From Candidatus Methanoplasma termitum (GTDB taxonomy: Archaea; Thermoplasmatota; Thermoplasmata; Methanomassiliicoccales; Methanomethylophilaceae): DNA of 64,000 bases. Made by a program: the position numbers and the translations under genes. The notes beneath the pieces were generated by a model, which was not told the origin of the DNA, searched no databases, and saw only the letters and a program-made list of their open reading frames with translations. The stretch is taken from NCBI RefSeq assembly GCF_000800805.1, contig NZ_CP010070.1, positions 1,302,001 to 1,366,000 on the forward strand. The letters run 5' to 3'. Position 1 is the first letter of the stretch. Every line of letters begins with the position of its first letter. Positions 1-64,000 of this stretch are shown here, in pieces.

Positions 1-876
1 GATACTCTCTTTTGCGATCCTTCCCAGGATGGGCGCCGCTTTGCATATCGGCTGCAGGCCGCCGCCGGATACCGGTTTAACCTGTCCTGCGGCATCGCCT
101 ATAAGAAGCGTCCTTTCGCCGAATGATCTGGGTCTTCCGCCGAGAGGTATCTTTCCGGCATATTTTGATGTTATCTCATCGGTTCCGATGTTCAGTTCCT
201 TCATCAGTTTTTTTAGGTACTCGATGGGTATGCCTTTTTCCGGATTGACGCACAGCCCTATTCTGGTCATATCTCCGAACGGTATCTCCCAGCTGAAAAA
301 CCCGGGTGCAAATTCGGAGCCTATCCTCAAGACCATGATGTCGTCGTATACAGATGTGTGTTTTACATCGACTTCGATCCCGCTGACATATTCTTTTGGC
401 AGATTGTTGCCCAAGGACATCGCCACTGCCGAGCCTTGTCCGTCGGCACCTATTATCAGTTTCGAAATTATCTCTTTCCCGTCCGCTTCGATAAGGACGC
501 CATCTTCGGTCGTCTTGTGCGCAGAGTACTTTGTTCCGTATCTGATCTCGGCGCCTTTATCCGATGCCTTGTCTGCCAGTTTTCTATCCAGATCGGTACG
601 GTCGATCAGCAGCGCCTTTGTTTCTTTCGATCTCACTTCGATCCTTCCGCCGCCCGGAAAAACAACATCCGCGCCTTTGATCCTGTTCAATATCTCCGGG
701 ACGACCTCGCACATATCCAGAACGCCTTGCGTGACCAGACCCGCGCACTGCATAGGCAACCCCGACGATGAATGTTCCTCAAAAACGACCACCTCGTAAT
801 CCTCTGCCAAAATGCCGGCCGTTATCGTTCCGGCGGGTCCGCCGCCGATCACCGCGGCATCATATTTTCCGATCAT
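1..876 (-). CDS. Geranylgeranyl reductase family FAD-dependent oxidoreductase (partial, C-terminus outside window)
   Basis: A flavoprotein of the family that saturates geranylgeranyl chains of archaeal ether lipids at the membrane. The first 292 codons are present and the rest lies beyond the window edge. An N-terminal Rossmann motif (AVIGGGPAG, residues 8-16) binds FAD, CAGLVT follows near residue 43, and the second FAD motif [20 protein letters not shown] lies near residue 260. The ATG overlaps the transaldolase stop as ATGA, so it is translationally coupled as the last visible gene of a leftward operon. The family call is firm. The exact substrate (phospholipid or free prenyl chain) is inferred from the family. 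Confidence 0.88.
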
Positions 877-1520
877 TTCTTCTTGGACTTCTCATAGTCC
901 TTGATGAAGTTCTGTATACCCTCGTCGGTTTTGGGGTGGGAGACCATCTGCAGCAGCACATTGTATGGAATGGTGGCAATATCGCAGCCGAGCGTCGCCG
1001 CTTCCAAGACGTGAATGGGCCCCCTGATGCTTGCCGCGATGACCTCTGCCCGGAACCCATAGTTGGAGAACACGGTAACGATCTGACCCAGCAGGTCCGT
1101 TCCGTACGCCCCTATATCATCCAGGCGTCCGACGAACGGTGAAACATACCTTGCCCCGGCCTTTGCCGCAAGCAAAGCCTGCTGAGCGGAGAAGATGAGC
1201 GTCATGTTGACGTCTATTCCCTCGCTTGACAGTACTTTTGTCGCCTTCAGGGAGTCGATGCACATCGGAAGTTTGACATTTATGTTGGGGTGGATCGCCG
1301 CAAGCTCTCTCCCTTCTTTGATCATGTCTTCCGCTTTGAGAGACATCGCTTCCGCAGATATCGGAACGTCCACGATCGCGGCTATCTCTTTCACTCTGGT
1401 GGGGGTGTCGGTGCCTTCCTTCGCTATTAAGCTCGGGTTGGTCGTCACGCCATCCAATATTCCCCAGCTGTTGATCTCTTTTATCATGTCAAGGTTTGCC
1501 GTGTCAATGAAAATCTTCAT
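873..1520 (-). CDS. tal: Transaldolase, small (MipB/TalC-like) type
   Basis: A 215-residue TIM-barrel aldolase of the short transaldolase/fructose-6-phosphate aldolase family. The start [17 protein letters not shown] and the Schiff-base lysine strand NVKLPMC are visible, followed by [19 protein letters not shown] and [11 protein letters not shown], all typical of the family. It transfers dihydroxyacetone units in the non-oxidative pentose phosphate pathway, next to both transketolase halves. Four-base ATGA overlaps on both sides show coupled translation. Fructose-6-phosphate aldolase activity cannot be excluded, but the transketolase context favours transaldolase. Confidence 0.93.
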
Positions 1521-2473
1521 CCTATCAACTCCATCTTCTTTCCTAACGACCTCTTTGCCGCATCAGCGATATCTTTCGAGGTGAGCCCGTATTTGATGAG
1601 CAGCTGTTCGGCGGCACCCGATTCTCCGAATGTATCCTTTGTGCCTACCATTTCGAACGGTACCGGCATCTCTTTGGAAAGGAACTCTGCGACCGCCGAC
1701 CCCATCCCTCCCATGACGCTGTGTTCTTCGGCGGTGATGGCGCACCCCGTCTTTCGCAGCGATGCCGCCAACGTGTCTTTGTCCAGCGGTTTTATCGTGG
1801 ACATGTTTATGACCTCGGCGTCGATGAACTCCCCTTTTAGGATGTCCGACGCTTCCATGCAAAGCGCGACCATCTGCCCCGTGCCGATGAGAGTGACGTC
1901 GCTTCCCTCTCTGAGGACCGATGCTTTACCGATCTTGAACTCCGCACCTTCCTCGGTGATCGTGGGGAACTCTGCGCGGCCCATCCTCATATAGACCGGG
2001 CCTTCGAACTCTGCGATCGCCATTGTCGCGGCGTATGTCTCGTATGCATCCGCGGGCGATATGACCGTCATGTTTGGAAGTGCCCTCATTATCGCTATGT
2101 CTTCCAGTGCCTGGTGCGATGCTCCGTCCTCTCCCACGCTTATTCCGCAGTGTGTTGCGACGATCTTCACATTCAGTTTAGGATATGCGACTGCAAGCCT
2201 TATCTGCTCCCAGCATCTTCCGCTTGCGAACACTGCGAACGTTGATGCGAACACGGTCTTCCCGGAAGCTGCGAGCCCCGATGCCACGCCGATCATGTTC
2301 TGCTCTGCGATGCCCATTTCGATGAATCTTTCCGGCGCCACTTTCTTGAATTCTGATGTTTTCGTTGAATCCGCCAGGTCCGCATCGAGCACGACTACGT
2401 TTTGATCCTTTGCCGCAAGGTCGGCGAGTGCCTTACCGTAATAGTTCCTTTGAGCAAGCTTCTTTCCGGTCAT
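1517..2473 (-). CDS. Transketolase, C-terminal subunit
   Basis: The pyrimidine-binding and C-terminal domains of a split transketolase, 318 residues. The start [20 protein letters not shown] overlaps the stop of the N-terminal subunit as ATGA, so the longer open frame upstream is rejected. [33 protein letters not shown] (with the catalytic Glu that activates thiamine diphosphate) and [19 protein letters not shown] are diagnostic. With its partner it forms the thiamine-dependent enzyme exchanging two-carbon units between sugar phosphates. Archaeal transketolases are commonly encoded as two genes in this order. Confidence 0.94.
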
Positions 2474-3294
2474 ATCCTGCACCCCAGCTCTTCTACCGCT
2501 ATTTTCTGCTCGGATGCCTTGCATGACTTTCCGTGGAAGTCGCAGTTGTTCTCCATGAACGACACGCCCTTTCCTTTTATCGTGTTCATGATGACTACTG
2601 TCGGATTGGTCTCCGCCTGCCTTGCTTTGGCACACGCCTCCAATATCTGGATCATGCTGTGGCCGTTGATAATGATGACATTCCATCCGAACGCTTTCCA
2701 CTTATCGACAAGCGGTTCCAAGGACATTGCGGCCTCTGTGCAGCCGGTTATTTGGAGACGGTTGCGATCCACGAATGCGATCAGATTGTTGAGATGATAG
2801 TGATGGGCGAACATCGCCGCCTCCCAATTCTGTCCGCTTTGAAGCTCTCCGTCTCCAAGCAAACAGAACACATTGTATGCTTTCTTGTCGAGTTTTCCGG
2901 CCAACGCGATGCCGCATGCCATACTGAGGCCCTGCCCCAGAGAACCTGTGGACATCTCCACTCCGGGGACCTTCCCTCTTACCGGGTGCCCCTGCAGAGG
3001 AGAGCCGAGTTTCCTTAATCTTAATAGTTCCTCTTTGGGGAAATAACCCGATTCGGCAAGCGCAGCGTACAATATGGGCGCAGCGTGGCCTTTTGAAAGT
3101 ATGAATCTGTCCCTGTCCTCCCACTGCGGGTCCTGAGGGTCATGATTCATGACCCTGAAATAGAGGGCGGTCACCAAATCCGCTGCCGATAAAGAGCCTC
3201 CGGGATGTCCCGACCCCGCCGCTGAAGTAGCCTCTATTACATCCAGCCTAAGGATGTTCGCCTTCTTCTCCAGCTCCTCTATCGTATATACCAT
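2470..3294 (-). CDS. Transketolase, N-terminal subunit
   Basis: The thiamine-diphosphate-binding half of the split transketolase, 274 residues. SAAGSGHPGGSLSAADLVTA, KGHAAPILYA, GSLGQGLSMACGIALAGKLD and the ThDP motif GDGELQSGQNWEAAMFA run in the usual order, and the Mg-binding Asp lies in GDGE. It starts 12 bases after the PCNA stop and overlaps the C-terminal subunit by four bases. It supplies ribose 5-phosphate and erythrose 4-phosphate for nucleotide and aromatic synthesis in an organism likely to lack the oxidative branch. Confidence 0.94.
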   Translation of the reverse strand: MVYTIEELEKKANILRLDVIEATSAAGSGHPGGSLSAADLVTALYFRVMNHDPQDPQWEDRDRFILSKGHAAPILYAALAESGYFPKEELLRLRKLGSPLQGHPVRGKVPGVEMSTGSLGQGLSMACGIALAGKLDKKAYNVFCLLGDGELQSGQNWEAAMFAHHYHLNNLIAFVDRNRLQITGCTEAAMSLEPLVDKWKAFGWNVIIINGHSMIQILEACAKARQAETNPTVVIMNTIKGKGVSFMENNCDFHGKSCKASEQKIAVEELGCRI

Positions 3295-3306
3295 GACAAT
3301 GAACCC

Positions 3307-4047
3307 TCAGTCGCTCTCGATCCTCGGTGCCAGGAAGTACACTACCTTGGCCTCGCCGTTGGCGAGCCCAAACACCAGTTTCACAGGATAATCGCTGTCC
3401 AGCTCGACCCTTACCTTCGTACCTGCGGGTATGGCCTTCAACAGGTTCGCGAAGTAATCCAGAGGGAACAGGCTGTGTACCGGCGACGGCACTTCTAAGC
3501 TCTCCAGGTCTGTTCCGATGGTGAGTTTCAAACTTGCATCGTCAGTGTCTCCTTCGCAGGACAGCTCGAAGAACTCCGGGTTAGCTCTGAGGGCGATGTG
3601 ATCCGAGATCGATTCTGCCGCACGTATCCCTTTCTGCAATTGGTCGACCATCATGACCGCATTCGCCGAAAGCGAGAGTTGCGGCACTTTAGGATCGGTC
3701 ATACTGGATGTATCAACAAGGTTCATCGACCTTGTTATGTTCCCTATCCTGAAAACGAACCTTCCTTTGTTCTCGTCCTGCTCCATGGCAATTATGTCAC
3801 CCTGGCCGGCCAGTTTTAGGACCATTTTTACCTTGTCCAGATCCAATCCTATCTCTGTCTCGCTGGCCGAGTACGATTCGAAAGCCTTCGCTTTTACTTT
3901 GAGCTCGATCATAGCGACATGCGCCGGATCGACCGCTTTAAGCGTCATCCCCTCTTGATTAATCGTGAATTTTACCTCGTCTATGAGTGTCGAGATGATG
4001 TTGACCAGTCCCTTCAGGGTTTCCGATTTTATTTCCGCTTTGAACAT
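3307..4047 (-). CDS. pcn: DNA polymerase sliding clamp (PCNA)
   Basis: A 246-residue archaeal PCNA, the homotrimeric clamp that tethers polymerase, FEN1 and ligase to DNA. MFKAEIKSETLKGLVNIIST begins the first domain, the interdomain linker region lies around QDENKGRFVFRIGN, and the family-typical tail VVYFLAPRIESD ends it. An 18-codon longer start exists, but the chosen ATG is preceded by GGTGATC at Shine-Dalgarno distance and matches the usual PCNA N-terminus. It lies 26 bases after TFS, the common archaeal pairing of transcription and replication genes. Confidence 0.94.
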   Translation of the reverse strand: MFKAEIKSETLKGLVNIISTLIDEVKFTINQEGMTLKAVDPAHVAMIELKVKAKAFESYSASETEIGLDLDKVKMVLKLAGQGDIIAMEQDENKGRFVFRIGNITRSMNLVDTSSMTDPKVPQLSLSANAVMMVDQLQKGIRAAESISDHIALRANPEFFELSCEGDTDDASLKLTIGTDLESLEVPSPVHSLFPLDYFANLLKAIPAGTKVRVELDSDYPVKLVFGLANGEAKVVYFLAPRIESD

Positions 4048-4073
4048 TTGATCACCAACATTCATCCTGAGGC

Positions 4074-4370
4074 TCAGTACTCTCTCCACGAATAACTGCA
4101 TTTACAGCAGCGGTATATTCTGGTCTCGGGCTCATCGGCCGCGCGTGTTTGTCTTATGACGAAATACGCTTCGCCGTTACTGCACTCGGGACAGGCGATC
4201 CTTGTTTTCGGGAGAGTCGCAACATTTTCCGTTATTACCGTCGTCTCCCGGTCCTCCGAGTCTGTGACGAAAACTTGGGCCTTTCCTTTGATCTCTTTTT
4301 TGTGACCGCAGGAACAGACATATACTCCGTCTTTCGGGAACATCATCGAACCGCATGTGGAACAGAACAA
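4074..4370 (-). CDS. tfs: Transcription elongation factor TFS (TFIIS-like)
   Basis: A small two-zinc-ribbon protein that stimulates RNA cleavage by backtracked archaeal RNA polymerase. The N-terminal ribbon is FCSTCGSMMFPKDGVYVCSCG. The C-terminal ribbon has CPECSNGEAYFVIRQTR then DEPETRIYRCCKCSYSWREY, with the acidic DE pair that inserts into the polymerase active site. I chose a TTG start because GAGGT precedes it by five bases and the protein then begins M-F-C like known TFS. An ATG twelve codons upstream is the alternative. Confidence 0.9.
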   Translation of the reverse strand: MFCSTCGSMMFPKDGVYVCSCGHKKEIKGKAQVFVTDSEDRETTVITENVATLPKTRIACPECSNGEAYFVIRQTRAADEPETRIYRCCKCSYSWREY

Positions 4371-4439
4371 ATCTTTACCTCTACTGTTAGGACAACATCT
4401 GACCATATTAAAATATTTTCAGCAGGCGCGGATGCGTGT

Positions 4440-5228
4440 TTATTTATCTTTTTTGAGAGATCTGTCGAGAATGTCGGCGAAGGGGCTCTTTGACTCTTTG
4501 CTCTGCGTGGAAGCGGTCTTTCCTGATACCGTGGTCGTGACCGTTTGTACCGTCGTTACCACCGGCCTTCCCTCTCTGGCTTTCCCCTTTTCCTCTTCCG
4601 GCTCCTTCCGGCTCGGATTTACCTCTTTGTTCTCGTTCGTCGTCATCCTCTGGGCGGTGATGCAGTCATCGAATGCTTTGAATCCCATTTCTTTATTGAC
4701 GCTGTAAAGCCGCACCGACCTGGCGACCGGCCTTATCGTGCCTTCGGTCGCTCCGGTCGCGATCAGGAATGCCGCTTCCTTGCGGGCCTGTCTCGACAGG
4801 ATCCCTCCCACTCCTCCGAACACGGTCACCACACCCAGGCCCATAAGGTCCAGATTTGATGTGCCGTCGACGAAGAATGTCTTGAGATACGAAGCGGTAG
4901 CGCCGACTATCCCGGTCAGAGATGCTGCGGCCTCATTCGCAGGAATTCCGGGGTACCCGCCGTGCCTGAGAACAAGCGAAGATAAACCCCATATAATAAG
5001 AAGCAGAAGTGCACCGGCTATCAGCGAGCAGATGAGTCCTTTCACCATTGATCCTGTCTTCCTTCCGCAGACATAACCGGCTACCGCCGGCCCGAACACC
5101 GGGATCCACCACAGCAACACTGAGATAACAAGACAAAAAACAAAGGCCATCCTTGTGCTGTAGACCTCGTTGTCTGTATCGAATATTTTCTTCAGACTGC
5201 GGCTGACCATACCTGAATCCATTTGCAT
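4440..5228 (-). CDS. Membrane protein with about four TM segments and a charged C-terminal tail, unknown function
   Basis: Not recognised. The 262-residue product has hydrophobic stretches near residues 25-55, 65-90, 105-125 and 130-145, containing FVFCLVISVLLWWIPVFGP and LICSLIAGALLLLIIWGLSS. A polar tail rich in Glu, Lys, Thr and Ser follows (residues about 190-262). The ATG used lies about 25 bases after a TATA-like TTTTTAAATGTATATA, giving a nearly leaderless transcript, so the 18-codon longer frame is unlikely. It lies behind TFS on the same strand but has its own promoter. The tail looks cytoplasmic and disordered. Confidence 0.7.
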   Translation of the reverse strand: MQMDSGMVSRSLKKIFDTDNEVYSTRMAFVFCLVISVLLWWIPVFGPAVAGYVCGRKTGSMVKGLICSLIAGALLLLIIWGLSSLVLRHGGYPGIPANEAAASLTGIVGATASYLKTFFVDGTSNLDLMGLGVVTVFGGVGGILSRQARKEAAFLIATGATEGTIRPVARSVRLYSVNKEMGFKAFDDCITAQRMTTNENKEVNPSRKEPEEEKGKAREGRPVVTTVQTVTTTVSGKTASTQSKESKSPFADILDRSLKKDK

Positions 5229-5330
5229 CCCAGTTATGTCAATAGTATATACATTTAAAAACTTGCGCCGACCCCCAGACATAACAGCCTGAGCGGCCGC
5301 CTGTGTGAGAGTCTTTCTCCATGGAACACA

Positions 5331-6854
5331 TTATCCTTTTTTTCTGAGCCGCAGGATCTGATACTGTCCATTCTGTTGCTGCACCCATGCTACATCATCT
5401 TTGAAGGACGTCGCCATTTTATAGACCGGATCCACGACGACCGCGCCACTCTCGTCCGCATAGCCATATAACTTATTTTTTCGATACCAGATACATACCA
5501 AACCGCACGACAACACCTTGCCGAGAGGGTCGTACCCCATCCCTTTAAGCTTTTCTGCAAGTTTCTTCATTTCTCCTTTATATTCACTCTCATCCGTTTT
5601 GACAGAGGAGGCGATGTATGCGGGAACACTCTCTTTTGGCATCACCGACAACACGTTTCCGTCTCTGTCGATCCACCGCGGCTGCCCGATGAAGTCGTGC
5701 CCCTTCAGGGCGTTCCGCATTGTTCCGGCGCTTCCCTGTACCGCAACTAATGCTCTCCCCTCTCTGAATGGCGTCAGCCTTGTGCTGAAATCCGTTCCGT
5801 GAAGAAACTCCGCAAATTCAAACCCGGTCGGTGCGTCGATCTCCGCGACCACGATAACATTGTTCCAATGCTCATCCATGTAGCCGACGACGAACCGACC
5901 CTGCCCCGCCCTCGGCAACGGTGAAGACTGCGTATAAGAAACGAACGAACGCAGTCCCTCGCTCTCTTCCCCGATAAAAAGATATTTGGCTTTGATGACC
6001 TCACCGTGTGAATAATACCCGGTTGCAGAGATGGAGTAGAACGTCTCTGTTCTGTTGTTCCATCTACTGTAATTATAGGTGACGCTGTGGGTAAAAACGT
6101 TCTCTCCGTACAGATCGATGCCGCTGAACCCATTTTCCTCATTGAGCACGATCCGATCGCTTGCATCGACCAGTCCCGCTTTCGTGTTTACATCAGGGTT
6201 TGCAATGGATGAGTACCGAAATTGGCCGTATGCACCGTCGCTCAACCAAGCAAATCTCGGTTTCACAACGATATTCCCGCTCAGATCCATTGCGCCGGCT
6301 TTTTTATCCTTAATAAATACAGCGTAGCCGTTCGAGAACGGCCGGATGCCATCGTATTCAAACCCGGATCTTAATGTTCCATGCATGTCCGCCAGCGCAA
6401 ATTTATCCTTTTGGTCTTCTGATGATACTGAAACAAGGCCGTGTCCTAACCCTATTATTTTTGAAAAAATCTTACTTATGCGCTTTCCTTCCATATCATG
6501 CAGTGCCCATCCGTTATCGGCGGGAAGCAGCAGAACCCGCCCCTCCAGGCATTGGATGCCCATGTCTGATTTGAATATCAGGGACGTCAGCAGCCGCCCG
6601 TCTACACTCATAACCCCGAAACGCTGGCCTGACCGCTGGCGAAGTTTGCTCTCCATGTTTGATACCACAAAAACGCCCCCTATGTAGTCGATCGGCACGA
6701 CATCGGCGGGGATCGGTATCGAGGATTCCACCGGGCTCTGTCGAATGCGGTCTGCGGAGGGCGTAATTGTCTTGCCTGCCTGAATACTGACTCCGCAAAA
6801 CTGGCAAAATGCGCTTTCGTCCTGGATCTTTTTCCCGCATTTCGCGCAAAACAT
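5331..6854 (-). CDS. Zinc-ribbon and WG-repeat protein
   Basis: A 507-residue protein starting with a rubredoxin-like zinc ribbon (FCAKCGKKIQDESAFCQFCG, residues 2-21). A linker is followed by repeats of the WG type, for example FALADMHGTLRSGFEYDGI, GAMDLSGNIVVKPRFAWLSDG and YGYADESGAVVVDPVYKMAT. WG repeats form beta-propeller-like scaffolds and usually mediate protein or ligand binding. No signal peptide or membrane segment is seen. The zinc ribbon plus variable repeat layout is common among accessory genes of host-associated archaea and bacteria. The function is unknown and no catalytic motif is visible. Confidence 0.78.
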   Translation of the reverse strand: MFCAKCGKKIQDESAFCQFCGVSIQAGKTITPSADRIRQSPVESSIPIPADVVPIDYIGGVFVVSNMESKLRQRSGQRFGVMSVDGRLLTSLIFKSDMGIQCLEGRVLLLPADNGWALHDMEGKRISKIFSKIIGLGHGLVSVSSEDQKDKFALADMHGTLRSGFEYDGIRPFSNGYAVFIKDKKAGAMDLSGNIVVKPRFAWLSDGAYGQFRYSSIANPDVNTKAGLVDASDRIVLNEENGFSGIDLYGENVFTHSVTYNYSRWNNRTETFYSISATGYYSHGEVIKAKYLFIGEESEGLRSFVSYTQSSPLPRAGQGRFVVGYMDEHWNNVIVVAEIDAPTGFEFAEFLHGTDFSTRLTPFREGRALVAVQGSAGTMRNALKGHDFIGQPRWIDRDGNVLSVMPKESVPAYIASSVKTDESEYKGEMKKLAEKLKGMGYDPLGKVLSCGLVCIWYRKNKLYGYADESGAVVVDPVYKMATSFKDDVAWVQQQNGQYQILRLRKKG

Positions 6855-7066
6855 TTTTTTCTCACCCTCCTTTTGAACGTTGGCATCAGAGCCCTGACTG
6901 CATTGTCAGATTGTGTTTTTCTCTTTTTATATGTTACTCGGTCTGGAGGACATATGAGCAGTGATTTCTGAAGGCTTGTTTTCCATTCTACCAATTCACA
7001 TTGTAATAACCGAAGCTCTGAAATTAAAAAGAAATTATGTTTGGGAAGAGGTTTGATTTACCGAGA

Positions 7067-8473
7067 TCACTTCTTGGTTTTCTTCTTGGCAGCACGTTCT
7101 GCCTTGAGGTTGTCCTTGACAACCTTGTTTATCTCCTCGGCTTGTTCTTTGCCGTCGGTGATGTCCTTCTCGTAGAAGGTCATGACGATCCATCCCTCGG
7201 ATTCGAGTTTTTCCCTCACTTCGGGGGTGACGGTTCCTTCCTTTTCAAAGAGATACACTGCGACCTTTGCCTTTACATATGCGATCGGGATCTGGAGTTC
7301 TCCGTACCCCAATCTGCATCTGAGACCTTTGTTCCAGGTAGCCCTTCTGAGTAATCCCGACGGAGTGGCCTCTTCCATTTCAAATGGTTCTTCGGCCTCC
7401 TCGGGCTCAGTCTTTTCCCCTACCGGCTCTGGTAGGGCGGGTATGGGTTCCGGCTCAGGTATGGGCTCGGGTATGGGCTCGGGTATGGGTTCCGGTTCAG
7501 GCTCGTAAATGACCTCTACCGCCTCGGCAACCTCGACCTCCTCAACTGACTCAGGTATGGGTTCCGGCTCAGGTATGGGCTCAGGTATGGGCTCAGCCTT
7601 CGCAGAGGCTGCCTGCTCCTCTTTTTTGCGTGCGTCCCTTGCCGCAGCCGCTTCTCTGGAACTCATTACCTTCAGCTTCGGAGGCTCTCCCTTTGACTCT
7701 GTCTTTGCCGGTTCCTTCTTCGGCTCAACTTTCTTTGGAGGCTCCTGCTTCTTGGGCTCAGGTTTCTTGGGTTCCTGCTTCTTCGGAGGCTCCTGCTTCT
7801 TGGGCTCAGGTTTCTTGGGTTCCGGCTTCTTTGCCGGGTACGGCCTGGGTGCAGGTGCGTTCTTCTTTTTCGGTTCGGGCTCTTTAGCATTAGATCTCTT
7901 GCCTTTCTTTTGGGGATCTTCCACTACAGGGGCGAACTTCATCAGGGCCACAAGCAATACCCAGATGATCACAAATAAGATGAATGCGAATCCGAGGATA
8001 TAGTTATCGTTGTTCAACTGACTGAGCATGCCTGTAAGCAGCATTATCAGCATCAGGATCAGGGAGAATACCATGATCAGTTTCTGATCAGCTATCCAGT
8101 TATAGAACACATCAGATAATGCTGCCAGCACGATCACTACAATGAACAGATAGACTGTCCAATCATCCCCTTCCATCGCCCCATAGACCGCAAGCACAAT
8201 GCCTGCAAGAGCGATCAGTATACCGCGGACTGTTCCTATGAATATTTTCAATTCCGGTTTCCAAAATGCTATCAGTACCCCGAATACTGCTCCGAGTATA
8301 CCGGCTATGATACATCCGTACTTATAGATCCCTTCCGTGAAGAGATCGCTCACAGGGTGATTTCCCACGCCCCCGACAGAGAACATCGCCACAATAAGCG
8401 TTATTGCAAACACTATGACGGCAGCTAGTCCCACCGCGCCAATTACTTTATCGTTATTCAAAGCTGTTGCCAT
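7067..8473 (-). CDS. Multi-TM protein with Pro/Lys/Glu-rich linker and C-terminal degenerate Vsr-like domain
   Basis: A three-part protein of about 468 residues. Residues 5-185 hold about six hydrophobic helices with KYGCIIAGILGAVFGVLIAF, resembling DUF998-type membrane proteins. A long low-complexity linker follows, first KPEPKKQEPPKK-type, then IPEPIPEPEPIPE-type repeats. The last ~95 residues (LLRRATWNKGLRCRL ... AKVAVYLFEKEG ... REKLESEGWIVMTFYEKDI) align by eye with the Vsr/DUF559 endonuclease fold, but the catalytic Asp of the usual PDI motif is missing (PIAY). The ATG used sits about 27 bases after a TAAAATG element; an in-frame GTG seven codons upstream is less likely. The molecular role is unknown. 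Confidence 0.72.
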   Translation of the reverse strand: MATALNNDKVIGAVGLAAVIVFAITLIVAMFSVGGVGNHPVSDLFTEGIYKYGCIIAGILGAVFGVLIAFWKPELKIFIGTVRGILIALAGIVLAVYGAMEGDDWTVYLFIVVIVLAALSDVFYNWIADQKLIMVFSLILMLIMLLTGMLSQLNNDNYILGFAFILFVIIWVLLVALMKFAPVVEDPQKKGKRSNAKEPEPKKKNAPAPRPYPAKKPEPKKPEPKKQEPPKKQEPKKPEPKKQEPPKKVEPKKEPAKTESKGEPPKLKVMSSREAAAARDARKKEEQAASAKAEPIPEPIPEPEPIPESVEEVEVAEAVEVIYEPEPEPIPEPIPEPIPEPEPIPALPEPVGEKTEPEEAEEPFEMEEATPSGLLRRATWNKGLRCRLGYGELQIPIAYVKAKVAVYLFEKEGTVTPEVREKLESEGWIVMTFYEKDITDGKEQAEEINKVVKDNLKAERAAKKKTKK

Positions 8474-8715
8474 GCCCACATAACCAGCATTCACATTTTA
8501 GTAGTTTCGCATTGACACCGCCCGAAAACTGATATTTTTCCGCTATACCCACATATTAGGAAACTAAATATACGGTTAGTAATTATCTAATACCATTCAA
8601 AAAGCCGTTGCGTGAACGGCCTCACTGCTCACAGTCAAAGAGTGCCCGGGCGGCACTCTTTTCACAAAAGTCCTTTCAAAAAAGGCACAAAAACAACAAA
8701 GGAGAAAGATCAGAC
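8474..8715 (+). promoter_or_regulatory. Divergent promoter region and hairpin-rich leader of the beta-CASP gene
   Basis: An AT-rich element CTAAATATAC near 8563 is a plausible TATA box for the rightward gene and predicts a leader of roughly 120 bases, long for this window. The leader contains two perfect stem-loops: GCCGTT/AACGGC (8604-8609 with 8615-8620) and AAAGAGTGCC/GGCACTCTTT (8637-8646 with 8652-8661, loop CGGGC). A GGAG Shine-Dalgarno follows at 8701-8704. The second stem resembles a terminator followed by four T, so it could be an attenuator, a cleavage site or an RNA-binding site. Confidence 0.5.
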
Positions 8716-9951
8716 ATGATAATGAAATTTAGATTTCTCGGTGGAGCGGACACGGTCGGCCGTATGGGGATGACAATAGTAGGTGACAAGAAGACTATGC
8801 TTGTAGAGTATGGTATGGCTCCGACCAAGCCTCCGGAATATCCTATCACAGCGCCGAGGATAGACCACCTTTTCCTGACGCACTGCCACCTTGACCACTG
8901 CGGAATGGTCCCGGCTGTCGTGGGAAGGGATGGATGCGAGGTATTCACGACACCCATTTCCGCCGAGATCTCGGAGATCATGCTGTACGACAGCCTAAAG
9001 ATCGCCGCGGCGGAGGGGTACAACGAGCCTTACACTTCTGGGGACATAGAGAAGACCATGGACCTTGTCGTGCCGTTCAATTTCAAAGACACAATAGAAC
9101 TTGGGAAGCTTGATGTCACGCTGCATTCCGCGGGCCACATTCCCGGCGCAACGATGTTCGAGTTCAAATGCGACGAAAGCACCCTCTACACCGGCGATCT
9201 GCACACGGATAATCAAAAACTCGTTCTCGGCGCGAGACCGGTGAAATGTAAGAACCTCATTATCGAGGGAACATACGGAGGAAGGAACCACCCTTCAAGA
9301 GAGAAGACCATTGAAGAATTCCTGTCAAAGGTCGATGAGGTCATCGACAGGGGCGGAAAGGTAATAATACCGTGCTTCGCAGTAGGAAGGACTCAGGAAA
9401 TCATGTTGGTACTCAAGAACCTTGATTATGATATGTGGGTGGACGGGATGGGGAGGTCCGTCACCAACCTGTTCCTGAACTATCCGGAATATCTCAGGGA
9501 TGCCCGCTCTCTTCGTGCGGCCAAGAAGACATTCAGAGAGGTCAAGAACGCAAGCATGAGAAAACATGCCGGAAGGGGGCAGATAATCGTCACCACCGGA
9601 GGTATGCTCGACGGCGGCCCCGTGCTTGAGTATCTGAGGGCTCTCAAGGACGACCCAAAGAATGCTATAATCCTGGTCGGATATCAGGCAGAGGACACGA
9701 ACGGAAGACTTCTGATGGAAACAAAGAGCATAGTCATCGACGGAGAGATGGTAAAAGTAGAATGCGAGGTCTTGAAATACGACTTTTCGGCGCATGCCGG
9801 ACATGACGAGATAGTGCAGTTCGCCAAAAAATGCAATCCCGAGAACATCGTCCTGATGCATTCTGAAACAAGAGAACTCTTCCTTGACGATCTAAAAGAC
9901 TACAACGTTATTCTTCCCGAACTCGGAAAGGAATTCGAGCTGGATGTCTGA
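8716..9951 (+). CDS. Beta-CASP metallo-beta-lactamase ribonuclease (aCPSF2-like, no KH domains)
   Basis: A 411-residue nuclease of the CPSF73/RNase J superfamily that processes or degrades RNA. The zinc ligands sit in THCHLDHCG (motif 2), SAGHIPGA (motif 3) and YTGDLHTD (motif 4). The beta-CASP parts include IIEGTYGG, CFAVGRTQE, TTGGMLDGGPV and KYDFSAHAGHDE. It lacks the N-terminal KH domains of the archaeal termination factor aCPSF1, so it fits aCPSF2. The start was chosen after a GGAG at 8701; the longer open frame upstream reads through leader hairpins. It overlaps nadC by eight bases. Confidence 0.88.
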   Translation: MIMKFRFLGGADTVGRMGMTIVGDKKTMLVEYGMAPTKPPEYPITAPRIDHLFLTHCHLDHCGMVPAVVGRDGCEVFTTPISAEISEIMLYDSLKIAAAEGYNEPYTSGDIEKTMDLVVPFNFKDTIELGKLDVTLHSAGHIPGATMFEFKCDESTLYTGDLHTDNQKLVLGARPVKCKNLIIEGTYGGRNHPSREKTIEEFLSKVDEVIDRGGKVIIPCFAVGRTQEIMLVLKNLDYDMWVDGMGRSVTNLFLNYPEYLRDARSLRAAKKTFREVKNASMRKHAGRGQIIVTTGGMLDGGPVLEYLRALKDDPKNAIILVGYQAEDTNGRLLMETKSIVIDGEMVKVECEVLKYDFSAHAGHDEIVQFAKKCNPENIVLMHSETRELFLDDLKDYNVILPELGKEFELDV

Positions 9952-10762
9952 GATGGATCTGAGACCGTTCCTGGATGAGGACGTCGGATCCGGTGACATC
10001 ACTACGGAGATGTTTGTCCCAGATATCCTAGGAAAGGCTGTGATCATGTGCGAGGAGGACGCTGTAATAGCGGGGCTGGAAGAAGCCGCAGAAATATTCA
10101 GGCTTCTCGGCGCAGACTCGGAACAGCTTGTCGTTGACGGGGAAAGAGTTCGAAAAGATACCGATGTCATGATCGTTGAGGGCCCTCTGCGCAGTATACT
10201 GACCGGGGAGAGGGTCGCTCTGAACTTCCTCATGAGGATGAGCGGCATTGCCACCGAAACAAATTCGATCATGACGAAAGTGAGGGAGAGGGACAAGCAC
10301 CTGATGATCGCCGGTACACGGAAGACCACGCCAGGATTCAGAGCCTTTGAAAAAAAAGCCATCGCTCTTGGAGGGGGATGGCCTCACAGGAACGGACTCT
10401 ACGACATGATCCTCATCAAAGACAACCACATACTTGCCTGCGGCGGCGTTTCGAAAGCGATGGAACGCACCAGTAATGTGCCCGATGGGATCAAAGTGGA
10501 GATAGAAGTAACGAACATCACTGACGGGATCGTAGCGGCAAAGATGGGGGCTGACATCATCATGGCCGACCACATGTCACCTTCGGAGACCAAAGAACTG
10601 ATGAAAAAAACAAAGCTCATCCACAAAGACATATTGATCGAGGCCTCGGGCAACATCACCAAGGACAATGTTATGGATTTTGCCGGCTGCGCCGATATTG
10701 TCTCTCTGGGCTCGCTAACCCATTCTCCGAAAGCGGTACACTTCTCCCTCGATCTGAAATAA
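9944..10762 (+). CDS. nadC: Nicotinate-nucleotide pyrophosphorylase (quinolinate phosphoribosyltransferase)
   Basis: A 272-residue decarboxylating enzyme that makes nicotinate mononucleotide from quinolinate and PRPP in de novo NAD synthesis. DEDVGSGDITTEM opens the N-terminal domain. TGERVALNFLMRMSGIAT, AGTRKTTPGFRAFEKKAI and GGGWPHRNGLYDMILIKDNH are the PRPP and quinolinate binding segments. IEASGNITKDNV and DIVSLGSLTHS close the barrel. The length is normal. Its start lies inside the end of the RNA nuclease gene, so the two are co-translated. No nadA or nadB partner lies nearby. Confidence 0.94.
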   Translation: MSEMDLRPFLDEDVGSGDITTEMFVPDILGKAVIMCEEDAVIAGLEEAAEIFRLLGADSEQLVVDGERVRKDTDVMIVEGPLRSILTGERVALNFLMRMSGIATETNSIMTKVRERDKHLMIAGTRKTTPGFRAFEKKAIALGGGWPHRNGLYDMILIKDNHILACGGVSKAMERTSNVPDGIKVEIEVTNITDGIVAAKMGADIIMADHMSPSETKELMKKTKLIHKDILIEASGNITKDNVMDFAGCADIVSLGSLTHSPKAVHFSLDLK

Positions 10763-11089
10763 AGTGTTTATCCGCTTTCGTGTTGAAAGCATGATGTCGG
10801 GATACCTTTCCCGTAGGATGTTTAGAGAATGATATTTTGAATTCTGTAAGGATCTTTGCAATATTTTGAGCGCCCCGACCTGATGAAATGATGGGTGTGT
10901 TATGAGGCTTGGACACATGGCTCAATTTACATTTGTTTATTGTATAATATTAAAATATTACTATTTTGTTTGAGAAATTATTATATACTAATACACAACA
11001 CAATGTTTGTAATATACAAAGTATTATAAATAAAACTCTACATCCAATACGAGCTTTGCGAAAAGGCAAAACCCACAGGGGGGTACAAC
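10763..11089 (+). other. Intergenic region with AT-rich promoter of the first adhesin-like gene
   Basis: No gene is seen here. A weak stem GCTTTC/GAAAGC lies just after the nadC stop. From about 10920 to 11045 the sequence is strongly AT-rich (TATTGTATAATATTAAAATA, TTATTATATACTAATAC, AAGTATTATAAATAAAA), holding several candidate TATA boxes. It ends in a run of six G at 11078-11083 that lies at Shine-Dalgarno distance from the ATG. Confidence 0.5.
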
Positions 11090-13558
11090 ATGAAGAAAAG
11101 AACAAAAAAAATCAATATGATGCTGCTGATCGCGGCATTGGCTGTTCTGTCGCTTACGGCGACGACAGCGTTAACAGGCACGCAGACAGCGACGGCTGCG
11201 GAAGGCATCACTTACTACGATGCGTACGGCAACTTGCAGACCGTTCCGGAAGGAAAGACCGTTACTGTATTGAACCAATCCTCCTTTGAAAAAATAGAGG
11301 ATTCCTATTATATCTGGGATAAAGAAAATGAAGGTTGGTGGTTCTTGGTAGAAGACAAAATTGTGCTGGATGGTGAACTCATCCTCGCCGGTGATATAAA
11401 TATCATCTTTTCAGACAACAGCAGGTTGCAGCCTCATAGAGGAACGACCATCACAAAGGGAAGCAATCTCGCACTGTATCCGCAATCGGCCGATGGAGGC
11501 GGGAGCCGTTTGACGAGTATGACGGGCACTCCTCTTACTATGAAAGAGGGGACATCGCTCATCAATGCCATCATCATTTCCGGCTCGGGCGGCTATAATG
11601 GCGCCATCAACTGTATCGGAAACATCTCCTACATTGTGAACGGCAAGAACGCCACTATTAGCGGCAATAACTCCGGAATAAAACTGAACAACAACGGAGA
11701 GATCCACAATTACGGAAACATCCACGGCCTTTACCTTATCAATAATAGCAGCGGCATTTGGTCGGAATCCGGCGGCACCATAATAAACTACAGCAGCGGC
11801 GTGATTTCCGGCCACACATACGGCGTATGTCTCAAAGCCGGAGGACAGCTTGATAACTACGGAACTATCCGGACATCTGCGGCTGAGGATAAATTCGGTC
11901 TCTATGGGGTATTCGTATACAATACCGGCAAAGTGATCAACTGGGAAAGCGGCCTGATCCAGAGCATCGGCGAGGGCGTCCGGTTCCACGAAGGAAGTAA
12001 ATTAGATAACTACGGCACCATCGTGGGTGATAAACACTCTCTGTCTGCTTACAATGAAGATGGTTCCTTGACCCTTTTTAATACGGGTACCTTGGCCGGT
12101 GCAGTCGATCTTGGAAACGGTGCGCATTCGGTCACTTTCACAGTCGGCAGTGTGATCGATGGCGCCTTCGATATCGGAAATAATCAGAATTCCGCTCTGA
12201 ATTTCGTCGGCGTTCTGGATGATCCGCTGACCGTAGCTACCATTAACGGCAAGGTCAATATCGGAAATGTCATGAATGATATCGGCGGTCTAGTGCTGCC
12301 TTCGGGTATGAAGCCGGGCGATAAGATCATCCTGATCGATGGATCGACCGTAGCAATAGACGGATCTCCCGCGAATGATACTTTCACAATGGACAAATAT
12401 GATTTTGAACTGAAAGTAGAAGAGACTCAGCTGATAGCATTGCTGTCGAGTCTTGACCCAGATATCACAGACCCCGAGATAACGGATCCTGAAATCACCG
12501 ACCCAGATATCACAGACCCCGAGATAACGGATCCTGAAATCACCGACCCAGATATCACAGACCCCGAGATAACGGATCCTGAAATCACCGACCCAGATAT
12601 CACCGACCCAGATATCACAGACCCCGAGATAACGGATCCTGAAATCACAGATCCTGAGATAGTAAACCCTGAGAAGCCCGGCCCCGGGACTCCCATAAAG
12701 ATTTATTATGTCACAGCAAACGCCGATCTGGGGGCGAAGATATCCCCGGCGGGGAAGACGTCGGCCGGAGCAGGAAGTAACCTGACATTCGCATTCTCCG
12801 CAGTTGATGGATACCTAATAAGCGCAGTTAGAGTGGATGGAACATACCTATCTCGTGCCGAGATAGATCATGGATACTATACATTCAGCAACCTGAACAT
12901 GAACCATACGATAGAGGTCATCAGTGAAGCTCTGTCTATTTTCCTCACCATTAACGTGAACAGCGGGAAGGGTCATGCAGAATATAGTGTGAACGGCGGA
13001 TCGTTCATGAAGTATTCCTCAGCTGTTGCACTCCCGCTGCATGCTGATATCACAGTCAGAGCGGTGGCCAATCGCGACTACCGTTTTGACAAATGGGAGA
13101 CTCCTGCGGTGAAGACAGCGGCCGAGATCTCATTCGGAGACAACATGTCTTCATTGCACCTTGAGCTCTACTTCGCCGCCGACGGTTACAGTGTAAGCGG
13201 CAGCGGTGCAGACGGCAGTGACGAGAACAGGACCGGAGACGCTGTGAAGAACGATATTTTGTGGTTTGCCACATGGTTCATCCTGCTTCTGCTCGTGGTA
13301 GCCTTATTGATGCTTTTGTTCTTCTTCAGAAGAAATTATAACATCATCAAGGCAGACCTCACTGACTCGATAATCGGAAAGGACAGAGTTCGCCGGAAGC
13401 ACGAGTATTCATTTACAATAAATGGAGGCCAGTCCGGGACCGTCTCATATCGCATTGGGAACAGCGGAGAGTGGAAGGACCTCTATCCTAATGCCGACGG
13501 AAAGTACGTCATACCAAAGGGTGAGATCATAAACGATGTAATGATCAGACACCGCTGA
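11090..13558 (+). CDS. Adhesin-like surface protein with DITDP/EITDP repeat stalk and C-terminal TM anchor
   Basis: An 822-residue secreted, membrane-anchored protein. A signal peptide covers about residues 5-35 (MLLIAALAVLSLTATTALTG). An Asn/Gly-rich beta-helix-like region follows, with NYG and GTI turns (GEIHNYGNIHG, DNYGTIVG). A stalk of about 14 pentapeptides of DITDP/EITDP type (residues ~458-525) precedes two modules shared with the 1525-residue protein at 33.7 kb: YTFSNLNMNHTIEV and LTINVNSGKGHAEYSVNGG...FDKWE. A TM helix (WFATWFILLLLVVALLMLLF) and a cytoplasmic domain of about 75 residues end it. Likely role: surface contact with host or other cells. The cytoplasmic tail is longer than in its paralogue. 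Confidence 0.85.
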   Translation: MKKRTKKINMMLLIAALAVLSLTATTALTGTQTATAAEGITYYDAYGNLQTVPEGKTVTVLNQSSFEKIEDSYYIWDKENEGWWFLVEDKIVLDGELILAGDINIIFSDNSRLQPHRGTTITKGSNLALYPQSADGGGSRLTSMTGTPLTMKEGTSLINAIIISGSGGYNGAINCIGNISYIVNGKNATISGNNSGIKLNNNGEIHNYGNIHGLYLINNSSGIWSESGGTIINYSSGVISGHTYGVCLKAGGQLDNYGTIRTSAAEDKFGLYGVFVYNTGKVINWESGLIQSIGEGVRFHEGSKLDNYGTIVGDKHSLSAYNEDGSLTLFNTGTLAGAVDLGNGAHSVTFTVGSVIDGAFDIGNNQNSALNFVGVLDDPLTVATINGKVNIGNVMNDIGGLVLPSGMKPGDKIILIDGSTVAIDGSPANDTFTMDKYDFELKVEETQLIALLSSLDPDITDPEITDPEITDPDITDPEITDPEITDPDITDPEITDPEITDPDITDPDITDPEITDPEITDPEIVNPEKPGPGTPIKIYYVTANADLGAKISPAGKTSAGAGSNLTFAFSAVDGYLISAVRVDGTYLSRAEIDHGYYTFSNLNMNHTIEVISEALSIFLTINVNSGKGHAEYSVNGGSFMKYSSAVALPLHADITVRAVANRDYRFDKWETPAVKTAAEISFGDNMSSLHLELYFAADGYSVSGSGADGSDENRTGDAVKNDILWFATWFILLLLVVALLMLLFFFRRNYNIIKADLTDSIIGKDRVRRKHEYSFTINGGQSGTVSYRIGNSGEWKDLYPNADGKYVIPKGEIINDVMIRHR
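12458..12660 (+). repeat. In-frame 45-bp tandem repeats encoding DITDP-EITDP-EITDP
   Basis: Nearly identical 45-base units (beginning GACCCAGATATCACAGACCC) start near 12458, 12503, 12548 and 12608, with a 15-base partial unit before the last. The period is a multiple of three, so copy-number change alters stalk length without breaking the frame. The near-perfect DNA identity, beyond what the protein repeat needs, indicates recent expansion or gene conversion. Confidence 0.85.
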
Positions 13559-13580
13559 TCCGACCGGGACAGATCCTTTA

Positions 13581-13618
13581 CCGGCAGGATGCCGGAAACA
13601 TTTTACATTCTTTTTTGA
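13581..13618 (+). terminator. Probable terminator of the first adhesin-like gene
   Basis: The hairpin CCGGC-AGGAT-GCCGG (13581-13595) lies about 20 bases after the stop codon and is followed by T-rich sequence ending in six T (13611-13616). Archaeal termination mainly needs the T-tract; the hairpin is extra support. Confidence 0.5.
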
Positions 13619-13693
13619 CAGAGTCGCAAAGTTCCGACCGAATAAAGCTCTGCCGGAAGATAATTTTAATCTGAATAACGTAATTCGGAGACC

Positions 13694-13888
13694 ATGGCAA
13701 TAAACTTCAACGATTACAAATGCCAATTCTGCGGCAAGACCAGCACCAACTTCGCTTTTGCGGCGTTCGTATGCGATGACATAGAATGCATAGAGAAAGC
13801 CAGGGAGGAAAGGGGAGGCCCTGCCGGCCATATGAAAAGAAAGGCCGAGGGGAGACCGATCATCCCCGAGGACCTTAACAGGGACTGA
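13694..13888 (+). CDS. Small zinc-finger-like protein, 64 residues
   Basis: A short protein with a probable zinc site: CQFCGKTSTN near the start and FVCDDIECIEKAREE in the middle (C-x2-C and C-x4-C), then a basic tail (HMKRKAEGRPIIPEDLNRD). GGAG precedes the ATG by five bases and a TTTTAATC element lies farther upstream, supporting expression. Its TGA abuts the stop of the convergent purH with no base between. I do not recognise a family. Possible roles are nucleic acid binding or ribosome association, both speculative. Confidence 0.65.
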   Translation: MAINFNDYKCQFCGKTSTNFAFAAFVCDDIECIEKAREERGGPAGHMKRKAEGRPIIPEDLNRD

Positions 13889-15439
13889 TCAGTGCCTGAA
13901 TACCCTGCAGCCCGTGAACACCATCGCCATGTTGTGCTCGTTGGCCGCATCTATTACTTCCTGATCTCTGATGCTTCCGCCCGGTTGTATGATGGCTGTG
14001 ACGCCGGCCTTGGCCGCCTCGTCCACGCCGTCCCTGAACGGGAAGAAGGCATCGGACGCCATTACCGAACCTTCCGTGGATTCGTTGGCCTTCATTGCCG
14101 CTATCTTTGCGGAATCCACACGGCTCATCTGCCCTGCACCGATGCCGACCGCCCTTTCTCCTTTGACGTACACGACGGCGTTGGATGTCACGTGTTTCGC
14201 TAATTTCCAAGCGAACAGCATAGCGTCGATCTCTTCCCTGGTGGGGCTGCGTTTCGTGACGACTTTCAAATTCTTCGGGTCTATGGCGACATCCTCGTCT
14301 GTCTGTACGAGCAGCCCGCCGTAGACCTTCTTCATCTTGTACTCTCTGTGCCTTTCGGACGGGGCTATCGGAGAGTTGGTCCTAAGCAGGCGGATGTTCT
14401 TCTTCTTTGAGAGAAGCTCGATCGTGCCTTCATCGTAATCGGGGCAGATCACACACTCGACGAAATACTGAGATATCATCTCTGCGGTCTTCATGTCGCA
14501 GTTGCGGTTGAGACAGATCACGCAGCCGAACGCAGATAAGGGATCGACATTGTATGCGGTCTTGAATGCTTCGAATATGGTATTTTCAGAAGCGAGACCG
14601 CAGGGGTTTGTGTGCTTCATCACGACGGCCGTGGGCTTCTCGAAATCCATTGCGATGTCGAGTGCTTTATCAAGATCCAGAATGTTGTTGAACGACAGCT
14701 CTTTGCCGTGCATGAACTCGGACTTCGCAACGGTGGTGCCTGTTGTGAACGGAGATCTGTAGAATGCCGCTTTCTGGTTGGGGTTCTCCCCGTAGCGAAG
14801 GTCCTCTACCTTTTCGGAAGGAACGGGGAACGACTTGGGGAATCCCTCTCCGAACTTGCCGAACATATACGATGCTATCATTGCATCGTACTCTGCGGTC
14901 GCAATGAACGCTTCCATCATAAGCTTCTCAAGGGTCTTTTCGGATACTTCGCCGCCGGAGTTGAGTTCATCGATTATTCTCTGATATTGATCGGGACTTG
15001 TGATGACGGCGACGGACTTGTAGTTCTTTGCGGCGGCCCTTATCATACTCGGACCTCCGATGTCTATGTTCTCAACAATGTCCTCGTACTTTACGCCGGG
15101 CTTCAGAACTGTTTCTTTGAACGGATAAAGGTTCACAACCACCATGTCGATGGGTTTTATTCCTTTTTCTTTAATGGCGGCCATATGCTCCGGGAGGTCC
15201 CTTCTCGCCAGGATCCCGCCGTGCAGTTTCGGATGGAGGGTCTTCACGCGGCCGTCCAGCATCTCGGGGAACCCCGTTACGTCCGACACTTCTTTGACTG
15301 AAATACCGTTTTCTTTCAGGAGTTTGAACGTTCCCCCCGTAGATATTATCTCGACGCCGTTCTTTGTAAGTTCCCTTGAGAAATCCAATATTCCGTTCTT
15401 ATCAGAAACGCTGATAATCGCCCTTTTTATTTTTGCCAA
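13889..15439 (-). CDS. purH: Bifunctional AICAR transformylase / IMP cyclohydrolase
   Basis: A full-length 516-residue PurH catalysing the last two steps of IMP synthesis. Residues 1-150 form the MGS-like IMP cyclohydrolase domain (ISVSDKNGILDFSREL, STGGTFKLLKENGI, DGRVKTLHPKLHGGILARRD). The rest is the formyl-folate-dependent transformylase with AVVMKHTNPCGLA and the C-terminal FFPFRDGVDEAAKAG and IQPGGSIRDQEVIDAA. The start is TTG, seven bases after a perfect GGAGG. Many archaea use PurP and PurO instead; here PurP is also present. PurH was probably acquired from bacteria at some point, though codon use looks like its neighbours. Confidence 0.95.
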   Translation of the reverse strand: MAKIKRAIISVSDKNGILDFSRELTKNGVEIISTGGTFKLLKENGISVKEVSDVTGFPEMLDGRVKTLHPKLHGGILARRDLPEHMAAIKEKGIKPIDMVVVNLYPFKETVLKPGVKYEDIVENIDIGGPSMIRAAAKNYKSVAVITSPDQYQRIIDELNSGGEVSEKTLEKLMMEAFIATAEYDAMIASYMFGKFGEGFPKSFPVPSEKVEDLRYGENPNQKAAFYRSPFTTGTTVAKSEFMHGKELSFNNILDLDKALDIAMDFEKPTAVVMKHTNPCGLASENTIFEAFKTAYNVDPLSAFGCVICLNRNCDMKTAEMISQYFVECVICPDYDEGTIELLSKKKNIRLLRTNSPIAPSERHREYKMKKVYGGLLVQTDEDVAIDPKNLKVVTKRSPTREEIDAMLFAWKLAKHVTSNAVVYVKGERAVGIGAGQMSRVDSAKIAAMKANESTEGSVMASDAFFPFRDGVDEAAKAGVTAIIQPGGSIRDQEVIDAANEHNMAMVFTGCRVFRH

Positions 15440-15683
15440 CTACAGTCCTCCTTTGAGAGGTACCTCGCGTTTCGTGGGTACATTTTGATAAGGCGCTTAT
15501 GTTAGATAAAGACTACTTTTGGAAAATATGCCCATGAAAAAAATCTTTTGTTTTCATATCGAAATCATGAATGAAATATGCAAAAGCAATAATGAAAACA
15601 CCGCAAACACCGCAATAAAATGTCCGCAAAGGCAGTAATGCACTTTTTGTACATACTGCATCATATGCCCGATAATCCTCAAA
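15440..15683 (-). other. Intergenic region upstream of purH
   Basis: It holds the purH Shine-Dalgarno (GGAGG on the minus strand near 15447-15453) and an AT-rich stretch with the purH promoter. The A-rich segment 15535-15620 contains short direct repeats of the CACCGCAA/GCAATAA type. No convincing gene or structured RNA was seen. Confidence 0.4.
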
Positions 15684-15797
15684 ATGAAACGCTCAGCGTT
15701 CGAGAACACCACAACATACGTTGAACTGACAGAAAAAGGAAAAGCATTGGCTGTCCATCTTCAGGATGCTGAAAAAGTGCTTTCAGACGGCCCCTGA
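15684..15797 (+). pseudogene. Fragment resembling the end of a winged-helix regulator
   Basis: A 37-codon frame reads MKRSAFENTTTYVELTEKG followed by KALAVHLQDAEKVL. The pattern Y-V-E-L-T-E-K-G-K-A is the wing and following helix of many winged-helix transcription regulators, here without the recognition helix. A TAA lies 16 codons upstream in frame, so no complete domain fits. It is most simply the 3' remnant of a decayed regulator gene. A short real gene is less likely. Confidence 0.3.
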
Positions 15798-15856
15798 TGC
15801 TCAAAAAAAGTTTTTTGATCGAAAATTCCGCCATTTATTTAGATTAACTCTCATCT

Positions 15857-16564
15857 TTAAATCTTTATATCGTCCCAGTCTGCATTCCCGTTCGCACCGA
15901 TGAGCCAGTTGAGGGCATAGTGCCTTTCGCGTACCACATCGCAGTTCATACCCGCCGGGCTTCCGGTGCCTTTTGCCCTTGCATCCGCACAGGCTCGGTC
16001 GTACCGCATCGTCAGGTCGGCCGCCTGCAGCAATTCTTCTTTGGTCCGCGGCTTGGCATTCTGAACGATCTCGTCCACCCCGAGGTATTTCCATATTACC
16101 TTCCCCATGTTGAGAACATCGCACTTCTTTTCCGGATGGCTGAGCTCTTTCGCATATCCCAGCGCCCACATAAGAACATGGCAGCATTCGTATCTCCAGA
16201 CGAATCTGGCATAATCTTCCTTTTCCGGCTCTTTTATCGCCACAAAAGCCGTTTCTTCGGGAGTCAGGTGGTCGCTGAGTTTTCCTTCCGCGATCTCGCT
16301 CATTGTGTCCAGATAATAATGCCCCTCCATCCAAGTGTCCCCGCCTGTGCGCACCTCGCTGTATACACTCACCGCATACATTGCCAGCAACCGAAGCGCG
16401 ATGTCTCTCGGCGTTCGTATCGTAGCCTCGGATTCTGTTACTTCCGCACGGAGCTGCGGAGAGTGCGGGACCCCTTTCTCTTTCAGCATTGCGATCGACT
16501 ATTCTCTGCGTGCGGCATCTGATGATGACTCGCCTGCTTTTTGTTCTTTCTTGTTGTTCGACAT
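15857..16564 (-). CDS. DUF4272 protein with an in-frame amber codon (possible pyrrolysine)
   Basis: A DUF4272 protein (RFVWRYECCHVLMWALGYAKE, RTKEELLQAADLTMRYDRACADAR), function unknown. An ATG at 16489 gives 210 residues but has no Shine-Dalgarno. Upstream in the same frame, after one TAG (16499-16501), the frame continues to ATG 16564 with GGGAG eight bases before it and a TTATATAT box farther up. The upstream residues AARRE-(TAG)-SIAMLKEKGVP complete the ERS-x-LK-x-GVP start of the domain, so the TAG lies inside it as codon 22 of 235 sense codons. Either TAG is translated (as pyrrolysine in a Methanomassiliicoccales host) or the gene carries a nonsense mutation. The true stop is TAA. Confidence 0.75.
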
Positions 16565-16696
16565 GTCACACACTCCCGTCGTTCATATTATCATGAACTC
16601 GGATAGTAATCTGCGTGCTGAGGATATATAACAACCCATAGTACTTCCGAAATTGCGCATAAAAATGTAAGAACGGGCTGAGCCCGTTTGAAAAGT

Positions 16697-18319
16697 TTAA
16701 AGCAGAGCCTTCATGACCCTGTCGGCCCTTGCGTCAAGCGTCTCGACATGGGAGACCTTGCTCGCGTACTCAGACAGAGCGACGATGTCTTCATTCTCAA
16801 TGCACTCGAGCTTGAATTTCCTTGTTCCCGCCATTAACTGCTTCAGTCCCTCTCCCAGCCTGTCGTGGAAGTATGTGTAAAGGGAGACCGCTCCCCATGG
16901 GATGTCCGCGCCGATCTTCTTCTTGGGGAACCTTTCCTGCAATCCCGTCGCTGCAATGAAGAACTTGTGCGGATCCGCTCCGTACTGTTCGACGAACGAC
17001 TGAGGAAGCTGGTGCTTCTCTGCCAGCTCGGCGTAGTGCTTCCCCTTCACCGCTGCGGTGATCGGGCCTCTCGCCATTGCGATGGATTTGACGATCGGTC
17101 CCTGGCCCATGTCCGAAAGCGCGAACGCTTTGTACATCTGGGTCTCATTGATGAACCCGCCTGCGAATGACAGGTCCGGAACGTATCTTCTCTGCTTCTT
17201 GAGTTCTTTTGCACACGCCATTACCTGGCTGAACAGCCATATACCGGGCGAGCTCAGCTCGTTCATGTGGCTGACCGGGGACATTCCCGTTCCGCCGCCA
17301 GCCGCATCGAATGTGAGAAGATCGATCTTTGCTTCCGAAGCGCATTTCATTGTGAATGCGACCACTTCCGGCTTGTATGCTCCGGTCTTCAGGAAGACGT
17401 TCTTCGCACCTTTCTGCCTCAGCTGGTCTATATCCTCGAGGAATGCCTGCTCGTTGGGGAACCCTACGCGGCTGTGTCTCTCGAATGTTTTGAACACTCC
17501 CGATTTGAATGCTGCCTGGACCTCCGGATCGGACGGGTCCGGCATGACAATGTATCCTCTGGATTGGAGTTCCAGCGCTCTTTCCAGAGTGTTGAGCCTT
17601 ACTTCTCCTCCGATGGCCTTCGCTCCCTGGCCCCATTTCCTCTCTATAACTTCAACATTGAGCTTAGAAAGACCGTAATCTTCCACATGGGCGCGTGCGT
17701 CCTCGACGTTCGTCTGCATAACGATGCGGCCGTTCTTTCCGTCCCAGTAATCTTTGTATGATTTCACACGGAACGCCATGTCCGGGGATGACTGTACCTT
17801 TCCGTTCGAGTATACAGCTTCGGAATCCATTCCGCAGACGTTCTCACCTATTACTTCACAAACACCCGCAAGTGCGGCGCCTCCGGCCAGCTCCTTCCAG
17901 TTGCTCTTTGCGACCGCGGTGGAGCCGAGTCCGGCGATGTGCACGGGCAGCTTCATCTTGATCGGGTTCTTTCCCCTCGATCCGACAACTGTCGAGATGT
18001 CCACATTCTCGAAGAATGCGACATCGGGGTTGGGTTCGATGCCTTTTGCGCCGATGAGCTCGGCCATTATCTGGAAGTGCGACCAGTCAAGGAGGTAGTC
18101 CTTGTTCGAGGCTGCGGTGGATTTTCCGAAGTGCTCCGGGCTCGGATAGAGTACCTCTCTTCCCCTGAGTGCGCCTTTTCCTACTTCGCAGAGGACGTTG
18201 CAGTCCTCGATGCACACGGGACACATTCCGTTTATCGGACACGGGTCCTTCACGCGGATCGATGTGCCGGTTGTTGATTTTGAATTCTCGATTGACATGT
18301 TCATATTCATCATCTTCAT
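16697..18319 (-). CDS. FMN-binding glutamate synthase-like protein
   Basis: A 540-residue protein of the GltB central/FMN-domain family. An N-terminal Cys cluster (CPINGMCPVCIEDCNVLC) may bind an iron-sulfur cluster. The FMN barrel follows with PVHIAGLGSTAVAKSNWKEL, LTFDAAGGGTGMSPVSHMNE and SFAGGFINETQMYKAFALS. In archaea such proteins are stand-alone glutamate-synthase alpha-domain relatives, some acting as amidotransferase or methylamine-glutamate enzymes; the substrate here is not determined. The start chosen is the ATG inside a CATAGT-TCG-ACTATG palindrome; a TTG eight codons upstream is an alternative. A TATA-like CTTAAATC lies about 40 bases upstream. Confidence 0.85.
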   Translation of the reverse strand: MKMMNMNMSIENSKSTTGTSIRVKDPCPINGMCPVCIEDCNVLCEVGKGALRGREVLYPSPEHFGKSTAASNKDYLLDWSHFQIMAELIGAKGIEPNPDVAFFENVDISTVVGSRGKNPIKMKLPVHIAGLGSTAVAKSNWKELAGGAALAGVCEVIGENVCGMDSEAVYSNGKVQSSPDMAFRVKSYKDYWDGKNGRIVMQTNVEDARAHVEDYGLSKLNVEVIERKWGQGAKAIGGEVRLNTLERALELQSRGYIVMPDPSDPEVQAAFKSGVFKTFERHSRVGFPNEQAFLEDIDQLRQKGAKNVFLKTGAYKPEVVAFTMKCASEAKIDLLTFDAAGGGTGMSPVSHMNELSSPGIWLFSQVMACAKELKKQRRYVPDLSFAGGFINETQMYKAFALSDMGQGPIVKSIAMARGPITAAVKGKHYAELAEKHQLPQSFVEQYGADPHKFFIAATGLQERFPKKKIGADIPWGAVSLYTYFHDRLGEGLKQLMAGTRKFKLECIENEDIVALSEYASKVSHVETLDARADRVMKALL

Positions 18320-18331
18320 AGTTCGACTATG
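18317..18331 (-). promoter_or_regulatory. Palindrome at the start of the glutamate synthase-like gene
   Basis: CATAGT-TCG-ACTATG, a perfect 6-bp inverted repeat with a 3-base centre, overlaps the start codon and lies just downstream of the predicted transcription start. This is a good place for an archaeal repressor to block initiation. A regulator is not identified. Confidence 0.35.
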
Positions 18332-18870
18332 ATTGATACTCAAAATTTTTTCATAGATTTAAGCCTTTTTGACGAGAAAAAATATGTATGGACAATTGTC
18401 TAATTTGATTGTTAAATTATGTAAAATACTCGATATTAATTTAATTATTTAGATGATTGTACAATGGGTTTTTGACGTTATTTTTGTTCGCACATCACAC
18501 ATAATTGATAAAGTGTTCCGACTTTTCTTGCTTTCTTGTGTATATGTCAACTGAGAATATTCCCTACAATAATGTCCCCCTTCTTCATACACGTAGGAAA
18601 ATAATCGTGGGTCTGGTAACCTATAGACCTTTGAAATTTTGAAATTGTTAATATTAGCCACTGCTCGATAACACGGTCATGAAGACCGAAATGGAATTTT
18701 GATCGAAGTCGTCGTTGTCATTTTGCTTCCGGCTGCAGTGATGGGGGCTGCTGCCGGCAATGACAATAACAACGAAAAACGTGTTGATGGCCACTACATA
18801 TATACAATCACTCCGATTAATTCATACAATTCTAAACCTTTTCTTAACTATTTTACATCACGGTGATAAA
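18320..18870. other. AT-rich intergenic region, no convincing gene
   Basis: It holds the leftward promoter of the glutamate synthase-like gene near its left end and the RBS (GGTGATAAA) of the next rightward gene at its right end. Short palindromes GACAATTGTC near 18390 and ATTGTACAAT near 18453 are visible. A leftward 70-codon frame (18449-18661) has atypical composition and no family resemblance. A rightward frame near 18700-18850 begins with a hydrophobic run (IEVVVVILLPAAVMGAAAG), but its start is unclear; it could be a remnant of a secreted protein. Confidence 0.35.
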
Positions 18871-20171
18871 ATGCCACTCCTCAAGAAAAAGAAAATATCG
18901 ACGCCCGTCAGGGGTTCTGTCACAGGTGCGGGTTCGATCTTATGAGTAAAGTTGAGTCGCCGAAGTCGGAACCGAAACAGAAAGTAACCGGCAGCAGAAC
19001 CGGACCCGGGAAGAAAGAACAGACAGATGCGCTATATTGGCTTCCCCTCGATCGGTTGTCATTAGACCCCGCGGTAATGGAATGCATCAAACTGGGTCTT
19101 TCCTGTGGTAAAAGTGTGGAAAGAACTGCCAAGGGTGTGTCTGAGATCACAGGACTGGATATTCAAGAATCAAAGAAACTTGTAATGAAGGCTATGACGG
19201 ACGCCATCGCTCTGGCGAGGAAGAAGAAAACCTGTACGTACTGCGGCGGAGATATGAATGCCGATGGTAGATTCTGTCGTAAATGTTTGAGGGAGGTAGG
19301 TTGGGAGAATAGGCCGGAGCCGCCGATGGAGACAGAGGCGGTCGAGGAGCCGGGACCTGCGATCGATGAAGAACCGGAGCCCGTATGTACGCTGGTAACG
19401 ATCTCCGTTGAAAGCACAACAAGATATGGCGGCGGATACGATCCCGAACGGAATGAACGTATGGAACCTCCTTTTAATATAGAACATAAAGAACAGGCGG
19501 CCAAGAACCTTGTGGACGGATTCAACACTGGATCCCTTATTGTGCATGATCCCGATTATGAACGTTACTGTGCCAAAGGTTGGAGCATTTATAACGGAAC
19601 GAACGAGGCCACGATATTCGTTCCATGCTCGAATGATATGATCCTTCTTTTCAGAATGAAGCAAAACGAACGGAGTGTCAACCGCATTGAGTACGGTGCC
19701 CCTCCTCTCGGCATCGTCCGTTTCTTTAACATAAAAAACGTTGAGTTGGAAGGTTCGGTCCTTCGAGCATACAGTACGGATCCAGACAATTCGTTCTCGT
19801 TCAATCTGGATCCCGTCGATCGGCCGGCCCATCCCGAGGATTGTATAGAAGACGGGGCCACCGCAGTTAAATTATTGATCGACGGGTTCCGTCGCGGGAA
19901 GATCGACGGTTGGTCGGAGCAAGGCGAGAATGTTAAACTTACCATTGCTTGTTTTGGAGGATATGTTGATTTCACGATGAGACGGGAGGATCATAAAAAG
20001 AACCGTGTGTCGATCCACAGATATGATGCCTCGTACACCATATGCAACATCGTCAGAATGAACAAGAGCGGAGATTACGTGGAAATGAGCGACTGCTCGG
20101 TCGGGTCGAAATCTTCGTATAAGCCGGAGAACCGCATAACTTTCAGAATAAACAAGAAGCCGTCGGGATGA
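18871..20171 (+). CDS. Double zinc-ribbon protein with duplicated C-terminal domain, frameshifted near the start
   Basis: From ATG 18942 a 409-residue protein runs to 20171. Upstream in its frame the codons read FCHRCGFDL, the end of a zinc ribbon, but there is no ATG. The likely start is ATG 18871 with GGTGAT before it, one frame off: it reads MPLLKKKK through an A-rich run (18883-18894). One extra A would join MPLLKKKENIDARQG to FCHRCGFDLMSKVES. A second ribbon (CTYCGGDMNADGRFCRKC) and two related domains follow (AAKNLVDGFNTG and AVKLLIDGFRRGK). Either a -1 ribosomal or polymerase slip, a recent mutation or an assembly error explains this. Function unknown. Confidence 0.65.
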
Positions 20172-20216
20172 TGCCTTCGTGTAAGATCGAAACTGATTGA
20201 GACAAAGTTTATTTGT

Positions 20217-20226
20217 CCCCCCCCCC
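20217..20226 (+). repeat. C10 tract between TATA box and start codon
   Basis: Ten C separate the TATA-like GTTTATTTG (about 20207-20215) from the ATG at 20238. The box-to-ATG spacing (about 27 bases) fits a leaderless mRNA, so the tract fills the spacer that sets where transcription starts relative to the ATG. Confidence 0.8.
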
Positions 20227-20237
20227 AATATCTAATT

Positions 20238-20666
20238 ATGAAGATCGAAGGCAGAAAGAAGAATGCCCTGATCATTGGGATCATGTGGATAGCTGCCGTG
20301 ACGATCGTCGCTCTGCTCACTCCCAGGAGCGAGGCAACACTTACATTACCATTTCTTTGGATTCCGATCTGTTTCTTTCTTGCTTTAATGGGTTTCATCA
20401 TATACTTCGGCCACTACGGGTTTCTTGCAGGGTTCAACATGATGACGGAGGAAGAGCTGGCCGTTTACGACATGGACAAAATTACAACGTTCATGGGGTT
20501 TTCTTTCATAACATTATCATTTATCCTTTTCCTCACTTGGCCGTTGGTGGAGATCTACGGCTCCGGTGCATTTACGATTATGCTGGTTGTTTTCATCTTT
20601 GGAGTGATAGTAATGGCCGGCTTTGCTAACAGTAAACGTTTCAAGAAGAACACCCGATCAAAATGA
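20238..20666 (+). CDS. Small four-TM membrane protein, DUF3784-like, paralogue 1
   Basis: A 142-residue membrane protein with four predicted helices. The start motif MKIEGRKKNALIIGIMWIA is shared with three neighbours (M-x-x-E/K-G/D-R-K/W). The central FLAGFNMMTEEELAVYDMDK resembles the conserved segment of DUF3784 proteins (F-L-I-A-G-Y-N-T-M-x-x-E-E-x-x-x-Y-D). A basic tail (NSKRFKKNTRSK) predicts a cytoplasmic C-terminus. Expression probably starts directly at the ATG, behind a TATA box and a C10 tract. The molecular role is unknown. Confidence 0.75.
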   Translation: MKIEGRKKNALIIGIMWIAAVTIVALLTPRSEATLTLPFLWIPICFFLALMGFIIYFGHYGFLAGFNMMTEEELAVYDMDKITTFMGFSFITLSFILFLTWPLVEIYGSGAFTIMLVVFIFGVIVMAGFANSKRFKKNTRSK

Positions 20667-20712
20667 GTGTAAGCAGCATAGATTAATTATGCGAAAAATA
20701 AATTCAGTGTTC

Positions 20713-21129
20713 ATGCAATTGAAAGACCGTAAAACCGGTGCCATAATTATCGGAATCATATGGGCAGCAGCTGCAGCGATCTCTTTCTACATCATTCAAC
20801 CATCAGTGTTGCTCAGGTTAGTGATTGTGTTCTTCCCCCTGTTATTCCTATATTACGGTCTGGCATTCTACAGCGGATTGACCTCGTACGCAGAAAGACA
20901 ATTCGAATACCTTTCACACCACGGGAAGCCGGGATTGAACATCGAATCGTTCATGATGAAGACCGGACTGCTCTTTGTGACTGCGTCGTTCCTTACGTTC
21001 CTCTGGGTGCTCATATTCGACAATATAAGGCTGGTACCGTTTGTTGCGGCGCTTGCGATCTTGGTGTCCATAAGCATATGGACGCACCGTGTCACAGTGC
21101 ACAAGAAAAAGAACCGCACGCATCTGTAA
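20713..21129 (+). CDS. Small four-TM membrane protein, paralogue 2
   Basis: A 138-residue member of the same local family. Two in-frame ATGs exist; I use the one giving MQLKDRKTGAIIIGIIWAAA, because that start aligns with MKIEGRKKNALIIGIMWIA and MVLEGRWKGAAIMAVLWAV of its neighbours and a TTAATTATG element lies about 26 bases upstream. The ATG eight codons earlier is the alternative. Four hydrophobic helices and a basic C-terminus (HRVTVHKKKNRTHL) are visible. It has no C-tract. Function unknown. Confidence 0.7.
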   Translation: MQLKDRKTGAIIIGIIWAAAAAISFYIIQPSVLLRLVIVFFPLLFLYYGLAFYSGLTSYAERQFEYLSHHGKPGLNIESFMMKTGLLFVTASFLTFLWVLIFDNIRLVPFVAALAILVSISIWTHRVTVHKKKNRTHL

Positions 21130-21185
21130 ATCCTCGATATGCTCGGATAACGAACATTTACTGCCTTTCCATAAGCTTATTTATT

Positions 21186-21195
21186 CCCCCCCCCC
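21186..21195 (+). repeat. Second C10 tract between TATA box and start codon
   Basis: Ten C again lie between a TATA-like CTTATTTATT and the ATG at 21206. Flanks resemble the first tract (ATATCT-A/G-ATT-ATG), so promoter and gene were duplicated together. Confidence 0.8.
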
Positions 21196-21205
21196 ATATC
21201 TGATT

Positions 21206-21640
21206 ATGGTTCTCGAAGGCAGATGGAAAGGTGCTGCTATAATGGCAGTGTTGTGGGCGGTTGCCGCTGCCGCCGCATTCTATCTTTTGCCTTTCGATAC
21301 CGGAGATTGGTTCTCGCGGGTGTACCTTGTACTCTCTTTCTCTTTGTTTTTGTTCGGGTTGTTCACATTTCTCGGGCCGGACCGATTGGTCAATAGTTGG
21401 GAAAAAAACCAAGCCAGATTGAATAAACCGATGTTTGACACAGTGAATGTGTCGTTTGTAGCTGGAATCATGCTCGTTACGATTTCATATGCGGCTTTAC
21501 TGTTTAGCATTCTTCAGAATGGCTGGAGAACGGCCGCTTTTTTTGCTTTTTTCATTCTGTTTTATTATTATCTGTATTACATGTCCCGCCAAACAGGACA
21601 GAGGCTTTTCAGAAGAAAGGCTTTCAGGAAATCATCCTGA
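21206..21640 (+). CDS. Small four-TM membrane protein, paralogue 3
   Basis: A 144-residue paralogue starting MVLEGRWKGAAIMAVLWAVA, with the C10-containing promoter just upstream. The longer frame from 21089 would read through that promoter and is rejected. Four hydrophobic segments, a soluble loop with FLGPDRLVNSWEKNQARL between helices two and three, and a basic tail (RQTGQRLFRRKAFRKSS) are visible. The mid-protein DUF3784-like motif is weaker than in paralogue 1, suggesting divergence after duplication. Function unknown. Confidence 0.75.
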   Translation: MVLEGRWKGAAIMAVLWAVAAAAAFYLLPFDTGDWFSRVYLVLSFSLFLFGLFTFLGPDRLVNSWEKNQARLNKPMFDTVNVSFVAGIMLVTISYAALLFSILQNGWRTAAFFAFFILFYYYLYYMSRQTGQRLFRRKAFRKSS

Positions 21641-21718
21641 AAGCCCGAGGGAAAATATCGCATGAAACATCCGGTCTCATTACCGACCGGTATGTTGTCG
21701 GGGTTTACCGCGGGTTCT

Positions 21719-22762
21719 TCATTTTTTCATATACTTTGCACTTTTTTTGTCGCCGATCTTCTTTATCTTTCCCTGTTTCTGAAGTTCGGACAACTTTGCT
21801 TCTATCGTTGTTATACTGATATCCGGCAAAAGTTCGGATATTTCTGCTTTTGATATCGGTGCCATGCTGTTAAGCACTGCTGCCTCTACGCGGTTACCTT
21901 TGTTCACCCTTTTATCTCCGACCACATCGAACCGCCTGTCCAGTTCTTTATAACAGGAGAACAGAGTAAAGATGAAATTCTCTATGAACGGAACATAATC
22001 GTTTTTATCTGAGTGCCACTCCTCGGATGATCTCTTCAGCGCTTCGTAGTATCTGTTCTTGGATTCGTTTATCTGAGCTTCGAACGAGACATATTTTCCT
22101 ACATCAATGTCGTTCTTGTACATCAGAAGAAGGGTCATGAGCCTGGATATCCTGCCGTTGCCGTCCGAAAAAGGATGTATACAAAGAAAATCCAGGATAA
22201 AACAAGGTATCAGGATGAGCGGATCTATCCCTGCATCATCCTTTGCTTCCATATATGCCAGGATGAGCTGTTCCATCGCCTTTGGGGTCTCTTTTGATGT
22301 GACCGGAACGAACCTCACGCTGCGCGCTCCGTTCTCGTCTGTGCTTATTATGATGTTGTCCTGCTCTTTGTACATTCCTCCGCCCCTCGGCGTATAGGAT
22401 GACATGATCTTGTGCATGCCCAGGATCAGCTCTTCGTTAAGTTCCAATGTTCTGTATTCTCTGTGTATGAGATCCAGAACATCGCGGTAACCTGCGATCT
22501 CCATCTCGTTATGGTTTAGAGGTGCGCTGTTCTTATTGACGATCTCTTCCATACGGCGATCGGTAGTAACGATCCCTTCGATCGCATTCGATCCTTTGAC
22601 CGATTGGACCCTGGCGATGGATTCTAAGGCAACGAAAATATCTGAATTCACTTTCTTCCTTTGTTTCTCTTGTATTTTGGAAGATTCTATCTTGTTCGTC
22701 AGGCTTACAATGCCTGCACTTATCTTCAAATTCCTTATGAATGAATAATCGTAGCGCCGCAT
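21719..22762 (-). CDS. Fic-domain AMPylase-like protein with C-terminal winged helix
   Basis: A 347-residue Fic protein. The catalytic motif HPFSDGNGRISRL has every key residue (His, Asp/Glu-Gly-Asn-Gly-Arg), so nucleotidyl transfer is likely. The inhibitory motif S-N-A-I-E-G lies N-terminal (about residue 60), making this a class II, self-inhibited Fic in which the Glu blocks ATP binding. The C-terminal 65 residues (RVEAAVLNSMAPISKAEISE...AKLSELQKQGKIKKIG) form a winged helix, pointing to DNA binding and possible self-regulation. The start MRRYDYSFIRNLKIS is chosen over one 18 codons upstream that would read into a repeat-rich promoter. Confidence 0.88.
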   Translation of the reverse strand: MRRYDYSFIRNLKISAGIVSLTNKIESSKIQEKQRKKVNSDIFVALESIARVQSVKGSNAIEGIVTTDRRMEEIVNKNSAPLNHNEMEIAGYRDVLDLIHREYRTLELNEELILGMHKIMSSYTPRGGGMYKEQDNIIISTDENGARSVRFVPVTSKETPKAMEQLILAYMEAKDDAGIDPLILIPCFILDFLCIHPFSDGNGRISRLMTLLLMYKNDIDVGKYVSFEAQINESKNRYYEALKRSSEEWHSDKNDYVPFIENFIFTLFSCYKELDRRFDVVGDKRVNKGNRVEAAVLNSMAPISKAEISELLPDISITTIEAKLSELQKQGKIKKIGDKKSAKYMKK

Positions 22763-22783
22763 TGTATTCCCTGATAAGATATC

Positions 22784-22874
22784 ATATTGCATATATTTGA
22801 TACTGTTTATATGCAATAAATTTTTGAATTGTTTGTTTTATTGCATATTTTTTACCACTTTTATGTGCAATAAA
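22784..22874. promoter_or_regulatory. Repeated TTGCATA palindromes upstream of the Fic gene
   Basis: A perfect 12-bp inverted repeat, ATATGCAATAAA (22809-22820) with TTTATTGCATAT (22837-22848), has a 16-base spacer. A third copy of TTGCATA lies at 22787-22793 and a near copy TATGTGCAATAAA at 22862-22874. They surround the expected Fic promoter and also lie ahead of the rightward membrane gene. An operator cluster, perhaps for the Fic winged helix, is the simplest reading. Confidence 0.5.
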
Positions 22875-22947
22875 GTGAAAACCCGATAAAAGGTCTTTTT
22901 AGATTGCATGCAACAAATGATTTAACCTCCGAACCGATAATAAATAT

Positions 22948-23427
22948 GTGATCTACAAAGGCAGGTGGAAAGTCGCCCTTTTGCTGGCGGTTCTCTGGGT
23001 GTCTATGGTGTTGCTCATTGTCGAGTTCGTGAACTATGAGAATATGTACAGTCACGGTCCCCCCTTTTGGGACATTACTGACGTTTTTTGGATGTGCCTG
23101 AAGATGTATTCTATTTCCTGCGTGGGGGGAATTGCGATATATGTGGGGGTCTTACAAACACACCTTTTAATGCCGAAGGATGAAGAATCCCGAGATCGTT
23201 TGAGGAGAACCTCTTCTCAGAGAGGATTGTTCATTGTTACTGTGTCGTTTCTCTCCGTCCTGATAATATACTTGTCGGTGGAAATCTATGCGATAGGAGA
23301 TTGGCTCGCCATCATACTTCTCATCGGCGTATTACTACTCTTTATTATCGGCACCTACGCTTTATTAAATGTCATCGAGATGTTGATCAATTATGTCCAA
23401 AAGTCTAAACTAAAGGAAAAATTTTAA
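22948..23427 (+). CDS. Small four-TM membrane protein, paralogue 4
   Basis: The fourth local paralogue, 159 residues, starting at GTG with MIYKGRWKVALLLAVLWVSM, which aligns with the other three N-termini. Helices follow near residues 8-28, 45-65, 95-115 and 118-140. The tail is basic (QKSKLKEKF). It lies divergent from the Fic gene and shares the TTGCATA-rich region, so the two may be co-regulated. No C-tract is present. Function unknown. Confidence 0.7.
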   Translation: MIYKGRWKVALLLAVLWVSMVLLIVEFVNYENMYSHGPPFWDITDVFWMCLKMYSISCVGGIAIYVGVLQTHLLMPKDEESRDRLRRTSSQRGLFIVTVSFLSVLIIYLSVEIYAIGDWLAIILLIGVLLLFIIGTYALLNVIEMLINYVQKSKLKEKF

Positions 23428-23449
23428 CCACTGGGCACATGGAGTACCG

Positions 23450-24043
23450 ATGAAAAAGAAAGACCTTGAGATCGAGCTTGAAAAAGTACCGAGGTTCGAA
23501 GACCCCGACCCCTCCCTCGAACAATACCTGACGCCGGCGTCCATCGCAGCGGACGTTCTTTTCAATGCATATGCGAATGGCGATATCAGGGGTCTCAAAG
23601 TAATGGATCTGGGCTGCGGCACAGGAATGCTTTCATTCGGCTCGTGGCTGCTCGGCGCAGGGTCGGTCGTCGGTTTCGACACCTCCCGAAAAGCACTCGA
23701 TCTTGCCATTAGCCACGCTTCCTCTGTCAATGCCGACATATCATTCAAATTGTCGGATGTAAACGATGTGAACGAAGGCGCCGACACCGTCGTCATGAAC
23801 CCGCCATTCGGGTGTCAGACCCGCCGCGCAGACCGCGATTTCCTCAAAAAGGCGATGGAATCAGCCGAATGCATCTACTCTTTCCATATGTCGGAAACGT
23901 TGGATTTCGTAAAAGAGTACGTAAAGAAAAACAATAGAGAGATTGTGTACGATAAAATATATAAGTATGATATTCCCCATACCTTTACATTCCACAGTAA
24001 AGAAAGACACAGCGTTGACATTGTGGTTGTCAACATTAGGTGA
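23450..24043 (+). CDS. METTL5-like RNA adenine methyltransferase
   Basis: A 197-residue SAM-dependent methyltransferase. VMDLGCGTGMLSFGSWLLGA is the SAM-binding motif I and VVMNPPFGCQTRRADRDFL the NPPF catalytic motif of N6-adenine enzymes. LEQYLTPASIAADVLF precedes them as in METTL5-type proteins, which modify small-subunit rRNA. GGAG lies five bases before the ATG. It is followed closely by csl4, fitting an RNA-processing cluster. The rRNA target is inferred from the family only. Confidence 0.88.
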   Translation: MKKKDLEIELEKVPRFEDPDPSLEQYLTPASIAADVLFNAYANGDIRGLKVMDLGCGTGMLSFGSWLLGAGSVVGFDTSRKALDLAISHASSVNADISFKLSDVNDVNEGADTVVMNPPFGCQTRRADRDFLKKAMESAECIYSFHMSETLDFVKEYVKKNNREIVYDKIYKYDIPHTFTFHSKERHSVDIVVVNIR

Positions 24044-24049
24044 AAATTA

Positions 24050-24610
24050 ATGACAAAGAACATTGAAGTATTCCCGGGCGACGAGGTTGCGGTAGAAGAA
24101 GAGTATCTTGCCTCGGACGGGACTTTCGCAGAAGACGGAAAGATATACGCCTCGCAGATGGGCATTCTCGTATTGGATGATGATGAGTGCGTCGCAAGGG
24201 TCATCTCACCCAACCCTCCGAATGTTCTGAGGATAGGGGACACCGTATATGCGGTGGTCTCGGACATCAGGAACACAATGGCAACGGCGGATGTAGTTGC
24301 CAAAGACGGAACGAAGAGGGGGCTCGGCGGGGAAACTTATGCAACGATCCACGTATCCAAGATATCGCAGGGATACACAGACGATGTTTCCAAAGAGCTG
24401 AGAAAGGGAGATTTCATACGCGCAAGGGTAACCGGTATCTCGCCGTCACTCCAGCTCACGACCAAGGACGATCATCTCGGTGTGATAAGATCCCTGTGCG
24501 GAACATGCAAAACAAAACTTGTAAAAAAGGGGAAAGGACTGTACTGCCCAGAGTGCGAACGCTCGTTCTCCAGAAAGCTGGCCGATGACTACGGTGATGT
24601 TAAGTTATGA
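24050..24610 (+). CDS. csl4: Exosome subunit Csl4
   Basis: The archaeal exosome cap protein, 186 residues, that helps recruit RNA to the Rrp41/42 degradation chamber. The N-terminal domain has VFPGDEVAVEEEYLASDGTF, the S1 domain spans about residues 60-140 (GDTVYAVVSDIRNTMATADV), and the C-terminal zinc ribbon has CGTCKTKLVKKGKGLYCPEC. Its stop overlaps the next small gene as ATGA. Length and domain order are normal. Confidence 0.95.
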   Translation: MTKNIEVFPGDEVAVEEEYLASDGTFAEDGKIYASQMGILVLDDDECVARVISPNPPNVLRIGDTVYAVVSDIRNTMATADVVAKDGTKRGLGGETYATIHVSKISQGYTDDVSKELRKGDFIRARVTGISPSLQLTTKDDHLGVIRSLCGTCKTKLVKKGKGLYCPECERSFSRKLADDYGDVKL

Positions 24611-24786
24611 TGAAGAAGGATGAGGTCGTAGTGCTCAGAGCCGAAGTGAAAGAGCTCAAAAAAGAAGTTGCCGGACTCATGGAGTTCATACAGGCGATGT
24701 ACTCGATGATGAGCGAAGAGGGAGAGGAATACGAAGAGCCTCCGGGTCTCTTCGGCAATTCCGCGTTTGGGAGATTCAACACTTGA
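24607..24786 (+). CDS. Small acidic coiled-coil protein, 59 residues
   Basis: A short gene coupled by four-base overlaps to csl4 before it and the ThiI-like gene after it. The product begins MMKKDEVVVLRAEVKELKKE, a heptad-like helix, continues with MEFIQAMYSMMSEEGEE and ends in an acidic Pro/Gly tail (EPPGLFGNSAFGRFNT). I do not recognise a family. Tight coupling on both sides makes it real and suggests a partner role in RNA processing or tRNA thiolation. Confidence 0.65.
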   Translation: MMKKDEVVVLRAEVKELKKEVAGLMEFIQAMYSMMSEEGEEYEEPPGLFGNSAFGRFNT

Positions 24787-25409
24787 AACTGATCACCCTC
24801 ATCTCGGGGGGGATCGATTCTCCGGTCGCAGCTTACATAATGGATCGCGCCGGTGCGGATGTTTTCCTGCTGCATATGGACAACCGTCCCTTCGCAGATG
24901 AGAAGTCGGTAGAGAAAGTAAAGAAGATCGCAGAGCAGCTCAGAACGGTCACCGGTTCCGCCTTCCCTCTTTATTCGGCGCCGCATGGGATGTCCCAGGA
25001 ATCGATATCCAAGAATTGCGACACGAACTATCAGTGCGTAATGTGCAAAAGGACAATGCTCAGGGTCGCACAGGAGATGGCCGGTAAACTGGGGTGCGGC
25101 GGGGTCATAATGGGGGACTCGCTGGGTCAGGTCGCATCGCAGACCTTGAAGAACATAAGGTACTCAAGCTTCGGCCTTCGGATACCGATAGTGAGACCTC
25201 TCATCGGCTACGATAAATTGGAGATAGAAGAGATAGCAAAAAAGATCGGGACCTACGAGATTTCCATCATTCGGTCCGAAGGGTGTATGGTCGTTCCGTC
25301 TAAGCCTATAACCGAAGCCGATATCAAGAAGATAGAAAAATTCGACGAGTCGGCAGGTATCGATGACCTTGTGAAAAAGGCCGCCGACGGCGCCCTGAGA
25401 CTTTCCTGA
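24783..25409 (+). CDS. ThiI-like PP-loop sulfurtransferase, short form
   Basis: A 208-residue PP-loop ATPase like the catalytic core of ThiI, which makes 4-thiouridine in tRNA. SGGIDSPVAAYIMDRAGADV is the PP-loop; NYQCVMCKRTMLRVAQEMA holds the CxxC pair; GDSLGQVASQTLKNIR and RPLIGYDKLEIEEIAKKIGT are typical of ThiI. The N-terminal ferredoxin-like and THUMP tRNA-binding domains of standard ThiI are absent. The TTG start overlaps the previous stop as TTGA. The substrate tRNA is inferred; other thiolation activity is possible. Confidence 0.8.
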   Translation: MKLITLISGGIDSPVAAYIMDRAGADVFLLHMDNRPFADEKSVEKVKKIAEQLRTVTGSAFPLYSAPHGMSQESISKNCDTNYQCVMCKRTMLRVAQEMAGKLGCGGVIMGDSLGQVASQTLKNIRYSSFGLRIPIVRPLIGYDKLEIEEIAKKIGTYEISIIRSEGCMVVPSKPITEADIKKIEKFDESAGIDDLVKKAADGALRLS

Positions 25410-25415
25410 GCTCGG

Positions 25416-25667
25416 TCAGAAAACAGAACAGTATTCGGTCTCTTCGCTGCTGTATAACATATCCATGGTGACCCTTCTGATATATCTTGACTGAACTATC
25501 GATATGTAGAGGGTGTTCTTCCCGACCGGTATCTTTATATCGGATTCCTTCGGCCTTTTGACTGTCGTCGGGACCAGTGCCGGGCCTGAACACGCCGTGC
25601 ACACCCTGTAGTCCCGCCCTTCGGACATTATCAGTCTTTTGACATCATCGTCCACAGCTATTTCCAT
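25416..25667 (-). CDS. Hypothetical protein, 83 residues
   Basis: A short leftward gene converging on the ThiI-like gene, with six bases between stops. The product begins MEIAVDDDVKRLIMSEGRDY and contains VCTACSGPALVPTTVKRP (a C-x2-C) and a beta-rich YISIVQSRYIRRVTMDMLY. GAGGGGG lies three bases before the ATG and AATTATACT farther upstream may be the TATA box. No family is recognised; the single Cys pair gives weak support for metal binding. Confidence 0.6.
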   Translation of the reverse strand: MEIAVDDDVKRLIMSEGRDYRVCTACSGPALVPTTVKRPKESDIKIPVGKNTLYISIVQSRYIRRVTMDMLYSSEETEYCSVF

Positions 25668-25770
25668 GAACCCCCTCAGGACAGACTCGTTTATTACCTT
25701 TGCCCAAATGGGAACGTAGTATAATTGTAGTACCAGCCCATTAAAAATACGAACGGAAATAAATGAAGTG

Positions 25771-26006
25771 CCGAGGGAGTGAGCCCGGATATCCGCTCAC
25801 CACGCGGCAAATCCGGGACTGCCTCGGAGGAAGGTGATGCTTTGGAAGTATCCATATTCCGCCGTAAAGGCGGTCTCCGTATCCAGATACGTGTTGGCGG
25901 ATCTATCATTACGACAGATCTTGACTGGCCTTAACTGAGTACCGCGTATGGCACCGCGTTAAGGGCCCGGCTCCTTTGGGATCCCAAAGGGGTCGTTACA
26001 CCTTCC
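25771..26006 (+). ncRNA. Candidate structured RNA, about 240 nt, not assigned to a family
   Basis: This stretch lacks a credible gene but folds extensively on paper. CCGAGG pairs CCTCGG (25771-25776, 25822-25827), enclosing CCCGGAT/ATCCGGG (25784, 25811). GGAAGGTG (25829-25836) pairs CACCTTCC (25999-26006) and closes a multi-branch domain holding GTATC/GATAC around CCGCC-GTAAA-GGCGG, GATCT/AGATC, CCTTAAC/GTTAAGG (25929, 25958) and CCTTTGGG/CCCAAAGG (25973-25990). A TATA-like TTAAAAATA lies about 25 bases before the 5' end. RNase P RNA and SRP RNA are the obvious candidates by size, but I cannot see their diagnostic motifs. Confidence 0.5.
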
Positions 26007-26060
26007 CTTTCGCTCAAACGATGCTCTCGATAATTAAATACTTTGTTCGTTAGAAAAAAC

Positions 26061-27971
26061 TCATGATTTAGAGCCTTTTCCGAAGAATTCCATGACATCT
26101 CCGCACGGATCGTCCGTGGGCTCGGCTTTTATGTCCTCGAGGTTGAACACCCTGCGGTCCAGGATCACCGCCATGCCCCTGTCCGTCCCGGACCTGATCA
26201 GTCTGCCGATGGCCTGTCTCATCTTCCTCATCGCGGGGATCTTCGACGAGTGCTCCCATCCGTTGCCGAACCTCATATCGTAGTATCTGCGTAGTGCTTC
26301 CTGCTTAGCGGTCGGTTTAGGATATGGTATTCCTACGAGTATCGCCATCTCCATGTCCTTGTCGGGGAAGTCAAGACCTTCGCTTATCCTTCCCCCGGTT
26401 ATCGCAAAAAGTATGCTTCCTTCGGAGAGCTTGAATTGAGAGACCTCTTCCATAAGTTCGGGCTGGGTCATTCCTCTTCTTTCAATGAAAAGGGGTTTCC
26501 CGATATCTTTTTCTATCCCATCCCTAAGGAACCTTTCCATCAAAGAGTACGAGGGGAAGAACACCGCGGTGTTCTTATTCACAACTCTTGCCAGAGATAT
26601 TATGTGTTCCTTCATCCTCGAATATATTTCTGGAATATTGTTGAATTCGTCGAACTTCGTGGAAACGTCGTTGACATAAACGATCTTCAGATTCTCGGGC
26701 GGGAATGGGGACGGGAAAGTGCGTTCCGCGACCTCCTCCAGACCTATCTCTTCCGTATAATCGGAAAGAGGTGCCAGCGTCCCCGACATGTGGACGGATG
26801 CCTTGCACGATCTCAGCGGCTCGGCGGCGACCCTCGGATCGAGACAGTATGCCTGGAACTTCGGATTCTCTCCTCCCAGAACCAAGAATATATTCATTTC
26901 TTCATCCGCGGTGTTCCACAGCGTGAGGAACGCTCCCATCGATCGGATGAACGATCGTGGGAGTTTCTTTTTCGCCTTCTTTATGTTGGCTATCATCTCT
27001 CCGTGGTCTATAAGCCCCTTGTATATCATATCGAGGGCATGCGACGATACTCCCAATCTGTACATGAGCTCATCCTGAAGGAAAGTATACGGTATCATTC
27101 CGTCGTCGCCTGTGAGATATTCCGATAACGCTTCATTCAAACATTCTCTCAATACCGCGATGATGTCAGACACCGAAAGTCCGGAATACACCTCCGGGTC
27201 GTTCCATTCCATTGCTTCCTTCTCCGCAAGGTCCATGGCCTTCATACTGTATTCCAGCGTCATCACTTCCCGCAAATAGTCCGGAAGGTTGTGAGCCTCA
27301 TCGACGATCATGACCATCTTTGACAGGGGAGTTCCGGCCCATTCGAGGAACCTTTCGCGGATGTGCGGCATGAAGATGAACGAATACGGAGCGGCGACCA
27401 CATCCGCATGTTTGATCAGATGTTTGACCGTCTCGTACGGACATAACTCCTTTTTCAGACAGTATTCCGAAAGTTTCTCCGGTTCCGGATGAACATTCCT
27501 TACGTGGTCCAAGATCTCCTGAAGATCTGTTCTTCCGATGTTCTCATAATATTTGCAGGGCCTTCCCGTGCCGTCATCCTTCTTGTACTCCGAACATAGC
27601 TTAGACAGTTCTTCGGATGTGCCCGATGCGTTCTCCGGATCCTTTGACATCATGGGGCATGTACTTACGCCCCTGCCCTGCACGCCTATGCAGATTATCT
27701 GTTTTTTCTGAGATATTGCGCCTGCTTCGTATACGATCTGCTTCTGCTGGGACTTGGTCCTTGTAAGATAGATTATCTTACTGTCCGTACCGATGATCGT
27801 CTTGAGGGCGCCCGTCAGCGAGACAACGGTCTTGCCGGTGCCGGTGCCGGACTCTATGACCGCGGCAACACCGTTGTTCGTGGTATTCGCTATGAGCTCG
27901 GCTATCTCTTCCTGATATCCTCTGAAATCATATGGGAAAATGTCCCTGACGTCTGGAGATCCGGTCATCAC
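26061..27971 (-). CDS. xpd: XPD/Rad3-type DNA helicase with iron-sulfur domain
   Basis: A 636-residue superfamily 2 helicase that unwinds DNA 5'-3' in repair. SGTGTGKT (Walker A), VDEAHNLPD (motif II), ITGGRISEGLDFPDKDM and RQAIGRLIRSGTDRG (motifs V-VI) are all present. The iron-sulfur domain has Cys in VSTCPMM, KLCSEYKKDDGTGRPCKYY and KKELCPYE. It overlaps the gene for a small acidic protein by four bases, so the two are co-translated. Length and motifs fit archaeal XPD rather than bacterial DinG. Confidence 0.93.
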   Translation of the reverse strand: MMTGSPDVRDIFPYDFRGYQEEIAELIANTTNNGVAAVIESGTGTGKTVVSLTGALKTIIGTDSKIIYLTRTKSQQKQIVYEAGAISQKKQIICIGVQGRGVSTCPMMSKDPENASGTSEELSKLCSEYKKDDGTGRPCKYYENIGRTDLQEILDHVRNVHPEPEKLSEYCLKKELCPYETVKHLIKHADVVAAPYSFIFMPHIRERFLEWAGTPLSKMVMIVDEAHNLPDYLREVMTLEYSMKAMDLAEKEAMEWNDPEVYSGLSVSDIIAVLRECLNEALSEYLTGDDGMIPYTFLQDELMYRLGVSSHALDMIYKGLIDHGEMIANIKKAKKKLPRSFIRSMGAFLTLWNTADEEMNIFLVLGGENPKFQAYCLDPRVAAEPLRSCKASVHMSGTLAPLSDYTEEIGLEEVAERTFPSPFPPENLKIVYVNDVSTKFDEFNNIPEIYSRMKEHIISLARVVNKNTAVFFPSYSLMERFLRDGIEKDIGKPLFIERRGMTQPELMEEVSQFKLSEGSILFAITGGRISEGLDFPDKDMEMAILVGIPYPKPTAKQEALRRYYDMRFGNGWEHSSKIPAMRKMRQAIGRLIRSGTDRGMAVILDRRVFNLEDIKAEPTDDPCGDVMEFFGKGSKS

Positions 27972-28357
27972 TCTTTTCTGCGCCAGATATCGGCGGGGAG
28001 ATCGTTGTAAACGGCGGATTCGTCGGCCGTTTCTTCCGCGGCCTTTGACGGGCCCGACTCGGCATTCTCCATTATCTTATCCTTTCTGAATAGCCAGTAG
28101 TGTATTCTCCACTCCCTTCCGTCGTAAAGGGTGGTCTCTTCCCTTTCGGTCGTAAGAAGGCCGGCGTCCTCGAGCATATAGAAAGCATCCCTATCCTCGG
28201 GTTCAAGAATGTTGTCGATTATCCTGTCCGAATAACCGAAGAAGTTGAGGACGTGCCTGGCGAGCATGTATGCCTGCTCTTCTTCCATCTCCATATTCTT
28301 GTCGATGCTGTTCTTTATCGCATTTGTGAGATCCTCGACGGTTACAGTGTCATCCAT
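27968..28357 (-). CDS. DUF6015-like small protein upstream of xpd
   Basis: A 129-residue acidic protein with a compact domain: VEDLTNAIKNSIDKNMEMEE, LARHVLNFFGYSDRIIDNIL, DRDAFYMLEDAGLLTTEREE and WRIHYWLFRKDKI. From memory this matches a Thermoplasmata family called DUF6015; the name should be checked. The tail is disordered. It lies nine bases after serA is read in the opposite order (it starts upstream of xpd and overlaps it), so a role with the helicase is possible but unproven. Confidence 0.7.
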   Translation of the reverse strand: MDDTVTVEDLTNAIKNSIDKNMEMEEEQAYMLARHVLNFFGYSDRIIDNILEPEDRDAFYMLEDAGLLTTEREETTLYDGREWRIHYWLFRKDKIMENAESGPSKAAEETADESAVYNDLPADIWRRKE

Positions 28358-28366
28358 GATATCCTC

Positions 28367-29953
28367 TCAGTTGTCAACGAGGTCCGCAAATTTAACATCA
28401 GTGGTGCCTGCGACCTTGCCTATCTTTTTCAGCACCTCGGCGGGGACATGCTGATCTACCGTCATGACCATCAGCGCATCGTCATTCGATCTGCCGACAG
28501 ACATCTGTGCTATGTTGATGTTGTTGTTGCCGCAGACGGTGCCCACCGCACCGATTATGCCGGGGGAGTCCTTGTACGCTACCAGGATCATGTCCCCGCT
28601 CATCGGGGCATCGAATGTGAATTCGTTGAATCCCACAAGCCTAGGCAGGTTGCCGAACACTGTCCCGCGTATGGAGGTCGTCTTCCCTTTAGAGCTGATC
28701 TTTACCTCGATCATATTCGCATAGTCGGCGGACCGCTCTGTCGTTGACTCTTTTATTGATATGCCCTTCTGTTTTGCTATAGGCAGGGCGTTGATTATAT
28801 TCGCGTTCTCGCGGCCGATTATTTTCTGCAACAGCCCGATCACAAACGACACGGTGAGCATCTTTGTCGGTTTTGCCGCCAGTTCCCCGCAATATGTTAT
28901 CTCCAACCCGTCGATGGGGTTGGTCCCGCTCATCTGGTGGGCGAAGACCCCCATGCGCTCGGCGAGAGGTACGAACACTTCCGTCTCGGGATCGAGCTTT
29001 CCGCGCGGTGCGTTGATCGCATTGGTTATTTCTCCGTTCTTGAGATACCTGACGGCTGCCTCGGCGACCTCGACGGCGACCCTGAACTGCGCCTCCACCG
29101 TGCTTGCTCCGAGGTGGGGGGTCGTTACCAGGTTGTCCAGCGTCAGAAGTTTCTTCTCATTCTCTTCAAGAGGTTCGTTGCACCATACGTCGAATGCTGC
29201 GCCGGCGATTATCTTCTCTTTGAGCGCCGTGTACAGATCGTCCTCGTTCACGATCCCGCCTCTTGCCACGTTTGCGATCCTGGCATTGGGTTTCATCATC
29301 TTGAATTGAGGAAGGCTGATCATGTTCTTCGTCTCGGGGAGCAAAGGAGTGTGGATCGTCATGAAGTCCGCCGTCTGTATCACTTCTTCGAATGTCGTGA
29401 GTCTTACTCCTATTTCGTCTGCGACCTCTTTGGGGAGGTATGGATCATAACCGATCATGGTCATGTTGAAGGCTTTCATCCTCTTGGCCACTTCTCCTCC
29501 GACCCTTCCCACTCCCACTATTCCGAGGATCTTTCCGTTGAGTTCCACTCCCGTATATTTGGATCTTTTCCATTCGCCCTTGTGCATGGATTCATGTGCG
29601 AAGGGTATGTTCCTAGCAAGTGCCAGCAGCATTGCGCATGAGTGCTCCGCAGCTGAAAGGATGTTTGCCGCGGGAGTGTTCATTATCAGGATACCTTTCT
29701 CCGTTGCGTATGGAATATCGACATTGTCCACTCCCACGCCGGCCCTTCCTATGACCCTCAGTTTCTTCCCTGCGTCTATCACTTTTTTCGTGACCTTTGT
29801 TCCGGACCTTATGATAAGGCAGTCGTAACCCCCTATGATCTGGCAAAGTTGGTCTTCGGTCAGGTCCGCCTTCTCGTCTACCGGAAAGCCGGATCCTTTC
29901 AGTATATCCAGGCCTTCTTTGTCAAGAGGGTCTGACACCAATATCCTGGTCAT
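28367..29953 (-). CDS. serA: D-3-phosphoglycerate dehydrogenase, long form
   Basis: A 528-residue enzyme opening serine synthesis by oxidising 3-phosphoglycerate. GIVGVGRVGGEVAKRMKAF binds NAD. RGGIVNEDDLYTAL, NEPLEENEKKLL and TPHLGASTVEAQ hold the Arg, Glu and His of the active site. An intervening ASB domain (about residues 320-450) and a C-terminal ACT domain (YKDSPGIIGAVGTVCGNNNI) predict serine feedback control. It overlaps the upstream aminotransferase gene by four bases, forming a two-step serine module. Confidence 0.95.
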   Translation of the reverse strand: MTRILVSDPLDKEGLDILKGSGFPVDEKADLTEDQLCQIIGGYDCLIIRSGTKVTKKVIDAGKKLRVIGRAGVGVDNVDIPYATEKGILIMNTPAANILSAAEHSCAMLLALARNIPFAHESMHKGEWKRSKYTGVELNGKILGIVGVGRVGGEVAKRMKAFNMTMIGYDPYLPKEVADEIGVRLTTFEEVIQTADFMTIHTPLLPETKNMISLPQFKMMKPNARIANVARGGIVNEDDLYTALKEKIIAGAAFDVWCNEPLEENEKKLLTLDNLVTTPHLGASTVEAQFRVAVEVAEAAVRYLKNGEITNAINAPRGKLDPETEVFVPLAERMGVFAHQMSGTNPIDGLEITYCGELAAKPTKMLTVSFVIGLLQKIIGRENANIINALPIAKQKGISIKESTTERSADYANMIEVKISSKGKTTSIRGTVFGNLPRLVGFNEFTFDAPMSGDMILVAYKDSPGIIGAVGTVCGNNNINIAQMSVGRSNDDALMVMTVDQHVPAEVLKKIGKVAGTTDVKFADLVDN

Positions 29954-31020
29954 GCTTTTTCCTCCAATATCTCGTCCATTACTGAGAGCAGTTTCTTCAC
30001 GCCTGCGGGCGTGGTGTCTCCCATGTTCCCTATTCTGAATGTTTTGTCTTTTATGTTCCCGTATCCCTCGGATATCTCATACCCTCTTGATTTAAGGGCT
30101 GAATGGAACTTCGCAAAGTCGAGTTCGCCCTTGTTGAGGACGCTGATCGTGTTTGAGCGGTACCCTTTCTCCGGGAATATTCCGTAGAGTTTCTTGTCAG
30201 CCCACTTTTCGACGATGTCTCCCATCTCCTTGTGCCTTCTGTATCTTGCCTGCATCCCCTCTGCGAGGATGCGGTCCAGTTGGAAGTCCAATGCGAACAT
30301 TAGTGATACCGGGATCGTCGTGAGCGCATAGTTCTCGTCATTCTGCTTCTTGACCTTGATAAGGTCGGTGTAGAAACCTCTGTTCGGTACCGTCTCGGCC
30401 TTCTTAAGCAGCTTTTCAGACATGACCATCATCGATATGCCCGGAGGGAGCGCCAGTGCTTTCTGTGTCCCGAACACTACGGCATCTGCATCCAGTTTCT
30501 TCAGTTTCAGATCCATTGCGAATGCGGATGTTACGGCGTCGATGAACACTAATGCGTTCGGATTTTGTGACCTTACTTCGTCGGCTATCTCATTGGAGTC
30601 GCTGAACACTCCGGTCGACGATTCGTTGCTGACCCAGTGCACAGCCTCGATGTCCTTCTTGACCTTTCCTTTGATGTGTTCCGCACGGATCGCCTTGCCC
30701 CATCCGACCTGTACTTTGTCAACGGTCTTGCCGTTGAGTTCGGCTATCTCGATCGATCTGTCGCCGAATGAACCGTTGGTTATGCCGAGGGTCTTTTCTT
30801 TAACGCCGTTCCTTATCATCCCCTCAAGGAATACTGATGCGGACCCGCCAACCATCAGAATGTCCATGTCGGTTTCCAGCGCTTTCTTCATCTTCTCTTC
30901 GACGGCTTGGTGCAGAGCCTTGTACTCTTTGGACCTGTGTGTTATCATCGGTTTCGTCTGCGCTTGAAGGACCTCTTGTTCAACGTTGACCGGTCCTACT
31001 GTGAAAAGTGTTCTGCTCAA
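29950..31020 (-). CDS. Class V aminotransferase, likely phosphoserine/alanine-glyoxylate type
   Basis: A 356-residue PLP enzyme of the SGAT/class V family. TVGPVNVEQEVLQAQTKPMITH begins it; FIDAVTSAFAMDLKLKKLDADAV and FGTQKALALPPGISMM hold the Asp and the PLP lysine. In methanogens a homologue of this type serves as phosphoserine aminotransferase, and here the ATGA overlap with serA strongly supports that job. Serine-pyruvate or alanine-glyoxylate activity remains possible. A TATA-like AAAATAAATATAGG lies upstream. Confidence 0.87.
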   Translation of the reverse strand: MSRTLFTVGPVNVEQEVLQAQTKPMITHRSKEYKALHQAVEEKMKKALETDMDILMVGGSASVFLEGMIRNGVKEKTLGITNGSFGDRSIEIAELNGKTVDKVQVGWGKAIRAEHIKGKVKKDIEAVHWVSNESSTGVFSDSNEIADEVRSQNPNALVFIDAVTSAFAMDLKLKKLDADAVVFGTQKALALPPGISMMVMSEKLLKKAETVPNRGFYTDLIKVKKQNDENYALTTIPVSLMFALDFQLDRILAEGMQARYRRHKEMGDIVEKWADKKLYGIFPEKGYRSNTISVLNKGELDFAKFHSALKSRGYEISEGYGNIKDKTFRIGNMGDTTPAGVKKLLSVMDEILEEKA

Positions 31021-31106
31021 TATTATCCCTCGGGATGTGATGGCTCCGCTATCTGCTAACCTATATTTATTTTAACGCACACGCTCTTCTGACGTTACTT
31101 CAGACA

Positions 31107-32261
31107 TCACAGTGTGAACATGAACTTCTTTATCCTAGACAGGCCCTCGATTATCTGCTCTTCGCTGGTCGCATAGGAAAGTCTGAAACAGCCTTCGCCG
31201 TTCGGCCCGAATGCGGATCCCGGTGTCACGGCGACCTGTGCCTCTTCAAGCATCTTTGTGCACATTATCTCCGACCTGATCTTCGGCGCATACCTGGGGA
31301 ACAGGTAGAAAGCCCCTTGTGGTACATTCACTTCCAGCCCTCTGATCTCCCTTATCAGATCGACTGCCAGGTCGCGGCGTTTCCTGAATTCTTTTACCAT
31401 GGCTTCTTTTTCATTCTGCGGTCCCGTGATCGCTTCTACGGCTGCCGGCTGAGCAAAAGAGGTGCAGCAGGATATGGAATGGGTCTGGATAATGTCCAGC
31501 GCCTTAAGGTTCTCTTCCGAGGCTATCGCCCAGCCGAGCCTCCATCCTGTCATCGCATACGTCTTTGATAATCCGGAAACCGTGATCGTCCTGTCGAACA
31601 TCTCCGGTATCGATGCGATGGAGAAATGATTGCCTTCGTAGATGATGTTCTCATATATCTCATCGGAAAGGACCATGAGGTCGTTCTCGATAGCTATATT
31701 CGCTATCTCTTCTAATGTTTCGCGAGGTATCACATTGCCTGTCGGGTTGGACGGCGAGTTGAGAATTATCATCTTTGTCTTCGGCGTTATGGAATCCTCG
31801 ATCTTTGCTGGGTCTACGACAAAACCGTCATCGAAACTTGTCGTGACAAATTTCGGCTTTGCCTCAGCTATCCTTATTGCCGCATCATACGTGACCCAGT
31901 TCGGATCCTCCATGATAACCTCGTCCCCGCGGTCGAGGAATGCCAGCGCAGCCATGAATATTGCATGTTTTGTTGGTGTTACCAACACATTCTTCGCCGT
32001 GCAGTGAATGTTATTTTCGTAAAATGCCTTTGTTGATATTGCCTTCCTCAGCTCGGGAATGCCGGCGGAGTTCGTATAATGCGTGAAACCGTCATCGAGG
32101 GATTTCTTACATGCGTCGATGATGTTCTGAGGGGTTGTGAAGTCCGGCTCTCCCATCGAAAAGGAAATTATATCTGCTCCTTTAGATTTCATAAAGCTCA
32201 CAAGATTGGAGAGTGCTATAGTTCCAGACGCAGGAACGCCCATCAGCCTTTTTGATACCAT
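31107..32261 (-). CDS. Class I aspartate-type aminotransferase
   Basis: A 384-residue PLP-dependent aminotransferase. ITPKTKMIILNSPSNPTGNV, VLSDEIYENIIYEG and TVSGLSKTYAMTGWRLGWA (with the PLP lysine in SKTYAMTGWR) are hallmark segments, and FRLSYATSEEQIIEGLSR holds the substrate Arg. Relatives use aspartate, alanine or aromatic acids; the exact substrate is not determined. It has its own TATA element (TAAAAATAAAGGATAATATA) in the 40-base gap behind purP. Confidence 0.88.
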   Translation of the reverse strand: MVSKRLMGVPASGTIALSNLVSFMKSKGADIISFSMGEPDFTTPQNIIDACKKSLDDGFTHYTNSAGIPELRKAISTKAFYENNIHCTAKNVLVTPTKHAIFMAALAFLDRGDEVIMEDPNWVTYDAAIRIAEAKPKFVTTSFDDGFVVDPAKIEDSITPKTKMIILNSPSNPTGNVIPRETLEEIANIAIENDLMVLSDEIYENIIYEGNHFSIASIPEMFDRTITVSGLSKTYAMTGWRLGWAIASEENLKALDIIQTHSISCCTSFAQPAAVEAITGPQNEKEAMVKEFRKRRDLAVDLIREIRGLEVNVPQGAFYLFPRYAPKIRSEIMCTKMLEEAQVAVTPGSAFGPNGEGCFRLSYATSEEQIIEGLSRIKKFMFTL

Positions 32262-32301
32262 CGTTCTACCCCAAGTGATTTTAGTATATTATCCTTTATT
32301 T

Positions 32302-33375
32302 TTAAGTCATCAGTGTTTTCAGATCGTTTGACACCGATGCATCCCTTATCGCCATTGCGATCCTTCCGCCCGTGCTTAACCCCGGATATATAAGGTCTGC
32401 ATAAGGCGAGCCGGAAATGAACGGATTCGTTCCGGCAACGATCCTGGTGGAGATCTCGAACACCTTGAAGTCGAGCTTGTCAGTGACCACAGTTTCTAAA
32501 CAGAACGGCCCCCACATGCCTCCGAATAGCTCATAGGCACGGTTGACCGAATTCTCTCCCATCTCGAACGCTTTCGGGAGAAGGGATTCCCTTATCACAA
32601 CCGGCGTGTTGCCTGTCACAACGAATGATGGGTAGAGTCCGCGTCTTTTCGCATCTTCGATCGAACCCATCTTGTACATCTCGTCTATGTTGCTCTCGTC
32701 CCTTCTGTCGATGGATAAGAGTTCAAGGGACCCTCCGTGCTTGCACATGTATCCGTCCTTTTTCAGCGGGTCATAGAAGAAGTGCAGATAGTATCTGGTG
32801 CCCATACAGTACTCTTGTATCGTGTACGGCTGGGTACTGTCGATGGACATCTTGAAATCCGGGTAATCCTTTGCGATGAAGAATCCGCGTCCGCCTTTCG
32901 CTCCGTGGTACTTTACCATCACGACCTCGTTTATCTCTCTCGCGTCGGTGATGAGCCTCGGCATCGGGACGCCGCCCGAAGTGAGCCAGTTCCTCTGTTT
33001 CTCACGGTTGGACTCCCATTGCAGGACCGCTCTGTTGCCGTAAGAGGGGACCTCGAAATCCTCGAACTTGTTCGCCCCCATGTACTCAACGAACGAACCG
33101 TGGGGGATTATCACCGTATTCCTATCGAGAAGTTCTCCGTTCCTTTCGGACATTTCATCGTAATCGGAGTATTTTATTATCTCATCTGGCTTTGCCAGCG
33201 GGAATGCATCATAGTGCTTCGTGTTGTCTTTTGTGGTCAACCCCAAGGTCTTGAAGCCCATCTTGCGCGCTCCGTGAAAAATTTGCAGCGACGAGTGCGA
33301 ACACACCGTGGCGATGGTTATTTCGCTGGTGTCGTATCCGTCAAGAATCTCGTCTATCCTCTTCTTGGGAACCAT
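32302..33375 (-). CDS. purP: FAICAR synthetase PurP
   Basis: A 357-residue ATP-grasp enzyme that formylates AICAR using formate and ATP, the archaeal alternative to the folate-dependent step. TVCSHSSLQIFHGARKMGFK begins it; VMVKYHGAKGGRGFFIAKDY is the ATP-grasp core; FCLETVVTDKLDFKVFEIST and GTNPFISGSPYADLIYPG close the active site. A TATA-like ATTTAAAAGTATAA lies about 26 bases before the ATG. PurH in the same window gives a second way to carry out this step. Confidence 0.95.
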   Translation of the reverse strand: MVPKKRIDEILDGYDTSEITIATVCSHSSLQIFHGARKMGFKTLGLTTKDNTKHYDAFPLAKPDEIIKYSDYDEMSERNGELLDRNTVIIPHGSFVEYMGANKFEDFEVPSYGNRAVLQWESNREKQRNWLTSGGVPMPRLITDAREINEVVMVKYHGAKGGRGFFIAKDYPDFKMSIDSTQPYTIQEYCMGTRYYLHFFYDPLKKDGYMCKHGGSLELLSIDRRDESNIDEMYKMGSIEDAKRRGLYPSFVVTGNTPVVIRESLLPKAFEMGENSVNRAYELFGGMWGPFCLETVVTDKLDFKVFEISTRIVAGTNPFISGSPYADLIYPGLSTGGRIAMAIRDASVSNDLKTLMT

Positions 33376-33690
33376 ATCGGATTATTGCAATTATACTTTT
33401 AAATATTGCGATATTTGCAAACGTCTCTTGTGCCATGCCTTAACAGCCACTTTTTTCAAGAGCGGCAACCTCGTTATTACGCCGATCGTCTTCGTTTTCT
33501 CAAAAATATTTCTAATAGGAGGTTGGTTCCCGAACGTTTTTTTTATAACGGCGGCCTATGATCAAGGGAACATTCGAACCGCTTGCCGTTTGCCGAATAG
33601 GTCCTCCCTGAACGGCGGCATATTTCAAGCAATCGAATGTATTATATATATAATATCTATATTGACTTTATAAATAAAGGGGGGGTTCAG
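33376..33690. other. Divergent promoter region between purP and the giant adhesin-like gene
   Basis: No gene is seen. It holds the purP TATA element near 33396-33408 and the rightward promoter (ATTATATATATAATATC, 33641-33657), followed by TTTATAAATAAAG and seven G at 33679-33685 that serve as Shine-Dalgarno. The middle has eight T in a row (33538-33545) and GC-rich patches with GGCGGC, without clear structure. Confidence 0.45.
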
Positions 33691-36600
33691 ATGAAAAATG
33701 AAATTTTTTTACACAACGTTAGAATGTTGATACTTTTGACACTTTTTGCTGTGATAATCGCAGCACTTGTTTCAATACCCACACACAGCAGCAGCACTGA
33801 AGCGGCAGCACCCGCCTATTACATTGACGAGACGGGCAACACCGTCGCCGTCACGAGCGAACCACTTACACAGTTCACAGTTGCAACCACAGCAATGGAT
33901 GACGGCAGTTGGTATTACATCGACAACAACATCACCGCGGGCTCGGTCACCGTCAGCGGCGATGTGCATCTGATCATCATGGACGGCTTCACATTGGAAG
34001 TTACCACAATTAACATGAACGCAAGTTCGACCCTTCAGATATATCCTGGGTCATCAACATCAACGGTCGCAAAGACCGGAAAACTGACATCTGCGGGCAC
34101 AGTGATCAATATTAACGGCGCGGAATGCAAACTCACCAATGTCTCAAATGTCACGGGCGGTAATGCCGGCGTGAACATCGCTTTGGCCGCAACTAACAGT
34201 ACCATTGACAACTACGGCGGAATAACAGGAAATGGAACAACTTACACCGGCGGCGGTATTCGTTCCGCTGCCGCGGGCACCGTCATTAAAAACTACGTAT
34301 CAGGCACGATAATAAGTGCATGGTGCAGTATCTATCTTACTGCGGACACGACGATCATCAATGAGAATCGGATTTCTGGCACTGCGTACGGCATCTCTTC
34401 CAACAACAAGGTGTCGATCACCAACAATGCGGGCGGCACAATCACCGGTGACGCCACCGGCATATTTCTGGGTACAGGGGCAACGAACAACAGCACCATC
34501 GACAACTACGGTGGGATTACCGGCAATGGTAACTCCATTGACTCCAATGGCGGCATTTATTCCGGTGGCACAGGCACCGTCGTAAACAACTACGTTACGG
34601 GTACAATAACCGGCGGATACAACGGCGTAAACCTCTTGGTAGGCGGGACCATCACCAACGATAATCTGATTTCCGGCATCAACTATGGCATCAATTCCAA
34701 CGGCAAGGCGTCGGTCACCAACAATGATGGGGGCACGATAACCAGCGGCGGCACCGGCATTATTTTTAAGGTTAATGCAGCGAACAGCACCATTTACAAC
34801 TACGGTATGATAAAGGGTACCGGGATTCAAGAAGGGAGCGGCGGCGTTTTTTCATCTGTAGCGGGTACCGCCGTTAACAACTACGCCACGGGCACGATCG
34901 CCGGCGGATACGACGGCATTTCCTTTTCTTCTAACGGAACGATCATCAACGATAATCTTATCTCAGGCACCACTTATGGCCTCTATCTCAGAGGCACGGT
35001 GTCGTTCACCAACAATGAGGGCGGTACGGTAACGGGCGGCTCCGACGGCGTGAATGCGAATTATGGCGCAACGAACAGCACCATAGACAACTACGGCGAG
35101 ATAATCGGTAGAGGATACCGCGGCATTTATTCCTTGGTGATCATCGTCATCAGCAACTACGCCACGGGCAAGATAACAAGCGTCACCGGCATACTACTTA
35201 TCACGGGCGGGACTGTCACCAATTATAATCTGATCTCAGGCACTTCATATGGCATCAATTCAAGCGGCAAGACAACGGTCACCAACAAAGATGACGGTAA
35301 AATAACGGGCGGTACCAATGGAGTAAATCTATCAAGCGCAGCGAACAGCACCATCGACAACTACGGCAGTATAGACGGGACATTGACATCCGGCTATGGC
35401 ATAAACTCAGCCACTAATGTCGTTATCACCAACAATATGAGAGGCACGATAAACGGCGGTGCCACAGGCATATATCTTTCTGCGGCAGGTGCGGCGAACA
35501 GCACCATTGACAACTACGGCGTCATAACCGGTAACGGAACCGGTGCCACCGGCGGCGGCATTTATTCCGTTGCCGCGGGCACTATCATCAATAATTACAC
35601 CACGGGCACGATCGACGGCGGCACCAACGGTTTCTACCTCGGTGCGGGCGGGACGATCACTAACGAAAATCTGATATCGGGAACCACAAACGGCATTTTC
35701 GCTGGTGCTTCTGTCAATATTACCAATTACAGCAAAATCATTGGCAATGTCGCCCTATCCAACGCATACAATGAGGTAACATTCTCGGCCGGCAGTAGAA
35801 TCGAGGGCGACTTTAACATCGGTACGGGAAATTCAACTCTCAGATTCATCGGGGAACCCCATACGGTTGGGGGAATCGGCATGTATTTATACTCAACAGT
35901 GACCGGAATTTCGTCGATCATGATGACGACGAACGTGTCCTTCAATGTGGACAACAGTTGGACAATGCCGACCTTAGCCGATACCGACTGGATCATACTG
36001 ATAGGGGGAGGCTCCATGGCGATGGGCCATCTGTCCTCTCCGTCCCCGCCGCCCGGAGGTACGGCTCAGTACTTCATGATAATGACCAGAGGCGGCGAGA
36101 CCCTGATCGCCCATCCATATGCGGACATTGGTACGACCTATGTCAGCAGAAGCGGCGCAGAGGTCCCCGTTCCTTTCCCGCCGATGGTGCTCGACCAGGA
36201 TGCTTTCGATACCTTGTTACAGCTGTATGGCTCATATGCCCTGAGAAATAATCCTGGAGATCCGAACAACGGCTGGTACATTGTTGAAGGAAATGTCACT
36301 CTCAACTCTCAGATCGTCATTGACAGCAATCTCGTTTACGTGATCTTGGCCGATGGCAGCAAAGTCACTGTGAACGGCAGCATCGGTTTATTGGTCCGCT
36401 CGGGATACACGGCCACGCTGTTGTCTAACACTTTAGGCGGGATCGACAGCGGCGAGCGCGGCGTGTTGTCTGTGACCGCCGCGACCGGAGATGTCTGCGG
36501 CATCGAGGCCGAGCCCAACAGCACAATCACCAATACCGCGGAGGTCAATGCCGAAGCACCCGATACCTCTCGCGGCAGCGGCGTCTACGCGGACGCTCTC

Positions 36601-38268
36601 GACATAATCGTGAACGGAGTAACAGGCATCATCAGAGGCAACTCGTACGGTACGTTCATTGCGACCGGCGGTGCGGTCGCCAACTACGGAATTATCATGG
36701 CAACGGACAGTAACGGTCAGGGCATATACTCGGACAGTCAGGTGGTGATCAGCAACGGGTTCACAATAGGCACTGCATACATCTACGGCGCATCCGCAGC
36801 CATAATGCTCGATACGGGCAGCGGAGGAAGCTCCGTCACCAACGCCCGGGGCGGCATTATCGGGTCTGACGGCACGTACGTAAGCGATAACGGAATAATC
36901 ACAAAGGACATAGCCACCATTATCAATGGTGTTTCCATCGGCGACCCGGGACTCATCCAAGCCTCTTCGAACGGCATAATCGCCGATGCCTCCGTTGTAT
37001 TCACCAACAACAGCAACGTAAGCGGCGACGTTCTGCTCACAGATACCCTTAACACCGTGACCTTCGGCGTGGGAAGCACGATAGACGGCGATTTTGATAT
37101 CTCAGCCTCCGCCGCGGGTTCAACGTTATATTTCACCGGCACCCCCAATGCGGACCTTGTTTATTCCAAGGTCACGGGGATCGGCAGCATCTCTGCCGAC
37201 ACGACGGTGATATTCGACGTGCCGGCCGGAGTGAAAGAGACCGAGGCGCTCATCCTAATAGACGGAACTCCGGACGGACAGGTCACGGAATATAATTCCA
37301 TGCAGCCTCCGCATAGGATCACGACCAGAGCCTATCCTCTCGGCATGCCGGACGCCAACCAACTGATAGCCTTTGTCGGCAATATGATCAATTTGGAGAT
37401 AATAGGCAACGGTTCGGTAAGGGTCACAGGGACAGATTTCAATGAGATCTACAGCGGGCCGGGGACCTATCCCTTCATCATTTCATTGGGAACGTCTGAG
37501 CTGACATTCGCCGCGGAGAATTCTGCCGGTTCCGTCAGCTTCAGGCTGAACAACGATCCCGCGGTCAACCAAGGCCCTGTCACTTTCCCAATGGCAAACG
37601 GCGATACGGTCACCGCTACATTTGAGGCCGGGTCCACCGGACCGAAAATGTACACCATTTGGGCGATGTCCGACTCAGGTTCCACAATAACCCCGAGCGG
37701 AAAGGTAACGGTGCAGCAGGGCGACAACCAAACGTTCGCCTTCAAGGCGAAGGAAGGTTACAAGATAACCGAAGTGCTGATAGATGGTCTGTATCCATTA
37801 AAACAAACCGAGATCGACAGCGGATCGTACACCTTCCCCAACGTGATGTCCAACCACACAATACAGGTGAAGAGTGTCACATCCGGTCCGGGGAACGAGA
37901 TCACCCTGACGATAAATACCGCAGAGGGCAGCGGCTTTGCGACGTACAGCGTTGACGGTTCGCCTCCAATCAAGTACACCGACCCCGTCAGGATCGCAGT
38001 TGGTTCCGATGTCACCGTGACGGCAACGTCGGACGAAGGCTACGTCTTCAACAAGTGGAATGTGGATGGACAGACGTACACATCGCCGGAAGTTGCGTTC
38101 GAGAATGTCTCGACATCGATGAGCCTCGACCTGCACTTCAAGGCCGAAAGCGGCCCCGCCGACCACGGCAACAGCCCACTATGGTGTTGTATGATCTGCA
38201 TCCTGCTGATCGTCGCAGCCACCCTGATCCTGATATACCTATACCGGAAAAGGCGGTCGAGACAATAA
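33691..38268 (+). CDS. Giant adhesin-like surface protein with beta-helix repeats
   Basis: A 1525-residue secreted surface protein. A signal peptide covers about residues 8-32 (VRMLILLTLFAVIIAALVSI). Six degenerate repeats of about 80-90 residues follow (residues ~165-700), each with NSTIDNYGxITGxG, GTIxNxNLISGTxYGI and TNNxGGTITGG, expected to form a right-handed beta-helix. A second beta-helix-like region (about residues 860-1180) and two C-terminal modules shared with the 822-residue protein follow (YTFPNVMSNHTIQV; ITLTINTAEGSGFATYSVDG...FNKWNVDG). A TM helix (MICILLIVAATLILIYLY) and a basic tail anchor it. Likely an adhesin or cell-contact protein. Confidence 0.87.
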   Translation: MKNEIFLHNVRMLILLTLFAVIIAALVSIPTHSSSTEAAAPAYYIDETGNTVAVTSEPLTQFTVATTAMDDGSWYYIDNNITAGSVTVSGDVHLIIMDGFTLEVTTINMNASSTLQIYPGSSTSTVAKTGKLTSAGTVININGAECKLTNVSNVTGGNAGVNIALAATNSTIDNYGGITGNGTTYTGGGIRSAAAGTVIKNYVSGTIISAWCSIYLTADTTIINENRISGTAYGISSNNKVSITNNAGGTITGDATGIFLGTGATNNSTIDNYGGITGNGNSIDSNGGIYSGGTGTVVNNYVTGTITGGYNGVNLLVGGTITNDNLISGINYGINSNGKASVTNNDGGTITSGGTGIIFKVNAANSTIYNYGMIKGTGIQEGSGGVFSSVAGTAVNNYATGTIAGGYDGISFSSNGTIINDNLISGTTYGLYLRGTVSFTNNEGGTVTGGSDGVNANYGATNSTIDNYGEIIGRGYRGIYSLVIIVISNYATGKITSVTGILLITGGTVTNYNLISGTSYGINSSGKTTVTNKDDGKITGGTNGVNLSSAANSTIDNYGSIDGTLTSGYGINSATNVVITNNMRGTINGGATGIYLSAAGAANSTIDNYGVITGNGTGATGGGIYSVAAGTIINNYTTGTIDGGTNGFYLGAGGTITNENLISGTTNGIFAGASVNITNYSKIIGNVALSNAYNEVTFSAGSRIEGDFNIGTGNSTLRFIGEPHTVGGIGMYLYSTVTGISSIMMTTNVSFNVDNSWTMPTLADTDWIILIGGGSMAMGHLSSPSPPPGGTAQYFMIMTRGGETLIAHPYADIGTTYVSRSGAEVPVPFPPMVLDQDAFDTLLQLYGSYALRNNPGDPNNGWYIVEGNVTLNSQIVIDSNLVYVILADGSKVTVNGSIGLLVRSGYTATLLSNTLGGIDSGERGVLSVTAATGDVCGIEAEPNSTITNTAEVNAEAPDTSRGSGVYADALDIIVNGVTGIIRGNSYGTFIATGGAVANYGIIMATDSNGQGIYSDSQVVISNGFTIGTAYIYGASAAIMLDTGSGGSSVTNARGGIIGSDGTYVSDNGIITKDIATIINGVSIGDPGLIQASSNGIIADASVVFTNNSNVSGDVLLTDTLNTVTFGVGSTIDGDFDISASAAGSTLYFTGTPNADLVYSKVTGIGSISADTTVIFDVPAGVKETEALILIDGTPDGQVTEYNSMQPPHRITTRAYPLGMPDANQLIAFVGNMINLEIIGNGSVRVTGTDFNEIYSGPGTYPFIISLGTSELTFAAENSAGSVSFRLNNDPAVNQGPVTFPMANGDTVTATFEAGSTGPKMYTIWAMSDSGSTITPSGKVTVQQGDNQTFAFKAKEGYKITEVLIDGLYPLKQTEIDSGSYTFPNVMSNHTIQVKSVTSGPGNEITLTINTAEGSGFATYSVDGSPPIKYTDPVRIAVGSDVTVTATSDEGYVFNKWNVDGQTYTSPEVAFENVSTSMSLDLHFKAESGPADHGNSPLWCCMICILLIVAATLILIYLYRKRRSRQ
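34190..35740 (+). repeat. In-frame degenerate repeats of the giant adhesin-like gene
   Basis: Six units of roughly 250-270 bases share AACAGCACCAT-GACAACTACGG and GGCACGAT-A-CCGGCGG cores. DNA identity is locally high (for example around 34500, 35060, 35345 and 35500), so recombination between units could change length in frame. Confidence 0.75.
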
Positions 38269-38282
38269 AGGGGCCATAATGT

Positions 38283-38345
38283 GATCGGGGGCACAGCCGT
38301 CACGCCCATGACGGCACCCCCCGATCTAACGCGTCCTTTCATATC
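38283..38345 (+). terminator. Strong hairpin and T-rich tail after the giant adhesin-like gene
   Basis: GATCGGGGG (38283-38291) pairs CCCCCGATC (38318-38326) and encloses GCCGTCA/TGACGGC (38296-38302, 38309-38315). T-rich sequence follows (CTTTCATATCGATCTTTCTTT). This looks like a terminator or 3'-end stabiliser and starts 14 bases after the stop codon. Confidence 0.6.
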
Positions 38346-38500
38346 GATCTTTCTTTGTCTATTTTTGCGCCACAACATAAGAGGATCACTGCTTTAATGG
38401 ACCACTTTCGGGTACTTTCGGACACCCCCCACTTAAGCTTTTATACCATCAATGAGTACAATGAAACACCTCAAGATGGGAAAACAAAGAGGTCGATACA

Positions 38501-39826
38501 ATGAACAAAGAAGAACTGCAAATCTATTTTGATGAACTAAAAAAAGAGCTGAACGGAAAGATCGACGACGCCCAGCTGATGAAGGAACTGAACACCTATC
38601 TTAACGAATATCGTGTTACGCCGGAAGCCGCAAAGAGGGGGATCAAGAGGAAATATGGGGCGGACGGTTCTTCCTCGTTTTTGACGGCCGATACTTTATC
38701 CAAGAAAGTATCCGACCTCAAAGGTACAGAGATGAATGTCGACATAACTGCGAAGGCAATATTCGTTGACAAGAAACAAATAACCGTAAGAGGCACTCCG
38801 AAAACAATAGTCTCCGGAATTCTCGGGGATGAGACCGGTACGGCTCCTTTTACGATCTGGGAGGGGGACAGCGTTGAACTTGAAAAGGGGGCTGTCTACG
38901 TTTTCAAGAACGCATACACCAAACTGTGGAACGAAAAGGTTCAGATCAATCTCGGTTCACGCGGAAAGGTCGAGAAGGCGGAGGGGGTCCGTGTGGATGT
39001 GCCGGAGCGCACATTGACCGCAGAATCCACAGAAATAAAGATAGGGGATATCAGAGAAGGTGTGGGCAACATCACAGTGACCGGCCGCATCATGACCGTC
39101 GAACAAAGGAATATAACTGTGAAGGGGGAGCCCAAGACCGTCTATTCAGGATTGATCGCCGATGATACGGGCAAGATACAATATTCCGCATGGAACGACT
39201 ACAGCCTGAAGGCGGGAGAGACGATCTGCGTCAAGAACGCCTATATAAGAGCATGGAAGGGCATCCCGCAATTGAACCTCGGCGACAAGTGCGAAGTGAG
39301 CAGGGTCGATGACAGCTTCGGAGAAATAGATGTTGCCGTCTCAAAGAAGACCATCGCGGATCTGATTAAGGTCGGGGGCGGCCTGGATATATCTGTTACA
39401 GGAACGGTCGTCGATCTGAGGACCGGAAGCGGGCTGATCTGGAGATGCCCCGACTGCAACAGATCCGTACTGAACGGCGAGTGCACCACACACGGCAGGG
39501 TGGAGCCGATACCCGATCTGAGAATGAAACTCATACTTGACGACGGTACGGGTGCGATAAGCGCTGTCGTCAACCGTCAGGACACAGAAAGACTTACCGG
39601 GATAACGCTCGCCGCAGCGGAAGGATTGGCCAAAGCGAGGGGGGATTCCGAGGTGGTAGCAAGGGAGATAGCTGGACTGATAATAATGAAAAAGATGACG
39701 GTCACCGGTAATGTCCTGAGCGACGATTATGGACCGATGATGATAGTCAACGAAGCTAAGGTCGAGGCCGTCAATGTCCATGCAGAGGCCGAAGAACTCT
39801 ACAACGAACTGGAGGCGGCACTGTGA
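38501..39826 (+). CDS. Replication protein A, OB-fold subunit with zinc finger
   Basis: A 441-residue archaeal single-stranded DNA-binding protein. Three OB folds are seen: two copies of the FVDKKQITVRGTPKTIVSGI / TVEQRNITVKGEPKTVYSGL type (about residues 80-165 and 185-265) and a third around residues 295-430. The third contains a zinc finger, CPDCNRSVLNGECTTHG. It protects ssDNA in replication and repair. GAGGTC precedes the ATG. Its stop overlaps the partner gene as GTGA, the usual archaeal RPA operon. Confidence 0.92.
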   Translation: MNKEELQIYFDELKKELNGKIDDAQLMKELNTYLNEYRVTPEAAKRGIKRKYGADGSSSFLTADTLSKKVSDLKGTEMNVDITAKAIFVDKKQITVRGTPKTIVSGILGDETGTAPFTIWEGDSVELEKGAVYVFKNAYTKLWNEKVQINLGSRGKVEKAEGVRVDVPERTLTAESTEIKIGDIREGVGNITVTGRIMTVEQRNITVKGEPKTVYSGLIADDTGKIQYSAWNDYSLKAGETICVKNAYIRAWKGIPQLNLGDKCEVSRVDDSFGEIDVAVSKKTIADLIKVGGGLDISVTGTVVDLRTGSGLIWRCPDCNRSVLNGECTTHGRVEPIPDLRMKLILDDGTGAISAVVNRQDTERLTGITLAAAEGLAKARGDSEVVAREIAGLIIMKKMTVTGNVLSDDYGPMMIVNEAKVEAVNVHAEAEELYNELEAAL

Positions 39827-40728
39827 ATGCCAGAGAGACCGCTTGGAGGTTATTCTCCTCTGAATTGAACACCGCTACCTATGAGATCAAGGGTGACGAT
39901 GATAAATCCCCCTCATATTTGGTCTCGAGACTCGGCGCAATGGTCAACAGAGTGCTCGTTGCCGGCGTCCTTACTGAGAAGGAGAACGTCGGCACCGATG
40001 ACGAGCCGATGTGGAGAGGCCGCATACAAGATCTTGCCAGCGGCAATTTCTTCATAAATGTCGGAAGATACCAGCCGGAAGCGTCTGCGGCAATGGCCGA
40101 CATTGAGGCGCCGGCATTCGTTGCGGTTGTCGGGAAAGTAAGGACATATACGACCGATGAGGGGAAAGTGTTTGTTTCGATAAGACCTGAATCCGTTGTG
40201 AGGATCAATGAGGAAATCAGGGCTCAGTGGATCCTCGATGCCGCAAAATCGACCTGGGACAGAATGAACAAAATGAGGAAGGCATCAGCTCTCGGCGGGG
40301 ATCTTTCGGAGAAAGCACTCTTAGAGGGGGGGCTGAGCGAGAAGGATGCAAAGGGAATAATAACTGCTTTGGATCAATACGACATTCCTAACTCGACAGT
40401 CTATCTCAAATCGATACAGACCGCTCTGCGGACAATACTTCCTGAGAAGAACATCGATCTGGGTCTTCCGGAGGACATGGCCGATATGCCCGATGAGATC
40501 GATATCGAGCCCGGATCGTCCAACCGCAACAACGCAGACATGGAGGACATCATCATGTCTCTCTTGGAAGAATTGGACACCGACGGCAAAGGTGCGCCCA
40601 GGGACGAGCTCGAAAGAAGAGCGGAATCGGAGGGAATATCGAGCATGGAGCTAGAAGAGATCTCCAATGTTCTGATGGATAAGGGATTGGTATACGAACC
40701 CAATCTGAGATATCTTAAACGCATTTAA
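39823..40728 (+). CDS. RPA-associated protein (COG3390-like)
   Basis: A 301-residue partner of archaeal RPA. The N-terminal OB-like region has NRVLVAGVLTEKENVGTDDE and RIQDLASGNFFINVGRYQPE; an acidic linker with DMPDEIDIEPGSS follows; the C-terminus is a winged helix (DELERRAESEGISSMELEEI...KGLVYEPNLRYLK). It begins at GTG overlapping the RPA stop by four bases. The role is to complete the ssDNA-binding complex. Family identity is clear by context and sequence, while the symbol varies between genomes. Confidence 0.88.
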   Translation: MNARETAWRLFSSELNTATYEIKGDDDKSPSYLVSRLGAMVNRVLVAGVLTEKENVGTDDEPMWRGRIQDLASGNFFINVGRYQPEASAAMADIEAPAFVAVVGKVRTYTTDEGKVFVSIRPESVVRINEEIRAQWILDAAKSTWDRMNKMRKASALGGDLSEKALLEGGLSEKDAKGIITALDQYDIPNSTVYLKSIQTALRTILPEKNIDLGLPEDMADMPDEIDIEPGSSNRNNADMEDIIMSLLEELDTDGKGAPRDELERRAESEGISSMELEEISNVLMDKGLVYEPNLRYLKRI

Positions 40729-40746
40729 AACGTGTTTAATTTTTAC

Positions 40747-40764
40747 GGGGCATACGCCCCTTTT
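40747..40764 (+). terminator. Terminator of the RPA operon
   Basis: GGGGC-ATAC-GCCCC followed directly by TTTT lies 18 bases after the operon's stop codon. The IS left end starts six bases downstream. Confidence 0.7.
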
Positions 40765-40786
40765 ATTCCATTAAAAGTTGGTCTGT

Positions 40787-41100
40787 CACCACTATAGCCA
40801 CTCGTTTTTGATAAAGGTTGTTACCGCATCCGCTGATCCTACCCATAAAAACAACCTAAGGTCGTCCCCATGTTCCGATGCCGACCGTGGAGGCATCGGT
40901 CTGTGATATCCATTAACCCATGCGGTCGGGTCCCCCGCAGTTCCGCATCATCGATTTATTGCCCGGCCCCGAAGGCCATTTCCGCGTTCCCGATATGCCC
41001 GACGATACTGTATCGATTTTCTAAGCGACCACGAAGGCCAAAAAGAAGCCGACATCCTTTCCCGTCCGGCTGTGCTTCACCGCATCCCGATCGTTCATGA
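40787..41100 (-). ncRNA. Noncoding end of the IS, candidate bridge/seek RNA
   Basis: No gene fits here. IS1111-group elements are known to encode a guide RNA downstream of the transposase that pairs with target and donor DNA. A strong stem, CCGATGCC/GGCATCGG (40875-40882, 40892-40899), and a shorter GGCC-CCGAA-GGCC are visible. Transcript ends and guide loops cannot be set from one copy. Confidence 0.4.
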
Positions 41101-42234
41101 TCATTCTGTCTGCGCTGCCTCCATCTCATCCTCTATCTCGTCGGAATCGGCGAGATATCTTGTCACAGCCATCACTGTCGGGTCTGCGGAATACTTCCTG
41201 TCCCGGGTCACCATGGCCCAGATCATACGGGCCATGGAATTCGCACATGCCACCAACGCCTCGTTGTGATGTTTGCCGTTGGCCTTCAGACGTTTGTATT
41301 TCTCGGATATGAACGAGTCCGCATGGTTTATGTGAACGAACGTTGCCTGGCACAACAGCCTCCTGAGTTCTGGGTCCCCTCTGCGGCTGATCCCGCAGTT
41401 CTTCGGTCTGTCGGCGGATTCGTCAAGTTTGGGAGTTATACCGGCAGATGCGGCGAATGCCCGCCCATCCACGAAACGTGTCATATCATCGGCCATGCAC
41501 GTGACATACGCCGCAGACAGGATACCGAATCCGGGGACCGACCAAACGATATCGAACATCCTGTTGCCTTCCATCCTGTATCGGATCATCTTCTCCGTCT
41601 GAGACTTCCTCGCTTTGATACTCTCGGCCTTCGCCGCATCCAGAATGAGAATGTGGTCCCCCGTTGCCTTCAGCTCCCTGAGGGCAAGAACACAGGTGAT
41701 GTCGGAGTAATCGCGGGACAGCTTCATTCCTCTTATCAGAAGATGGGATCTGATCTGTTTTTTCAAAGCGGTCAGATCGTTCCTGTCGTTGATATCGAAC
41801 CTGCACAATTCCCTCTGCACCAGCACCTCCCGCGAAGGCATATGGGCGACGGCGAACTCGATCTCCCCCATCAGCCGCCTGCGCATATACCCCGCCAGTT
41901 CAGCAGCGTCGTTATCATCGTTCTTTGTTTTGGACCTGGTTATCCTGTACAGGTCGGCGGCATGGGCCACCGTCACTCTGAACCCGAGATTGGTCAGCAT
42001 CCAATAGACGTCGTGAGACTTGGTCGAATTCTCTATCAGAATATACGCATCCTGACCGTGAAGACGGTTCGTCAGTCCTACCATTCCCGCAGCGTCCGAA
42101 GGGAACCTCCGGAAATCGGCGTTGAATCTTTCCAAAAAATCCAGGTTCTTCTTTCTCGGCTCTTCTTTGCCTGCGTACACTGCAAACGCCGCACATTTTT
42201 CCTTATGCACATCTATCCCGATCGCTATTTTCAT
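41101..42234 (-). CDS. IS110-family DEDD transposase (recombinase)
   Basis: A 377-residue recombinase. The N-terminal RuvC-like domain has Asp8 in IGIDVHK, Glu69 in LIENSTKSHD and the acidic cluster KNDDNDA at 105-110. The C-terminal transposase_20 domain has VPGFGILSAAYVTCMADD and GITPKLDESADRPKNCGISR, with the serine expected to attack DNA near residue 273. All catalytic residues are present and the frame is intact, so the element may be active. A 361-codon antisense frame across it is a shadow. Confidence 0.93.
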   Translation of the reverse strand: MKIAIGIDVHKEKCAAFAVYAGKEEPRKKNLDFLERFNADFRRFPSDAAGMVGLTNRLHGQDAYILIENSTKSHDVYWMLTNLGFRVTVAHAADLYRITRSKTKNDDNDAAELAGYMRRRLMGEIEFAVAHMPSREVLVQRELCRFDINDRNDLTALKKQIRSHLLIRGMKLSRDYSDITCVLALRELKATGDHILILDAAKAESIKARKSQTEKMIRYRMEGNRMFDIVWSVPGFGILSAAYVTCMADDMTRFVDGRAFAASAGITPKLDESADRPKNCGISRRGDPELRRLLCQATFVHINHADSFISEKYKRLKANGKHHNEALVACANSMARMIWAMVTRDRKYSADPTVMAVTRYLADSDEIEDEMEAAQTE

Positions 42235-42400
42235 CTATGCGTTCCTCCTCCAAAACAGAGGACCGCTTCCGTACGCACCGGAAATCGGTTATTTTATAAC
42301 CTTGCCGCCCATCATACATACGGTCTGTGGTTTTCTGTTGTGGTAAACTAATATCACAGACCAACTTTTAATGAGGGCGGATTTTCTTTCTATTTCTGTG

Positions 42401-43216
42401 TTACCTGCACATAACGGCCGACAGATATCCTACTACCGACATGACGTCATATCTCAGAGAGTCCCATGAGTCAGAGTATTTCAAGATCTCTACCCTTGAC
42501 GGTTCAGACTCGAATATTGCTGTCGCCATCGGGCCGAATCCGCACACGGATATCTTCTTGCTTTCTATGACCGAATACATTCCGTCAACATCCATTTCTT
42601 CGATCTTTCTCAAGACCATGGTATTCAGTCTCTCCGCATCTTCTTTGGGAATATAGTGGGACATGTCGCTGGACGCTATAACTATCACATCTCTTCCCTT
42701 GCATGCTTCTTTAATCGCATGTGCCAGTCTCTCTGCGGTAGATTTACTTTGATCGCCCATTATTATCGGTACGATCTTGGGGTCCTTGTCGATGAATTGC
42801 AGGAACGGTATCTGAACCTCGATGGAGTGCTCATATCGGTGCGCGCCGCAGTTGCACGGTATCGTTCTCTTAAGCTTGGCTGCGATCTCTTCATGTATCT
42901 TACACGGCCCCAGAGGGGTCATGAAATCCTCGTCGCACATGACGGCTTCGAACGGTACCCCGACGTGGTCGGGGCCGATCACGATGTAGGCATCGGGAAG
43001 TCCGTCCTCGGCTATTCTTTTGTATGTGTGGGCGGCATTCATCCCCGATGCCATATATCCTGCGTGTGGAGCGATCGCAGCAGATATCATCCTATCGCTT
43101 CCGATGCGCTTAGGGAGCCCGGGGCCGATAGGATGGTTGAAACAGTCTCTGATGTTCGCCAGCAGATCATCCTTTTTCGCGGGATAGAACCTGCCCGCCA
43201 TGGCCGGAGGTCTCAT
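42401..43216 (-). CDS. MEMO family protein
   Basis: A 271-residue member of the MEMO1/AmmeMemoRadiSam-B family, related to extradiol dioxygenases. RPPAMAGRFYPAKKDDLLANI opens it; IAPHAGYMASGMNAAHTY, VIGPDHVG, CGAHRYEHSIEVQIPFLQFI, IASSDMSHY and VCGFGPMATAIFE follow in family order with the conserved His and Asp residues. The biochemical role in archaea is unsettled. It sits in the common archaeal RpoK-uS2-MEMO cluster on the same strand. Confidence 0.92.
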   Translation of the reverse strand: MRPPAMAGRFYPAKKDDLLANIRDCFNHPIGPGLPKRIGSDRMISAAIAPHAGYMASGMNAAHTYKRIAEDGLPDAYIVIGPDHVGVPFEAVMCDEDFMTPLGPCKIHEEIAAKLKRTIPCNCGAHRYEHSIEVQIPFLQFIDKDPKIVPIIMGDQSKSTAERLAHAIKEACKGRDVIVIASSDMSHYIPKEDAERLNTMVLRKIEEMDVDGMYSVIESKKISVCGFGPMATAIFESEPSRVEILKYSDSWDSLRYDVMSVVGYLSAVMCR

Positions 43217-43269
43217 AAAAGCATAAATGGGTTTGAAGGGTAAAATGTTTGCTTTCCCCGATCTGGAGA

Positions 43270-43893
43270 TCAGAGCTTGGCTTCGAAGTCCTCGATCTCC
43301 ATCTGGAAGTCGGCGCGGTCCTTTATATCGCCCCTTGCGAAAAGAACCTCTCTTGTGAGGAGCCAGTAAATGCAGGCAAGCGCCCTTCTTCCTTTGTTGT
43401 TTGTGGGAAGAACAAGATCGACGTTCCTGGTCTCATTGTTGGCATCGCAGAGTGCGATTATCGGTATGCCGAGGTTGAGTGCTTCGTTAAGTGCCTGTTT
43501 GTCGGCTGCGGGGTCTGTGACCATCAGTATCTCCGGCTCGATGAACCCATCGTTGGAGGGGTTCGTGAGTGTACCCGGAACGAAACGCCCTGCAAATGCG
43601 GGTGCGCCTATTGCTTTGGAGAACTCCCTTGCGGGTCTCTGACCATACTGTCTTGCGGAAACGACTAGGATCCTCTTCGGATCGTACTTTGCAAGGAAAC
43701 TTGCGGTAGCCCTTATCCTATCGTCGGTCTTCTTGACATCCAGTACATACAGACCGTCCTGCCTGACCTTATAGATGAAGTCCTTCATGTCTGCACTTTT
43801 CTGCTGGGTACCGATGTGTACACCAGATGTAAGATACAGGTCCTCTGCGACAAGCAGGTCGTCGTTAACGGTTACATTCTCCTCTTCGCTCAT
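43270..43893 (-). CDS. rpsB: Ribosomal protein uS2
   Basis: The small-subunit ribosomal protein S2, 207 residues, archaeal type. [79 protein letters not shown] and [20 protein letters not shown] are characteristic. It follows rpoK after an 11-base gap and precedes MEMO, the standard archaeal order. Confidence 0.96.
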
Positions 43894-43904
43894 TGTGATT
43901 CCTC

Positions 43905-44075
43905 TTAATTTCTGATTACTGTGATCGGTATGAGGTCCTTCTCATACTCGAGCATGGCGATGTCTATTGGGTCCAGCATATCCTCGGGATAATCAACGAG
44001 GACAGGAGCACCATACGATATCTGAAGCGCCCTTGCACCTATGATCCTTGCTTTCTCGAACCTTGTGTATATCAT
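43905..44075 (-). CDS. rpoK: RNA polymerase subunit Rpo6/RpoK
   Basis: A 56-residue subunit (Rpb6/omega relative) that stabilises the largest RNA polymerase subunit. [27 protein letters not shown] and [15 protein letters not shown] match the conserved core of archaeal RpoK; the acidic N-terminal extension of some homologues is absent. GGTGAC lies just upstream of the ATG. The gene is shorter than many predictors' cutoffs but its sequence and position before rpsB make it certain. Confidence 0.95.
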
Positions 44076-44234
44076 TTAGTCACCATACAGGATGACAGGC
44101 TAATATGACGCCCATTATAAATCTTTCTAAAGAATCGGCTTCCTTTTATTTTATTCTGTTAGTGAATAAACATACAACGCACGCGCGAGCGAGAGGCAAA
44201 TTGTAGCAAATATATTTTATCTGATAATCTGCGT

Positions 44235-45179
44235 ATGTGTCTCAATACAACGATATTCATCCGTTATAGAGGGAACGAACGATTTTGTCAAATGAAGAGT
44301 GAAAAAATGGATATGAAACAGATACAGGCCGAAACAGAGAAGTTCCGGGCAGAGATGATGGCGATACAGTCAAAGTACATTGCCAACCCGACGCCTGAGA
44401 ACCTTGTGAAAATGCAGCAGGAAATGATGGCTGTCCAACAAAAGATGGCAAATCTTACCGCACAATACATTGCGGTGGCAGAAGGTGCGGAGGTACGCCC
44501 GGAGTCATTTGACTTTGATGCGGATGAGGGTGACGAAGAGCTCGAACAATTCATCAAAGATCACCCGGTGCCCGCAGACAAGGCCAAGTATCTGCCGATC
44601 GGGGCAATGCTCCTCTGCACCAACTACGAGCCGTACCAGGTCTTTGCCATGACCGGCGAGAAGAGCGACTGGAAGGATGCGATGAAAGAAGCTTGGGGGA
44701 TCAAAAATGCCAAAGACGGAAGAGAAATGCTGGCATCTCTTCTTGACGGCAGGCATGAGTCCGTTTTGGGATAGGATTATCGTAATTTCAAAGCAAAAAA
44801 GCCGAACGAACTGGATGAAGACAGCATTGAAAGTTATGAAACATTGGTCGAGGCCGCGGGCGAATATCTTCCGACACTTGCCCCTTACATAGGGAAATGC
44901 AAAACTCTGATAGCATGGGATCTCGACAGAGCCGGATATCTTGCAAGGATATTCGTTCACTTAGGGTGGATAGACGAAAAAGAATCCTTTGACTGGATCG
45001 CAAAGGTCGCAGCAAAGATCAAAGCTTCCGGTTTTACCAAGTGGGAAGAATACTTTGCCTCGATCCTTGTCGGACGTGCGATACATATGGGCTTCGATCC
45101 GGAAGTGATCGCCGCTGTTTACGAGATACTCGTTGAGAATAAAGAATTCATGAAAAGCCATCCGTTCTCGGCTTTGTGA
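44235..45179 (+). CDS. DUF1266 protein with an in-frame amber codon (possible pyrrolysine)
   Basis: One frame of 314 sense codons if a TAG at 44772-44774 (codon 180) is read through. Before it: a helical Met/Gln-rich N-terminus, an acidic linker and the start of a DUF1266 domain (DWKDAMKEAWGIKNAKDGRE, LLDGRHESVLG). After it, with no other stop: DYRNFKAKKPNELDEDS then the rest of the domain (LIAWDLDRAGYLARIFVHLG, FTKWEEYFASILVGRAIHMG). Family members contain both halves in one chain, so the TAG interrupts the domain. Either it is decoded as pyrrolysine or the gene carries a nonsense mutation. TATATTTTAT lies just upstream; ATGs at 44292 and 44307 are alternative starts. Function unknown. Confidence 0.75.
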
Positions 45180-45237
45180 ACCTGCGTCTGCCGTTCGCCA
45201 CGGCAACGTATTTTTACACCGATGAGGATGATGCGAT

Positions 45238-45744
45238 ATGCCCGATGAGCTTGAGACCTGCCTCGCCGCGATATTCCTTAACAAGGGCAAGGATGTCCTC
45301 ACGACCAAAGAGTTCACAATGTATGCTTCGCTTGACCTGAGGTGGATGCCCAACCGAGACGCTGAAACCCTCATGAATATCCTGGTCGAAAAGGGCCTCA
45401 TGAGTAAAACAAACGAGTATCTCAGGCCCGCCATAGACACTTCTTCCGTTAATGTGCCAGTCGCTTATAGGCCGTCAGACAATCTCCTGAAGATGCTGAA
45501 GGAACATACTCCCAAGCAGCAACCGGCCAAGAAAAAAGATGTTTCCTCCGACCTGCTAACGAAGCTCATCCAAAAAGCACTGGAATCGGGGATGGAAAAG
45601 GGGGCATTCGTTTCCGAGTGCAATAAGGTCAGCAAGAGGATCGATGTAAGTACAGAGGTCGCAGCACTGATGATCTTGCGTGAGAAAGGCGTTGATATCT
45701 CGCCCTTTATAGATGACGCACGATCATCCGTCCTTATCAGATGA
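45238..45744 (+). CDS. DUF2240 family protein
   Basis: A 168-residue archaeal protein of the DUF2240 family. DELETCLAAIFLNKGKDVLT, LDLRWMPNRDAETLMNILVE and LLTKLIQKALESGMEKGAFV are typical, as is the closing VSTEVAALMILREKGVDIS. The N-terminal part looks like a winged helix. GAGGATG lies at Shine-Dalgarno distance before the ATG. The function is unknown, though the family is widespread in archaea and often near information-processing genes. It abuts the convergent mbf1 stop. Confidence 0.85.
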   Translation: MPDELETCLAAIFLNKGKDVLTTKEFTMYASLDLRWMPNRDAETLMNILVEKGLMSKTNEYLRPAIDTSSVNVPVAYRPSDNLLKMLKEHTPKQQPAKKKDVSSDLLTKLIQKALESGMEKGAFVSECNKVSKRIDVSTEVAALMILREKGVDISPFIDDARSSVLIR

Positions 45745-46248
45745 TCATTCTTTCTTAATGAAATTGCTTAGTGTCATGCCGTCGGACTTCTGGTTGCCTT
45801 TTCCGACTGCGCCGCCCGACTGAACATCCTCTTTGAGGATGATGTTCAGCGCCTTTTCCAGCTTTGCGATCATCTTGTCATCCGGGACAAGTTCATTCGC
45901 TTCGATCCTGGCAAGGATGCTCCTCCTTTCGAAGATTGATTTAGCGAACTCGTCCAGATCCATCCCTTTCGATTCTCTGGCTTTCCTTATCGTGGGGCCG
46001 TAGTCATCTATCAGCTCCCTGGTGGTCGTTGAATAGATATCCTTGGTCTGCATCCTCCTTTCTCTTCTTTGAAGCCTTTCGTCTATCACTGTCTTTGAGA
46101 CCGGGGCAGCGGATGAGCCAGAAGGAGAATTCGTCTGCTTGTATTCATCCCCGAACTTGGCACAATTCTGGCACAGGTTCAGTTTGGTGCCTTCGACCAT
46201 CATTGGTTTGGTAACGGGAACTTCTTTCCCGCACATTTCACAAATCAT
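45745..46248 (-). CDS. Multiprotein bridging factor 1 (MBF1)
   Basis: An archaeal MBF1 of about 167 residues. An N-terminal zinc ribbon (ICEMCGKEVPVTKPMMVEGT...LNLCQNC) and a C-terminal helix-turn-helix (IRKARESKGMDLDEFAKSIF...RRSILARIEANELVPDDKMI) are both complete. It is linked to the small ribosomal subunit and translation or transcription control in archaea. The start MICEMCGKEVP is chosen because it lies about 28 bases after TATTTTAATAAC; an ATG three codons earlier is equally possible. It is divergent from PAN. Confidence 0.92.
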   Translation of the reverse strand: MICEMCGKEVPVTKPMMVEGTKLNLCQNCAKFGDEYKQTNSPSGSSAAPVSKTVIDERLQRRERRMQTKDIYSTTTRELIDDYGPTIRKARESKGMDLDEFAKSIFERRSILARIEANELVPDDKMIAKLEKALNIILKEDVQSGGAVGKGNQKSDGMTLSNFIKKE

Positions 46249-46343
46249 CGCACACATGATTGGCGTAGTTGTTATTAAAATATTGTAGGTACGCGAAAAA
46301 GTAATAAAGATAAAGGATACATGTACCATAGAGTGGTAGCTTA

Positions 46344-47540
46344 ATGGAAGATACTTTAGAAGAACTGAAGGCGAAAATCATCACCCTTGAAGAGAGGAAC
46401 ATCAGATTAATGGAAGATCTTCAGACCGCCGAGAATGACAAACGCTACTCGGAGGGAGAACTATTTAGATTACAGAAGGACCACAGCAGGATAAGGGCCG
46501 AGCTGGAGAGGCTGAAGAGTCCTCCGCTGATAATAGGCTCGCTGCGCGATGTCCTTCCGGACAACCGCGTCGTAGTAAAGAGTTCGACCGGGCCGGACTT
46601 TGTTGTCTCCGTGTCGGAGTACATACCTCCGGAGGACCTCGTAGCGGGTGCGAGGGTCACTTTGAACAAACAGACGCTCGCTGTAATGAACGTGCTGCCT
46701 CTGCCCCTCGACCCGGTGGTTACAGGAGCAGAGATCGTAGAGAAGCCTGACATCTCATACGAAGACATCGGCGGTCTCGCCAAGCAGATGCTTGAGCTGC
46801 GCGAAGCCGTAGAAGATCCGCTTCTGAGACCGGAGCTGTATGCCAAGGTCGGTATCGAGCCCCCCAAGGGCGTCCTGCTCGTCGGTCCCCCGGGGACCGG
46901 CAAGACCCTTATGGCAAAAGCGGTGGCGAACGCTACGAATGCAACGTTCATAAGGTTCGTCGGATCGGAGTTGGTCCAGAAGTATATCGGAGAGGGAGCC
47001 AGACTTGTAAGGGAACTGTTCGAACTTGCGAGAGAGAAGGCTCCCAGCATAATATTCATAGATGAGCTTGATTCGGTCGGCGCCAAAAGGATGGATGTCG
47101 CAACATCAGGCGACAGGGAAGTTCAGAGAACACTGATGCAGCTTCTCGCCGAGCTGGACGGATTCACCCCCACCAGCGACGTAAAGATCATCGGCGCGAC
47201 GAACAGACCCGACATACTTGACGATGCGCTCCTCAGACCCGGAAGGTTCGACCGTATCATCGAGATCGGTCTTCCGGATGTTGAGGGGAGGACACAGATA
47301 TTCAAGATCCACATGTCCCACATGAGCATAGATAAGGCCATCAACCCCAGAAAGCTGGCGGAGGTGACCGACACAGCCTCCGGAGCGGAGATCAAGAGTA
47401 TCTGCACCGAGGCCGGAATGCTTGCCATACGCGACGGCAGGGACACGGTCACCGAGAGAGACTTTTTCCAGGCAAAGGAGAAGGTCATGGAAGCGGGAAG
47501 GAACAAGATCAAAAGTGCTCCGACCCATATGTTCGGATAA
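46344..47540 (+). CDS. pan: Proteasome-activating nucleotidase PAN
   Basis: The archaeal AAA+ unfoldase that feeds the 20S proteasome, 398 residues. An N-terminal coiled coil (residues 2-58) is followed by the OB ring domain and the AAA module: Walker A GPPGTGKT at 181-188, Walker B IIFIDE at 236-241, and the second-region-of-homology segment around GATNRPDILDDALLRPGRFD. The C-terminus reads THMFG, so the HbYX motif that opens the proteasome gate has Phe in place of the usual Tyr. Length is normal. Confidence 0.95.
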   Translation: MEDTLEELKAKIITLEERNIRLMEDLQTAENDKRYSEGELFRLQKDHSRIRAELERLKSPPLIIGSLRDVLPDNRVVVKSSTGPDFVVSVSEYIPPEDLVAGARVTLNKQTLAVMNVLPLPLDPVVTGAEIVEKPDISYEDIGGLAKQMLELREAVEDPLLRPELYAKVGIEPPKGVLLVGPPGTGKTLMAKAVANATNATFIRFVGSELVQKYIGEGARLVRELFELAREKAPSIIFIDELDSVGAKRMDVATSGDREVQRTLMQLLAELDGFTPTSDVKIIGATNRPDILDDALLRPGRFDRIIEIGLPDVEGRTQIFKIHMSHMSIDKAINPRKLAEVTDTASGAEIKSICTEAGMLAIRDGRDTVTERDFFQAKEKVMEAGRNKIKSAPTHMFG

Positions 47541-47545
47541 ACCCT

Positions 47546-48310
47546 TTAATCACTATCCGCATCCTCTCCGCCGAAGAATGCAAGCTGTGCGGATGCGTAT
47601 ATTTCTTCTAATCCAATGTCTGCTTCGGCGGATACTCCTCTTATTTCTCCGAAGATCCCGGTGTTCTCAAGTGCTTTGAAAAGCTCCATCCCCACAACTG
47701 TTTGCGGATCTGAGTCCTCATCCAAAAAATCGCCGTAAAGCGCATCCGGATTCTCGAACCAATCTATCATCCTCTGACTCTCTTCCTCTGACATGGTATC
47801 GATCTTCGACAGAAGATTCATCATCGGAAGCTGCAGCCTGAACTGTACCAGCGCAGAAAGCATCATTGATGACACAAACCCGTTCGGGCTTCTGCAAAGC
47901 ATCGGATCTGAAAGGTATGCCAACATGGACCTCTCTTTACCCAGCGCCTCAACGATCATCTTTGAGGACTCTCTGAATGCGAATAACTCAAGCTGCCCGG
48001 GAGTGTCGATAAGGACGTACTTCGTTTTGTATTCGTTGAGGACAGAGATCAACTTGTGTATGTTCATTGCCATAAGGTCTGCGGCAACGACCTGCGCACC
48101 ATTCGGTCCGAGATTGTACTCGTCCATCACCTCTGACAGGGATATCCACTCTCTTATGTCGATATCGGCTTCGTAAGCCAGTCTGTCGGCTCCGGGATCC
48201 AGATTTATGATTATTGCATCGATGCCGTTATCATCGAGCCATTGTTTGAACGCCCCCACCATCGTACTCTTTCCGCTCCCTGCCGTGCCGACGAAGTAGA
48301 TATTCCTCAT
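47546..48310 (-). CDS. GPN-loop GTPase
   Basis: A 254-residue GTPase of the GPN family. Walker A FVGTAGSGKSTM starts just after the N-terminus; NLDPGADRLAYEADIDIREW and the signature loop YNLGPNGAQ follow; IDTPGQLELFAF is motif G3 and LLSKIDTMSEEE holds the G4 element. Eukaryotic homologues help RNA polymerase assembly; the archaeal role is unclear. The start MRNIYFVGTAGSGKS is used because the 37-codon longer frame is promoter sequence with a TTTATTAATG element. It converges on PAN. Confidence 0.93.
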   Translation of the reverse strand: MRNIYFVGTAGSGKSTMVGAFKQWLDDNGIDAIIINLDPGADRLAYEADIDIREWISLSEVMDEYNLGPNGAQVVAADLMAMNIHKLISVLNEYKTKYVLIDTPGQLELFAFRESSKMIVEALGKERSMLAYLSDPMLCRSPNGFVSSMMLSALVQFRLQLPMMNLLSKIDTMSEEESQRMIDWFENPDALYGDFLDEDSDPQTVVGMELFKALENTGIFGEIRGVSAEADIGLEEIYASAQLAFFGGEDADSD

Positions 48311-48452
48311 AAGACCGCCATGATATCCTGCTGCCACATTAATAAATTGCTTTTGCGTCGTTCGAATTTGTTGCTGCGAGAACGTCCTGTCCCCTTTCGA
48401 TCTCTCTCCTTTCTGGCGCAAGTATAATTAAACAATAAGTATGTTCAGGGCT

Positions 48453-49028
48453 ATGAAAGTTTCAAAAGACCGCAGCATCGCATTCGCCTGGTTCGGGTTT
48501 ATCGGAGTTGCGGCGTTCATTATCGCATGGATCTGCGCAGACTCTATCGATACTGCCTGGCAATTCGGCGTCAATAATCTCTCGGATCTTGGCGTCTCAG
48601 ACACGGACGCTAAACTCTACTTCAACTATGGCTGCATTATCGCAGGAATACTTCTCGCAATAATGGGCGTAGGGCGCGTGGCATACGCAAAGAATGCCGG
48701 GCACATCGCCGGCGGAGTCCTAATCGTATTCGGGAGCGTTGCGTTTGCCCTGGTGGGTTGGTTCACAGCCGATGACGGGGACTTACACAAATTCATTGCA
48801 ACATGTGCAGCGTTGTTTATCTTCTTGGCGATGATCGCCGTTGCAGCAGGGAACTGGGCGGCGGATCGCAAGATCTTCGCCGGAGTGAGCATCATCATCG
48901 TCTTTTTATTGGCGGCGATGTTCTTTGCATACGATACTGCCGGCCTTGAAGCATACGGCATTATCCTGGCGGGGATATGGTTCATCACGGAAAGTGTGAA
49001 TATGATTGTTTCCAGCAGGAAGGGTTGA
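48453..49028 (+). CDS. DUF998-like membrane protein
   Basis: A 191-residue membrane protein with about six helices. FGVNNLSDLGVSDTDAKLYF and NYGCIIAGILLAIMGVGRVA are typical of DUF998-type proteins, which carry the pattern S-D-L-G followed by N-x-G-x-x-x-x-G. The start MKVSKDRSIAF lies about 27 bases after TATAATTAAAC; an ATG four codons upstream is possible. Its segment NYGCIIAGIL also occurs in the Vsr-like membrane protein near 8.3 kb. Function unknown. Confidence 0.82.
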   Translation: MKVSKDRSIAFAWFGFIGVAAFIIAWICADSIDTAWQFGVNNLSDLGVSDTDAKLYFNYGCIIAGILLAIMGVGRVAYAKNAGHIAGGVLIVFGSVAFALVGWFTADDGDLHKFIATCAALFIFLAMIAVAAGNWAADRKIFAGVSIIIVFLLAAMFFAYDTAGLEAYGIILAGIWFITESVNMIVSSRKG

Positions 49029-49049
49029 ATTTAAAATGAAGGTGCAAAA

Positions 49050-49424
49050 ATGAAAACGTTCAATGCAACACCAAGAATAATTAAGATCGGATCCGCACTC
49101 GGGTTTATCGGAGGGCTGCTCTGCATTTTCTGTCTGGCTTTCTTCTTTGAAGCAGATGAGAGCATGCTGTCCCGCATGGGGGTGTATATGCTACTCGCAG
49201 TCATGTTCTTTGCTTTGGCAGGCGGCCTTTCTAAGGGCGGACAGTGGACATGGAATGTCCTTCTGCTAATGACGTTCCTGACAATAAGTGCAGTAGGCTG
49301 CTCAGTAGTTTTCGGTATTGTCGACTTATATGTCGCAATAATACTGGTCGTGTTAGGTGCGCTCATCATCATCAGCCTTGTGATGCCATCCTCGAAGATC
49401 TGGGCGAATTTGGCAAAAGCCTGA
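49050..49424 (+). CDS. Small four-TM membrane protein, 124 residues
   Basis: A hydrophobic protein with four predicted helices (IGSALGFIGGLLCIFCLAFF, MLLAVMFFALAGGL, WNVLLLMTFLTISAVGCSVV, VAIILVVLGALIIISLVM). GGTG lies before the ATG, and it starts 22 bases after the DUF998 gene, so the two form an operon. No family is recognised. A subunit or accessory role beside the DUF998 protein is a guess from position only. Confidence 0.7.
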   Translation: MKTFNATPRIIKIGSALGFIGGLLCIFCLAFFFEADESMLSRMGVYMLLAVMFFALAGGLSKGGQWTWNVLLLMTFLTISAVGCSVVFGIVDLYVAIILVVLGALIIISLVMPSSKIWANLAKA

Positions 49425-49464
49425 TGTTCACGGCCCGCAAGGGCCACTTTCCTTTTTCAACATA

Positions 49465-49494
49465 AGATACGTTTAAATCAGATACGTTTAAATC
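49465..49494 (+). promoter_or_regulatory. ribK: Tandem duplicated TATA element before ribK
   Basis: AGATACGTTTAAATC occurs twice back to back (49465-49479 and 49480-49494), each containing TTTAAAT. The second TATA (49487-49493) lies about 26 bases before the GTG start, right for a leaderless mRNA; the first would give a 15-base leader. Confidence 0.6.
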
Positions 49495-49515
49495 AGATGT
49501 AAGCGCTTTAGCCGT

Positions 49516-50172
49516 GTGGACTCGAAGTATTCATTCGCACTTAGACGAATCGCATTACTGGGGGGCATTGATGATTATGTAGTGTTATCGTCAAGAGAGC
49601 TCGGCGAAGCTCTGGAGATGAGTCAGCAATCTGCTTCAAAGAGGATCTTGGAGTTATTGGATGAGAAACTCATCATAAGGGATCTCGGCGCAAGGAGACA
49701 GCGTATAAAACTTACTCCGAAAGGAGTGGAAGAACTGAAACAAGAATACAGCGAATACAGAAGGATCTTCGAGATTAACGACCAAATAACTCTGCGCGGC
49801 GTCATCGCAGACGGCATAGGTGAAGGGAAATACTACATGTGCCAGATAGGATACTCCAACCAGTTCGAAGAAAAACTCGGGTTCAAGCCCTACGAAGGGA
49901 CCCTGAATGTCAAGGTCGACAGGGAGGACGTAAGTAAGATAGATATCATCCGAAGCGCACCCGGAGAGACGATACAGGGATTCACACAAGAGGGCAGGAC
50001 CTTCGGAAGCGCCGTCGCACATAAGGCAAAGATCAAAAGCATAGATTGTGCCATAATCATTCCCGAGAGGACACATCATGACAACACCGTTGAGATCGTC
50101 TGCCAGTACCACCTAAGAAGGACCCTTGGAATAGGGAACGGCGACCGCGTCGAGATCAAAGTAAAGATCTGA
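49516..50172 (+). CDS. ribK: CTP-dependent riboflavin kinase with N-terminal winged helix
   Basis: A 218-residue archaeal RibK making FMN from riboflavin with CTP. An N-terminal winged helix (VVLSSRELGEALEMSQQSAS, LGARRQRIKLTPKGVEELKQ) precedes the kinase barrel: GEGKYYMCQIGYSNQFEEKL, LGFKPYEGTLNVKVD and TFGSAVAHKAKIKSIDCAII. The winged helix may regulate flavin genes, including its own. It starts at GTG with a duplicated TATA element upstream. Its stop abuts the convergent purQ. Confidence 0.93.
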   Translation: MDSKYSFALRRIALLGGIDDYVVLSSRELGEALEMSQQSASKRILELLDEKLIIRDLGARRQRIKLTPKGVEELKQEYSEYRRIFEINDQITLRGVIADGIGEGKYYMCQIGYSNQFEEKLGFKPYEGTLNVKVDREDVSKIDIIRSAPGETIQGFTQEGRTFGSAVAHKAKIKSIDCAIIIPERTHHDNTVEIVCQYHLRRTLGIGNGDRVEIKVKI

Positions 50173-50985
50173 TCACTTTAACTTCTCTATTACGGACCTG
50201 AATATAGGTAGACCGTCACCGTCTGCGGACGGACGGTTCCTTGTCCAATCGGCATGAGTGTATCTTGTAATGACCCTTTCCGGATGCGGCATCATACCCA
50301 TCACGTTTCCTGCCGGATTGCATATTCCTGCTATGTCCGATCTTGAGCCGTTCGGGTTCCACGGATATTCTGCCTTGCTTCCGTCCTCTTTGACATATCT
50401 GAACACTACCTGATCGTTGTCTTCCAGTTTTTGTATGAAATCCGGATCCAGGCTCATAAGATTGCCCTCTGCGTGCGCCGAAGGTATCATCAGGATCTTT
50501 CCTTTTGCTATTGATGAGGTGAATATGCATTTTCCTCTGTTATCGTTCCTGAGGATCGTCGGCCTGCATTCAAACCTCCCTGAGTTATTCGTATATAGCG
50601 CGGCCGTTGCTGTTTTGGACATTGTCTCATCGAACGCCGGAAGCAATCCCAATTCCACGAGCACTTGGAAGCCGTTGCATACTCCCAAGACCGGCCTCCC
50701 GTCTTCGACAAACCTCGTTATGTCCGTGCCTATCGCACTCTTCATCCTCGCGGCGAATATTGCTCCCGCACGAACGTAATCTCCCGCAGAGAAACCTCCC
50801 GGAAGTGCCAGAACATCATACTCCTCCAGGTTTCTTCTCTTTTCTCCCGGCACTGCTCCTGTCAGTTGTTTAAGGTGTACCAGTTCCGCCTGCGCTCCGA
50901 CCGCACGGAAAGCATATGCCATCTCATCCTCGCAGTTCGTACCTTCTATCCTAAGGACGCACACCTTGACTTCTTTCGGTCTCAC
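50173..50985 (-). CDS. purQ: FGAM synthase glutaminase subunit PurQ
   Basis: A class I glutaminase, 270 residues, that supplies ammonia to PurL. VCVLRIEGTNCEDEMAYAF begins it; YDVLALPGGFSAGDYVRAGA, RPVLGVCNGFQVLVELGLLP (nucleophile Cys) and IPSAHAEGNLM with MMPHPERV (catalytic His, Glu) complete the triad. The GTG start overlaps the purL stop as GTGA, with a run of seven G six bases upstream as Shine-Dalgarno; the ATG eight codons earlier lies inside purL. Confidence 0.95.
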   Translation of the reverse strand: MRPKEVKVCVLRIEGTNCEDEMAYAFRAVGAQAELVHLKQLTGAVPGEKRRNLEEYDVLALPGGFSAGDYVRAGAIFAARMKSAIGTDITRFVEDGRPVLGVCNGFQVLVELGLLPAFDETMSKTATAALYTNNSGRFECRPTILRNDNRGKCIFTSSIAKGKILMIPSAHAEGNLMSLDPDFIQKLEDNDQVVFRYVKEDGSKAEYPWNPNGSRSDIAGICNPAGNVMGMMPHPERVITRYTHADWTRNRPSADGDGLPIFRSVIEKLK

Positions 50986-53360
50986 TTGGACCCCCCCATG
51001 ATCGACCATATCGGGTCATTCCAGGCCTTTCTAAGCTCTTCTACAGTGACATTGATCTGTGTATCCTTAGCGGCGACATTATCAGCGAGCCCTTTGGCAG
51101 AGCTGCTGACCTTCATGATGCGAAGGTTCCTGCCGCCTGCGGTCCCTATCTCGGTCGCATCATCTTTCAATATCTTCCTGAACGCGGTAACATCTTTACC
51201 ATCCACCTCGACCAGCCATCTGGAGTTGCTTTCCGAATAAAGCGTACGTTCGATATCCATGCCGCCCGATGGCAGATTCACCTCGGCACCCATGTCTCCG
51301 GATATGCACATCTCTGCGATCGAGACTGCCATGCCTCCGTCCGAACAGTCATGGCAGCTGAGCACCAATCCGCCTTCCATTGCCTTCAAAAGCCTCTCCA
51401 TTGACCTTTTCAATGAAGCCACATCTACATCTGGCACATCGCCGGATCTCCCTCTGAATTTACGGAACAGCAGTGATCCGCCCATCTCATCCTTTGTCTT
51501 ACCGATCAGGAAGATCTTGCTGCCATTTTTCTTTAGATCGGCGGTGACTGCTTTCCTTGCATCATCGATCAGTCCGCAGCCGACGATCATCGGTGTAGGG
51601 AGTATCCCTATTCCCCCTGACCCCTCGTTGTATAAACTTACGTTTCCGGACGGTATCGGTATATTGAGTCCTCTTGCGATGTCACCGATGCCTCTTACCG
51701 CCTCTCTGAGCTCCCCGAGCCTTTCCGGCCTCTCCGGATTGCCGAAATTGAGGCAGTCGGTGAATGCATTAGGCTTTGCGCCTACTGCCACTATGTTGCG
51801 GCAGGCCTCATCTATCCCCGCCATACCACCCCTATATGGGTCCTGAGCGGTGAACCACGGGTTGCATCCTGTTGCGACAGCCAGACCCTTCATGCTTCCG
51901 CTTACGGGCAGCAATATGGCCGCATCTCCGGGCCCGGTCATGTTAAGCTTCCCCACCATAGGGTGTACAGCCGTTGCCCCTCTTACTTCATGGTCATATT
52001 GTCTTATGGCCCATTCTTTGGATGCTACATTCGGGTCAGACAGCAGAGCTAAGAGAACTTCGTTGCCGTTCGGAAGCTTTGGGAAGACTTCATCCTTTTT
52101 TGTCGATACTTTCGGCATGATGAACGGCCGGTCGTACTGCGGTCCGCCTGTAAGGAATTCAAGGTCCATCTCGAATATCTTCTCCCCTTTCCAGAACAGC
52201 CTCATGCGCGAGGAGTCTGTCGTCTTTGCAATGGGTGTGGCCAAGACATCCCACATGTCGAATATCTCCAGGATCTTTTCCACGTTCTCCGGCTTGCAGG
52301 TACACATCATACGCTCTTGAGATTCGGATACCCAGATCTCCCACGGAGCAAGTCCCGTTTCTTTAAGCGGTACTTTTTCCAGGTCGACATCCGCGCCGCA
52401 TCCTCCCGCAAGCGCCATCTCACCGACCACGCAGCTCAATCCTCCGCCGCCGAGGTCTTTCATCCCGGTTATCAGATGTTTTCCGTTCACTTCCAAACAG
52501 GCATGTATGACCGGCTCTTTTGTTATAGGATCTCCGAGTTGCACGGCGCCCCTTGAATCCTCACCTGAAGTTGTCGTTAGGTCCTGTGATGCGAAGTTCA
52601 CTCCGTGTATGCCGTCCCTGCCGGTGCGGCCGCCTATCAGGATCATTACCTCTCCTCTGCCGCCTGCGTAATTGCGTGCCAGGTCCTTCTTCCTCACTAT
52701 GCCGAAGCATCCGACGTTTACAAGACAGTTCCCGGTATATCTCTCATCAAAGAACATCCCGCCCGTTACAGTCGGGATGCCGCATCTGTTCCCATAATCC
52801 CTTATCCCGGACACTACTCCGCCGAGCAGATATCTGGGCTGCTTCACTCCTGGCGGTACGTCTATCTCTTTGTCAATAGGGCCGAAGCACAACGGGTCCG
52901 CAAGACCGATCGGCTGAGCCCCCATGCAGACGACATCTCTGAGTATCCCTCCTATCCCGGTCGCGGCTCCCCCGTATGGCTCTATGGCCGACGGATGATT
53001 GTGGCTCTCTACTCTGAGGGCATATCCGTGCTCATCATCGAATACCATGACCCCCGCATCCCCCCGGGAAAGCACATCCTCGCGGTCTATCCCGAAAACG
53101 AACTGTTTCAATATTTTCTTCGAACTTTTATAACAGCAGTGTTCGCTCCACGCCTGTCCCAGCGCTTGCATTTCAACATCGGTTGGGTTCCTTCCTTCTT
53201 TCTTGAAGTAATCTTTGATCGTTTTCATCTCATCTACTGACAGTCCAAGGCTCATGTCCTCCGATATCTTCTTCAGGCCCCTGTCGTTTGATGAAAGAAT
53301 ATCGATGTCATGCAACTCGAATGGGACCTTTCTTTTTACTGCGAACCCTTTTTCTGACAT
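50982..53360 (-). CDS. purL: FGAM synthase PurL, operon copy
   Basis: The 792-residue synthetase subunit that converts FGAR to FGAM with ATP and ammonia from PurQ. AWSEHCCYKSSKKILKQFVF holds the active-site His; RVESHNHPSAIEPYGGAATG, GMKDLGGGGLSCVVGEMALA and CHDCSDGGMAVSIAEMCISG are the ATP and FGAR binding segments. It sits between purS (four-base gap) and purQ (GTGA overlap), a complete small-PurL complex operon. Length is slightly above the usual ~720-750. A divergent paralogue lies next door. Confidence 0.96.
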   Translation of the reverse strand: MSEKGFAVKRKVPFELHDIDILSSNDRGLKKISEDMSLGLSVDEMKTIKDYFKKEGRNPTDVEMQALGQAWSEHCCYKSSKKILKQFVFGIDREDVLSRGDAGVMVFDDEHGYALRVESHNHPSAIEPYGGAATGIGGILRDVVCMGAQPIGLADPLCFGPIDKEIDVPPGVKQPRYLLGGVVSGIRDYGNRCGIPTVTGGMFFDERYTGNCLVNVGCFGIVRKKDLARNYAGGRGEVMILIGGRTGRDGIHGVNFASQDLTTTSGEDSRGAVQLGDPITKEPVIHACLEVNGKHLITGMKDLGGGGLSCVVGEMALAGGCGADVDLEKVPLKETGLAPWEIWVSESQERMMCTCKPENVEKILEIFDMWDVLATPIAKTTDSSRMRLFWKGEKIFEMDLEFLTGGPQYDRPFIMPKVSTKKDEVFPKLPNGNEVLLALLSDPNVASKEWAIRQYDHEVRGATAVHPMVGKLNMTGPGDAAILLPVSGSMKGLAVATGCNPWFTAQDPYRGGMAGIDEACRNIVAVGAKPNAFTDCLNFGNPERPERLGELREAVRGIGDIARGLNIPIPSGNVSLYNEGSGGIGILPTPMIVGCGLIDDARKAVTADLKKNGSKIFLIGKTKDEMGGSLLFRKFRGRSGDVPDVDVASLKRSMERLLKAMEGGLVLSCHDCSDGGMAVSIAEMCISGDMGAEVNLPSGGMDIERTLYSESNSRWLVEVDGKDVTAFRKILKDDATEIGTAGGRNLRIMKVSSSAKGLADNVAAKDTQINVTVEELRKAWNDPIWSIMGGSK

Positions 53361-53364
53361 TTGT

Positions 53365-53604
53365 TCATCTCACGGTAACGCTGAAACTCTGTATCACCGG
53401 GTTCGCCAGGAGCCTTCTGCACATCTCCTCGCCGCATTTCTTTGCCTCTTCGGCGGGCATATCCAGGGTCACTTCGAAGACCTTGACCGCTTTAACATCG
53501 ATAACTCCCTTGAATCCGAGGGACTCGAGCGTTTTCTTTGTGTTGCTTCCCTCCGGGTCCGCAACGCCCTTTTTGAGATCTATTCTGATATCGATCACTG
53601 CCAT
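53365..53604 (-). CDS. purS: FGAM synthase subunit PurS
   Basis: The 79-residue bridging subunit of the PurSQL complex. MAVIDIRIDLKKGVADPEGS, TLESLGFKGVIDVKAVKVFE and AKKCGEEMCRRLLANPVIQS match the PurS fold. The 45-codon upstream extension of the frame is promoter sequence shared with the divergent second purL and is rejected. First gene of a purS-purL-purQ operon. Confidence 0.95.
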   Translation of the reverse strand: MAVIDIRIDLKKGVADPEGSNTKKTLESLGFKGVIDVKAVKVFEVTLDMPAEEAKKCGEEMCRRLLANPVIQSFSVTVR

Positions 53605-53809
53605 TGAGTGACGTAACGTGCGCGCATAATTAAATTTTCCACCGCGGCCCAATAACTTCCCGATGGCTCTATCGGAGATAGGAGAGTCAATTGTCCGAAA
53701 AAAGCGAAAGCCGCCATATAAAAAGCTAGACGTCAGCATCCTCCCGTTTTATAGAGTTGAGGTTTTAATAAATGCTCGTGCATACAATCAGTATCCGCGA
53801 GGCAACTTC

Positions 53810-56110
53810 ATGAATAATAACAAGCTTACTGAAAAACGCAAACTTACTTTCGAGTTGTATGAAATTAAGATCAAAAACGCTGATGACAGCGACCTAAAAA
53901 AGATCTCGAAGGACCTGAGCCTTGGCCTTTCGGTCGACGAGATGAAAACGATCAAAGATTACTTCAAGAAAGAAGGAAGGAACCCCACAGATATCGAGAT
54001 GCAATCTTTGGGGCAGGCGTGGAGTGAGCACTGCTGTTACAAAAGCTCCAAATCGATATTGAAAGAGTTCGTATTTGGCATCGATCACCCGGATGTCATG
54101 TCGCGAGGCGATGCGGGGATAATGAGGTTCGACAAAAAGCATGGATATGCCCTTAGGATAGAAAGCCACAACCATCCCTCCGCCGTAGAGCCTTACGGAG
54201 GTGCCGCAACAGGTGTCGGAGGGATCCTGAGAGATGTTGTGTGCATGGGTGCGGAACCGGTCGCGATCGTAGATCCGTTCTGCATCGGTATGGTCGATAC
54301 AGAAAAGAAATTGCCTGCGGGCACTATACACCCGCGGGACCTCCTTAAAAAAGCAGTGGACGGAGGAAGGGACTACTGCAATACCGTAAAAGTACCGGCG
54401 ATCTCGGGAGCATTCTTCTTTGATGAGACATACACTGAAAACTGTCTGATCAACGTCGGTGCACTTGGCATAGTAAAGAACAAAGACCTCAGGAACAACT
54501 TCGTCAGCGGTCCGGGAGAGACATTCATACTGTGCGGCGAGCCCACGGGACGCGACGGCATACATGGGGTCAACTTCGCTTCGGCCGACCTCTCAACAGC
54601 AGTTGAGAACAAAGGTGCCAAACATGGTGTGAGTCCGATACCCAAACGCTTCGTTCTTGCCGCCTGTTTAGATGCGAACAAAGCCGGTCTTTTGACCGGG
54701 ATGAAGGACCTCGGCGGGGGCGGATTGAGCTGCGTCGTAGGCGAAATGGCATTGGGCGGGGGTTGCGGCGCCGAAGTGTACCTCGACAAGGTCCCGCTCA
54801 GAGACAAGGACCTTGTTCCGTGGGAAGTATGGGTCTCGGAGACACAGGAAAGAATGATGCTCTCCGTAAAAGAGAAGAATGTCAAGAAGGTCCTGGAGAT
54901 ATTCAAGAAACACGGTGTCCCGGCCACGGTCGTCGGAAAGAGCACGGATACAAGGCGCACAAAGATATTCTGGGAAAACGAACAGATATTCGATATGGAC
55001 CTGAAGTTCCTTACAGGCGGTCCGATGTACAAAAGACCTTTCACCGCCCCGAAAGTTTCCACGAAGGCAAAGGAAAAGATGCCGAAACTACCCTCTAATA
55101 ACGAGATCATTATGGAAATGTTGTCCGACCTGAACATCTCATCCAGAGCATGGGCGATCGATCAATTCGAAAAGAAAGGCAGGAAGACTGTTTCCGGACC
55201 TATGGCAGGGAAGGGACCCGGAGATGCGAGCATAATGACTCCTGTAAAAGACTCTGTAAAAGGTCTTGCCGTGACGGTCGGATGCAACCCATGGTTGGTC
55301 GCCGCAGATCCTTACCGCGGCAGCATGGGATGCATGGACGAAGTATGCCGCAATCTGGTGGCGGTCGGAGCGAGACCTCATGCCTTCACCGACTGTCTAA
55401 ACTTCGGCAACCCGGAAAAGCCGGATCGTATGGGGGAGTTAAGAGAGTCTGTCAGAGGACTCGGCGAGGTCGCACGCATAATTGGTGTCCCTATCCCTTC
55501 CGGAAATGTAAGTTTGTACAACGAATCATCCAACGGCGCCTGTATTTTGCCGACGCCGATGGTCATCGGTACGGGATTGATCAAAGATAGCGGTAAGGCC
55601 GTAACATCGGATCTGAAAGAAAAAGACAACTTGATATTCCTGATCGGTGAGACCAAGGACGAGATGGGCGGTTCGCTGTTATTCCGTAAGTTCGGAGGTG
55701 TCGGAGGCCGTGTGCCAGATGTCGAACCTGCCAACCTAAAGAGTCTCATCGACAGTATGTTAAAAGCCATCGGAAAGGGACTTGTCAAAAGCTGCCACGA
55801 CTGTTCCGATGGGGGATTTGCCGTCGCTATGGCGGAAATGTGCATTGCGGGCGACATCGGCGCCGAAGTAGACCTCTCAGAGATCGCTGGCAAAGATGTT
55901 GTGAAGCTGTACTCCGAAAGCCACACAAGATGGATCGTCGAGGTCTCAAAGGATGATGAAGCTGCCTTTAAGAAAGCTCTGGGAGGAAAAGCCGCCTGCA
56001 TAGGAAAGACCGGCGGAACAAAGCTGAAGATCGACAACACGGTAAACCTGTCAGTCAAGGACATGCTGAAAGCGTGGAAGGCTCCCCTCAGCAAAATAAT
56101 GAAGGGCTGA
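53810..56110 (+). CDS. Second PurL (FGAM synthase-like), divergent paralogue
   Basis: A 766-residue PurL paralogue starting about 200 bases from purS on the opposite strand. It shares long identical stretches with the operon copy (SLGLSVDEMKTIKDYFKKEG, AWSEHCCYKSSK), keeps the active-site His and the ATP motifs (ESHNHPSAVEPYGGAATGVG, GMKDLGGGGLSCVVGEMALG), and differs mainly in the middle (KKAVDGGRDYCNTVKVPAIS) and end. No PurS or PurQ partner accompanies it. It may be a redundant or specialised enzyme; all obvious catalytic residues remain. The start follows TTTTAATAAA by about 45 bases; a longer frame from 53663 overlaps that promoter. Confidence 0.9.
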   Translation: MNNNKLTEKRKLTFELYEIKIKNADDSDLKKISKDLSLGLSVDEMKTIKDYFKKEGRNPTDIEMQSLGQAWSEHCCYKSSKSILKEFVFGIDHPDVMSRGDAGIMRFDKKHGYALRIESHNHPSAVEPYGGAATGVGGILRDVVCMGAEPVAIVDPFCIGMVDTEKKLPAGTIHPRDLLKKAVDGGRDYCNTVKVPAISGAFFFDETYTENCLINVGALGIVKNKDLRNNFVSGPGETFILCGEPTGRDGIHGVNFASADLSTAVENKGAKHGVSPIPKRFVLAACLDANKAGLLTGMKDLGGGGLSCVVGEMALGGGCGAEVYLDKVPLRDKDLVPWEVWVSETQERMMLSVKEKNVKKVLEIFKKHGVPATVVGKSTDTRRTKIFWENEQIFDMDLKFLTGGPMYKRPFTAPKVSTKAKEKMPKLPSNNEIIMEMLSDLNISSRAWAIDQFEKKGRKTVSGPMAGKGPGDASIMTPVKDSVKGLAVTVGCNPWLVAADPYRGSMGCMDEVCRNLVAVGARPHAFTDCLNFGNPEKPDRMGELRESVRGLGEVARIIGVPIPSGNVSLYNESSNGACILPTPMVIGTGLIKDSGKAVTSDLKEKDNLIFLIGETKDEMGGSLLFRKFGGVGGRVPDVEPANLKSLIDSMLKAIGKGLVKSCHDCSDGGFAVAMAEMCIAGDIGAEVDLSEIAGKDVVKLYSESHTRWIVEVSKDDEAAFKKALGGKAACIGKTGGTKLKIDNTVNLSVKDMLKAWKAPLSKIMKG

Positions 56111-56148
56111 ACACAGCCCCGACCTTTCCAATCTCATAAAAACGGCGA

Positions 56149-56925
56149 TCAGCTTTTTGGACCGGTCGCCGCCTTTCTTCCAAAAATTAAATATCCCGTA
56201 TGGCCCAACGTGTCAAACGACGGCCTGACGCCGCCGGGATGTACCTCGAGCCCGCGCTGTATGTTCTCCAACGCATATACTTCAACGAACCCCTTTTCCC
56301 TCATGGCGTGAACAATGCTCTCCGCCTGGTTCATGTTAGGTACATATGAGCATAGGCGGCCGCCCATCCTCAGATTCCCATATAAATTGTCCAAAGCAAG
56401 CCACGGGTCCGGCATATCCATGATAAGAGCGTCCGCAACAATGTCTACCTTCGTGTTCCTGGCGTCGCCTATCGTATACTTCCAGCATTTATCCAATCCT
56501 GTGCGCTTTACGTTCTTGAGTGCGAGCTTGGCATTCTCTTCTTTGAACTCTAAAGTATGCACAATGCCGGAAGGCGCTACTGCACTCAAGAGAGCGGTCG
56601 TCAGACCTCCGGACCCTGCACCTACTTCGAGGACGGTCTTGCCGGAACTCACATCGCAATTCAACAGTATTGTTGCCGCATCTTTCGGACCTATTATCTG
56701 CGCACCTCTATCCAATGACTCCATCAATTCTACAGTGCCAGGTCTGAAAACATAATAGTCTTTTCCGACGATAGTAATAACAGAGCCGTCATTAAGTTCT
56801 TTGAATCTTGACCCATCTACAGTCCCTAACGAAGCGATCTTAAGCATCTCATAAGACACTCTCAGCCATGTTCTTTTTCCTGACCTGTCCGCAAGAAATA
56901 CCGTTTCGCCTTCCAGGAATGGCAT
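56149..56925 (-). CDS. trmI: tRNA (adenine-N1) methyltransferase TrmI
   Basis: A 258-residue archaeal TrmI that methylates A57/A58 in the tRNA T-loop. MPFLEGETVFLADRSGKRTW opens the N-terminal domain; VLEVGAGSGGLTTALLSAVA is the SAM motif; YTIGDARN, ALIMDMPDPWLALDNLY and GGRLCSYVPNMNQAE follow. The ATG used lies five bases after the proS stop; one 17 codons upstream would lie inside proS. The hairpin-free gap suggests co-transcription with proS and prs. Confidence 0.93.
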   Translation of the reverse strand: MPFLEGETVFLADRSGKRTWLRVSYEMLKIASLGTVDGSRFKELNDGSVITIVGKDYYVFRPGTVELMESLDRGAQIIGPKDAATILLNCDVSSGKTVLEVGAGSGGLTTALLSAVAPSGIVHTLEFKEENAKLALKNVKRTGLDKCWKYTIGDARNTKVDIVADALIMDMPDPWLALDNLYGNLRMGGRLCSYVPNMNQAESIVHAMREKGFVEVYALENIQRGLEVHPGGVRPSFDTLGHTGYLIFGRKAATGPKS

Positions 56926-56929
56926 GTGA

Positions 56930-58333
56930 TCACATTGTACGTGCGGCAAGTGTGTACTCATCTGTCTCTTTGCCACATATTATGCATTTGCCCTTGTATC
57001 CTTTCTCTTTCGGATACGGCTTCCCGAGTATCTTCATTTCAGTCTTATCTTCGAAAGCGTGGCCGCACTCTTCGCAACCGCACCACCCGAGTTTCAGGAC
57101 CTTATCTTCGGGAATGTCATCGAGTGAGCTGATCTCACTCACTCTGGACATTTGTATCTTCTTTGCTCTTTCAAGGAGCGTTGAGCTGATCATTTTCAGG
57201 ATCAGGTCCACGCCGCTCCCTACTGTGCTGATGTCGATCGTCCCCTTCTCTCCGGTGTCCCTTCTGGCAAATGTTACCACTTTGTTGTCGATGTCCCTTC
57301 CGCCCAACTCCAATCTGAGCGGTACGCCCTTGATCTCCCAATCGTAGTATTTGCTTCCCGGTCTGATGTCCCTGTCGTCTACTTTCACTCTTATTCCGTG
57401 CTCTGTGAGTTTAGAGGCGAGGCTGCGTGCCGCTTCTGCGACCATCGCACCGTTGTCCTTTGACTGTATCGGAATAATGACTGCTTGGAACGGTGCTATG
57501 TCAGGCGGCATTATCAATCCCTTATCGTCCGAATGCACACCTATTATTCCTCCGAGAAGCCTTTCGCTCATTCCATAGGTTGTCTGGTGAACATGCTTGT
57601 GCTCGCCTTTGTCATCCTCATAGGTGATCTCATACGGTATCGAGAAATTAGTGCGGTAGTGGTGAATGGACCCCATCTGCAGCGTTTTTCCGTTTGGCAT
57701 GACGGTGTCGATACCGACCGTGTAATATGCGCCGGGGAACTTGTCCCACTCCGTCCTTACAGATAAGAAGTACGGCAGGCAGAGCCTTTTTGCAACCTTG
57801 GACAGTATTTCGGTGTCCTCTTCGATCTGCCTTTGTGCGTCCTCTTCGGATACATGACAGGTGTGTGATTCGAAGAAATGGATCTCCCTCACTCTCATGA
57901 ACGCTCTTGTCTGCTTCGTCTCATAGCGGAACACATTCACGATCTGATATATCTTCAGCGGAAGATCTTGATGTGATCTTATCCAGAGAGCGAACATCGG
58001 ATACATTGCCGTCTCGGATGTGGGGCGCAGAACGAGCCTTACGTCGAGTTCGTTAAGGCCGGCATGCGTGACCCAGTACACCTCCGAATCGAACCCTTTG
58101 ATGTGGTCCTTCTCCTTTTTGAACTCGGTCTCCGGTATCATAAGAGGAAAACATACTTCGTCGTGACCGGTGGCATCCAGTTCTTTTCTAATGAACTCGT
58201 CAATATGCTTCATGGCTTTCCAGCCGTAGGGGGTCCAAACGTTCATTCCCTTTATCGGGTATCTTTTGTCGGACATACCGGCCTTCTCGACTATCTCCAA
58301 GTACCAGTCACTGAAGTTATCCTCCTTTTCCAT
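56930..58333 (-). CDS. proS: Prolyl-tRNA synthetase, archaeal/eukaryotic type
   Basis: A 467-residue class II synthetase. SDKRYPIKGMNVWTPYGWKA and VCFPLMIPETEFKKEKDHIK begin it; VLRPTSETAMYPMFALWIRS is motif 2 region; ETKQTRAFMRVREIHFFESH and RLLGGIIGVHSDDKGLIMPP carry motif 3 and the anticodon domain follows with DDRDIRPGSKYYDWEIKGVP. The C-terminal domain has two Cys pairs (GWCGCEECG, CIICG) as a zinc site and ends in LAARTM rather than the usual terminal Tyr. It follows prs after four bases. Confidence 0.95.
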   Translation of the reverse strand: MEKEDNFSDWYLEIVEKAGMSDKRYPIKGMNVWTPYGWKAMKHIDEFIRKELDATGHDEVCFPLMIPETEFKKEKDHIKGFDSEVYWVTHAGLNELDVRLVLRPTSETAMYPMFALWIRSHQDLPLKIYQIVNVFRYETKQTRAFMRVREIHFFESHTCHVSEEDAQRQIEEDTEILSKVAKRLCLPYFLSVRTEWDKFPGAYYTVGIDTVMPNGKTLQMGSIHHYRTNFSIPYEITYEDDKGEHKHVHQTTYGMSERLLGGIIGVHSDDKGLIMPPDIAPFQAVIIPIQSKDNGAMVAEAARSLASKLTEHGIRVKVDDRDIRPGSKYYDWEIKGVPLRLELGGRDIDNKVVTFARRDTGEKGTIDISTVGSGVDLILKMISSTLLERAKKIQMSRVSEISSLDDIPEDKVLKLGWCGCEECGHAFEDKTEMKILGKPYPKEKGYKGKCIICGKETDEYTLAARTM

Positions 58334-58337
58334 AAGA

Positions 58338-59285
58338 TCACTTTTCCTTTTTCAGTGCGCCGCGTATAGTTCCTTTTACAGAACCGCGGGGTTTTTTCTT
58401 GTTCCTCGCAACATCTTCTTTCAACGCATCGCAGATTATGTCGGCGACCGAGATGAGCGATACTTCGTTCTCAAGCGTGTTGCAGCAGAGAATGTTTGCG
58501 AATGCGTTCCCGGTAAGCCTCTCAAGAGCATTATTCACGAACACGCCGTGTGTGCAAGCGACCGATATGCTCCCCGCACCCGCTTCCTTGAGTGCTTGTT
58601 TTGCGGCGATTATCGTACCGCCTGTGGATATCATATCATCCACAATGAGGATGTTCTTTCCTTTGCAATCTATCGTCGGATCTGAGTCTATCTTCACTTC
58701 TGAACCGGAAAGACGGGTCTTGTCGAAATAATCATATTCCAGACCAAGTTTTTCACCGACAGCTTTTGCACGGTCCTTTGCACCTTTGTCGGGAGACATA
58801 ACCATGTCTATTTTTTTATTTTTGAAGTGTTCTGCGATCGCGGGTGCCGCTTTGAGATCCTTATGCGGACAATCAAAGTAGTCGAGTATCGCTTCCTTGT
58901 GGATATCGATGGTGAATACACTGTCGCATACCAAGCCAAGATGTTTTGCCATTACTTTGGCGCTCTCAGGCTCTCCTGGTTTGAATATCCTGTCCTGTCT
59001 GGCATATCCGAAATACGGGATCACCAGGATCACCCTTTTCGCACCCATCTTCTTTACCGCATCTTGAAGAAGGAACATCTCGATCATATTAGAATCGGGA
59101 TAGGTGTTCTGAACTATCACCACATCATCGATCAACTCATCCTTTCCTAGCGATTCGGTATCGATCCTTGTATAGCACTCGCCGTCCGGGAACTTTGTTG
59201 TAGCTGCTCGTATATATGCGCAACCGAGTTTGGTCGAGAGCTCCTTTGCAAGATCCTTGGAAGACGATCCCCCTACTATTATCAT
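58338..59285 (-). CDS. prs: Ribose-phosphate pyrophosphokinase (PRPP synthase)
   Basis: A 315-residue enzyme making PRPP from ribose 5-phosphate and ATP. TTKFPDGECYTRID, PYFGYARQDRIFKPGEPESA (ATP site), DIHKEAILDYFDCPHKDLKA, VMSPDKGAKDRAKAVGEKLG and the PRPP loop ILIVDDMISTGGTIIAAKQA are all visible. The C-terminal basic tail (RNKKKPRGSVKGTIRGALKKEK) extends past most homologues by about 25 residues. It supplies PRPP for the purine, NAD and tRNA-linked pathways elsewhere in the window. Confidence 0.95.
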   Translation of the reverse strand: MIIVGGSSSKDLAKELSTKLGCAYIRAATTKFPDGECYTRIDTESLGKDELIDDVVIVQNTYPDSNMIEMFLLQDAVKKMGAKRVILVIPYFGYARQDRIFKPGEPESAKVMAKHLGLVCDSVFTIDIHKEAILDYFDCPHKDLKAAPAIAEHFKNKKIDMVMSPDKGAKDRAKAVGEKLGLEYDYFDKTRLSGSEVKIDSDPTIDCKGKNILIVDDMISTGGTIIAAKQALKEAGAGSISVACTHGVFVNNALERLTGNAFANILCCNTLENEVSLISVADIICDALKEDVARNKKKPRGSVKGTIRGALKKEK

Positions 59286-59378
59286 GTTTCCCGCATAAGC
59301 ATAATATTATAATTAAATGTCCCCAGAGGGCTGCCGCGCAGTCAATCTTTTTATCATCGGGAGGCATAATCACTGCCG

Positions 59379-59672
59379 ATGAACAACACCGTTTCCGAAG
59401 AAAAGATCGACAGATATCTTGAGATAACAAAGAAAGCGCTGGAAAAGCTCAAGATAGCGGCCCCTGACAGGTCCTTCGGGAAAAGACTTGCCGATGACTT
59501 CCTTGATATGGCAACATCATATTACAACGATGCGAAGCACTTCAGAGACGTGGGGGATCTTGTCACGGCATTCGCAGCCGTCAATTACGCACACGGGTGG
59601 TTGGACTGCGGTGCGAGGATAGGTCTGTTCGATGTCGGAGAGGACGACGTCCTCTTCACACTCTTTGAATGA
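59379..59672 (+). CDS. DUF357 protein
   Basis: A 97-residue archaeal protein of the DUF357 family, mostly alpha-helical. EEKIDRYLEITKKALEKLKI and YYNDAKHFRDVGDLVTAFAA with VNYAHGWLDCGARIGLFDV are the family signature. The biochemical role is unknown. It overlaps the convergent pantoate kinase by 17 bases. Confidence 0.88.
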   Translation: MNNTVSEEKIDRYLEITKKALEKLKIAAPDRSFGKRLADDFLDMATSYYNDAKHFRDVGDLVTAFAAVNYAHGWLDCGARIGLFDVGEDDVLFTLFE

Positions 59673-60540
59673 TGTGTGCTGGCTCATTGGTGGACGATGT
59701 CGAGAATATTTTTCCTTCGCCCAATACTTCCCTGACTTCTTTCTCCGGTGCATCAGTGAAAATGCTGTTTCCGAGCATGCACATCGCAGACCTTATTCCG
59801 TTCTTTTTGAGCAGCTCGATCGCTGCATCAACAGCCTGACCTCGGACATTGGCCTCGGCCGAAAATTTGTTTGATATCTCGAACAGCGACCTTTTTACCG
59901 CATCACTGTCATTTTTTGTCATATCGTTAGTCCTGAACTCCAACATGGCTGTGCCGCCCGCTTCGCTTATGGATCTGAGCTTGCCGGCATTCCCGAGAAC
60001 TCCCGCCGTGCTGAGTTTATCGCCCAGCACAACAACGGTCATTGTTTCAAAGGAAAGTTTCATATCATATACTCTGCCGACCGGCGGGAGACCTGCCTTG
60101 ATCCTTATCGGAACGTCGCCTTCATGCATAAGCCCCGAGACATCCCCGAGTCCGCCTCCGCATATGGCATCGGCGGCATGCGCCGCTTCGAATGCTTCCC
60201 TTCTGCTCTTCCCGGTCATCTCCGCTAAACACAAGGCCGCTGCGACCGCTCCGGATGCGCTCATTCCGAACCCTTGCCCCGGCGGGACCCTGCACTCGAC
60301 ATTTACCTCGAAAGTACGGCCCGATGCCATATGACCCAGGACATGTCTCGTTATCTTTGCTTCATCCTCTTTTCCGTCGATAATGACCTTTGTTCTTCCT
60401 TTGATCTCATCCACGTGAACGATGGAGCCGGCCCCTAGCCTGATGCCGACTCCTTCCGACCCCCTCTCCAATATATTGCGGAAGGATTCGGATGGTTTGA
60501 AGAAACAGGTTATGTGTGCCGGACAGTATGCTGATGTCAT
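59656..60540 (-). CDS. Pantoate kinase (GHMP family)
   Basis: A 294-residue GHMP kinase of the archaeal pantoate kinase type, which phosphorylates pantoate on the archaeal route to coenzyme A. AYCPAHITCFFKPSESFRNI opens it; VPPGQGFGMSASGAVAAALC is the ATP motif; GGGLGDVSGLMHEGDVPIR and KKNGIRSAMCMLGNSIFTDA complete the fold. Its start overlaps the coaBC stop as ATGA, so both steps of CoA synthesis are coupled. Confidence 0.9.
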   Translation of the reverse strand: MTSAYCPAHITCFFKPSESFRNILERGSEGVGIRLGAGSIVHVDEIKGRTKVIIDGKEDEAKITRHVLGHMASGRTFEVNVECRVPPGQGFGMSASGAVAAALCLAEMTGKSRREAFEAAHAADAICGGGLGDVSGLMHEGDVPIRIKAGLPPVGRVYDMKLSFETMTVVVLGDKLSTAGVLGNAGKLRSISEAGGTAMLEFRTNDMTKNDSDAVKRSLFEISNKFSAEANVRGQAVDAAIELLKKNGIRSAMCMLGNSIFTDAPEKEVREVLGEGKIFSTSSTNEPAHIIQRV

Positions 60541-61730
60541 AGGATCTCGGCACAGTAATTCAGTATCCCATCGGACACCTCTATCTTAGTGCCGGTGATG
60601 TTCTTCGACCCGTCGCGGCAGACCAATATGGCGGATGACGTTGACCTGCCCGCCACGTCGATGTCGTTTGCGACCACCGCCTTGAGGTCATATTCTTCCA
60701 GCCTTTGCCTCGCCTTCTTTTCGAGTTCTTCTGCTGTGAGGCCGGACTCCGCCTTGAATCCTATTACGTTATCGCATCTCTTCCTTATCATCGGAAGCAC
60801 CTTCGGGACCAGCTTTAATTTTATGTCGAAAGATGCCGTGCTGGGTATTTTCCCGTCTACCTTCTTTGCGGGTGTGAAATCGGCCAACGCGGCCGGCATT
60901 ATCACAAGGTCGTGATCGATCATGTCCAACATTTCGACCAGATCGGACACTTCTGTGAACCTTTTTGTTTTTAAGAAATCGGGCAGCGTCGTACTGCACC
61001 CTCCCATCCAGAGTTCGACGTCCGCTCCCCTCTCGAATGCGCGTTTTGCGAGTGCCAGAGCCATCATTCCCGTGGATCTGTTCGTTATCATCCTCATGGA
61101 GTCGATCGGTTCTTCGCTCCGTCCTCCGATGATGAGTATCCTGCGTCCGGAAAGATCTGTTCTCGATAAAAGTCTGATCGCCCATGAAACGATCTCTTCC
61201 TTGGAGGCGACCTTTGCTCTTACACCGTCCCTGTGGGGTCCGATTATGTGCACGCCCCACTCCGCTAGGGTCCCGAGATTCTTCGAGACCGCGGGGTTGT
61301 TGATCATGTGCTCATGCATCGCTGGTGCCACCGCAACGGGTATCTTGCTTCCCAATGCTACGCTCGCCATAGACGTCACGGCTGTGTCGTCTATTCCATT
61401 GGCCATCTTGGAGATCGTGTTCGCCGTGGCGGGATATACAATGAAAAGGTCCGCCGCGGAGGGGTCGCCGATGTGCGTTATATGTTCTGTCTGCCCACTC
61501 AGCTCTGTTATCGGCTTCACTCCGCAAGCAAACTCTATTGCATCCGGCGCCACAATCTTAATGGCATTCTGGGTCATTACAGGGATCACCTTTGCCCCAT
61601 TCCTTACAAGCTCCCTTATCACCGAAAAACACTCGACCGCAGCTATACTTCCGGTTATTCCGATCACTATTGTCTTTCCTCTCAGTCTGTTGCTTTTCTC
61701 ACAATATATCTCTTCTGACGGATGCATCAA
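60537..61730 (-). CDS. coaBC: Bifunctional phosphopantothenoylcysteine decarboxylase/ligase CoaBC
   Basis: A 397-residue bifunctional CoA enzyme. The N-terminal flavoprotein decarboxylase has IVIGITGSIAAVECFSVIRE, VVYPATANTISKMANGIDDT-like FIVYPATANTISKMANG and PAMHEHMINNPAVSKNL. The C-terminal ligase has IIGGRSEEPIDSMRMITNRS, VIMPAALADFTPAKKVDGKI, FKAESGLTAEELEKKA and VANDIDVAGRSTSSAIL. It follows a TOPRIM-Tmk gene with a four-base overlap and precedes pantoate kinase. Confidence 0.95.
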   Translation of the reverse strand: MMHPSEEIYCEKSNRLRGKTIVIGITGSIAAVECFSVIRELVRNGAKVIPVMTQNAIKIVAPDAIEFACGVKPITELSGQTEHITHIGDPSAADLFIVYPATANTISKMANGIDDTAVTSMASVALGSKIPVAVAPAMHEHMINNPAVSKNLGTLAEWGVHIIGPHRDGVRAKVASKEEIVSWAIRLLSRTDLSGRRILIIGGRSEEPIDSMRMITNRSTGMMALALAKRAFERGADVELWMGGCSTTLPDFLKTKRFTEVSDLVEMLDMIDHDLVIMPAALADFTPAKKVDGKIPSTASFDIKLKLVPKVLPMIRKRCDNVIGFKAESGLTAEELEKKARQRLEEYDLKAVVANDIDVAGRSTSSAILVCRDGSKNITGTKIEVSDGILNYCAEIL

Positions 61731-62773
61731 AACCTTCTCCTTGAAAATATCTCTTTTAATTCTGCGATTATCTTGCTCGCTATCTCTGCCTGGCTGCCTT
61801 CGGCGTCTATTACCATAAAATCGAACTCGTCGGCGAGCCTCAGATATTCCCTTCTTACATTATCCAGATACTCGAATTGCTCATACTTGCTGAGCTCGTC
61901 CCGATCTCCGATCCTGCTCAGGCTCTTTTTAGCATCTATGTCCAATAGCACAGTGAGGTCGGGTGTTGTCATTATCTGCTTGTTCAGGGATATCAGCCAC
62001 TCTCTGTCCAGCGCCTCTCCGTTGAGGCCCGATGACTGATATGCGACCGTGGATGCGAAATACCTGTCGCAAATGACTATAAGTCCTTCGAACACCCACT
62101 CTATTATCTGCTGCGTGTGCACTGCGCGGTCGGCTGTGAAAAGGAGAGCTTCGGCTTTTTGGGATATGCCCTTTATCTTCCCTCCCCTTATGACGCTGCC
62201 TATCTCATCATGTGTGGGTTCCTGGGTGACCTTGACCGAATAACCTTCGGAAGTGAGCCTTTCTTCAAGAATACCGCAGAGTGTGGATTTGCCCGCACCG
62301 TCTATGCCTTCGATAACGAGGAACGCACCTGCTTTCAGAGACTCACCATCCGTAACCGTATCATATCCTGATTTAATACCGCTTGTGCCGAAAGACAGCC
62401 TTTCCACCAGCGTATCCAGCGATTCTACGTCCTTGATATATTTTTTACACAGATGCGACAGCTTCGCCCTTATTTCCGTGTTGTATGCGGAGTCCAAAGA
62501 TGCCAGCTGACGTTCCGTCTCATGAGCTATGACCCCGCCTTTATGATCCCAATCCGTCAGAATGATCGCTTTTTTGCCATGAGCGGAGACATATTCGGCG
62601 GCTTTTATAGGCCCGGCCTCGGCCTGTATCATGAAGATGTGCCTGTTTATTCCCAAACGCCGCAAAGCTTTCTTATCTTTGATGCCTTCAACAAGAATAA
62701 TGTGGTCCGCCGAGAGTTCCTTTAATTCTTCCAGGATCGCTTCGATCTCGGCCAGCCTCTCTTCGTCATTCAA
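61727..62773 (-). CDS. tmk: TOPRIM - thymidylate kinase fusion
   Basis: A 348-residue two-domain protein. Residues 1-120 form a TOPRIM domain (HIILVEGIKDKKALRRLGIN, with Glu; AIILTDWDHKGGVIAHETER, with the DxD-like DWD). Residues 145-348 are thymidylate kinase: LVIEGIDGAGKSTLCGILEE (P-loop), VTQEPTHDEIGSVIRGGKIK, LFTADRAVHTQQIIEWV, VICDRYFASTVAYQ and DLTVLLDIDAKKSL. It makes dTDP. The TOPRIM part may bind or cleave nucleic acid. Both ends overlap neighbours, so it is part of the coaBC operon. Confidence 0.9.
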   Translation of the reverse strand: MNDEERLAEIEAILEELKELSADHIILVEGIKDKKALRRLGINRHIFMIQAEAGPIKAAEYVSAHGKKAIILTDWDHKGGVIAHETERQLASLDSAYNTEIRAKLSHLCKKYIKDVESLDTLVERLSFGTSGIKSGYDTVTDGESLKAGAFLVIEGIDGAGKSTLCGILEERLTSEGYSVKVTQEPTHDEIGSVIRGGKIKGISQKAEALLFTADRAVHTQQIIEWVFEGLIVICDRYFASTVAYQSSGLNGEALDREWLISLNKQIMTTPDLTVLLDIDAKKSLSRIGDRDELSKYEQFEYLDNVRREYLRLADEFDFMVIDAEGSQAEIASKIIAELKEIFSRRRF

Positions 62774-63065
62774 CTTGACCCCTCAGTTTTGAAACGATCA
62801 TTACGGGGTCGCCCTTGATGAAAACGGTCTTCTGCCTGCTCGTGTGCCCCGATAATATTGAGGACGGCGCCCCTGTGACCTCGCTGAAGAGTTCTTCCAC
62901 CTCTGCGTTTGCCTTCCCGTCAAGCGGCGGGGCCGTCACTTTCACTGTAAGCCTCTTGCGCCAGCCGTCTATGCCCTCGATACCGTGCCTGCTTGATCCC
63001 GGAGATACCAGCACGTCTGCTTCGACCCCCGACCCCTTTATTCTGATGACATCCTCGATCGGCAT
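62766..63065 (-). CDS. DUF167 (YggU-like) protein
   Basis: A 99-residue DUF167 protein. MPIEDVIRIKGSGVEADVLV opens it; SPGSSRHGIEGIDGWRKRLT and VTAPPLDGKANAEVEELFSE are the conserved segments. The function is unknown. The ATG used gives the family's usual length; the longer open frame upstream is noncoding. It overlaps tmk by eight bases and is the first gene of the leftward tmk-coaBC-pantoate kinase run. Confidence 0.87.
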   Translation of the reverse strand: MPIEDVIRIKGSGVEADVLVSPGSSRHGIEGIDGWRKRLTVKVTAPPLDGKANAEVEELFSEVTGAPSSILSGHTSRQKTVFIKGDPVMIVSKLRGQVE

Positions 63066-63240
63066 CCTGCGTAAGATGTCTCCGATGGTTATTATCTTTG
63101 TTTCTTCTGAGTTCCCGATATGTAAAAATATGTGTTTAATATGATAAGCCCATACCGTTACAACAGGATGGATGGTTTGTATTTCCCGAGAATTGGGAAA
63201 GAATAAATCATAATTAATTGCAGGGAAAATAGGGGTGCTG

Positions 63241-64000
63241 ATGTTGAAGAATTCGGATTCCATGTCATTCGAGGACCTTGGCGCAATATACAGGGTGGAG
63301 AAGAAATCTCCCACATTATCTCCAATAAGGAAGGATCTGTATCCGGCGATGGCCGGCTTAATAATGACTTTGAAGTCCGAATATGAAGGATGTCTTTCCA
63401 AAGACCCCGACTCGATAATCTGCGAGGGGGCCAACCAACGACGCAAGAAAGCGGTTTCTATGTCCAAAGAGATCACAGAAATGAGGATGGGTAAGATCGC
63501 TTCGCTCGCTCTGATAGGCGCCAGAGGCGGGCAGAATCTCTTGGACCATCTCACTCCCGAAGAGCGCGAATACTATACCATGGTCCTTGACATCTCAAGG
63601 AAGCATGTCGAGATAGTTGACAAACTGAGCGGGAAGAAAAAATATGAGATACCCGAAATAGATGAGAGACCAAAAAAAGAAAGGAAAGCTGCCGAACCGA
63701 TAAAGGAAAAACCTGTCGTTGCAGAGCCGGTGCCGCCTGCGAAACCTGTTTTCAAAGAACCCCTCCGCCCGGAGCCGGAAGCAGAGGTCATACCGGAAGA
63801 CGAGGCCGAGGAACTGCCTCAGGAAGACTACGGTTATGCTCCTGCCGTTGTCAAGGAACATAAACCCGCTAAGAAAGAACAAAAAGAAGAACCGGCAAAG
63901 GAAGATGAGCTTGTCGTGATAAGGATATTGGAGGATCTTCCGCCTTTCTCTGGCCCGGACAGGAATTATGAGCTCACCAAGGAAGATGTGGTCAGGATGC
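63241..64000 (+). CDS. GINS complex subunit (Gins51/Sld5-type), partial
   Basis: The first 253 codons of an archaeal GINS subunit, cut off by the window end. GINS helps the CMG-like replicative helicase. The N-terminal alpha-helical A domain runs through LGAIYRVEKKSPTLSPIRKD, LYPAMAGLIMTLKSEYEGC and RREQ-like helices. A Pro/Glu/Lys-rich linker (about residues 140-225) follows, and then the start of the small B domain: VVIRILEDLPPFSGPDRNYE, LTKEDVV. GGGGTG precedes the ATG. Family assigned from the linker-B-domain pattern. Confidence 0.85.
   Translation, partial: MLKNSDSMSFEDLGAIYRVEKKSPTLSPIRKDLYPAMAGLIMTLKSEYEGCLSKDPDSIICEGANQRRKKAVSMSKEITEMRMGKIASLALIGARGGQNLLDHLTPEEREYYTMVLDISRKHVEIVDKLSGKKKYEIPEIDERPKKERKAAEPIKEKPVVAEPVPPAKPVFKEPLRPEPEAEVIPEDEAEELPQEDYGYAPAVVKEHKPAKKEQKEEPAKEDELVVIRILEDLPPFSGPDRNYELTKEDVVRM

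Follow-up and report, generated by a model that had tools for sequence, protein, structure and literature searches.

The window analysed here, the whole stretch of 64,000 nucleotides between positions 1,302,001 and 1,366,000 of the Candidatus Methanoplasma termitum genome, contains on its plus strand an open frame for a DUF1266 protein that is interrupted by a single amber codon, with the following features:

44235-45179, plus strand: DUF1266 open frame with the amber codon, ending in TGA 45177-45179 (Pfam and homologues)
44297-44309, plus strand: probable start region, ATG 44307-44309 with the ribosome-binding-like sequence GAGTGA before it (homologue alignment)
44772-44774, plus strand: amber codon within the frame, proposed to encode pyrrolysine (the two archaeal homologues closest in sequence have GAG, for Glu)
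44775-45176, plus strand: C-terminal half of the DUF1266 protein (coding signal, conserved residues intact)
45189-45205, plus strand: terminator-like hairpin and T run directly past the full-length frame (weak: 1 found against 1.1 expected)

Translated from ATG 44235 to the TGA with the TAG taken as a residue, the frame matches PF06889 (DUF1266) over residues 150-289 (E=1.5e-21), scoring 77.8 bits against a Pfam gathering cut-off of 27. Counted from this ATG the amber codon is residue 180 and lies inside the domain, which bears out an earlier sequence-only reading that had seen the two halves of a single DUF1266 domain on either side of the TAG; its description of one open frame is likewise correct, the TAG being in frame and followed by 134 sense codons with no other stop before the TGA. 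The true start is more likely ATG 44307 than ATG 44235, because homologues align from there and GAGTGA precedes it, and the product would then probably have 290 residues with the amber at codon 156.

In a genome-wide search this was the only DUF1266 gene found, with one TAG inside the match, and DUF1266 was the only family above its Pfam cut-off for the amber protein, no methylamine methyltransferase family being matched. A structure model (mean pLDDT 74.8) was obtained in which residue 180 falls in a confidently predicted helix (173-186); the model had no match in the PDB, the sequence had no convincing one, and no function for DUF1266 was found in the literature searched.

Pyrrolysine machinery

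The sequence-only reading had named an absence of pyl genes as a ground for giving it up, and that ground is removed by a search of the genome in which the C-terminal domain of PylS was found (E=4.9e-81, 270.9 bits against a cut-off of 178), in one cluster with PylB, PylC and PylD, all above their curated cut-offs. The PylS N-terminal family has no match in the genome; a shortened PylS has been described for Methanomassiliicoccales (PMC3941956) and is expected in this order, so the missing domain is not evidence against decoding. Upstream of pylS and on the same strand lies a tRNA-Pyl candidate, GGGAGACGGUCUGGGACCAGUAGGCCUCUAAAGCUCAACCAGCGGGGUUCGAUCCCCCGGUCUCUCGCCA, with a 7-bp acceptor stem (GGGAGAC/GUCUCUC), the anticodon loop CUCUAAA (anticodon CUA), a T arm of CGGGG/CCCCG and an encoded CCA, the pairing having been assigned by eye from the known pairing. 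It has a mismatch in the anticodon stem, an imperfect stem being a trait of the order (PMC3941956). ARAGORN did not detect the tRNA-Pyl, a plain minimum-energy fold of the candidate gave no cloverleaf and an Rfam scan of the pyl region returned chance matches only. Two mtmB genes interrupted by the classic amber codon are also present, and their products match PF05369. Judged by its gene content, the organism, a methanogen of the gut, is equipped to read TAG as pyrrolysine, the 22nd amino acid.

Use of TAG across the genome

Stop codon usage was surveyed over 1.274 Mb of the 1.489 Mb genome in 1039 ORFs obtained by a simple codon-usage method, of which 713 end in TGA, 306 in TAA and 20 in TAG. 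Five of these 20 TAG ends are internal ambers of longer genes (the two mtmB, DUF1266, CbiX and a transposase), and the others include some doubtful calls and three copies of one ORF resembling an insertion-sequence gene, leaving roughly 10 real distinct TAG ends, or about 1% of genes. Since TAG and TGA are made up of the same bases, this rarity represents strong depletion. Most TAG-ending genes are followed by a second stop within about 20 codons, a number of cases too small for certainty; such a backup stop would make read-through less harmful.

Coding signal on both sides of a TAG was found at seven junctions, namely mtmB twice, DUF1266, the CbiX-type chelatase, DUF6951, the transposase and one that looks non-coding. 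Two-sided signal was also seen at 34 TAA and 41 TGA junctions, most of them with a start codon directly after the stop, as in neighbouring genes, and the same scan gave no clear case of one gene interrupted by either of these stops (judged by codon signal, with five cases inspected by eye that were neighbouring genes or non-coding). All four clear interruptions that the two-sided scan gave in genes other than methyltransferases are TAG; with equal odds for the three stops the chance of this would be about 0.01, in a small sample. Outside the window the following amber genes were found:

L014:7694-9310, genome 609,693, plus strand: RamA (methylamine methyltransferase activase), TAG as codon 2 (ATG TAG TAT GGA)
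L066, genome 844,065-844,847, minus strand: CbiX-type cobalt chelatase, in-frame TAG near the end of the first domain
L052, genome 321,553-321,873, minus strand: DUF6951 protein (107 residues), interrupted by TAG at codon 48
L056:3705-5195, genome about 463,705, plus strand: DDE transposase, TAG in frame as codon 395, flanked on either side by coding signal

At the CbiX amber site relatives with 67-72% identity carry Gln, Arg or Pro and no stop, and relatives overall have mostly Q, R, P or E; the DUF6951 relatives are uninterrupted and the amber site is variable. Codon 2 of RamA, an eighth amber beside the seven junctions, is AGA in an 84% identical relative, and either pyrrolysine occupies position 2 or the start lies further in, cutting the first conserved strand. 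The ambers of these four genes are lineage-specific and of the same sort as that of DUF1266.

Coding potential after the TAG

The codon-usage signal amounts to 43.7 bits before the TAG and 33.5 bits after it, that is 0.24 vs 0.25 bits per codon, and on base composition alone the probability of 134 open codons arising by chance is about 0.002; the open frame past the TAG is not due to chance. At least seven homologues from the genus run uninterrupted across the same length, and after the TAG all of the columns invariant in eight homologues are kept, including W228, D229, R232, G280 and R281. Compared with the three closest relatives, the protein shows an identity of 0.47-0.50 after the TAG and 0.48-0.63 before it, pairs of relatives giving similar values; dN is similar on both sides, and the branch leading to the amber gene measures 0.32 after the TAG vs 0.22 before, within the spread of the other branches. 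In view of the coding signal, the kept invariant columns, the identity and the dN values, the second half has evolved under constraint during most of its past. The homologues are at most about 51% identical to the amber protein, a distance at which dS is saturated and dN/dS is no guard against a recent loss of function, with which the data are compatible.

The amber column in homologues

In relatives that taxonomy classes as Candidatus Methanoplasma the TAG column contains E, E, G, P, G, K and P, and the two E codons, found in the archaeal homologues of highest similarity, are both GAG and differ from TAG by one base. The alignment of relatives that the sequence-only reading had suggested gives ordinary residues at this position. 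No stop was found inside any DUF1266 homologue in 147 genomes of the order, and no TAG at the amber column among the homologues examined from a one-genome-per-species collection; the amber is present in one species only, and conservation of the TAG among homologues, the mark of a selected pyrrolysine site, was not observed. The site also lies outside the invariant A-W-D-x-x-R block, and several relatives have no DUF1266 gene. As the column is unconserved and the closest relatives have GAG, one G-to-T change explains the TAG. The pattern fits a chance substitution in a TAG-reading organism and not a catalytic pyrrolysine.

Close DUF1266 homologues were also seen on contigs labelled Spirochaetaceae and Treponema, where they end in TAG, and in Methanimicrococcus (L097:183-1100, L107:3-362, L103, L105), reflecting either transfer among gut microbes or mis-binned contigs.

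Gene neighbourhood

In termite-gut Methanoplasma relatives the DUF1266 gene stands before or after a TPR-like gene and two ankyrin-repeat genes, which together form a conserved cassette; upstream of the cassette lies a gene for a surface-like protein of 1830 residues:

TPR-like/ankyrin/ankyrin cassettes: L015:4551-8613; L018:5521-9558; L035 and L136 (genome about 859-863 kb)

In the genome studied here the TPR-like gene and the two ankyrin genes occupy about 860-863 kb, with a SUFU gene after them in the DUF1266 slot, and DUF1266 stands alone at 1,346 kb, some 480 kb from the cassette; in one relative (G009) it is likewise without ankyrin genes. Ankyrin and SuFu proteins recur in polyimmunity loci as Imm-Ank and Imm-SuFu (PMC3482391). 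The present loci resemble these in that DUF1266 homologues adjoin ankyrin proteins and SUFU fills their slot in the source genome, and differ in that no toxin gene was identified here and in that DUF1266 is not named in the parts of PMC3482391 consulted. The exchange of SUFU for DUF1266, with DUF1266 placed elsewhere, hints at an immunity-type module, and the ankyrin and SUFU company of the homologues makes an exchangeable immunity-type role for DUF1266 a tentative suggestion.

Discussion

The correct reading of this gene is, with high probability, translation to full length with pyrrolysine inserted at the TAG, since the pyl genes, the mtmB ambers, the rarity of TAG, the equal coding signal and the intact conserved residues all argue for it. 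The gene would be an intact DUF1266 gene in which one codon, most likely GAG for Glu, changed to TAG; tRNA-Pyl charged by PylS would then read this codon, so that the complete protein has pyrrolysine at a variable helix position, where it would be tolerated, TAG being almost free of stop duty in this genome, and need not contribute to function. We consider this sequence of events very probable as a whole, and the pyrrolysine is probably incidental and not catalytic. The protein itself may be of a binding or immunity type, as the genes adjoining its homologues suggest.

A variant of this explanation is that partial termination at the TAG yields a short form beside the full-length one, their proportions depending on the supply of pyrrolysine. 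TAG still likely ends about 1% of genes, so termination at this codon may persist; the short form would, however, end in the middle of the domain, and no structured, potentially regulatory element follows the TAG (fold z-score 0.58), making a two-product gene unlikely.

Loss of the gene is similarly improbable. The TAG would in that case be a nonsense mutation in a young pseudogene, unneeded since it left the ankyrin cassette and yielding little or no full-length protein. The absence of DUF1266 from its usual neighbourhood, with SUFU in its place, could mean relaxed selection and is a point against full-length translation, and the patchy presence of the gene in relatives and the distance of the homologues are also consistent with decay. 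Against this, the 134 codons past the TAG contain no second lesion and retain coding signal and invariant residues, and the lesion is the sole stop readable here, in line with the other clear interruptions, all of them TAG.

A sequencing or assembly error at 44772 is very unlikely: the TAG differs by a single base from the codon GAG found in the closest relatives, but the genome is complete in one contig (1,488,669 bases, completeness 99.96) and has comparable TAGs in several unrelated conserved genes, comparable TAA or TGA interruptions not being seen. Least probable of all is a selected, active pyrrolysine like that of the methylamine methyltransferases, to which the amber within the domain and the presence of the machinery might point, in view of a column that varies freely in the genus, an amber confined to one species and the invariance of functional-looking columns elsewhere.

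Read-through at this TAG thus stands as the best explanation of the candidate pyrrolysine protein that the sequence-only reading had put forward. Its further suggestion of a new class of such proteins is not supported, given an unconserved site with Glu, Gly, Pro or Lys in homologues and the further unrelated amber genes of the genome. Ambers in many non-methyltransferase genes of the order were published in 2014-2016 (PMC4153887, PMC5011839, PMC4824259), and with 16 to 46 such genes per published Methanomassiliicoccales genome the DUF1266 amber belongs to a known kind. In Ca. Methanomethylophilus alvus, 16 proteins other than the methyltransferases putatively contain pyrrolysine, and TAG makes up 1.6% of the stops (PMC4153887); this archaeon belongs to the same order and shares with our case in-frame TAGs in genes unrelated to methylamine use and few TAG stops, and half of its putative pyrrolysine proteins have amber-free homologues in sister genomes, but it is another species and DUF1266 is missing from its list (PMC4153887, Table 7). 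For ISO4-H5, 46 amber genes are given, among them 17 hypotheticals and 10 insertion-sequence elements (PMC5011839), and for ISO4-G1 25, of which 9 are methyltransferases (PMC4824259). In these genomes of the same order ambers likewise occur in hypothetical proteins, IS elements and enzymes, DUF1266 not being named in the parts of the two main texts consulted.

A further parallel is tRNA-His guanylyltransferase, for which pyrrolysine by neutral evolution is reported in the title of Heinemann et al. 2009 as cited in PMC4153887. The likeness lies in a non-catalytic pyrrolysine arising from drift in one lineage. The pyrrolysine of that enzyme reportedly has experimental support, whereas that of the DUF1266 protein is predicted from sequence. 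MtmB, MtbB and MttB, of which two mtmB occur in the same genome, also have an in-frame TAG as pyrrolysine, but theirs is conserved and catalytic and the DUF1266 site is unconserved. No literature linking pyrrolysine with DUF1266 was found. Archaea that use all of their TAG codons as pyrrolysine were reported in 2025.

A combined proposal, in which TAG is a near-dedicated pyrrolysine codon and the residue occurs in a DUF1266 protein that serves in immunity of the ankyrin/SUFU type, is a long shot; if true, a protein of inter-organism defence would depend on pyrrolysine supply and hence on the methylamine-linked pyl machinery.

In conclusion, the DUF1266 amber constitutes a clean non-methyltransferase case in a complete methanogen genome with about 1% TAG stops, and the same genome yields a short list of further amber genes. 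Gene finders that take TAG as a stop would split such genes in two, and the case bears on the drift of a stop codon towards a sense codon.
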